33,275 bases of DNA from NCBI GenBank assembly GCA_016933425.1, contig JAFGAY010000168.1, positions 1-33,275 on the forward strand, read 5' to 3'. The notes beneath the pieces were generated by a model, which ran no database searches, had not been told where the DNA came from, and was given only the letters and a program-made list of their open reading frames with translations. The stretch comes from Pirellulales bacterium. GTDB lineage: Bacteria > Planctomycetota > Planctomycetia > Pirellulales > Thermoguttaceae. Position numbers and translations under genes: made by a program. This document shows, one piece after another, positions 1 through 33,275 of this stretch. Positions within the stretch are counted from its first letter, which is position 1. Each line of letters opens with the position of its first letter.

Positions 1-367
1 CGACAGCGGACCGAAAAACCGGCGACGCTAACCTCCGGTTGCCGTCCGGGGTCGACTCCCCCAAGCCGAATTCGGTACTGGGTCGTGCTGACGCGGCACG
101 ACGGACTAAAAACCCGCCAGGCGGCCGAAGCTTTTGCTGGCACATCGGCCGAAGCGGGAGGTCCTGCGAGAGAGGAGGTGGTGCGTGAACATGATTTCTG
201 TAAGCCAGCGAGGTGGCGCCGTTTGACGACGGTCGGCGGGCTGATCGTCGAACAGCCACCCTTGCGAGCGATTGCGCAAGCATTCGCCATACGAGCTACG
301 AGGCTCGGGCGCTCCTTGGCGTCCGGGCCTCGACTCTTTTCTTGACGGCCCATTTATGGCCGCTTCC
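1..367. other. Gene-less left edge, downstream of the redox operon
   Basis: No convincing gene lies here. Open frames on both strands have arginine- and serine-rich translations typical of shadows in GC-rich DNA, and no start has a ribosome binding site. The stretch lies beyond the stop of the GltD-like gene. It holds a strong hairpin at 299-332 and a dispersed repeat at 361-387, both listed separately. A partner subunit could lie beyond position 1 but cannot be seen. Confidence 0.6.
299..345 (+). terminator. Hairpin with T-rich 3' flank, possible rho-independent terminator or palindromic repeat
   Basis: The arms 299-312 and 319-332 pair over 14 positions, two of them G-U wobbles, around a 6-base loop. 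A T-rich run (actcttttctt) follows on the plus strand. This is the layout of an intrinsic terminator for a plus-strand transcript entering from the left, but no such gene is visible in the window. On the minus strand, where the neighbouring gene ends, there is no T tail. It may simply be another intergenic palindrome. Confidence 0.3.
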
Positions 368-387
368 TTACGGGCGCGGTTCGGTTT
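361..387. repeat. Dispersed repeat, copy 1 (second copy at 15915-15942)
   Basis: The core ccttacgg-g/t-cgcggttcggttt is shared with 15915-15942. Here the repeat overlaps the last codons of the GltD-like gene, so its C-terminal residues (PPQTEPRP) are repeat-encoded. At the other copy it lies between the Nudix gene and the start of the membrane-protein gene. Confidence 0.55.
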
Positions 388-2017
388 GGGGAGGCTTTCC
401 GGCCGCTTCTGTTTCCATGGAGAGGGCGGCGGTGGGGCAGACGGCGACGCACTCGGCGGCCAGGTCGCCCAGCGCCTCGTCGAGCGAACCGTCCATCGGC
501 ACGCCGACGCGCACATCGAACCCTCGGCCGATGAACGTCAGGCCCAGCAGGTCGCGCCGCCTCGCGGCAACCTGGATGCACAAGCCGCAATCGATGCACT
601 TGCCCGAGTCGAAAACCACGCCCGAGGCGCCGCGCAGCAACGTCCGCACGCGCCGCGTGCCCTGAAAGCGCGCCGGTCGGGCGTCGTATTGTTGCGCGTA
701 AATTCGCAGCCGGCAGGCGCCGCGGCCGCCGCAATCGCAATGGAGACACCGGGCCGCCTCGTGCCGGGCCTGCTCGAGAAGCAAGGCAGCCGGCCCGGAT
801 GGGTGCTCCGGCGGGGCGATGCATGCATCTCGGCCGTTTTGCCGGGAGGATGGCACTGGCGAGACGCCGGCGGCGCCTGTTATTTCAATGAGCCTGGCAA
901 CTTGCTCGGCCGGAAGCCGGCCCGAGCGAACGGTAAAAAGCGGCAACGTGCCGGCGGCCGGCGTGCCGGTCAGGAAGGCGTCGATCGAGGCGGCCGCTTC
1001 CTTGCCGTCGGCCACGTCGCGGACGACGGGCGCGGGACCGCGAATGGCGTCGCCGGCGGCGTATACGCTGTCGATGCACGTCCGATAGTTTTTTTTGTCG
1101 ACCTCGATGCCGCGCGGGCCGACGGTCAGCCCCCACGCTTGGCCGAGTTGCCGGCCCTCGGCGCCACATGCCACAAGCACGGCGTCGTGGTCGGCGCGCA
1201 GGCGGTCGAACGACGCCCGATCGCCGACGTTTACGTCGAGCCGCAACACGACGTCGAGACGAACGATTTGGGCGATTTCGGCGTCGATCAGTTCGTCGGG
1301 AAGCGTCGCGGCGTCGAACTCGCGGCGCAATCGTCCGCCGGCCTTGGATTGCCGGTCGATGAGCGTAACGCGGTGTCCGGCCCGAGCCAGATGGTACGCG
1401 GCCGCGAGACCGCAGGGTCCGGCGCCGACGATGGCGACTCGTTTGCCCGAGTCGGCCCGGCACGACGGCCGATAGGGTTCGTCGGAGGCCAGATCGAGTT
1501 CGGCCATTCGGGCCTTGAGGGCGCAGACGGCGACCGGTCCGTCGGCCGCTGCACGGCGACAGCCTTTTTCGCACGGTTTTCCACAGACGCGACCCAGCAC
1601 GGCCGGCAGGGCAATGTCGTTTTTGATGGTGACAATGGCCTGACGGAATTGGCCGTCGCGAATCTGGCGGAGCATCAGGGGGACGTCCATGTGGGCCGGG
1701 CAGGCCAACTGGCAAGGCGCCAGACAATCGCCCTGGTGGTCGCTCAGCAGCAGCTCCAGAGCCGTCCGCCGGGCATGGTGGACCTCGGGCGTCTCGCTCT
1801 CGACCTCCATGCCGTCCATCGCGACCGTGGCGCAGGCCGGAACGAGACGCTGCCGGCCGCGCACTTTTACGACGCACACCAGGCACGACGCCGAAGGCTC
1901 GTAGCCGTCGCGATGACAAAGCGTCGGCACGTCGATGCCCAGCCGCCGGGCAGCGTCGAGAATGGTCGCCCCGGTCGGAACTTCAACACGTCGATTGTCA
2001 ATAGTGATGGTAGGCAT
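368..2017 (-). CDS. GltD-like FAD/iron-sulfur oxidoreductase subunit with NuoG-type [2Fe-2S] N-terminus, lacking an NADPH domain
   Basis: A 549-residue protein from the ATG at 2017; a TTG at 2053 would add 12 residues. Domains in order: a NuoG-type [2Fe-2S] ferredoxin (Cys34, 45, 48, 62); the Cys-rich helical domain found ahead of GltD and NfnB flavoproteins (Cys98, 102, 106, then the RVC-x3-C-x3-C set at 145-153); an FAD-binding Rossmann segment GAGPCG at 198-203; its closing segment YAAGDA at 319-324; then Cys-rich segments at 424-435 and 474-480 with ECVAVCP at 522-528, like the [4Fe-4S] part of NuoG. Only about 33 residues separate VACGA (282-286) from YAAGDA, where GltD carries its NAD(P)H-binding domain, so that domain is absent. 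The gene follows the NuoE-NuoF fusion on the same strand after a repeat-filled 245-bp gap. It probably passes electrons between the NuoF-like flavin and its own FAD/Fe-S centres. The closest known architecture is the StnC/NfnB-like partner of bifurcating enzymes. Substrate unknown. Confidence 0.88.
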   Translation of the reverse strand: MPTITIDNRRVEVPTGATILDAARRLGIDVPTLCHRDGYEPSASCLVCVVKVRGRQRLVPACATVAMDGMEVESETPEVHHARRTALELLLSDHQGDCLAPCQLACPAHMDVPLMLRQIRDGQFRQAIVTIKNDIALPAVLGRVCGKPCEKGCRRAAADGPVAVCALKARMAELDLASDEPYRPSCRADSGKRVAIVGAGPCGLAAAYHLARAGHRVTLIDRQSKAGGRLRREFDAATLPDELIDAEIAQIVRLDVVLRLDVNVGDRASFDRLRADHDAVLVACGAEGRQLGQAWGLTVGPRGIEVDKKNYRTCIDSVYAAGDAIRGPAPVVRDVADGKEAAASIDAFLTGTPAAGTLPLFTVRSGRLPAEQVARLIEITGAAGVSPVPSSRQNGRDACIAPPEHPSGPAALLLEQARHEAARCLHCDCGGRGACRLRIYAQQYDARPARFQGTRRVRTLLRGASGVVFDSGKCIDCGLCIQVAARRRDLLGLTFIGRGFDVRVGVPMDGSLDEALGDLAAECVAVCPTAALSMETEAAGKPPQTEPRP

Positions 2018-2061
2018 GGGAGGAAGGCCGGGAACTTTGGTTTTCAAGCCCAATTATGATA

Positions 2062-2099
2062 ATTTGAGATTTGAGATTTCAGATTTGAGATTTCAGATC
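2062..2099. repeat. AT-rich short tandem repeat
   Basis: Three overlapping units of the type tttgagatttcaga sit directly upstream of the GltD-like gene, in the gap after the NuoE-NuoF fusion. The composition contrasts sharply with the GC-rich genes. It is a simple-sequence intergenic repeat; a promoter role cannot be judged from sequence. Confidence 0.7.
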
Positions 2100-2108
2100 T
2101 GGGAACAC

Positions 2109-2135
2109 TTCAGCCGAATGGTGAAAATCCTCGTT
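2109..2135. repeat. 27-bp dispersed repeat, copy 1 (copy 2 at 33062-33088)
   Basis: The segment starting ttcagccgaatggtgaaa matches 33062-33088 at 26 of 27 positions. The two copies lie about 31 kb apart in the same orientation, both in intergenic DNA. Confidence 0.75.
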
Positions 2136-2206
2136 AGCCGCCGCGACTGCGCGGCGTTGAAACGTTACTTCCCGACAAACGAACGCCGCGCAGGCGCGGC
2201 GGCTTA
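2134..2206. repeat. Inverted pair of 25-bp GC-rich palindromic repeats
   Basis: Copy 2134-2158 and its inverted counterpart 2182-2206 share ttagccgccgcg...gcggcgtt, and each is itself nearly palindromic. A third copy lies at 18447-18471. The arrangement resembles REP/BIME elements and would form a large hairpin in RNA between the NuoE-NuoF and GltD-like genes, where it could affect mRNA processing or stability (inference). Confidence 0.7.
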
Positions 2207-2262
2207 CGTTTTTTTCGTCAAATACATCAGACGGCTGAACTATCACGGAAATGGTTATTCGT

Positions 2263-4668
2263 TCAATTGCCGGTCGCGGGCCGGCTTACGATTTCGATGG
2301 CCTCGGCGGGGCAGATTTCTCGGCAGGTGTCGCAGCGGGTGCATTTGTCTGAGTTTATTTCGTGGCGTTGATAGGGCGTCATGGGAATGGCGTCGGCCGG
2401 GCAATGTTGGGCGCAGAGGGTGCAGCCGATGCAGCGGTCGGTGATTTCGTAGCGCACCAGGGCCTTGCAGCGGCCGGCCGGGCAGCGGCCTTCGAGGTGG
2501 GCCTCGTACTCGTCGCGGAAATATTGCAAGGTTGAAAGGACCGGGTTGGGCGCCGTGGCTCCCAGGGCGCAAAGACTCGCGTCGCGCACGGCGTGGGCGA
2601 GCGTTTCGAGCGCGTCGAGGTCGCCGCGCTTGGCCTGGCCGGCGCAGAGCCGCTCGAGAATGTCGAGCATTCGCCGCGTGCCGATCCGGCAGAAGGTGCA
2701 CTTGCCGCACGACTGATCCTGGGTGAATTCGAGGAAGTATCGGGCAATGTCGACCATGCAATCGCGGTCGTCCAACACGACCAGTCCGCCCGAACCCATG
2801 ATCGCCCCGGCGCCGGTCAGGGCCTCGTAGTCGACGGGCACGTCGGCCAATTCGGCCGGAACGCATCCGCCCGAGGGTCCTCCGACCTGGACCGCCTTGA
2901 ACCGGCGGTCGCCGGCCACTCCGCCGCCGATTTCCTCGACGATCCGCCGCAGCGAAATGCCCATGGGCACTTCGATCAGTCCGCCGCGTTGGACCTTTCC
3001 GGCCAGGGCGAAAACCTTGGTGCCCTTGCTTTCCGGCGTGCCGACGGCGGCGAACGCCTCGGGCCCGCGACGGATGATCCACGGCACGAGGCAATAGGTT
3101 TCGACGTTGTTGACGAGCGTCGGTTTGCCGTGGAGGCCCGAGGCGGCGGGAAACGGCGGTCGCAGCCGGGGCATTCCCCGGCGGCCTTCGAGCGAGGCGA
3201 TTAGGGCCGTTTCCTCGCCGCAGACGAATGCGCCGGCGCCTTCGCGGATTTCGAGCCGCAGCGAAAAACCGCTTCGCAATACGTTTTCACCAAGAATGCC
3301 GTGCCGTTGGCATTGGTCGAGGGCCTGGCGGATTCGCTCGACGGCCAGCGGATATTCGGCCCGAATGTAGAAGATCCCCTCGTGAGCGCCAACGGCCCAG
3401 GCGGCGATGGCCATGCCCTCGATCACGCGATAGGGAAACGATTCGAGGATCATGCGGTCCATAAACGCGCCGGGATCGCCTTCGTCGCCGTTGCAGATGA
3501 GATACTTGGGCGAGCCTTCAGCCCGGCGAACGGCGTCCCACTTTTGGCCCGAGGGAAACCCAGCCCCGCCGCGGCCGCGGAGTCCCGAGCGAGTGATCTG
3601 TTCGACGATCGCCTCGGGCGAGAATCGCGCGAGACACGTTTTGAGGGCCGCGAAGCCGCCGTGGGCGACGTATTCGTCGAAGTCGGTCGGGTCGATCTGG
3701 CCGCAGTGCTCGGTGGCCATGCGAAGTTGTGGGCCGAGAAAATCGCACAGGGGCGCCTCGCCCGGGGCCAGCGCGCGGCGGGCGTCGTCGGGCTCGGCCG
3801 GTCCGGCGACCAAGCGATCGACCAGCGCGGCGGCCCGATAGCCGATGCGGCGCATCAGGCCGCGTGGTTGAAAGTGGCGCAATACGATTTGTTCGACGGC
3901 CTCGGGCGCAACCTTGGGGTATAATCGCGGCGGTCCGTTGGCCGGAACGATTTCGACCAGGGGGGTCTGGTGGCACATGCCGACGCAGCCGACGCGTTTG
4001 ACCGTGGCCACCGCGCCCGAGTCGGCCAGGACCCGATCGATCGCGTCGCGGACCTTGGCGCTTCCTTGGGCGACGCAACACGACCCCAAGCCAATGCGGA
4101 TTTCGCCGAGCGGGCGGCCGTCGAAGACCTTGGGTTCGACGGGACTCGCCGCGCGGCGGCTCTCGTTTTCCAGGAAGTCGTCGATCATCCGGGGGACGGC
4201 GGCCGGGGTGAGCCGCCCATAGGTCGCGCCGTCGATCTGCACGACGGGGGCCAGCGTGCAGCAGCCGAGGCAAGCCACTTTTTCGATAGTGAACTCGCGC
4301 CGGGCGTCGGTGTCGTCGCCGGCCGGAATATCGAGACGGCGGCGCAGCGCCTCGTCGACCAGCGCCGCGCCTTTCACGTGGCATGCCGTGCCGTGGCAAA
4401 CGCGAACGACGTGCAGGCCCATCGGCCGGCGGCGAAATTGGCCATAGAACGACGCCACGCCGATGATTGCCGCGGGCGTAATCCGAGTGGTCTGACAAAC
4501 CCGCCGGAGAGCTTCGTCGGGCAGGTAGCGAAAATGGGACTGAATCGCCTGGAGGATGGGAATGACCGCGTCGGCGCGGCCGCCCAGCCGTTCGACCGTT
4601 TCGTCGACGAACCGGTGGATTGCACCGGCGTCGATCGGTTCAGCCGTTTGTGGGTCGGGTCGATTCAT
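2263..4668 (-). CDS. NuoE-NuoF fusion, NADH-oxidising FMN/Fe-S subunit of the HydC/HydB (bifurcating) type
   Basis: An 801-residue protein joining subunits that are usually separate. Residues about 1-165 are NuoE-like: CHGTAC is the first [2Fe-2S] ligand pair and CLGCC the second. Residues about 190-280 are a second thioredoxin-like [2Fe-2S] domain (GLGSCC, GCVGMC). Then comes NuoF: GRGGAGFPSGQKW for NADH, NGDEGDPGAFMDR for FMN, GAGAFVCGEETA, and SCGKCTFCR for the N3 [4Fe-4S] cluster. The C-terminus carries two [4Fe-4S] motifs (Cys746/749/752/756 and Cys776/779/782/786). That tail, with the extra N-terminal [2Fe-2S], is found in HndC/HydB of bifurcating hydrogenases and related enzymes, not in respiratory complex I NuoF. 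Expected role: a cytoplasmic NADH dehydrogenase module feeding electrons to a partner, most plausibly the GltD-like protein encoded next. No hydrogenase subunit is in view. Confidence 0.93.
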   Translation of the reverse strand: MNRPDPQTAEPIDAGAIHRFVDETVERLGGRADAVIPILQAIQSHFRYLPDEALRRVCQTTRITPAAIIGVASFYGQFRRRPMGLHVVRVCHGTACHVKGAALVDEALRRRLDIPAGDDTDARREFTIEKVACLGCCTLAPVVQIDGATYGRLTPAAVPRMIDDFLENESRRAASPVEPKVFDGRPLGEIRIGLGSCCVAQGSAKVRDAIDRVLADSGAVATVKRVGCVGMCHQTPLVEIVPANGPPRLYPKVAPEAVEQIVLRHFQPRGLMRRIGYRAAALVDRLVAGPAEPDDARRALAPGEAPLCDFLGPQLRMATEHCGQIDPTDFDEYVAHGGFAALKTCLARFSPEAIVEQITRSGLRGRGGAGFPSGQKWDAVRRAEGSPKYLICNGDEGDPGAFMDRMILESFPYRVIEGMAIAAWAVGAHEGIFYIRAEYPLAVERIRQALDQCQRHGILGENVLRSGFSLRLEIREGAGAFVCGEETALIASLEGRRGMPRLRPPFPAASGLHGKPTLVNNVETYCLVPWIIRRGPEAFAAVGTPESKGTKVFALAGKVQRGGLIEVPMGISLRRIVEEIGGGVAGDRRFKAVQVGGPSGGCVPAELADVPVDYEALTGAGAIMGSGGLVVLDDRDCMVDIARYFLEFTQDQSCGKCTFCRIGTRRMLDILERLCAGQAKRGDLDALETLAHAVRDASLCALGATAPNPVLSTLQYFRDEYEAHLEGRCPAGRCKALVRYEITDRCIGCTLCAQHCPADAIPMTPYQRHEINSDKCTRCDTCREICPAEAIEIVSRPATGN

Positions 4669-4691
4669 GGGGGTCTATTGCGAGGTTGCTT

Positions 4692-4740
4692 CACCACGAA
4701 AGATACGAAGGGAATTCGACTTCTTTTTCGTGTTTTACGT
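4692..4740. repeat. caccacgaaagacacgaa-type repeat
   Basis: A degenerate copy of a 9-bp-period repeat (acgaaagac) begins at 4692, with an inverted remnant (ttttcgtgttttacg) near 4725-4739. It fills the gap between the propeller gene and the NuoE-NuoF fusion. The same family occurs at 6611-6720, 8605-8645, 14303-14400, 33153-33182 and 33229-33275. Confidence 0.7.
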
Positions 4741-4744
4741 GATG

Positions 4745-6604
4745 TTATTCGTTTTTGGTAATGTCTTCGCTGCCGCCGATGGCCATGAGGTGTTTTTTGG
4801 TTCGGATGTAGATTCGGCCGTTTTGCACCGCGGGACTGGTGACGCACGATTCGCCAAGGTCGTTTTCGGCGATGATTTTGCACTCGTCGCGCGAGGGTTC
4901 GAGCACGAAGCTCTTTCCGTTTTTGGCGAAGACGTAGGCGAGGCGTCCGACGGCGGTGGGCGACGAGGTGATTTGGGTCTCGAAATCATGGTCCCAGAGC
5001 ATTTCGCCCGACAGGGCGTCGTAGCAAGTCAACACGCCCGAGCTGGTGGTCAACAAAAGCAGCCCTCCGGACGCCAGGGGGCTCACGGTGTCGGGCAACC
5101 CGTCCTCGCCGCGCCACGCGATATGGGTTTCGGTCACGTTGCCGGCGCCGCCCAGGCGAATGGCCAGCCATTCGCCGTATTCGTTGCCGACCTGGACCAG
5201 ACCGCCGGCCGCGACGGGCGTCACGCCGTGGTCGCCCATGATTCCCTCGGCCCGCCAAAGTTCATGACCGTCGGCCGGATCGTAGGCAATCACCCAGGGA
5301 TCGGCGGCCGTGACAAGCGCCGGGCGGTCGTCGTGCACAACGACAATCGGCGAAGCCCACGAACCGGTCACGGGCCGCGGAACTTGCCAGACCGTTTTTC
5401 CGGTGGCCGCGTCCAGGGCAATCATCTTGGACAGTTTGTCATCGGCCGTTCCCTCGTCCCACTGGATCAACAGGCGATCTCGGTAAATCGCCAGCGAGGC
5501 GGCGTAGCCATACATATTTTCCTCGGGCACGCCGAGGCCGCGCGACCAGACGATCTGGCCGGCCAAATCGACCGCCACGACGTCGCCGTTGGCGAAAATG
5601 GCATAGGCGCGGCGGCCGTCGGTGGTCATCGTCGGCGCGGCGAAACCGGTGGCCGCCTCGACCTTGGGCACGGCCGAGCGGCTTGGGGGCGTCGAGGGAA
5701 CTTCGCGGGTCCAGAGCAATCGGCCCGAGCCGGCGTCGAAACAATAGACCTCGCGCCGCTGTCGGTCGGCGCCGGAAAGGAAAATGCGGTCACCCCAGAC
5801 GATCGGCGAGTTGTTGCCGGGCAGCGGGACGGGCGTTTTCCATGCGATATTCTTGCCTGAGACCGCGTCCCAGGTCGTTGGAAGATTCTCGTAAGCGGCG
5901 ATCCCGTCGGCCCGAGGTCCGCGAAAACGGGGCCAGTTCCTGGCGATTTCCTCGTTGGTCGGGAAGTCGGGTTCGGGCGCCGGGGCGACGCCGGTGGTTT
6001 GCCGCGCGCCGTCGCCGGCTCGTGCGGCAATGGCGCGCTGTTGGTCGGGCGCGGTCGATTGGTCGGCAAGTTGATCGACGGCCAATGGCAGGTTCGTCCC
6101 GACGCCGAACGCGGCGAACGCGGCGATCACGCCAAATGCGATTGCCGCCACGCTTACGGCTATCCGCGAGACGCCGGCGGCAGCCAGACGCTGTTGCGTG
6201 CCGGGGGGAGAAACGGCCGGACCGGGATGCGGCATTCGACGGCGGAGCGTTGCCGCCGCGCGCTCGGCAAGAACTAGAACGACGACACCCATCACCAACA
6301 GGTGGGCTCCGACGTGGGCCAACCGCTGACGCTGGAAGAACTCGCGACGGAGGTTCTGATCGAGCACGCGAAGTTTCATTTTAATCGCGTCGCGACGCGC
6401 GACACCGACCGACGGATCGGCCAACTCTTGCTTCAACGCGATAAACTCGGACGAATCGAATGGATTGTCCCATTGCCGGCGGGCGTAGTCGGTCACCAAG
6501 AGTACGCAAACCACGAAGACGAACACCACGGCAACCCAGGCTGTTGCGCTCGCGGCCAGGCAGGCGATGGCGGATGATTCGGGTTGGGGCGTGTTTTGGT
6601 TCAT
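4745..6604 (-). CDS. Membrane-anchored PQQ-like (BamB-like) beta-propeller protein
   Basis: A 619-residue protein. Hydrophobic segments lie near residues 12-37, 97-120 and 145-175, with a charged helical stretch (about 40-95) between the first two. From about residue 220 it has the planctomycete-style entry motif NWPRFRGPRADG and then at least five propeller blades of the type V-x-x-D-x-x-T/S-G-x-x-x-W (for example CFDAGSGRLLW, ALDAATGKTVW, AYDPADGHELW, CYDALSGEMLW). The propeller is probably outside the cytoplasmic membrane. The blade signature is shared by PQQ dehydrogenases and by non-catalytic BamB scaffolds. No cofactor or active-site set is evident, so an enzymatic role is not supported. 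It lies between the membrane polyferredoxin gene and the NuoE-NuoF fusion, both gaps about 75 bp and repeat-derived, suggesting one transcription unit. Confidence 0.88.
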   Translation of the reverse strand: MNQNTPQPESSAIACLAASATAWVAVVFVFVVCVLLVTDYARRQWDNPFDSSEFIALKQELADPSVGVARRDAIKMKLRVLDQNLRREFFQRQRLAHVGAHLLVMGVVVLVLAERAAATLRRRMPHPGPAVSPPGTQQRLAAAGVSRIAVSVAAIAFGVIAAFAAFGVGTNLPLAVDQLADQSTAPDQQRAIAARAGDGARQTTGVAPAPEPDFPTNEEIARNWPRFRGPRADGIAAYENLPTTWDAVSGKNIAWKTPVPLPGNNSPIVWGDRIFLSGADRQRREVYCFDAGSGRLLWTREVPSTPPSRSAVPKVEAATGFAAPTMTTDGRRAYAIFANGDVVAVDLAGQIVWSRGLGVPEENMYGYAASLAIYRDRLLIQWDEGTADDKLSKMIALDAATGKTVWQVPRPVTGSWASPIVVVHDDRPALVTAADPWVIAYDPADGHELWRAEGIMGDHGVTPVAAGGLVQVGNEYGEWLAIRLGGAGNVTETHIAWRGEDGLPDTVSPLASGGLLLLTTSSGVLTCYDALSGEMLWDHDFETQITSSPTAVGRLAYVFAKNGKSFVLEPSRDECKIIAENDLGESCVTSPAVQNGRIYIRTKKHLMAIGGSEDITKNE

Positions 6605-6610
6605 CTTTTT

Positions 6611-6720
6611 TTACCACGAAAGACACGAAAGACACGAAATTTTTTTATTGTCGGTGGGTTGCGATACGGTTTACTTGGCTAACAAGCCGTTTTCGTGTTT
6701 TTCGTGTCTTTCGTGGTCTG
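6611..6720. repeat. Inverted pair of acgaaagac-type repeats overlapping the 3' end of the NapH-like gene
   Basis: Left half at 6611-6640 (ttaccacgaaagacacgaa) and its inverted match at about 6691-6720 (ttcgtgtctttcgtggt) flank an AT-rich core. The preceding gene's stop codon lies inside the element (6679-6681), so its last dozen residues (TTKDTKNTKTAC) are repeat-encoded. Confidence 0.8.
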
Positions 6721-7992
6721 TAAACGGTGGACTTGATCTTGGGGGCAGTACCAGAAACAACGGCCGCAGGAAACGCAGGCGGCCGGATTGGGTTCGTAGT
6801 CGGTTTGTCTGGGGTATCGGGCCAGCATGATGAACTTCATTCCGACGACCAGTCCAACCCAAGCGCCAAAGCCCATGCCGGCCCAGGCAAGTTTGACGCG
6901 CTGGCTTTGGGCCGCTCGGTAAAGTTCCTCGGGCGGGCGTTGGGTATTGCGGAAGGCGTCGCTGGCGTCGGTGGTGACGTGGGTCAGCCCGTGGTCTTCG
7001 GCCCAAACCTGCTCGGCCAGTTCGACCGCCGGATCGAGACGCGACAAGGGAACGGCCAAATGGCTTCCCAGGACTGCGCCGGCGGCGATCAGGACGGGCA
7101 GCAGGACGAGGAAAAAGACGAACCAGCCTCGCACGGCCGGCCTCGCGGCCGGCGACAGGGCAGAGGTCGGAGGTTCGATCGCGCCGTAGGGACACACGTC
7201 CTCGCACAGCCGGCACCCAATGCACTGGTCGGGCGTGATGCGGACGCGCCATTTCGACAATCGCGAAAGCCAACCGAGCACAACCCCATAGGGACACAAA
7301 AACCGGCAATAGGGCCGGCCCACGAAAACCCCGATCGCCAGCACGCAGCCGCCGAAAATCAGCATGGCCGACGTCGCGCCGAGGCGAAAAAACCCGACGA
7401 ACGGATCGTAACGGCATATGAGAAACGCGGTGCCCACGGCCGCCAACGCCACGCCCAAACCCAAATAAACGTGGGGCAACAATCCCAGGGCGTGTTCGAG
7501 CCAACGGGGAACGCGGATGGGTCGAACCGCGACGAGTTCCTGGGCAGCGCCCAGCGGACACACGGCCGCGCAGAACGTCCGTCCGAAGAAGAGCGTGAAC
7601 ACCAACGGCAGGACGAAAAACGCAACGACGACCCAGGGAACCGTGTAATTCGCGTTGCCGGCGGCCAGGGCCACGTTCTGAATCGCGCCGATCGAACACA
7701 CGCACCCGTGTCGGACAAAACCAAACCACGCCAGAGCCGCGATTGACAGCACGAACAACCCGCGGCGCGAACGCCGGGCCAGGGCCAAATAGCTGGCCAG
7801 AGCCAGACCACCGGCCAGCAGGGCCACGTCGACGTATTGTATGAACGCCGGACGCGCGGGAGCAAATTGGGTGGTGGGCAGCGCGTGGTCGGTGAACTCG
7901 GGTGGGGGAAACCGCTCGACCGCCAGCGCCGCGTTCGAGGCGGCGGCCAGCAGCACGACCGCAAACAAAACAAACCGGATCGGCCGCATCAT
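6679..7992 (-). CDS. NapH/NosR-like membrane polyferredoxin
   Basis: A 437-residue protein starting at the ATG at 7992, which overlaps the previous gene's TGA in an ATGA junction and so implies translational coupling. It has an N-terminal hydrophobic segment (residues 4-24) and about five further membrane helices. Two Cys-x3-Cys-Pro motifs, GRTFCAAVCPLG (141-146) and GRPYCRFLCPYG (229-234), are the hallmark of the NapH/NosR/CcoG family. A [4Fe-4S] site CIGCRLCEDVCP (257-268) and a second CVSCGRCFWYCP (406-417) follow. A CVC pair at 97-99 is an extra feature. NosR's N-terminal FMN domain is missing. By family analogy it exchanges electrons between the quinone pool and Fe-S proteins together with the NapG-like protein encoded just upstream. 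The C-terminal tail is repeat-derived. Confidence 0.88.
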   Translation of the reverse strand: MMRPIRFVLFAVVLLAAASNAALAVERFPPPEFTDHALPTTQFAPARPAFIQYVDVALLAGGLALASYLALARRSRRGLFVLSIAALAWFGFVRHGCVCSIGAIQNVALAAGNANYTVPWVVVAFFVLPLVFTLFFGRTFCAAVCPLGAAQELVAVRPIRVPRWLEHALGLLPHVYLGLGVALAAVGTAFLICRYDPFVGFFRLGATSAMLIFGGCVLAIGVFVGRPYCRFLCPYGVVLGWLSRLSKWRVRITPDQCIGCRLCEDVCPYGAIEPPTSALSPAARPAVRGWFVFFLVLLPVLIAAGAVLGSHLAVPLSRLDPAVELAEQVWAEDHGLTHVTTDASDAFRNTQRPPEELYRAAQSQRVKLAWAGMGFGAWVGLVVGMKFIMLARYPRQTDYEPNPAACVSCGRCFWYCPQDQVHRLQTTKDTKNTKTAC

Positions 7993-8564
7993 GATTCGGG
8001 GTCCCCGTCCTTGGGCAAATAGGGCGTTTCGGCCGTGACCCGACGAACGGCTTCCGACGGGCAGGCCACGGCGATAGCGCACTCGTTGCAGTGCATGCAG
8101 CGGTCCTGGTCTATCTGAAGGTAGAGCGAACCGTTGCCGAAAGCGATGCAGCCCTTGACGCACTTGGCGCAGCCGATGCATTTTGGTTCGTCGATCGTGT
8201 ATTCGTAGTAAGGATCCTCGACGAACGTGCGCACAATGGCGCCGGTTGGGCAAAGCACGTTCTCGGCGCCGGTGGTCAATTCGGCGGCTTCCGGCTCGAA
8301 ATAGCCGGTGCACAAGTTGCAATAGCCGCACATCCGAAAAGCATGTTTGCAGACGGCGGCCGACTTATCCAGCACGCAATGGGTTGCGCAGTTGCCGCAG
8401 GCGACGCACTTGTTGGGATCGATTTGCCAAAGGTTGTTGATTGGTTCGCCGCCGCGGCGCATGGTCAGCAAACCGGCCGCGCCGAACAGCCCGGCGGCGC
8501 CAGCGACGCGCAAACCATCGGCAACGAATTTTCGACGATTGATGGTAGGCGATTTTTCAGCCAT
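7989..8564 (-). CDS. Tat-exported NapG-like ferredoxin with multiple [4Fe-4S] clusters
   Basis: A 191-residue protein. Residues 8-35 form a Tat signal: INRRKFVADG followed by an Ala/Gly/Leu-rich hydrophobic stretch. Iron-sulfur ligands: Cys53/56/59/63; Cys72/79/82/85 with CPTGA at 105; Cys129/132/135/139; and Cys156/159/162 with Cys168-Pro, the last spaced two residues wider than the usual Cys-x3-Cys-Pro. The sequence resembles NapG/NrfC-type electron carriers, expected to act on the outer face of the membrane or to stay membrane-bound through the signal helix. The stop overlaps the start of the NapH-like gene (ATGA), as in napGH operons. A weak AAGGAAAG element precedes the ATG. No napA/napB-type reductase is nearby. 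Confidence 0.9.
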   Translation of the reverse strand: MAEKSPTINRRKFVADGLRVAGAAGLFGAAGLLTMRRGGEPINNLWQIDPNKCVACGNCATHCVLDKSAAVCKHAFRMCGYCNLCTGYFEPEAAELTTGAENVLCPTGAIVRTFVEDPYYEYTIDEPKCIGCAKCVKGCIAFGNGSLYLQIDQDRCMHCNECAIAVACPSEAVRRVTAETPYLPKDGDPES

Positions 8565-8597
8565 GACGGCGCTTTCCTTGTTTTTGTGCGACTCGTC

Positions 8598-9692
8598 CTA
8601 CGGATTTTTCACGTCTTTCGTGTCTTTCGCGTCTTTCGTGTTCTGTTCAACAAACACCCGAACGGCCTTGGCGTCCGGATCCAGGACCAGGATGCGGTCT
8701 TGGCTGTCGACGGCCAGGTCGACGGCCAGGAGTTTATGTTGTTCGCGGGTTTCCACCTCGCGGCCCGGCGTGGCGCCGAGTTGCTCGGGCGTGGCCACGA
8801 CCGACTCAAAGCGGCCCTCGGGCGAGTAAACCTTGACGCGAGGGATGCCTTTTTCGGCCGTGACAACCCGATTGTCGGCCAACAGGGCGATGGCCACGGG
8901 ATTGCAGCATCCGCAAAACGCTTCAACGTCCATTCCGGCGGAACCCCAATCCAACGGTGTTTCGTGGTGGCCATCGGGCGTGAAAAACTCGATCCGGTGG
9001 CGGCCCGGATTCACGACGCGGACCAGTCCATCCGAGCCGACGGCGACATCGAAATAGGGGCTGGGAATGACCGGCGGGGGGACGTGGTTTCGAGGATCGC
9101 CCTGGGCGAGCTTGCCTATTATTTTACCCGATCGGTCGTAACGAAGCACGCATTTGTTCCCGGCGTCGGCGACGAAAACGTCGCCATTGTCGCCGAGAGC
9201 CACCGACGTGAAAACGTCGCGCCGCGCGGACGATTCCCACTGGGCGGTCGTTTCACCCCGGTTATTGAAAACCAAAAGATAGTTTTGGAACGCCACAAAA
9301 GAATTGCCTTGGGCGTCGACAGCCAGCGCGCGCGGCGCGTCGGTCAGGTCCATCCGCCGCAGGCGTTTTCCCTGGGCGTCAAAAACAAGGATGGTCCGAT
9401 CACCCGCCACGTGGATCGCATCGTCGGGTCCCACGGCAATCGCGCGGAGGTCATACAGGCGGACGGGCACCACGGCGTCCTGGCGGTAGCGCACCAGCGC
9501 GGGATCGATTTTCATGTAGGGATCGAGGTTGTAGTCGAAACGGCGAGGCAAGCCGCCGCGTCGAGGCGAAGGGTCGCCGAGAAACCACAAGGCGCCAATC
9601 CCTACGACAACCAGCGCCGCCAAAAGCAGCATCATCCAGAAATTGGGCTTCCGCACGGCCTCATCCGAATCGGTAGGTGGTTGGAGCTTCAT
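8598..9692 (-). CDS. Membrane-anchored NHL-repeat beta-propeller protein
   Basis: 364 residues from the ATG at 9692. An ATG at 9743 would add 17 residues; neither has a clear ribosome binding site, and the shorter form puts a compact cytoplasmic tail before the single membrane helix (about residues 19-37). The rest is an extracytoplasmic propeller with NHL-type strands (AIAVGPDDAIHVAG, ALAVDAQGNSFVA, SVALGDNGDVFVADAGN, DLAVDSQDRILVLD). A FCGCCNP cluster in an otherwise Cys-poor protein is striking. The last residues (NTKDAKDTKDVKNP) are encoded by the acgaaagac repeat. It precedes the Tat ferredoxin by 33 bp and is probably co-transcribed. NHL propellers usually mediate protein contacts; the ligand here is unknown. 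Confidence 0.83.
   Translation of the reverse strand: MKLQPPTDSDEAVRKPNFWMMLLLAALVVVGIGALWFLGDPSPRRGGLPRRFDYNLDPYMKIDPALVRYRQDAVVPVRLYDLRAIAVGPDDAIHVAGDRTILVFDAQGKRLRRMDLTDAPRALAVDAQGNSFVAFQNYLLVFNNRGETTAQWESSARRDVFTSVALGDNGDVFVADAGNKCVLRYDRSGKIIGKLAQGDPRNHVPPPVIPSPYFDVAVGSDGLVRVVNPGRHRIEFFTPDGHHETPLDWGSAGMDVEAFCGCCNPVAIALLADNRVVTAEKGIPRVKVYSPEGRFESVVATPEQLGATPGREVETREQHKLLAVDLAVDSQDRILVLDPDAKAVRVFVEQNTKDAKDTKDVKNP
8605..8645. repeat. acgaaagac-type repeat inside the 3' end of the NHL gene
   Basis: Four 9-bp units (ctttcgtgt-like on the plus strand) lie within the coding region. Because the period is three codons, the repeat stays open and reads as a TKD tripeptide repeat in the gene's frame. 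Confidence 0.8.
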
Positions 9693-9751
9693 GTCGATGC
9701 ATGCAAAATAAACGGGTGTCCAGGAGTTACTTCCCGATTTCATGATTTTGC

Positions 9752-9802
9752 GTAGGTCAGGCTGTGCCTGACAACAAGCGTGTCAGGCACAGCCTGACCT
9801 AC
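9752..9802. repeat. Perfect 22-bp inverted repeat with 7-base spacer (family gtaggtcaggctgtgcctga)
   Basis: The arms 9752-9773 and 9781-9802 are exact reverse complements, and each arm is itself a small palindrome (gtcaggc-tgt-gcctgac). Further single copies of the same 22-mer occur at 12762-12783 and 27211-27232. It lies just upstream of the NHL gene, in a 345-bp gap (9693-10037) that otherwise holds only other repeats. Confidence 0.9.
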
Positions 9803-9837
9803 GAAAACTACGTTTTTTGCGCTGGGGAAATGGAAAT

Positions 9838-9980
9838 AAGTCCCGGAGGACGATTAATCGTATCCTTCACAGATCATTCTTCGATCGTCCCTCCGGGACG
9901 ATGCCACTTCGCGGTAGCCCCTTCTACCCAGCGATAAATCGCTGGGCTATTTTCAAACGACCCTCCGGGTCATAAATCCC
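9838..9980. repeat. Composite of ccctccggg and cccagcgataaatcgctggg palindromes
   Basis: Contains agtcccggagga, its inverted partner tcgtccctccgggacga, a perfect palindrome cccagcgataaatcgctggg (9927-9946) and a further ccctccgggtcat. This is repeat-dense non-coding DNA between the two propeller genes. No gene is seen in it. Confidence 0.7.
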
Positions 9981-10023
9981 TGTTTCTCCGACATATTACG
10001 CAAGAAAATGTGGGTAAAGACAA

Positions 10024-10042
10024 GGTCATGACCCGGCCTACG
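10024..10042. repeat. ggtcatgacccggcctac repeat touching the propeller gene's stop
   Basis: Shares ggtcatgacccggc with the complete palindrome at 27109-27130. It overlaps the last bases of the PQQ-like propeller gene. Confidence 0.6.
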
Positions 10043-11447
10043 GGGATTCTGTTATTTCGAGACAAACCATTTGGGTCAGGTCGCGGACCAGCAGTCGTCC
10101 GCCGGCCAGCGCCATGGGCGCCCAGGCTTCATGGCCTTCGAGGACCCGTGCCTGGGCAACGGGCCGGAAGGCGGCGGGCGTTGCCTCGACGAGGGTAAGC
10201 ACGCCGGAGTCGTCCAACACGAGCAGTAATCCGTCGGCCATCATGTAGGGGCCCTTGCCGTCGCCGAAACGATGGTCGGTCCCACTCGCCCAGACCTCGC
10301 GTCCCTCCTGGTCGAGGCAAACAAGCTGGCTGTCGCGCTCGCGGACGCCGTACAGGTAGCCGTCGTAAAAGACGGGCGTGTGCTGAGTCGAGCCAAATTG
10401 TTTGGGCGTCAGTCGAAAGACCTCGCGAGCCTCGAATTTTCCCTCGGCTTCGACCAGTTGGAGCATGACCGCGCCCGAATTGTAGCCGCCGCAGCAAAAA
10501 ATGCGGCCCTCGGGCAGGATAACGGGCGAAGGGCACGTGGCGATGCCAATTTTCCACGCGGTCGTATCCCAAAGGAGCGCGCCGTCGTCGGCCGCGACGC
10601 CCACGACGCCTCCCTTGCCGAAATAAACGTACATTTTTCGACCGGCAAACTCCATGGGCATGATCGAGGCATGAGTCATTGCCCAACCGCGCGGATTGGG
10701 GCATTGCCAAACGAGCTGGCCCGAGCGGCAATCCAGCGCGATCATCAGCGCATCGCCGCCGGGCGCGAAGACGGCCCGACCGGCGTCGATCAGTGGGCAC
10801 TGTCCGGCATACCACTGGGGAACTGTGGCGCCGAACTCGGCGGCAAGGTCCTTGAGCCAGTAGGGCTGGCCCGATCGGGCGTCGACACACAAGACATGGC
10901 ACTTGGGGCCGAGGGTGACGGCGTATTGATCGTTCACGGCGGGCACGGTGCGCGACATGCCGTGGAATCGTTTGACGTCGACCGGATAGGAGCACTGCCA
11001 GATTTCTTGTCCATCGGCCAGCGAGAGGCATCGGAGCACGTCGTTTCGGCGCAGTGGATCGTAATCGAGCACGTAGACCCGACCGTCGCGGACGGCCGCG
11101 CCGGCGTAGCCTTCACCCAGTTCGACCGACCAAAGCCGGCGTGGGCCGCCGGCCGGCCACCGCCGGGCCAGGGACACGCTGTCGTGGGCAATGGCGTCGA
11201 AATAGGGTCCCCGGAATCGCGACCAATCGCCGGCCAGGTTGGCCGGTTGGCCCTGGCCCGAAGCGAGTGTTGGCACTAGCGGCCGGCGCCGGACGGCCGA
11301 GGCCGCTACCGCCGGTCGGTCTCGTCCGGGAATTCGAGCCTCGGGTTTATTCGCGTCGCCGGTTGCCCGCCATGCAAGAAGTCCCGCCAATGCCAACAGA
11401 AAAACGAGGCCGGGAACGAGCAGCGGCGCGAAATGCGTTGGTTTCAT
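10038..11447 (-). CDS. Signal-anchored PQQ-like (BamB-like) beta-propeller protein
   Basis: 469 residues from the ATG at 11447. A hydrophobic anchor or signal lies at residues 7-28 (LLVPGLVFLLALAGLL), then a low-complexity linker, then WSRFRGPYFDA and successive propeller blades (LSLADGQEIW, CVDARSGQPYWL, ALDCRSGQLVW, GVAADDGALLW, CLDQEGREVW). It resembles the propeller at 4745-6604 but has one N-terminal helix instead of three and more cysteines (for example FCCGGY). No catalytic set for a quinoprotein dehydrogenase is recognised. The gene points the same way as the redox genes downstream, but 345 bp of repeats separate them, so membership of the same transcript is uncertain. Its ATG overlaps the TGA of a possible 48-codon ORF. 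Confidence 0.87.
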   Translation of the reverse strand: MKPTHFAPLLVPGLVFLLALAGLLAWRATGDANKPEARIPGRDRPAVAASAVRRRPLVPTLASGQGQPANLAGDWSRFRGPYFDAIAHDSVSLARRWPAGGPRRLWSVELGEGYAGAAVRDGRVYVLDYDPLRRNDVLRCLSLADGQEIWQCSYPVDVKRFHGMSRTVPAVNDQYAVTLGPKCHVLCVDARSGQPYWLKDLAAEFGATVPQWYAGQCPLIDAGRAVFAPGGDALMIALDCRSGQLVWQCPNPRGWAMTHASIMPMEFAGRKMYVYFGKGGVVGVAADDGALLWDTTAWKIGIATCPSPVILPEGRIFCCGGYNSGAVMLQLVEAEGKFEAREVFRLTPKQFGSTQHTPVFYDGYLYGVRERDSQLVCLDQEGREVWASGTDHRFGDGKGPYMMADGLLLVLDDSGVLTLVEATPAAFRPVAQARVLEGHEAWAPMALAGGRLLVRDLTQMVCLEITESP

Positions 11448-11590
11448 GCGATAGGGTTGACTTCCGAGTAGTCCGCGGTCTTTTGCCGTATTGGATGGAC
11501 CCAAAAAAGAGACCGCCGCTTCACCTTTTCCCAGCCACCCTCGAACCATTGTTGGGACTCCGGGGTCAAATAGGGATCGAACGCGGTCAT
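11444..11590 (-). CDS. Possible 48-residue ORF translationally coupled to the propeller gene
   Basis: Starts with the ATG at 11590 and reads MTAFDPYLTPESQQWFEGGW and on, ending in VNPIA. Its TGA (11444-11446) overlaps the propeller's ATG in an ATGA junction, the classic coupling arrangement. The composition is protein-like (aromatic and charged residues, not the Arg/Ser-rich bias of shadow frames). No Shine-Dalgarno site is seen and no family is recognised. It could be a small leader protein or a remnant of a longer gene, since the frame stays open upstream to about 11803. Confidence 0.35.
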   Translation of the reverse strand: MTAFDPYLTPESQQWFEGGWEKVKRRSLFWVHPIRQKTADYSEVNPIA

Positions 11591-12028
11591 TATCAAACGG
11601 CGAGGCGCACGGACGCAGGGCAACCACTTTGGGTGTGGGAGTCCCACCTTGGTTAATGTCATGGATATCTTGAATCCGGGGATGTCTGTACGTTCATCAT
11701 AACCGGTGGACCAAAATACGTCACGATGGATCCGGGTCGGCGTTAGTCGCCATGTCCACGCTTGCGTGGACATGTGTTTCGTGGACATGCGAAAAAACCT
11801 CAAGGATCATGCCTGCGGTAAACGTTGCCCTGGCGATCGAGCACGATAGGCGTGCCTGGCGTGGAAGGGCAGGCCGATCTACCGGTCAATAACGCGAGTT
11901 TTCTGGGGGTTTCCGGTTTCTGGCAGCTTGTTTTGGCCCGGGGGGGGTGGTATGATTGTGGCCTTGTCGTTCAAAGGGGTTTTTTAAGCGGCGGCATTTG
12001 GCCGTTCGCGCATCTGGAGTACCCGGCC
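11591..12028. other. Divergent intergenic region with palindromes and a G8 tract
   Basis: This separates the minus-strand redox island from the plus-strand methyltransferase gene. It holds the hairpin at 11751-11774 and an eight-G run at 11940-11947. The methyltransferase frame is open back to a TTG at 11825, so part of the region could be coding if that start is used. No promoter could be assigned with confidence. Confidence 0.5.
11751..11789. repeat. Hairpin catgtccacg-cttg-cgtggacatg plus a third half-copy
   Basis: The 10-bp arms 11751-11760 and 11765-11774 are perfect reverse complements with a 4-base loop. The right arm is repeated directly at 11780-11789. No T-run follows, so it is more likely an intergenic palindromic repeat than a terminator. 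Confidence 0.75.
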
Positions 12029-12724
12029 GTGTGGAGTCACAACGAGAAATTTCAGCGCCTTGTCGGCGGCGGTTGGCTTGAGCAAACTTTTTTGAATTCG
12101 ATTTCCCGGGTTCAGTTATTGTTTCTCGGCGCGCACAAGGATCGCGAGGTGGTCCGGCTTGTGAAGCAATCGCGCCGCAAGCGCAAGTCGCTCATGTCGG
12201 CCTACGAAATGTGGATCGTCCACGGTTACGCCCGGGCACAAAGCCGGCTGCCGGGCGCGATGGCCGAGGTGGGCGTGTATCAGGGCGTGTCGGCCCGGCT
12301 CATCTGCGAGGTCAAGGGAGACAAGTCGCTCCACCTGTTCGACACGTTCGAGGGTCTGCCTCAGCGGACCCACGCCGATCGCAACGTTCACCGGACGGGC
12401 CAGTATGCGACGAGCGTCGAGTCGGTCCGCGAGTTCCTCGACGGTCATCCGAACGTGCATTTTCACAAGGGGCTCTTCCCCGACTCGACGGCCGGGTTGG
12501 AAGAGAAGCCGTACTGTTTCGTCCATTTGGACGTGGACTTGTTTGAGAGCACGCTGGCGGCGCTAGAGTATTTCTATCCGAAGATGGTTCCCGGCGGCGT
12601 GATTCTGTCGCACGACTACTCGATTCTGGCCGGCGTCAGAAAGGCGTTCGACGAGTTTCTCGCCGACAAGCCGGAAGGACTCGTCGATCTTCCTTCGACA
12701 CAGTGCGTGGTGACCAAGCGGTAG
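12029..12724 (+). CDS. TylF/MycF-like SAM-dependent methyltransferase
   Basis: 231 residues from the GTG at 12029, chosen because GGAG lies 9 bases upstream; a TTG at 11825 would give 299 residues. The C-terminal two thirds match the TylF (macrocin O-methyltransferase) family: AEVGVYQGVSARLIC is the SAM-binding entry, LFDTFEGLP follows, FVHLDVDLFESTLAALEYFY carries the acidic metal and catalytic residues, and GGVILSHDYS...GVRKAFDEF closes the fold. Such enzymes methylate sugars or small molecules, often in glycan or natural-product synthesis; the substrate is unknown here. It stands alone between the redox island and argG, with no glycosyltransferase or synthase next to it. The N-terminal 60 or so residues are helical and basic and not recognised. 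Confidence 0.8.
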   Translation: MWSHNEKFQRLVGGGWLEQTFLNSISRVQLLFLGAHKDREVVRLVKQSRRKRKSLMSAYEMWIVHGYARAQSRLPGAMAEVGVYQGVSARLICEVKGDKSLHLFDTFEGLPQRTHADRNVHRTGQYATSVESVREFLDGHPNVHFHKGLFPDSTAGLEEKPYCFVHLDVDLFESTLAALEYFYPKMVPGGVILSHDYSILAGVRKAFDEFLADKPEGLVDLPSTQCVVTKR

Positions 12725-12761
12725 GATGTCTGACGGATGTTTTGCATTAAGGCGATGATTT

Positions 12762-12783
12762 TGTCAGGCACAGCCTGACCTAC
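12762..12783. repeat. 22-bp repeat copy (tgtcaggcacagcctgacct family)
   Basis: Identical to the right arm at 9781-9802 and to 27211-27232. It lies just after the methyltransferase stop and could fold into a small hairpin. Confidence 0.85.
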
Positions 12784-12799
12784 TTATTTATTCCTCTCC

Positions 12800-12857
12800 C
12801 TGCGTCTCTGCGTCTCTGCGCGCAAAATATTCTCGCGCGGAGACGCAGAGACGCGGA
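12800..12857. repeat. tgcgtctctgcg inverted repeat
   Basis: Direct units of tgcgtctc at 12801-12820 face their reverse complement (gagacgcagagacgcgga) at about 12840-12857 around an AT-rich centre. It is a palindromic intergenic repeat in the argG upstream region. Confidence 0.75.
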
Positions 12858-12965
12858 GTTTGAGATTTTCGGCGCTGGGTCACGATTCGGCTTACATCCT
12901 GACGAAAATTTACATTACCGCGATAATACTACGTTAAACGGTGCGTGCGTTTTTACGCATTCTTG

Positions 12966-12973
12966 AAGGAGGG
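12966..12973 (+). promoter_or_regulatory. Strong Shine-Dalgarno site for argG
   Basis: AAGGAGGG lies 5 bases ahead of the ATG at 12979. It fixes the argG start and contrasts with most genes in the window, which have weak or no ribosome binding sites. Confidence 0.85.
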
Positions 12974-12978
12974 AATTC

Positions 12979-14193
<1,215 letters not shown>

Positions 14194-14212
14194 GCGTCTA
14201 TCCCCAAAAGTC

Positions 14213-14233
14213 CCCTCTCCCTTTGGGAGAGGG
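14213..14233. repeat. ccctctccc-ttt-gggagaggg hairpin repeat after argG
   Basis: A perfect 9-bp stem with a 3-base loop 20 bases after the argG stop, followed by ttagggtgaggg. The same motif recurs at 21579-21599 and, degenerate, at 32554-32590. It could stall transcription, but without a T-run it is better called a dispersed palindrome. Confidence 0.8.
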
Positions 14234-14272
14234 TTAGGGTGAGGGCCAAATTGTGAGTATTGTTGGGTATGT

Positions 14273-14487
14273 AATACTACAGCGCTACGTCAGGCCATTT
14301 TTCATCACGAAAACACGAAAGTACGAAAGATCGAAAGCGGCGACAGTACAGTACGAACACGGATGTTTCGCGTTTTCGTCCTTTCGTGCTTTCGTGGTGA
14401 AGTAAGACATGGAATGCGTCATCTTGCAAGCAGTTGCCACTTCATGGGTTACGATTGCCCTCCTTCCGCATATAGCGCTGTAGTAGT
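14273..14487. mobile_element. MITE-like element with 15-bp terminal inverted repeats
   Basis: Left end 14273-14287 (aatactacagcgcta) and right end 14473-14487 are reverse complements at 14 of 15 positions, giving a 215-bp element. The inside contains an inverted pair of acgaaagac-type repeats (about 14303-14330 and 14366-14398) that would fold into a long stem. It has no transposase gene. A second left end of the same sequence, followed by the same repeat type, occurs at 33201. This is the layout of a non-autonomous element spread by a transposase elsewhere. Target-site duplications could not be identified with confidence. Confidence 0.6.
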
Positions 14488-14554
14488 CATTGCCCCCTTG
14501 TTTTCGGAGGGATAGGCTCTAACCCGCTCCGCATCATCCGTGCAAGCCCGCATT

Positions 14555-15898
14555 CTACAGCCACAGAATAAACCACGACGCAAAGGCCGACCAGGCAATC
14601 GCGGGCAAGGCGACCAGCAGGAGGATTGCCAAGGCAATCCAGACCGTCAAGAATCGCGCCGGCGCCAGCGGCGATGGCGTGTTCCACTCGGAACGATCCT
14701 CCTTGCGATAACACCGCGCCAGGGCCACGACCGCGGCAATGAACAAGGCAAGTTCAAGGTAGCCCAGGGGCGTACCCGTGAGTGTTAAAACCACTGAGAG
14801 ATTATACAGTACATATGGCCCAAGAGTGGCGACGCATGCGACCAATAAAGAGACAATGCATGTGATCAACAAGAACGTTTTTCGTTCGTGACAATATCGA
14901 CCGGCGTGCCGTCGCCACGATGAATTGCATGCTGGGTGTAATTCGTGGGACATTTGCCACGCGACCGCCGTGACGAGCATGGCGCCCAGAATCAGGGCAA
15001 CGACCCACTGGTGTGATTTTGCACGGCCGAGCCCTTGGGCAAAGTTTGGTGCAAGCCATTGGAGTCTCCAGCAGTACGTCGAGATTGCAAAGGCAGCAGG
15101 CATCGCCAAGCTCAGCGCCGCCAGGATTCCACACGTCCATCGCAGCAGTGGACGACGCCAATGTCGAGCCATTTTCGCAATGAGCACACCACCAAGGACT
15201 GTAAAGCCGAGCGCCAGCCAGGCCTCCCAGAAAAAAATGCGTACTTGGCTTGCGTAACCGTGTTTGAGTGCTTCTGGAGTGAAATTGAGCGAACGGCTGG
15301 CGTCAATACCGAATAATGCAATAGCGACCAGAACGGGAACGACAACAATATCTCTTAAAAGCCGGGCAGCAAGGATCACTCCAAATATCGCACCAAGTAC
15401 GTTTATGACATTTCGATAAATACTCCTACGTGGGGCCGAGCGGGGCAGGCCGATACTACCAAGAATGATAATCAGACCAAAGAAAAAAATGACGTCGCGT
15501 AAGTCTTTACCGGATGCAATGAGAAATATATCTTCACTTTCCGGCAAAAGAAGTTCACCCTGTTTGGGCAACAGAAGTATTGTGTAGTAGGCAACGAACA
15601 ATACGGCGATAGCCAAACGCCAAATGATCGAAAACCAACAACCGAAACGTTCACCGGCGGGCAGTGTGGTCGCTCTCTGCCATGTGAAAAGGTCGTAGGC
15701 CTGCCAGAGTATGCCAAACATCATCCACGTAGCCACGGCCAGCAGCGGACCGTAAGTCCACGGCATGCCGCCGACACGAAAGACCGACAGGCCAATCGCC
15801 ACGCCGGCCGTGGCGACCAACATGCCGCCGATGGTAAATTGAAATCGTCGGCGCGGCGGAGGATTGTGGGCGGTCGTTTCCGGTGGATCGGATGACAT
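14555..15898 (-). CDS. Multi-pass integral membrane protein of unknown function
   Basis: 447 residues from the ATG at 15898 (MSSDPPETTAHNPPPRRRFQ). It opens with a proline-rich cytoplasmic tail and then FTIGGMLVATAGVAIGLSVF, a helix typical of planctomycete membrane proteins. About ten further hydrophobic segments follow, for example around LLAVATWMMFGILWQAY, IAVLFVAYYTILLL, VIFFFGLIIILGS and TFLLITCIVSLLVACVA. No catalytic motif or transporter signature is recognised. The middle of the gene (about 14800-15700) is visibly AT-richer than its ends and neighbours, with rare codon choices. The start region abuts a dispersed repeat at 15915. It could equally be an acquired or a rapidly drifting gene. 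Confidence 0.78.
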   Translation of the reverse strand: MSSDPPETTAHNPPPRRRFQFTIGGMLVATAGVAIGLSVFRVGGMPWTYGPLLAVATWMMFGILWQAYDLFTWQRATTLPAGERFGCWFSIIWRLAIAVLFVAYYTILLLPKQGELLLPESEDIFLIASGKDLRDVIFFFGLIIILGSIGLPRSAPRRSIYRNVINVLGAIFGVILAARLLRDIVVVPVLVAIALFGIDASRSLNFTPEALKHGYASQVRIFFWEAWLALGFTVLGGVLIAKMARHWRRPLLRWTCGILAALSLAMPAAFAISTYCWRLQWLAPNFAQGLGRAKSHQWVVALILGAMLVTAVAWQMSHELHPACNSSWRRHAGRYCHERKTFLLITCIVSLLVACVATLGPYVLYNLSVVLTLTGTPLGYLELALFIAAVVALARCYRKEDRSEWNTPSPLAPARFLTVWIALAILLLVALPAIAWSAFASWFILWL

Positions 15899-15914
15899 GA
15901 GTCGGTTTCTAGGT

Positions 15915-15942
15915 CGCTCCCTTACGGTCGCGGTTCGGTTTT
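15915..15942. repeat. Dispersed repeat, copy 2 (first copy at 361-387)
   Basis: cgctcccttacggtcgcggt followed by tcggttttttaac matches 361-387 with few changes. It lies between the Nudix stop and the membrane-protein start. Confidence 0.6.
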
Positions 15943-15969
15943 TTAACTTGGTGTGTGCAAGCACAACTC

Positions 15970-16485
15970 CTACGCCAGGAACGCGGCGTAGTGGAGCAAT
16001 CCGGCGACCGTTTTTGCGTCGCGGATTTCGCCGTTGCGGATCATGCGGAGCACGTCGTCCCACGGGGTTACGCGGAGCGTGATTTGTTCGCCCCCTTCGA
16101 GCGCCTGGGGGCCGGGGGCGAGGCCGGTGGCCAGGTAGACGTGCATCCGTTCGTCGAGGATGCCCGGCGACATGAAGAACTCGGCGATTTTCTCGATTCG
16201 CGCGGCCCGATAGCCCGTCTCCTCGGCCAGTTCGCGTCGGGCCGTCTCGGCCGGGTCTTCGTTGGGCTCGCACGTGCCGGCGGGCAGTTCTATGAGCGTT
16301 CGGCCGACCGACTGGCGGTAGTTGTCGATCAGGCAGATTCGCCCATCGTCCAACCGAGGGATGATGGCCACGGCGCCGGGGTGGCGGACGATCTGGCGAA
16401 CGTGGCGCCGGCCGTCGGGCGTTTCGTACGACTCCTGGACAACGCGGAACAGCCGGGCTTGAAGCAACGTCTCGGGTTCGTTCAT
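15970..16485 (-). CDS. Nudix hydrolase, ADP-ribose pyrophosphatase type
   Basis: 171 residues. The Nudix box is complete at residues 70-92: G-x5-E-x7-R-E-L-x-E-E-x-G (GTCEPNEDPAETARRELAEE, then TGY). Upstream HPGAVAIIP and LIDNYRQSVGRTLIELPAG are typical of the ADP-ribose/GDP-mannose pyrophosphatase branch (NudF/NudK-like), as is MSPGILDERMHVYLA after the box. Such enzymes hydrolyse ADP-ribose or related nucleoside diphosphate sugars using Mg2+. The precise substrate cannot be told from sequence. It is transcribed divergently from the HD-GYP gene. No ribosome binding site is apparent. Confidence 0.93.
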   Translation of the reverse strand: MNEPETLLQARLFRVVQESYETPDGRRHVRQIVRHPGAVAIIPRLDDGRICLIDNYRQSVGRTLIELPAGTCEPNEDPAETARRELAEETGYRAARIEKIAEFFMSPGILDERMHVYLATGLAPGPQALEGGEQITLRVTPWDDVLRMIRNGEIRDAKTVAGLLHYAAFLA

Positions 16486-16738
16486 GGCGTGTGGTCTCGA
16501 TTCATGATGTTGTGGGGGCTATTCTTGCAGCATATCGGCGCGAGGGGGCGTCGTGAAGGCCCGTGGCTGCGTCTACCGGCATGATCGTCACGATTGTTAC
16601 GAGCATTGTGGGGGTTTGGGTGCGAAGCGAGGCAGTCAAGGAGAGTTGATTTGCCCACCCCCCCGGCGTGATGTAGCCTTTCCTGCGGCATTGGTCGCAT
16701 CAGAGAAGAGGCACTTCTCGTTTTAGTTGACCACGCGA

Positions 16739-18421
16739 ATGTCATCAACCCAAGCGACATCTTCAACCTCGGCCATGCTTCCGCCTCAGGACGTCGCCAG
16801 CGGCGCGCCTCGCGAGTCGGACGTTTTGGCGCGATCGGTTCGACAAGTGCTCCATCGGGCATTCGGCATCGATTTTTCGGTGGTCGACGGTCGCGGCGGC
16901 CGACTGCTCCATCGGGCGCCGGACCAGCCGGCTCGCGACTGGGAGGCGCTGGCCGAGCTGTGCCGATTGGTCGCCGAGCAAGGTTATCCCGAATTTCTCG
17001 CCGACGAAGATCCGTTTGTGGTGCTGGCCCTGCCGGTCGCTGGCCTATTGGGCAACGACGATCGCGTGGTCGTGGCAACGTTCGTCACTCGGCCGGTTGC
17101 GCCGGGCGAGGATCTGAGCGTGGCGGCGCGGGCCGTGGGCCTTGCGCCCAACGCGGCGCGCGACTGGGCGAGTCGGCAGCCGATATGGCCGATCGATTCG
17201 ATTCGCCGGGTGGCCGATCTGACGGTCGAGCGGCTTGTGACGGGCCGGCGCACCGAGGCGCTCGACCACGAGGTGCGAAGCCTGTCGGCCAACCTTTCGG
17301 CGACCTACGAGGAAATCAGCCTGATCTACCGGCTGACGCAGAATCTGCGGCTCTCGGCCGGCGACGAGGCGCTGGGTCAAATGGCGTTGGCCGGGCTCGA
17401 AGAGGTCGTGGCGGCCAAGGGCCTTGCCTTGCTCATGCTGCCCGTGGTTCTCAAGGAAGAAACGCTCCAACATGCCGCGCGCTGTGAAGAACTACTGATG
17501 ACTCGGGGCGATTGTCCCCTGGACGCGGCCGAGCTGAAGACCCTGGTCCGTCACTTGGGGCTCCACGTCCGCAGTCGACCGCTGGTGGCCAATCCGCCGG
17601 TGACGACGGCCCCCTCGTGGCCTGTCCCCGCCGTCCGCGAATTGATCGTTGTGCCTTTGTCCGAGGGCAACAATTTGTTTGGCTGGCTCGCCCTGATCAA
17701 TCATCGTTCGGGCGGCGAGTTCGGCACGGTCGAGGCCAACCTGATTCACTCGGTGGGAACCATCCTGGGCATCCACAGCGGCAACATTGAACTTTACCGT
17801 CAGCAGTCTGAAATGTTCGCCGGCGTGGTTCGGGCGATGGTCTCCGCGATCGACGCCAAGGATCCCTACACCCGAGGCCACAGCGACCGCGTCGCGCGGA
17901 TCAGCGTTTGCCTGGCCCAGGAAATGGGGTGCGACCAGCCGACGCTCAATTCGATATATCTATCGGGCCTGTTGCACGACATTGGCAAAATCGGCATCGA
18001 CGACCAGGTGTTGCACAAGCCGGGCAGCCTTACCGCCGAGGAATACGAGCACATCAAGTCGCACGTCACCGTGGGCCACCGGATTCTGAGCGACTTGAAA
18101 AAAATGGAAAACGTCCTGCCGGTGGTTCTCCATCATCACGAATCGTGGAGCGGCGGCGGCTACCCGAGCGACTTGCGGGGCGAGCACATTCCCCTGCATG
18201 CGCGGATCGTCGCCGTGGCCGATGCGTTCGACGCCATGAGTAGCGACCGACCTTATCGCAAGGGAATGCCCGACGAAAAAATCGACGCGATTTTCCATGA
18301 TGGGTCGGGCAAGCAATGGGACCCGACGGTAGTCGACGCCCTGTTTCGCGTCCGCGACCGTGTCCGAGAAATCAGCCGCGAGCGCAACCAGGAGAGAAGG
18401 GAAATCCGAATCTGGACGTAG
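16739..18421 (+). CDS. GAF domain / HD-GYP domain signalling protein
   Basis: 560 residues from the ATG at 16739; a TTG at 16727 is possible. The N-terminal 180 residues are not assigned. A helical linker (SANLSATYEEISLIYRL) leads into a GAF-like sensor domain at about residues 195-360. The C-terminal HD-GYP domain has HD at 413-414 (LLHDIGKIG), the LPVVLHHHESW metal-binding segment, GYP at 474-476 and ARIVAVADAFDAMSSDRPYR. HD-GYP proteins are mostly cyclic-di-GMP phosphodiesterases, and all metal-site residues appear intact. No receiver or transmembrane segment is seen, so it is probably a cytoplasmic sensor. It stands alone, divergent from the Nudix gene and converging on topA. Confidence 0.92.
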   Translation: MSSTQATSSTSAMLPPQDVASGAPRESDVLARSVRQVLHRAFGIDFSVVDGRGGRLLHRAPDQPARDWEALAELCRLVAEQGYPEFLADEDPFVVLALPVAGLLGNDDRVVVATFVTRPVAPGEDLSVAARAVGLAPNAARDWASRQPIWPIDSIRRVADLTVERLVTGRRTEALDHEVRSLSANLSATYEEISLIYRLTQNLRLSAGDEALGQMALAGLEEVVAAKGLALLMLPVVLKEETLQHAARCEELLMTRGDCPLDAAELKTLVRHLGLHVRSRPLVANPPVTTAPSWPVPAVRELIVVPLSEGNNLFGWLALINHRSGGEFGTVEANLIHSVGTILGIHSGNIELYRQQSEMFAGVVRAMVSAIDAKDPYTRGHSDRVARISVCLAQEMGCDQPTLNSIYLSGLLHDIGKIGIDDQVLHKPGSLTAEEYEHIKSHVTVGHRILSDLKKMENVLPVVLHHHESWSGGGYPSDLRGEHIPLHARIVAVADAFDAMSSDRPYRKGMPDEKIDAIFHDGSGKQWDPTVVDALFRVRDRVREISRERNQERREIRIWT

Positions 18422-18446
18422 CCTGGGCAGTTACGGCAAGCATTCG

Positions 18447-18471
18447 TTAGCCGCCGCGCCCGCGCGGCGTT
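18447..18471. repeat. 25-bp REP-like palindrome, third copy
   Basis: ttagccgccgcg...gcggcgtt matches the inverted pair at 2134-2206, including the adjacent gaaa. It lies between the convergent ends of the HD-GYP gene and topA. Confidence 0.75.
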
Positions 18472-18561
18472 GAAAATCGCGCCCAAGAACAACGTCGAGC
18501 AGGCTCGACTGCTAACGGGAATCGATCGCTGAGTCGAATGCGGTCGTTTTCCAGACGCCTT

Positions 18562-21279
18562 CTACGACTTCTTCCCGGCCGTTTTTTTCGCTGGTTTCTT
18601 TGCCGTTTTTTTGGCCGTTTTCTTTTTCGCCGGTTTTTTCTTGGCGGCCGGTTTGGCGGCGGCTTTTTTCTTGGGGGCTTTTGTCTTGCGTGCGGGTCCG
18701 CGGGCGGCCCGCTCGGCCAGCAGGTCGAGGGCTCGTTCGAACGTCAATTCCTCGACCGCCATGGTTCGCGGCAGCGAGGCGTTCGTCGTTCCGTCGGTGA
18801 CGTAGGGGCCGTAGCGGCCTTCGAGAAGCTGGACCGGCTGGGCCGTAACGGGGGAAACCTCGAACACTTTCAGCGGCTCGCTCTTGCGCCGGGCCCCGCG
18901 CCGGGCCTTGGGCTGCGAAAGCAACTCGACGGCCTGCTCGAACGTCACGTCAAGCGGCGAGAGCCCCGCGGGCAACGAGCGTGTTTCGCTGCCGCACTTG
19001 ACGTAGGGGCCGAAACGCCCGTTGTGGGCCACCACCGGCTCGCCGCTTTCCACATGGTTTCCTAACTGCCGCGGGAGCGATAGCAACTTGAGGGCCGTTT
19101 CGACGTCGACGTTCTCGGGCTCCATTCCCGACAGGAGCGAGGCGTTTTGCGGTTTCTCGTCGTCCTCGGCCGTGCCGCGCTGGACGTAGGGTCCGAATCG
19201 CCCATTCTTGATGAAGATGGGTTTGCCCGTCTCGGGACAAATGCCCAGCGGTTCGTCGTCCTGGATCGACTTATTGAGCATTTCCAGGGCCGTTTCAAGG
19301 CTGAGTTCGTCGGGGGGCAATTTCTCGGGCAGGCTCGCGCGGCGCGATCCTTGCTCGAGAAACGGCCCATAACGCCCCACTCGAACGTAAACCGGCTCGC
19401 CCTCGTCGCCTGTTCCCGCGGCCGGCTTGCCGATCAGAATCCGGCTGACGCTTCGGGCGTCGATCTCGTCGACCTTGTTGGAAAGCTGCTGTTTCAGGCC
19501 CGGGTGTGCGTTGCCGAAATAGAATGTGCGGAGGTATTCGACGTGTTCGAGTTCGCCGCGGCTGATGGCGTCCAGCTCGTCCTCCATTTCGGCGGTGAAC
19601 TGATAATCGACCAGGTCGGGCAAGTGGTCCTCCAACAGGCTCGACACCGCGAATGCGACCCAGGTGGGCACCAGGGCGTTGTTTTTCTTGAAGACATATT
19701 CCCGGGCGAGGATCGTTTCGATGATCGACGCATAGGTGCTTGGCCGGCCGATGCCCATTTCTTCCAGGGCCCGGGTCAGCGAGGCTTCGCTATAGCGGCC
19801 CGGCGGCTGCGTCGCGTGGCTTTTCGTTTCGAGGCTGGCGCAGGCGAGCGATTGGCCGGTTTCGACCGCCGGCAGCACGGCCTCGCGGTCGGCCAGATCC
19901 GCGTTGGGATCGTCCGAGCCCTCGACGTAGACGCGGAGATAGCCCGGAAACTCGACCGTTTTTCCACTCACCTGAAATCGCGCGTCGTCCAGCGCGACGT
20001 CGATCGTCGTGCGGTGGCCTCGGGCGTCGGCCATTTGGCAGGCCACGGTCCGTTTCCAGATGAGGTTGTAAAGCTTGAATTCGTCGGCCGTGAGGTTGTT
20101 TCGGAGTTCCTCCGGCTTCTCGAACCGGGCGCCGGCCGGACGAATGGCTTCGTGTGCCTCTTGGGCGTTCTTGACTTTGGTCCGATAGGATCGCGGTTCG
20201 GCGGGCAGGTAATTGGCGCCGTATTGCGTCCGGATCAGCTCGCGCGCCGTCTGGACGGCGACCTGGGCCAGGGTCGTCGAATCGGTGCGCATGTAGGTAA
20301 TGTGGCCGTTTTCGTACAAACTTTGGGCCGTCTGCATGGTTCGCCGGGCCGTGAAGCCGTATTTACGGTTGGCTTCCTGCTGGAGCGTGCTCGTCGTGAA
20401 CGGCGGAGACGGTTTCGACACGTAAGGCTTGTTTTCAACCTTGGCCACGCTGCACGGCTGGTCGAAAAGCCGTTGGGACAATGCTTCGACCTGCATCTGG
20501 TCGAGCAGCAGCAACGAGGAATCCTTGATCTTGCCGGTGGTCGAGTCGAAATCGCGGCTGGTCGGCACGCGGCGCCCGCCGACCGACACCAACGCCGCCT
20601 GAAACGATCCAGCCCCCTGGGGAGTGAACGTTCCCAGCAAGTCCCAGTAGGTGGCCGAGACGAAAGCCATTCGCTGGCGCTCCCGGTCGGCGATCAGGCG
20701 GACCGCCACGCTTTGCACCCGGCCGGCCGACAATCGCGGACGGACCTTGCGCCACAACAGGGGCGACACCTCGTAACCGTAGAGTCGATCGATGATCCGC
20801 CGTGCTTCTTGCGCGCGGACCAGCCGTGCGTCGACCTCGCGCGGATGCGACAGCGCTTCCTGGATGGCTTCCTTGGTGATTTCGTGAAAAACCAGCCTCC
20901 GGACGGGCACCTTGGGCTTGAGGACCTCGCACAGATGCCAACTGATGGCTTCTCCCTCGCGGTCTTCGTCGGTGGCCAGATAGAGTTCCGAGGCCGTTTT
21001 GAGAAGCTGGCGAAGTTTGTTGACCTGCTTCGCTTTTTCCCGGGGCACCACGTAGACCGGTTCGAAATCCGCGTCGACGTTGACGCCCAGATAGGCCCAG
21101 TTTTCTTTTTTGTATTCCTCGGGCAGTTCCTTTGCTCCCTGGGGCAGGTCGCGGATATGGCCGATGCTCGCCTCGATCGTATATCCGCCGCCCAGGAATT
21201 TGCTGATGGTCCGCGCCTTGGCCGGCGACTCGACGATCACCAGGGGTTTGCCTTGCCGTGAGGGAGTTTTTTTTGCCAT
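18562..21279 (-). CDS. topA: DNA topoisomerase I with C-terminal repeats and lysine-rich tail
   Basis: 905 residues from the ATG at 21279 (MAKKTPSRQG); the frame is open further upstream but homology starts here. This type IA enzyme relaxes negative supercoils by nicking one strand. The TOPRIM domain shows LVIVESPAKARTISKFLG and LATDEDREGEAISWHL. The active-site tyrosine is Tyr329 in GHITYMRTDST. GRPSTYASIIETI is also conserved. In place of the Cys4 zinc fingers of E. coli TopA, the C-terminus has four GR-Y/F-GP-Y/F repeats (GRYGPFLEQG, GRFGPYVQRG, GRFGPYVKCG, GRYGPYVTDG). It ends in about 40 residues of Lys/Ala/Pro (KKPAKKTAGKK style) like histone H1 tails, expected to add DNA affinity. It stands alone on the minus strand. 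Confidence 0.97.
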   Translation of the reverse strand: MAKKTPSRQGKPLVIVESPAKARTISKFLGGGYTIEASIGHIRDLPQGAKELPEEYKKENWAYLGVNVDADFEPVYVVPREKAKQVNKLRQLLKTASELYLATDEDREGEAISWHLCEVLKPKVPVRRLVFHEITKEAIQEALSHPREVDARLVRAQEARRIIDRLYGYEVSPLLWRKVRPRLSAGRVQSVAVRLIADRERQRMAFVSATYWDLLGTFTPQGAGSFQAALVSVGGRRVPTSRDFDSTTGKIKDSSLLLLDQMQVEALSQRLFDQPCSVAKVENKPYVSKPSPPFTTSTLQQEANRKYGFTARRTMQTAQSLYENGHITYMRTDSTTLAQVAVQTARELIRTQYGANYLPAEPRSYRTKVKNAQEAHEAIRPAGARFEKPEELRNNLTADEFKLYNLIWKRTVACQMADARGHRTTIDVALDDARFQVSGKTVEFPGYLRVYVEGSDDPNADLADREAVLPAVETGQSLACASLETKSHATQPPGRYSEASLTRALEEMGIGRPSTYASIIETILAREYVFKKNNALVPTWVAFAVSSLLEDHLPDLVDYQFTAEMEDELDAISRGELEHVEYLRTFYFGNAHPGLKQQLSNKVDEIDARSVSRILIGKPAAGTGDEGEPVYVRVGRYGPFLEQGSRRASLPEKLPPDELSLETALEMLNKSIQDDEPLGICPETGKPIFIKNGRFGPYVQRGTAEDDEKPQNASLLSGMEPENVDVETALKLLSLPRQLGNHVESGEPVVAHNGRFGPYVKCGSETRSLPAGLSPLDVTFEQAVELLSQPKARRGARRKSEPLKVFEVSPVTAQPVQLLEGRYGPYVTDGTTNASLPRTMAVEELTFERALDLLAERAARGPARKTKAPKKKAAAKPAAKKKPAKKKTAKKTAKKPAKKTAGKKS

Positions 21280-21903
21280 GAGAAAACCGGTTGTTCGCGG
21301 AAGCATGCTTTCGGCCGTCGTCGAGAGACCCAATACAAGTCGATAAGCCGTCTTGTCTTGCGTCTTTGGTAAGATATCAGCGATTCGTGCCCCGGAGGCT
21401 TAGTCGAGGACCGTCCGCCCGAACCATCCATCCATTCGGACTATCCCGGCCGAAGGCCCAAGTGTGGAATTGTAGCACCCGAACCAGACGGCACAATCAC
21501 CATTTTGCCGGCGGGAGACACGCGCAGGTGGTCGCAAACAAGTCCCCTCTCCCCTTTGGAGTGGGTTCTCAAAAAGTTCCCTCTCCCTATGGGAGAGGGT
21601 TAGGGCAAATCGGGCCAGGTTCATTATTTCCAAGATTCCCCCAAACTTGTAACTACTGGAGTTTCCGAGTATCCAAAATCTCTAATTATGGCTATTCTCC
21701 CCATTCGTGGGGTTCCGTAAACATTTAGCCGTCTATCCGGCCCCCCGTTGCACGAGCGCCAGCCCCGAATTGCCCCCCGGACTGGGATTGCACTTCCGGG
21801 GAAGCATTTTAGAATTGCGGGATTCGGGCCATGCTCGCCGGAGCATCGCAACAAGAACCGACGAACCCCCCTTTTCCAGTTCCACGAATCGCAGGATCGC
21901 ACG
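21280..21903. other. Divergent topA / PpiD-like intergenic region
   Basis: 624 bp without a credible gene. It should carry the promoters of both divergent genes, but no confident -35/-10 pair was found. It contains a partial cccctctcccc repeat at 21542-21565 and the complete hairpin at 21579-21599. The last 160 bp stay open in the downstream gene's frame but show no membrane or family signal before the chosen start at 21904. Confidence 0.6.
21579..21599. repeat. ccctctccc-tat-gggagaggg hairpin repeat
   Basis: Perfect 9-bp stem with loop tat, followed by ttagggc, as at 14213-14233. A truncated copy lies immediately upstream (21542-21565). Confidence 0.85.
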
Positions 21904-24414
21904 ATGGCAAGTCCTTTTAGTATTTTTCGGAAGCACCAGAAGGTTCTCATGGCCGTGTTGGGCATTATGGCCATTATTGCCTTCACGGTGCTTGGCATCG
22001 TGCTCGAAATTCTCCAGGGCCAGTCCGGCGCGGCGTCGAAAAACCCCGTGGTCGTCGCGACCGAGAAGTACGGCGACCTGCACGAATTTGATCTGCAGCG
22101 CATGCGGGATTCGCGAAGATACGTGTCGCGATTCCTCCAAAGCGCCATCCTTGAAGCCAGCCGCGGCGACGGGGAATTCTTTAGAAATCAAACCCTGAAT
22201 TACCTCTTGCCGTTGGGTTTGGTCGCAGGAAACGAGCAATCAAAAGAAGCCCTGTTCAGCGAACAAGCCACGGTCGACCATTGGCTCGTGGTCCAGCGGG
22301 CCCGGGAGCTGGGGCTTGTTGCCAGCGACGGCATGGTCGAGAAATTCTTGTACGATCTCACCGATAATCGCCTTAAGGGCCCCGACTTCGCCGAACTCTT
22401 CAAACGCCAGGGCGGATCGGAGGAGCTTCTCTTTAGCGCGCTGCGCGACGAATTGGTGTCGCGCAATTATCGAACCATGGTCGGCACGAGTCTCGACCTG
22501 GGCACCGCGACGCCGGCCCAACGTTGGGATTATTTCCAGCGACTCAAACGCAAGATTGACCTCGAAGTTGCGCCGATCAGCGTCGCTCAATTCGTCGACG
22601 ACAAGGAAGACCCGGGCGACCAGGTGCTCGAGGAGTTCTTCGAGCAATACAAGAACAACTTCCCCTCGCCCGAGTCGCCCGAGCCCGGTTTTCGGGTGCC
22701 GCCGACCGTCGAGATCGAGTACGTCAAAGCCGAATTTGACAAGTTCGCCGATCCGGCGTCGATCACCGACGAGGAGATCAAGGCCTATTACGATGCCCAC
22801 ATCGAGCAATTTCGGAACGTCGAGCTTCCGGGAATGGATCTGGGTGAGTTGCCGCCGGCCGCCACCGGCGCGACCGACGACCAGAAGCGGTCCGAGCCCT
22901 CGGCCCAGGAAGGCGCGACGCCCGATGCGGGTCCCGATGCGGGCAAGGTTTCCAGCGAGAAACCCGAAGCGGCGCCGTCGCAAGAGTCTGAGAAGAAGCC
23001 CGATCAAACACCCGCCGACGACCCCAAGGGGAACGAGCCGTCCGGCGGTCAAACGCAAGAGACGACCTCGGCAGCGGCAATCCGATCGCCCTTCCGTCTG
23101 GTCGCGATGAGCCAGGAAGCCGAGGAAGACGTGGAAAAGGCGGAGCCGACGGTTGCCGCCGAAGAAAAACCGGCGCGGCCCGATGCCGACGTTCCGGCCG
23201 AGCCGGAGCCGAAAGCGCCGCAAGATTCGTCCTTGGCGCTGCCCGAGTTGACTCCCAACGCCCCGTCTTCCGAGAAATCGGCCGAGGCCGAGCCCGCCGC
23301 GTCGACCGACAAACCGGCTTTGCCCGAGGCCTCGGCCCCCAAGCCCAAATACAAGCCGCTCGACGAGGTCAAGGACCAGATCCGCCGCACACTGGCGGGG
23401 GAAAAAGTCCGCGATCGCATTCTTGAGGGTTTCCGTCCCATTCGGACCAACATGAAGAAGCACCATGACAAGCAGATCCAGTACGAAGTGCACAAGGAAG
23501 AGCCCGGCGCCAAGGTCGAGCCGCCCCAGATCGACTTGAATCGTTTGACCGACCCGCCGGCCGGCGCTTTCTGGGTCAAAAAGACCTGGAAGCTGGTCGA
23601 GGCGGACGAAGCCAAGACGCTCGATCCGAAGGAGCTTGTCGCGGTCGAGCGTTTTGGACCGCCGCAAAAGACGGGCCTGGTCACCATGATGGAGCTGGCC
23701 CAGGTTCCGATTGCCGCGTCGCAAACCGAGAGCGAGCAACTGTTCCTGCGCGAGGCATTCGAGTTGATGCCCGCCTTCATGCCCGGCATTTCCTGGGACT
23801 ACGACGGAAATGGATATCTATACTGGAAAATTCGCGAGGTGGAAGAGCGCGTGCCGAAGTTCGACGAAGAAGGGATGCGCGACAAGGTGCTCGCCGCGTG
23901 GCGGTTCCACGTCCAGGCAAAAAAAGCGGCCCTGGAACATGCCCAGCGGCTGGCCGACGAGGCCCGCAACGCCGGCGGCTCGCTGGCCGACTCGATCGGA
24001 CGCCAGCCGGGCGTAACCGTCTCGCAAACCGGCCTGTTTACGTGGCTAACCACGGGCACGCTGTCGATGATGCCGTATCAGCAGCCGCGCCTCAGCAAGG
24101 TTGAGCACGTTGAGATGGCGGGCGACGCTTTCATGCGAGCGGCCTATGGGCTGGCGGTGAACGAAGTCGGCGTGGCCATGAACCAGCCGGAAACCACCGT
24201 CTACGTCATGCGTCTTATCAAAACCACGCCGCTGGAAAACTTTCTCATGGCCTCCTTCGAGTCGGAGCCGATGGTAATGTACCTCATGGTTGCCCAAGTC
24301 GAACGCCAAAAGATGATCAACGATTGGTACGCAGACCTGCGGCGCGAGGCCGACCTGAAATGGGAACGCCCGGCCGACCAGCCGACGCGGGACGAACCAA
24401 ACCCGGACGAATAA
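21904..24414 (+). CDS. PpiD/SurA-like membrane-anchored periplasmic protein
   Basis: 836 residues from the ATG at 21904, with AGGA 7 bases upstream. SPFSIFRKHQKVLMAVLGIM leads into one membrane helix (about residues 14-36). A helical SurA_N/PpiD-like region follows to about residue 300, with the linker EEIKAYYDAHIEQF typical of parvulin-family chaperones. Residues about 300-482 are a Pro/Glu/Ala-rich insertion of low complexity. The PpiD-like pattern resumes at YKPLDEVKDQIRRTLAGEK. The C-terminal third is ordered and ends with a charged tail. A catalytic parvulin domain is not recognised, so a chaperone or scaffold role is more likely than prolyl isomerase activity (inference). It is monocistronic and divergent from topA. 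Confidence 0.8.
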   Translation: MASPFSIFRKHQKVLMAVLGIMAIIAFTVLGIVLEILQGQSGAASKNPVVVATEKYGDLHEFDLQRMRDSRRYVSRFLQSAILEASRGDGEFFRNQTLNYLLPLGLVAGNEQSKEALFSEQATVDHWLVVQRARELGLVASDGMVEKFLYDLTDNRLKGPDFAELFKRQGGSEELLFSALRDELVSRNYRTMVGTSLDLGTATPAQRWDYFQRLKRKIDLEVAPISVAQFVDDKEDPGDQVLEEFFEQYKNNFPSPESPEPGFRVPPTVEIEYVKAEFDKFADPASITDEEIKAYYDAHIEQFRNVELPGMDLGELPPAATGATDDQKRSEPSAQEGATPDAGPDAGKVSSEKPEAAPSQESEKKPDQTPADDPKGNEPSGGQTQETTSAAAIRSPFRLVAMSQEAEEDVEKAEPTVAAEEKPARPDADVPAEPEPKAPQDSSLALPELTPNAPSSEKSAEAEPAASTDKPALPEASAPKPKYKPLDEVKDQIRRTLAGEKVRDRILEGFRPIRTNMKKHHDKQIQYEVHKEEPGAKVEPPQIDLNRLTDPPAGAFWVKKTWKLVEADEAKTLDPKELVAVERFGPPQKTGLVTMMELAQVPIAASQTESEQLFLREAFELMPAFMPGISWDYDGNGYLYWKIREVEERVPKFDEEGMRDKVLAAWRFHVQAKKAALEHAQRLADEARNAGGSLADSIGRQPGVTVSQTGLFTWLTTGTLSMMPYQQPRLSKVEHVEMAGDAFMRAAYGLAVNEVGVAMNQPETTVYVMRLIKTTPLENFLMASFESEPMVMYLMVAQVERQKMINDWYADLRREADLKWERPADQPTRDEPNPDE

Positions 24415-24836
24415 TGCCGGCCGGTTCTCGAAACGGGGCCTGCTATTGATTTGGCAACCAATAACCCCACTGGGTTTGTCTCGGTTGAATTCGGGTTTGG
24501 AAACTACCCGGCCAAGTCAGAAAACGGGTGAGGGGTCACCCATGTGGCGTTGAAGCATGAATCCCCGCCGCGATGCCGCGTAGGGTTAAAACATGAATAG
24601 CCGGGGGTAAAGCGCAACGCAACCCCTGGAAAGCGTCTCCATTTCAAACACTCATCTCAGGCGATCAACTTTCGGTTTTCGCCAAAGTTTACGCAACCGA
24701 CGCACCCCGCCGGGAAGTCACGGTTTTCGCGTCGGAATCATGCTCGAATTGCTTGCTCCGGGTAGCTGGCGGTGTATGATTCCAGCGCGGACCCACCTTT
24801 TTTTCATTCCCAGCACGAAGCCCGGGAGAGCGAGCC
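24415..24836. other. Intergenic region with degenerate repeat and a candidate promoter
   Basis: No gene is seen. The middle contains two related segments (ttgaagcatgaat near 24551 and ttaaaacatgaat near 24586) followed by an inverted ccgggggt / acccctgg pair, which looks like a degraded repeat. A promoter candidate lies at 24753-24780. Confidence 0.5.
24753..24780 (+). promoter_or_regulatory. Candidate sigma-70-type promoter for the exported-protein/symporter pair
   Basis: TTGCTC (24753-24758), a 16-base spacer, then TATGAT (24775-24780), which matches the -10 consensus at 5 of 6 bases. It lies 57 bases upstream of the ATG at 24837. Consensus matching only. Confidence 0.4.
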
Positions 24837-25742
24837 ATGCCAAGAATCGCGGTAGCGATAATGGTCGTTCTGACGATCGGGGTGTCGATTGGGGTGAATA
24901 CGGCCCAATTTCCCGTCGTGCGAAAAATGTTGAACCGTTCGGCGGGCAATGCGGCATCGCAGGCCGCCTCGCGGGCGCCATTGGCGGCGGAACCGGCCGA
25001 GTCGTCGCGGGAAGACGTCGATCTGAGTCAGTTTGCGCCGCCGACCATTCAAGCGGCTTCGTCCGACGTCCCGACGCTGCCCGAGGCCACCCCTTCGCCC
25101 ACTTCCGAAACAAACGGGTCGGGAACGGCGGACTTGCACACGTCCGTGAATCCATCCTCGGATGCATCGCCGGGCGGCGGCGCCATGCACCTCGTGTCGC
25201 AACAACCGCCGATCGACGGCCAATCCATCGTTTCTAAAAGCCTGGGAACCAGCAGTGTCCTGCTCGGCGAGGAGCAGGACGCGGCACGCGGGCCCGCGCC
25301 GGGGTTTTTGGCGGGCGATCCTGGGGCGGCGGGCGCTTTGTTCCCGGAACCGGCGAGGCCGATTGCCTTTGGGCCGGCGGCCACCCCGATCGGTTCGACG
25401 CTCCCCGCCGGAAGATTTTCCTCGAGAAACGTCGAAAACGCGGCGCCGTATGACGCGAGTGAGTCGACAACCTGGCCGGCTGAGATGGCGCCAACGCTGA
25501 AACTGGCGGCAAAACCGGTGATTGCCGGCGGCGACGACGGCGACTGGCGCGAACAACGCCCGCTGGTGCCGCTGCGCCGGCCAAGCGACCAAGTATCGGC
25601 GACGCCGGTCTCGACAAGCCGGTCCGGGCTGTCCATCGAACGGCTTCCCGAAGTTTTGGCGACCGAGCCGGCGCCTCCTTGGAAAGACCTCGTCCGCTCG
25701 CGGGAGATCTCCGAGGCGATCTATCCGAGCACGGGCCAATAG
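24837..25742 (+). CDS. Exported or membrane-anchored Pro/Ala-rich protein of unknown function
   Basis: 301 residues, with GGGAG 8 bases before the ATG. An N-terminal hydrophobic segment (residues 4-20, IAVAIMVVLTIGVSIGV) is followed by a long Ala/Ser/Pro/Glu-rich stretch with no predicted fold. No domain or catalytic motif is recognised. The final part (PLVPLRRPSDQVS, PWKDLVRSREISEAIY) is the most protein-like. The stop lies 25 bases ahead of the symporter's ATG, so the two are probably co-transcribed. It may be a cell-surface or periplasmic linker protein; that is a guess from composition only. Confidence 0.65.
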   Translation: MPRIAVAIMVVLTIGVSIGVNTAQFPVVRKMLNRSAGNAASQAASRAPLAAEPAESSREDVDLSQFAPPTIQAASSDVPTLPEATPSPTSETNGSGTADLHTSVNPSSDASPGGGAMHLVSQQPPIDGQSIVSKSLGTSSVLLGEEQDAARGPAPGFLAGDPGAAGALFPEPARPIAFGPAATPIGSTLPAGRFSSRNVENAAPYDASESTTWPAEMAPTLKLAAKPVIAGGDDGDWREQRPLVPLRRPSDQVSATPVSTSRSGLSIERLPEVLATEPAPPWKDLVRSREISEAIYPSTGQ

Positions 25743-25767
25743 CCCGACGGCCACCGGGAGCGACGCC

Positions 25768-27090
25768 ATGGGAGAAGCCAAGAAGCACGGCGGGTGGCTG
25801 ACCTTGGCCATTGGCGGGGCGATTGTGCTGGCGATTGGACTGGCCATGGTGGCGCCCCGGGCGGCCATGGGATTCGAGTTGGGGGGCACGATCTTCTTGA
25901 ACTTGCTCAAGATGCTGGTCGTGCCGTTGGTGGTTTGCTCGGTGAGTTGCGGCATCTTTGGGCTGGGCGACATTCGCCGGCTGGGCAAACCGGCCGCCGC
26001 AACGCTAGGCTATTACCTGGCCACCACGCTGCTGGCCGTATTGCTGGGGCTTGCGTTGGTCAATGCGATTCGGCCGGGTGTCGGCGCCGAGTTGTCGCAA
26101 AAGCCGCAAGACGTTACGGAAACCCAACGGAAAATCGGCGATTACCTGGCCGACGAGGTCCACGTGCCGCGCGACCACGTGGCCACGTTGCTCGGCGAGG
26201 AAAAAACCGAAGAGCACCGCGTCGGCCTGATCGCGCGGAACCTGGTTTTGTCGCTATTCACGGACAATTTGTTCCGCTCGGCGTTGGAAATGAACCTGCT
26301 GCCGCTGATCGTGTTCAGCATCATTTTCGCGGGCGTGCTGACGACGTTGCCGGGGGTCGAGGGGCTCAAATCGGTCATCGAACAGACCAACGCGGCGTTG
26401 ATGGCGCTGGTCGCGTTGTTGATGTACGTCGCGCCGGTGGGCATTTTTTGCCTCGTCGCCGCGCAGTTTGGCGAGGCCCAGGCCCAGGGCCACTTTGGGC
26501 ACGTTCTTCAACAGACCGGTTGGTATGTCGTGACCGTGCTCGTGGGCCTGGCGATTCACGCGCTGGTCGTGCTGCCGGCGATCCTGTTTTTCTTTACGGG
26601 CCGCAATCCGTATCGGTTTCTTTTGCAGATGTCGCAAGCCCTGCTGACGGCGTTCAGCACGGCCAGTTCGACGGCTACCTTGCCGATTACGATGGAATGC
26701 ACGGAAAAGAACGCCGGCGTATCGCGGCAGTCGGCCGAGTTCGTCCTGCCGCTGGGCGCGACGATCAACATGGACGGGACGGCGCTCTACGAAGCCGTGG
26801 CGGCCATTTTCATGGCCCAGGCGCTGGGCATCGACATGCCGCCGGTCAAACAGGCGATCGTCGCGTTGACCGCCACGCTGGCCGCGATCGGAGCGGCCGG
26901 AATCCCGCAGGCGGGTCTGGTCACCATGGTGATCGTGCTGACGGCCGTGGGAATTCCCATCGAATATATCGGGCTGATCCTGAGCGTCGATTGGTTCCTG
27001 GACCGCTTCCGCACGGCGGTGAACTGTTTTGGCGACGCCTGCGGGGCTGCCGTGGTCGAAAGAACGATGCCGGCCGGCGAAGTGACGTAG
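25768..27090 (+). CDS. Dicarboxylate/amino acid:cation symporter (DAACS family)
   Basis: 440 residues from the ATG at 25768, with GGGAG 7 bases upstream; the frame is open further upstream inside the preceding gene. It is a sodium- or proton-coupled importer of glutamate, aspartate or C4-dicarboxylates in the cytoplasmic membrane (GltP/DctA/GltPh fold). The diagnostic hairpin-1 serine motif AFSTASSTATLPITMECTE is present, as is LPLGATINMDGTALYEAVAA with the conserved NMDGT of the substrate and cation site. The GIPQAGLVTMVIVLTAVG and DWFLDRFRTAVNCFGDACGA blocks carry the conserved D-x2-R-T-x2-N-x3-D of the last helix. The loop at about residues 115-160 is longer and more charged than usual. 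Substrate preference cannot be assigned. Confidence 0.95.
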   Translation: MGEAKKHGGWLTLAIGGAIVLAIGLAMVAPRAAMGFELGGTIFLNLLKMLVVPLVVCSVSCGIFGLGDIRRLGKPAAATLGYYLATTLLAVLLGLALVNAIRPGVGAELSQKPQDVTETQRKIGDYLADEVHVPRDHVATLLGEEKTEEHRVGLIARNLVLSLFTDNLFRSALEMNLLPLIVFSIIFAGVLTTLPGVEGLKSVIEQTNAALMALVALLMYVAPVGIFCLVAAQFGEAQAQGHFGHVLQQTGWYVVTVLVGLAIHALVVLPAILFFFTGRNPYRFLLQMSQALLTAFSTASSTATLPITMECTEKNAGVSRQSAEFVLPLGATINMDGTALYEAVAAIFMAQALGIDMPPVKQAIVALTATLAAIGAAGIPQAGLVTMVIVLTAVGIPIEYIGLILSVDWFLDRFRTAVNCFGDACGAAVVERTMPAGEVT

Positions 27091-27108
27091 GCCGTCTGAT
27101 TGCACGAC

Positions 27109-27130
27109 GTAGGCCGGGTCATGACCCGGC
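27109..27130. repeat. gccgggtcatgacccggc palindrome
   Basis: A perfect palindrome (27113-27130) preceded by gtag, 18 bases after the symporter stop. Related copies lie at 10024-10042 (partial) and 30824-30841 (variant loop). Confidence 0.8.
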
Positions 27131-27210
27131 AATTACATCGAAGGCGCCGAGTCGCAACCGGGACACGCTCAATGACGTAAGGGCGCGTATGCAAGGATCA
27201 AGGAGCCATG

Positions 27211-27232
27211 TGTCAGGCACAGCCTGACCTAC
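27211..27232. repeat. 22-bp repeat copy (tgtcaggcacagcctgacct family)
   Basis: An exact copy of the 22-mer at 9781-9802 and 12762-12783, lying between the convergent symporter and DUF1573 genes. Confidence 0.85.
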
Positions 27233-27259
27233 CGATCGGTAGATGCCCGCGAGGCGTCA

Positions 27260-28255
27260 TTAATTCGATGGATCGGCCACCACGGCGAAGGCGGGCAGTT
27301 CGGTGCCGCCGTTGCCCAGGTCGGTCTGAATGTGGATCGTTTGGGCGATTTTTCCCTTCTGGTTACCGCCAACGAACGTGACGGGCACCAGGTGCCAATT
27401 CTTGGCTTCCGAATTGTTTGTCTTGCCGAATTGGAACGAATGGTCCTTGCAATCGACCGAGAGAATCTTGAACGGTTTCTTGGCGCGGAGAACAACCTGT
27501 TTCTGGACTTTCTCGCCCGGCTGAACCACGCCGAGAAACAGCGGAGCGGGACTGATCGTGAGGTCGGAAACGACCTGGCCCTCGACCAGGACGGGCACCT
27601 GGCTCATCTGTTGATCGTTGGTGACGAGCATGAGATGGTCGCGCAGGTAGCCGGCCGGAGTTTTGGGATCGATTCGCACAACCAGGTCGTAAGAAACTTG
27701 CCCGCCGTAATCGCGGCCGTTGACCGCCTTACCGGAGACGTAGGGGTTGTCGCTGCGCACGTCGACGATGCGCCAGTCGCTTCCGCCGGAGTGGCTGACG
27801 GCGATTTTCTTCTCGATCGCCCGGCCCTGATCGACCTCGCCCAACACGACGCTGCCCGGCTCGAGAACCAGGTCGCTTCGGATGTAGACGGTGTCGTGCA
27901 ACTGGACCTCGGCGTAATAGGGTTTGTCAAAAGTTACCGTGAGCGTGGCGCTGCGATTACCCCAAAATGATTGGGTGTTGATCGTGGCGATAATCGCGCC
28001 GGTTTCGTAGGTTTTCAGCGTTTCCTTTTCGACCCGAACCTGGGTGCATCCGCAGCTCGACCGGACCCCCGCGATATGGACGTCTTCGAGGTAGGGGTTT
28101 TTGAGATTGAATTTGAATTCGGCCTTGGCGCCTCGGGCCACGGTGCCAAAATCGTGTTTTGTGGTCTCGAACATGTCGGCCGCCCAATGGTCGGCCAGAG
28201 CCGGCGCGGCGTGGAAAACCACGAGGATCAGCATGAGAATCATCGAACGACGCAT
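27260..28255 (-). CDS. Secreted DUF1573-domain protein
   Basis: 331 residues from the ATG at 28255. GGGAGGT on the coding strand (28262-28268) lies 6 bases upstream and fixes this start. A signal peptide occupies residues 1-21 (MRRSMILMLILVVFHAAPALA). The DUF1573 domain follows: HDFGTVARGAKAEFKFNLKN, then SSCGCTQVRVE with Cys68 and Cys70, the conserved CGC motif of the family. A second Ig-like beta domain (residues about 145-240) and a third (about 245-331, with SVDCKDHSF) resemble ASH-type folds. DUF1573 proteins are common in planctomycetes and Bacteroidetes; their role is not established. The gene is monocistronic and convergent with the symporter. Confidence 0.9.
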   Translation of the reverse strand: MRRSMILMLILVVFHAAPALADHWAADMFETTKHDFGTVARGAKAEFKFNLKNPYLEDVHIAGVRSSCGCTQVRVEKETLKTYETGAIIATINTQSFWGNRSATLTVTFDKPYYAEVQLHDTVYIRSDLVLEPGSVVLGEVDQGRAIEKKIAVSHSGGSDWRIVDVRSDNPYVSGKAVNGRDYGGQVSYDLVVRIDPKTPAGYLRDHLMLVTNDQQMSQVPVLVEGQVVSDLTISPAPLFLGVVQPGEKVQKQVVLRAKKPFKILSVDCKDHSFQFGKTNNSEAKNWHLVPVTFVGGNQKGKIAQTIHIQTDLGNGGTELPAFAVVADPSN

Positions 28256-28261
28256 GAGAAG

Positions 28262-28268
28262 ACCTCCC
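28262..28268 (-). promoter_or_regulatory. Shine-Dalgarno site of the DUF1573 gene
   Basis: The minus strand reads GGGAGGT here, 6 bases before the ATG at 28255. It excludes the longer upstream extension of the frame. Confidence 0.75.
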
Positions 28269-28926
28269 GCGTTGTCATGTTGCACTGAGCTAGTCGCATG
28301 GAGCCTTGCTTTCTGGCGCGGAAAGGCCGATTCACGCGGGCCTTCCGCCGGCTCCACCCCCTTGTCTGTTACCGTCAAAGATGCCAATCCCGGACTGCTC
28401 CTGCGAAGGACGCGGGTCAGCATGTCCAAATCTAAGACTAGGATAGGATGCTGTCAATTTCACTTTCTTGCTATTGTGCCGCTTGTCGAGCCAACGATCG
28501 ATGCGCGCACGGCATAAACCCGATTGCCGGAACCTGACGCGGTTTTCCACGATGACATTTTCCAACTTGGTTGTTGCCGCGCGACGACATTTTCGGCAAA
28601 CCACTGGCGAGCTTTCGACCCGGCGTCAAATTCAACATAATCCACAAGGTCGACGGCCGACCGCCTTCCGAAGTCCGGTCGTTCGCGCATCGAATCGACG
28701 GTGATTCCCGTGGCCATGTTTCCCAGGTTGAAAAACCAATGCTACCGCAAGTCGGAAGGCGCCGCCCGCGGTTGCCAAGTTGTCTCGGACAAACCAATGG
28801 CGTCGCCCGCTTCACACTCCTGCCACGATTTCATGGGAATTATAGGGATGCGGCCAAGAGTCGGAGTGATGAGTGCCCCAAGGTCAATTTGTGTCTCCTC
28901 TGGATAGCTCATGCTGGAAACGGCGG

Positions 28927-28970
28927 ACGCGACGGAGCGCATCCCTCCAAAGGGTCATGCTCCGTCGCGT
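28927..28970. ncRNA. Strong hairpin, possible structured RNA or terminator-like palindrome
   Basis: The 12-bp arms acgcgacggagc (28927-28938) and gctccgtcgcgt (28959-28970) are perfect reverse complements. The 20-base loop contains a second small stem, ccct/aggg. A further mini-hairpin (gtcatgtatgac) follows at 28973-28984. No long T-run follows. No RNA family is recognised, and it may only be a palindromic repeat. Confidence 0.3.
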
Positions 28971-29181
28971 TTGTCATGTATGACGGATACACCCCGAGAA
29001 GACGCATACACCCGAGAAATGGACCGGAGTCATGGAGCAAGACATCCCTCGCATAAGGGGCTTTTTCTCCCCTTTCCGTGAATCCCCGATCGGGTTCCGA
29101 CGTTTTGTCGACGACAGGACAAGTACGGGTCGGTATTCTGGCTTTCCGAGTGAAGCGGTCCAAATCCGGCCCGGGGAACCA

Positions 29182-29211
29182 TTGCCAAAGTGGCCCATGA
29201 TCCGGTACCAT
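29182..29211 (+). promoter_or_regulatory. Weak candidate promoter for the ffh cluster
   Basis: TTGCCA (29182-29187; 5 of 6 consensus), an 18-base spacer, then TACCAT (29206-29211; 4 of 6). It lies about 113 bases upstream of the ffh ATG. Consensus matching only. Confidence 0.25.
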
Positions 29212-29323
29212 ATGGGTTTACCTTTTTTCGGCCCTTTGGCACCGGCTCGTCGGTCGGCCGCCGGCGCGCGAGCGTGGCGGTTTGGCCGTCGTGATGCGCG
29301 CCGCTTGGTAGATCGTCCTAGCG

Positions 29324-30802
29324 ATGTTTGAATCCCTGCAACAAGGCCTTACGTCGGCCCTGAAAACGATTCGCGGTCACGCCAAGCTGACCGAATCGAA
29401 CATGCGCGACGGCTTGCGTCTGGTTCGCCAGGCGTTGCTGGAAGCGGACGTGAGCTTGCCGGTTGTCAAGGATTTCATGGACCGGCTCACCGAGCAGGCG
29501 TTGGGCGAAAAGGTCCTCACGTCGTTGCGGCCCGAGGAACACCTGGTCGGCATCGTCCACCAGGAATTGATCAACCTGATGGGGCCGGTCGACCATTCGT
29601 TGCACCTGCGCGAAGGCGTAACGGTTTTGATGCTTTGCGGTCTTCAGGGGTCGGGCAAAACGACGACGTGCGGCAAGCTGGGCCGGATGATCCGCGAGCG
29701 AGGCAAGCAGCCGTTGCTCGTGGCGGCCGATCTCCAGCGGCCCGCGGCCATCGACCAGTTGGCCGTGCTGGGCGAGCAGTTGGGCTTGCCGGTCTACACC
29801 GACAAGAGCCAGAGCGACCCGGTACAGGTGTGCAACGACGCGGTTCGCCATGCGAAACAGATTGGGGCCGACGTGGCCATTTTGGACACGGCGGGCCGGT
29901 TGCACATCGACGACGAGTTGATGGCCCAATTGGAGCGGATCGACCGCCAGTGCAATCCCGGGCAGATATACCTGGTGGTCGACGCGATGACCGGCCAGGA
30001 CGCCGTCAACAGCGCCAAGGCGTTCAACGACGCGTTGGAGCTCGACGGCGTGATCATGACCAAGCTCGACGGCGACGCCCGGGGCGGAGCCGCCCTGTCG
30101 GTCAAGGCCGTGGCCGACGTGCCGATCAAGTTCATCGGCACGGGCGAGCACCTCGACGCCCTCGAGGAATTCCATCCCGACCGCATGGCCGGGCGAATCC
30201 TGGGCATGGGCGACATCGTCACCTTGGTCGAACAAGCCCAGCAAAAGTTCGACCAGGAGGAAATGGTCCGGCAGCAGGCCCGGCTCGCCAAGGGCGAGTT
30301 TACCCTGGACGACATGAAAAAGATGTTCGGCCAGCTTAAGCGGCTGGGATCCCTGGGCAAGCTGGCCAGCATGATCCCGGGCATGGGCCAAATGGCCGAG
30401 GTAATGGGCAACGTCGAGACCGAGAAAGGGATGAAGCGGACGCTGGGAATCATCGACTCGATGACGGCCGAGGAACGCCGCAATCCCAAGGGAACGATCG
30501 ACCAAAGCCGCCGCCGCCGCATCGCCGCGGGAGCGGGCGTCGAACCAAACGAGGTCAACGACCTGGTCAAACAGTTCGACGTCATGGCCGGTATGATGAA
30601 GCAAATGTCGGGCATGGGCCGGCGCGGCCAGTCGCGCATGATGCAAGACATGATTCGCCAGGGAATGCTCAATCCCGACGGAAAACTCTCGAAAAAGAAG
30701 ATCGGAACCGGCAAGCGTCTCTCGCCCCAGGAACGAGCCAAAATGAAAAAAATCCGCGAGAGGGAAAAAAGGCGAAAGCGGCGGGAGGATCGAAAGAAAT
30801 AA
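29324..30802 (+). CDS. ffh: Signal recognition particle GTPase Ffh (SRP54)
   Basis: 492 residues, slightly long because of a basic C-terminal tail. With 4.5S RNA it binds signal and membrane-anchor sequences on ribosomes and delivers them to FtsY and SecYEG. N domain at residues 1-95; G domain with P-loop [10 protein letters not shown] (106-115), [35 protein letters not shown] and [15 protein letters not shown] domain from about residue 325 ([18 protein letters not shown], then the RNA-binding [11 protein letters not shown] and Met-rich [20 protein letters not shown]). The extreme C-terminus is Lys/Arg-rich ([18 protein letters not shown]). No Shine-Dalgarno site precedes the ATG. It is first in the ffh-rpsP-trmD-rplS-yraN cluster. 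Confidence 0.98.
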
Positions 30803-30823
30803 TCCATGGGCAGCAGTCCATGG

Positions 30824-30841
30824 GCCGGGTCGCAACCCGGC
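30824..30841. repeat. gccgggt-cgca-acccggc hairpin
   Basis: A 7-bp perfect stem with loop cgca, 22 bases after the ffh stop. It is a variant of the palindrome at 27109-27130. It could attenuate read-through into rpsP. Confidence 0.65.
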
Positions 30842-30905
30842 ACGCGAAGAAACCAATTAACCAGGAGTTTTGAGGGTGGGCGCGGCTCACCATGATTTTT
30901 CGGAC

Positions 30906-30910
30906 AAGGA
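30906..30910 (+). promoter_or_regulatory. Shine-Dalgarno site deciding the rpsP GTG start
   Basis: AGGAG lies 7 bases before GTG 30918, which begins the conserved S16 N-terminus (VAVRIRMKKFGRKHRPFFRI). It argues against the longer frame from 30870. Confidence 0.8.
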
Positions 30911-30917
30911 GTATTAC

Positions 30918-31319
30918 GTGGCAGTACGCATTCGGATGAAAAAGTTTGGTCGGAAGCACCGTCCGTTTTTCCGCATTTGCGCGATCGACCAGCACGCCTC
31001 GCGAAACGCTCGGGTGCTCGAGGAATTGGGCACTTACGACCCGATGGTTCCCGAGGTTGACGCCCGGGCGATCCTCAAGGGCGAGCGAATCCAGTATTGG
31101 CTGGGCGTCGGCGCGTTGCCGTCGGACAAGGTGGGCGTGTTGATCAAGAAGTACGGCCCCCAGGGAACGCGGCTGGTCGAGCAGAGCGCGGCGCTGGCTC
31201 GTCTAGCGCAACAGCGGAGCCGGCCCGAGCCGCCGACGGTGATGCCGAAGCCGAGGAAGGCCGAAGCGGCCCCGGCGGACGAACCGGCGGAAGCAGCGCC
31301 CGAGCAGGACGGCGAGTGA
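30918..31319 (+). CDS. rpsP: 30S ribosomal protein S16
   Basis: 133 residues from a GTG start. The core (residues 1-85) has the S16 pattern AVRIRMKKFGRKHRPFFRIC, NARVLEELGTYDPM, ERIQYWLGVGALPSDKV and LIKKYG. It binds 16S rRNA early in small-subunit assembly. After about residue 95 the protein continues into an Arg/Pro then Ala/Glu/Pro-rich tail (KAEAAPADEPAEAAPEQDGE), an extension absent from E. coli S16 (82 residues). trmD follows after 7 bases. The usual intervening rimM is missing. Confidence 0.96.
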   Translation: MAVRIRMKKFGRKHRPFFRICAIDQHASRNARVLEELGTYDPMVPEVDARAILKGERIQYWLGVGALPSDKVGVLIKKYGPQGTRLVEQSAALARLAQQRSRPEPPTVMPKPRKAEAAPADEPAEAAPEQDGE

Positions 31320-31326
31320 GCCCGCG

Positions 31327-32010
31327 ATGCGATTTGACGTGCTGACCTTGTTTCCCGGGATATTTTCCGGGTACATGGGCGAAAGCGTGCTGGCCAAGGC
31401 GATCGATCGCGGGTTGATCGACGTGCGGCTGCACGACATTCGCGACTGGACGACCGACAAGCATCACACGGTCGACGATCGGCCGTTTGGCGGCGGGCCG
31501 GGAATGGTTTTGAAGGTTGAGCCGGTCGTCGAGTGCGTCGAGGCGGTTCGCCGGCAGGACGACGAACCGGGCCACCTGGTGATGTTGACGCCCCAGGGGC
31601 GGCAGCTCAACCAGGCGATGGTGGAACAACTGGCCTCGCGGCGGCGAATTCTGCTGCTGTGCGGCCGCTATGAAGGATTTGACGAGCGGATACGGACCAT
31701 CCTCGAGCCGGACGAGATTTCGCTAGGCGATTATATTCTCAACGGCGGCGAGGTGGCGGCCATGGCCGTGATCGAATCGGTGATTCGGCTGGTGCCGGGA
31801 GTGTTGGGCGACGAGGACAGCAGCGCCGGCGATTCGTTTTCGGGGCCGGACCGACTGCTCGAGTTCGCCCAGTATACGCGGCCGCGGGAATACCGGGGGC
31901 ACGTGGTGCCCGAGGTCCTCGTCAGCGGCGATCACCAGGCCGTTGACCGGTGGCGCGAGGAAAACCGCCGGCAGCGGACCCGACAACGCCGGGCCGATTT
32001 GGTGGAATGA
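31327..32010 (+). CDS. trmD: tRNA (guanine-37-N1)-methyltransferase
   Basis: 227 residues. It methylates G37 next to the anticodon using SAM, preventing +1 frameshifting. TrmD hallmarks of the SPOUT trefoil knot: MRFDVLTLFPGIFSGYMGES, DDRPFGGGPGMVLK, LCGRYEGFDERI, EISLGDYILNGGE with the catalytic-site loop, and a C-terminal domain with FAQYTRPREYRG and VLVSGDHQAVDRWR. The start lies 7 bases after rpsP, so it is certainly in the same operon, with no clear ribosome binding site of its own. Confidence 0.98.
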   Translation: MRFDVLTLFPGIFSGYMGESVLAKAIDRGLIDVRLHDIRDWTTDKHHTVDDRPFGGGPGMVLKVEPVVECVEAVRRQDDEPGHLVMLTPQGRQLNQAMVEQLASRRRILLLCGRYEGFDERIRTILEPDEISLGDYILNGGEVAAMAVIESVIRLVPGVLGDEDSSAGDSFSGPDRLLEFAQYTRPREYRGHVVPEVLVSGDHQAVDRWREENRRQRTRQRRADLVE

Positions 32011-32107
32011 ACGTGAAGCACGCGTCGGGCGTTGCCCGGCGAGAAAGAATACACGAACACGAGAACCCGTTGGGCGTTTTGCCCACTTTACATGAAGGGA
32101 AACGGAA

Positions 32108-32479
32108 ATGAGCGAAGAATTGATGAAAGTGGTCGAGAAGGCCAGCATGAAGGAGGAGGTTCCCTTCTTCGAGGTGGGCGACACGGTCGACGTTCACACG
32201 CGAATTCTTGAAGGCGAAAAGGAACGCATCCAGGTCTTCACGGGCGTGGTCATCGCGCGGAGCGGTTCGGGCACGCGCGAGATGTTCACTGTCCGGCGGA
32301 TCGTCCAGGGCGAGGGCGTCGAGCGGAAATTTCCGTTGCACGGCCCGCGGATCGCCAAAATCGAAGTGCAGCGTTCGGGCGTGGTTCGTCGGGCGAAGCT
32401 CTATTACCTCCGCGACCGCGTCGGCAAGGGAACCAAGCTGAAGGAACGGCGAACGGATCAGGACCGGAAAGGCTCCTGA
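32108..32479 (+). CDS. rplS: 50S ribosomal protein L19
   Basis: 123 residues, normal length. Conserved L19 features: [59 protein letters not shown] and [20 protein letters not shown]. It sits at the 30S-50S interface. AAGGGA lies 7 bases before the ATG. A small hairpin tgggc/gccca lies in the trmD-rplS gap (about 32070-32085) and might be part of a leader, though autoregulation is not established from sequence. Confidence 0.98.
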
Positions 32480-32553
32480 CGTTTTTTGCGGCGATTGAAT
32501 TCTTTTCGTAACGCTTCAGGCGACTGAAGTGTTGCCTGGGATCGAAGTTGGTT

Positions 32554-32590
32554 GCCCTCACCCTACCCTCTCCCAAGGGGAAAGGGGACT
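32554..32590. repeat. Degenerate ccctctccc/ggggaaagggg repeat
   Basis: gccctcaccctaccctctcc followed by caaggggaaagggga is the inverted orientation of the repeat at 14213. It fills the rplS-yraN gap. Confidence 0.7.
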
Positions 32591-32621
32591 TTTACCACCG
32601 AAACGCGAGGGATGACCAACC

Positions 32622-33047
32622 ATGGGGCTTCTCGCGGTCTTGCGGCGTTGGTTTGATTGTTTGGCGCCGTCGAAATCGTTGGGGCTGCGTGGCGAGAAGG
32701 CGGCCGCGCGGCATCTCGCGCGGTTGGGCTATCGGATCGTCGGCCGCCGGGTTCAGTTGCCGTCGGGCGAATTGGACCTGGTGGCCCTGGACGGTCAAAC
32801 CATTGTGTTTGTCGAGGTAAAAACGCGCGAGAGCGATCTGCACGGTCACGCATCGGACGCGGTCACGCCGGCCAAGCAACGCCGGCTGACCCGATTGGCC
32901 GTGACCTTCCTGAAGCGCCACCGGCTTCACGACCACCCGGCGCGGTTCGACGTCGTGGCCGTAACCTGGCCGCCCGGCGGCAAACCGCGAATCGAACACT
33001 ACAAAAACGCCTTCGAGGCCGTGGGACGTGGAGAGTTTTACTCCTGA
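32622..33047 (+). CDS. YraN/UPF0102 family endonuclease-fold protein
   Basis: 141 residues. GLRGEKAAARHLARLGYRIV is the usual opening, followed by the restriction-endonuclease-like core GELDLVALDGQTIVFVEVKTR, where the E...D...E-x-K pattern supplies the presumed metal site. The C-terminal AKQRRLTRLAVTFLKRH and ARFDVVAV blocks also fit. The family is linked to Holliday-junction or recombination processing by fold only; its function is not established. It ends the ribosomal cluster, where yraN often follows rplS (usually after rnhB, absent here). Confidence 0.92.
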   Translation: MGLLAVLRRWFDCLAPSKSLGLRGEKAAARHLARLGYRIVGRRVQLPSGELDLVALDGQTIVFVEVKTRESDLHGHASDAVTPAKQRRLTRLAVTFLKRHRLHDHPARFDVVAVTWPPGGKPRIEHYKNAFEAVGRGEFYS

Positions 33048-33061
33048 AAAATAAGTCACCT

Positions 33062-33088
33062 TTCAGCCGAATGGTGGAAATCCTCGTT
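33062..33088. repeat. 27-bp dispersed repeat, copy 2
   Basis: Matches 2109-2135 at 26 of 27 positions in the same orientation. It follows the yraN stop by 14 bases. Confidence 0.75.
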
Positions 33089-33152
33089 CTACTGTTCAAG
33101 ATTGAAATCAACCGATAGTCTTGGCAAAAAGGCTGTTACGCGGTTCTTATCT

Positions 33153-33182
33153 ACCACGAAGATCTCGAAGCACACGAAGAAA
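33153..33182. repeat. Degenerate accacgaa...cacgaag repeat
   Basis: A weak member of the acgaaagac family, 18 bases ahead of the terminal repeat of the right-edge element. Confidence 0.5.
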
Positions 33183-33200
33183 CCTAAAACGCCAGAAGCT

Positions 33201-33275
33201 AATACTACAGCGCTACATTGAATCGTATTTCACCACGAAAGCACGAAAACGCGAAACAGCGGCAGATGAGATCAA
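33201..33275. mobile_element. Second MITE-like element, left end only (cut by the window edge)
   Basis: Begins with the same 15-bp terminal repeat as the element at 14273 (aatactacagcgcta). A similar spacer and an accacgaaagcacgaaaacg stretch follow. The interior aligns with the first copy through the gcggc segment. The right end lies outside the window. Confidence 0.55.

What the first reader, a model, noticed from the sequence alone, without database searches (positions are those of the whole stretch)
368..2017. GltD-like subunit that has lost its NADPH-binding domain
Between VACGA (282-286) and YAAGDA (319-324) there are only about 33 residues, and no GGGN-x-A-x-D motif is present. GltD and NfnB carry a whole Rossmann domain at that point. 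The FAD site and all flanking Fe-S sites look intact, and the reading frame is continuous, so this appears to be a functional design. An FAD bound here would exchange electrons only through Fe-S clusters or an unknown substrate.
Basis: partly seen in the sequence, partly recalled or inferred. Interest (0 to 1): 0.6.

Follow-up and report, generated by a model that had tools for sequence, protein, structure and literature searches.

The report
Electron-splitting subunit without its NADPH domain
In many Planctomycetota, one subunit of a known NADH/ferredoxin electron-bifurcating enzyme has permanently lost its NADPH-binding half (and in a few relatives the whole flavin domain), and the enzyme is encoded beside a membrane Fe-S module instead, which suggests it now passes electrons across the membrane.

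Summary
The gene is on the minus strand (window 368-2017). Residues 287-318 (32 aa) stand where relatives have a ~148-aa longer NADPH Rossmann domain; there is no GGGNxAxD motif. AlphaFold2 gives a confident fold (pLDDT 92).

It is not a stray GltD/NfnB. It is the BfuA subunit (StnC/NfnA of Nfn-type transhydrogenases; VIA Z 38-40), encoded next to a fused NuoE-NuoF that carries every marker checked of an electron-bifurcating BfuBC core.

The short form is a clade: 39 of 61 genomes of the family have a homologue and more occur in other families of the phylum. Full-length homologues branch outside it (99/98 support).

The genes lie in a conserved cluster: PQQ propeller, NHL propeller, Tat-type NapG, NapH, membrane PQQ propeller, NuoEF, BfuA. 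The nearest full-length homologues already have NapH or NapGH. Two rarer forms keep the cluster but lack the whole FAD domain, or the whole GltD module, with the remaining Fe-S ligands intact. The FAD domain of short forms evolves faster than the rest.

Most likely this is an Fe-S wire linking NADH/ferredoxin bifurcation to a NapGH transmembrane module, with the FAD becoming optional. Direction, outer substrate and FAD occupancy are unknown. New variant of the Bfu family.

The parts
368..2017 (-). BfuA/StnC-like subunit (549 aa): [2Fe-2S] + GltD-type Fe-S and FAD module without NADPH domain + C-terminal Fe-S
1832..1918 (-). [2Fe-2S] ligands C34, C45, C48, C62 (invariant in 49)
   Evidence: Fer2_4
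1559..1738 (-). H94 and GltD-type Fer4_20 ligands C98, C102, C106, C145, C149, C153 (invariant)
1409..1426 (-). FAD-binding GAGPCG (198-203)
   Evidence: the three Gly 49/49
1064..1159 (-). Junction (residues 287-318) where relatives carry the NADPH Rossmann domain (about 148 residues more)
1046..1063 (-). Second FAD motif YAAGDA (319-324); Asp kept here, in 4/49 overall
713..748 (-). CLHCDC...C Fe-S ligands C424, C427, C429, C435 (invariant)
437..598 (-). C-terminal single [4Fe-4S] site C474, C477, C480 and C527
2263..4668 (-). Fused NuoE-NuoF with extra Trx-like [2Fe-2S], B1 and B2-type ligands and two C-terminal [4Fe-4S]: BfuC-BfuB core
4745..6604 (-). PQQa: three predicted TM segments plus PQQ-type beta-propeller, predicted extracytoplasmic
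6679..7992 (-). NapH-like polytopic Fe-S membrane protein with an extra C-terminal CxxCxxCxxxCP ferredoxin motif
7989..8564 (-). NapG-like protein, 16 invariant Cys, conserved RR (Tat-like) leader
8598..9692 (-). NHL beta-propeller with N-terminal anchor; invariant GCCNP and EK
10038..11447 (-). PQQb: N-terminally anchored PQQ-type propeller with conserved H222, C277, H319, C522 (ORF numbering from 11627)

Best explanation
The protein is the A subunit of a Bfu-type (NADH/ferredoxin) electron-bifurcating complex that descends from Nfn-Bfu/Stn transhydrogenases. Its NADPH-binding domain was lost once, after the enzyme had become linked to a NapGH-type membrane module. It now serves mainly as an iron-sulfur wire. 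Electrons pass between the fused BfuCB subunit (NADH at FMN, ferredoxin at its C-terminal clusters) and NapH (cytoplasmic ferredoxin motifs, membrane), then NapG and membrane-anchored beta-propellers outside. The FAD probably still binds in most members but is no longer the catalytic terminus and is dispensable in some lineages. SHOWN by sequence or model: homology, domain loss, clade, cluster conservation, cofactor-ligand conservation, FAD-less variants. INFERRED: one physical complex, NapH docking on BfuA, direction of flow, outer substrate.
For: Nearest solved structures are NfnABC/StnABC A subunits (VIA Z 40.0, 38.4, 38.1 over 522-525 residues; phmmer E 1e-83 to 1e-94). Next-door NuoEF matches BfuB of the same complexes best (E 3e-220) and keeps Cys/His at the spacing published for the bifurcation-specific B2 cluster (C637, C675, H724, C729, C734; PMC9304861). 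Seven-gene cluster kept in about 14 coded families. NapG and this gene co-occur in 36 of 42 positive family genomes, sometimes on separate contigs. BfuB tree: full-length forms on one side of a 99/98 branch, short plus FAD-less on the other; nearest full-length L116 has PQQb-NHL-NapG-NapH, and L071/L115 has a NapH next to NuoF. L134: whole FAD domain gone, all mapped ligands invariant, folds confidently. L132, L138 and a close relative of L132 in G498 (69% identity): GltD module absent from the same cluster, or in G498 from the fused protein. FAD domain of short forms evolves faster relative to the rest than in full-length forms (p = 0.005, non-independent pairs). No NADPH-domain gene among ORFs at the short loci fetched.
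Against: No biochemistry or expression data. Gene neighbourhood does not prove a complex. GxGxxG and acidic residue 221 stay nearly invariant, so a cofactor role for FAD may persist in most members, including this one. FAD-less forms sit on long branches, so their derivation from the short form is likely, not certain.
Confidence: 0.6

Rival explanations
1. The FAD is a working relay or second bifurcation site: NapH (or another Fe-S protein) docks where the NADPH domain used to be and exchanges electrons directly with the FAD, as in HdrA, whose FAD exchanges electrons only with Fe-S clusters.
For: FAD motifs conserved (GxGxxG 49/49, acidic 221 48/49, G285 49/49); spacing tightly kept; window protein retains D323; HdrA precedent for a bifurcating FAD fed and drained by Fe-S domains (PMC9012536).
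Against: FAD domain deleted in L134, whole GltD module absent in L132/L138, with the rest of the cluster kept; D323 absent in 45/49; relaxed FAD-domain rates; StnC FAD reported as non-bifurcating (PMC10482914).
Confidence: 0.25
2. The open FAD site binds a new small substrate, making this a new flavoenzyme coupled to bifurcation.
For: Loss of the domain that covers the FAD would expose it (inference); the site is conserved.
Against: No other domain replaces it; second FAD motif is variable in the clade; FAD-less relatives keep the cluster.
Confidence: 0.07
3. NADP(H) is still used, with the nucleotide domain supplied in trans by another protein.
For: Full-length relatives use the standard motif at this site.
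Against: No NADPH-domain ORF at the short loci fetched; junction is short and of fixed length in most members.
Confidence: 0.03
4. Assembly error or decaying pseudogene.
For: Draft MAG contig; the gene lies 368 bp from the contig end.
Against: Same deletion in dozens of independent genomes, including single-contig ones (G024, G187); dN/dS about 0.06-0.25; confident fold.
Confidence: 0.01

Closest known systems
StnC of StnABC (Sporomusa-type Nfn; PDB 8oh5) and Nfn-ABC A subunit (9bov, Caldicellulosiruptor)
   Same: Order of [2Fe-2S], inserted GltD module, C-terminal Fe-S; BfuBC-type partner; VIA Z 38-40 over ~523 residues
   Different: They have the NADPH domain and are far longer (1172-1178 aa; StnC ends in an FdhF-like domain); here both are absent and NapGH/propeller genes are linked
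Thermococcus sibiricus Nfn-Bfu NfnA (9n5u)
   Same: Same layout; also lacks the Cys of the second C-terminal cluster (alignment; A4 in PMC9304861)
   Different: Retains the NADPH domain; reported to catalyse NADPH-dependent Fd reduction that needs NAD+ (PMC9304861)
NfnB/NfnL and GltD
   Same: Fer4_20 + FAD fold, rmsd 1.8 A over 254 residues with 5jfc_L
   Different: No NADPH domain; extra [2Fe-2S] and C-terminal Fe-S; different partner subunits
HdrA
   Same: FAD domain of the thioredoxin-reductase type that exchanges electrons only with Fe-S clusters
   Different: HdrA has inserted and C-terminal ferredoxin domains and HdrBC partners; membership not claimed
Nuo-Bfu and Mbh-Bfu
   Same: Predicted membrane-linked Bfu complexes
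   Different: Use complex I or Mbh membrane arms; here NapGH plus propellers

Membership tests
Bfu (HydABC/StnABC-type bifurcating) family | BfuB with NuoF FMN domain, B1, extra [2Fe-2S] and two C-terminal [4Fe-4S] | tested here: met
Bfu (HydABC/StnABC-type bifurcating) family | B2 cluster ligands including the bifurcation-specific His | tested here: met
   C637/C675/H724/C729/C734; H724 conserved in all 36 aligned; spacing compared with PMC9304861
Bfu (HydABC/StnABC-type bifurcating) family | BfuC [2Fe-2S] subunit | tested here: met
   fused as residues 22-164 of P0003
Bfu (HydABC/StnABC-type bifurcating) family | Coupled NADH/ferredoxin bifurcation activity | not testable with these tools
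   needs purified enzyme
Nfn-Bfu / Stn transhydrogenase | BfuA layout: [2Fe-2S], GltD insert, C-terminal Fe-S | tested here: met
Nfn-Bfu / Stn transhydrogenase | NADP(H)-binding Rossmann domain | tested here: not met
GltD / NfnB | FAD plus NADPH domains, whole-protein curated score | tested here: not met
   below all listed GltD-type NCBIfam cut-offs
HdrA | HdrA N-terminal and inserted ferredoxin domains | tested here: inconclusive
   no HdrA model among the 25 best NCBIfam hits shown and none in the rows; not excluded
NapGH quinol dehydrogenase module | NapH-type polytopic protein with Fer4_5 and ferredoxin motifs plus Tat-type NapG with four 4-Cys sites | tested here: met
   NapH subfamily score below curated cut-off, so NapH-like only

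The most novel reading that the evidence does not exclude
A previously undescribed membrane-bound class of Bfu enzyme ('NapGH-Bfu') in Planctomycetota couples NADH plus ferredoxin to an extracytoplasmic redox partner through NapH, NapG and beta-propellers. It arose from a transhydrogenase by stepwise shedding of the NADPH domain, then the FAD domain, then the GltD Fe-S module.
Probability: 0.5. Interest if true: 0.75.

Novelty: new variant of a known kind. Interest (0 to 1): 0.62.

Why it matters
It is a natural series (full, NADPH-less, FAD-less, GltD-less) in which the third-substrate site of a bifurcating enzyme appears to be replaced while the bifurcating core stays. It predicts an energy-coupled route for electrons across the membrane in Planctomycetota, with an unknown extracytoplasmic partner, and makes testable whether the GltD-type FAD in Bfu enzymes is needed for anything but NADP(H).

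Tried and rejected
Sequencing error or pseudogene: rejected by the clade and selection. NADPH domain supplied by a neighbour: no ORF found at the short loci fetched. Propellers as a clue to substrate: profile hits to PDB are generic (BamB, quinoprotein dehydrogenases, NHL/TRIM), no substrate inferred. Literature searches for a NapGH-linked Bfu complex and the Thermogutta paper gave no description of this cluster. The genome-contig scan found close relatives only in Planctomycetota records, but its peptide patterns are not sensitive. A phage-collection match (52% of the query, 46% identity) in an unannotated short faecal record is probably bacterial DNA. A 13-base repeat guess was wrong; the real repeat has a different sequence.

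Full report
What is there. The gene runs on the minus strand, window 2017 to 368, 549 aa. It carries a [2Fe-2S] domain, a GltD/DPD-type two-cluster domain, an FAD-binding Rossmann half and a C-terminal Fe-S domain. Between VACGA (282-286) and YAAGDA (319-324) only 32 residues remain, where StnC and Nfn-ABC A subunits have about 148 more. No NADPH motif is present. The AlphaFold2 model is confident (pLDDT 91.9, pTM 0.90) and aligns along its whole length to NfnABC/StnABC A subunits (Z 38-40), and to NfnL at 1.8 A over 254 residues.

What family. The protein has the StnC order: a HydA/NuoG-like N-terminus, GltD inserted, then the NuoG-like Fe-S part (StnC layout from PMC10482914). The neighbouring 801-aa protein is a NuoE-NuoF fusion with the extra thioredoxin-like [2Fe-2S] and two C-terminal [4Fe-4S] sites. 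Its C637, C675, H724, C729 and C734 correspond in spacing to the pentacoordinate B2 cluster that the Bfu paper gives as C438, C476, H525, C531 and C536; that paper reports the His in virtually all BfuB and not in non-bifurcating homologues (PMC9304861). H724 is conserved in all 36 homologues aligned. So the pair is BfuA plus BfuCB, with one defining feature of the Nfn-Bfu subgroup, NADP(H) binding, tested and not met.

Is the loss real and ancient? In the family, 39 of 61 genomes have a homologue; in a phylum sample 47 of 392 have a match, short and full-length together. Forty-nine short forms (relatives 35-65% identical to the window protein) lack the motif and mostly keep one fixed spacing. 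Three relatives (L044, L048, L049) carry lineage-specific insertions, without the NADPH motif. Full-length homologues exist elsewhere in the phylum (G148, G307, G404 and others). A careful BfuB tree puts all full-length forms on one side of a branch supported 99/98, and short plus FAD-less forms on the other. In the earlier quick tree L076, which is the same locus as L116, was labelled short by mistake; the careful tree corrects this. The nearest full-length forms already have the membrane module: L116 lies in PQQb-NHL-NapG-NapH-NuoE-NuoF-GltD, and L115 begins inside a NapH gene next to NuoF. One loss, after the NapH association, is the simplest reading.

Neighbourhood. The order PQQb, NHL, NapG, NapH, PQQa, NuoEF, BfuA recurs in about 14 coded families. 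In the family, NapG and BfuA occur together in 36 genomes, singly in 3 and 3, and neither in 19 (Fisher p 6e-10, not corrected for relatedness). At least two of the single cases (G023, G046) still have NuoEF beside NapG, in G023 with the start of BfuA at the contig edge. In G038, G028 and G040 the two parts lie on different contigs but both are kept. NapG has 16 invariant Cys and a conserved RR leader; NapH has an extra C-terminal ferredoxin motif in 96% of sequences. PQQa has three predicted TM segments and the other two propellers one N-terminal anchor each, so they are predicted to lie outside the cytoplasm.

Natural deletion series. L134 (G247) keeps the [2Fe-2S] and all GltD-type Fe-S ligands but has no FAD domain; Pfam finds Fer2_4 and Fer4_20 (plus a weak Nqo3-type ferredoxin match) and no FAD or pyridine-nucleotide domain, the ligands align as invariant, and the model is confident. 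It is known from one genome; four others of its family had no match. L132 (G411, single-contig genome) and L138 (G046) are NuoE-NuoF-BfuA fusions without any GltD module, in the same cluster; a second species of G411's genus (G498) has a 69% identical protein, with one in-frame stop reported. Their BfuA parts match a short-form protein best, and the tree nests them among short forms, though on long branches. In short forms the FAD domain has 1.2-3.4 times the dN of the rest; in full-length pairs the ratio is 0.9-1.0, with one at 1.5 (pairs are not fully independent and several dS values are saturated).

How it most likely works. The core exchanges electrons with NADH and ferredoxin (established for Bfu enzymes, PMC9304861). 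BfuA carries them along its Fe-S chain. With NADPH gone, the conserved neighbour with matching chemistry is NapH/NapG, a module that PMC8238504 describes as modular transmembrane electron transfer. I infer docking of NapH on BfuA and flow to or from extracytoplasmic propeller proteins; direction and substrate are open. The FAD is probably bound in most members (ADP-ribose residues conserved) but is not required by the system, since relatives do without it.

Limits. No structure of the complex, no cofactor modelling, no expression data. The held sample is one genome per species, many of them draft MAGs. Absence of a published description was checked only in the open-access library.

Noticed in passing
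L132:12674-15667 and L138:13044-15995: Triple fusion NuoE-NuoF-BfuA without any GltD module, in the same propeller/NapGH cluster.
   Followed up: yes
L134:4125-5249 (G247:C8): BfuA that keeps the GltD-type Fe-S ligands but has lost the entire FAD domain.
   Followed up: yes
window 8598-9692: NHL propeller with an invariant GCCNP and EK motif, suggesting a metal, Fe-S or thiol site of unknown function.
   Followed up: partly
window 10038-11447: PQQ-type propeller with invariant His/Cys (H222, C277, H319, C522 in ORF numbering); no known match beyond generic propellers.
   Followed up: partly
window 4690-4756, 6610-6717, 8598-8646: Repeats of a 9-base unit (ACGAAAGAC, reading ACCACGAAAGACACGAA) on both strands between the cluster genes; 5 matches where shuffles give none.
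   Followed up: partly
L003 / G000:C159:1-1743: The same genome encodes a separate group A [FeFe]-hydrogenase HydA at a contig edge.
   Followed up: no
window 2050-2100: Short direct repeats (GATTTGAGATTTCA) in the gap between NuoEF and BfuA.
   Followed up: no
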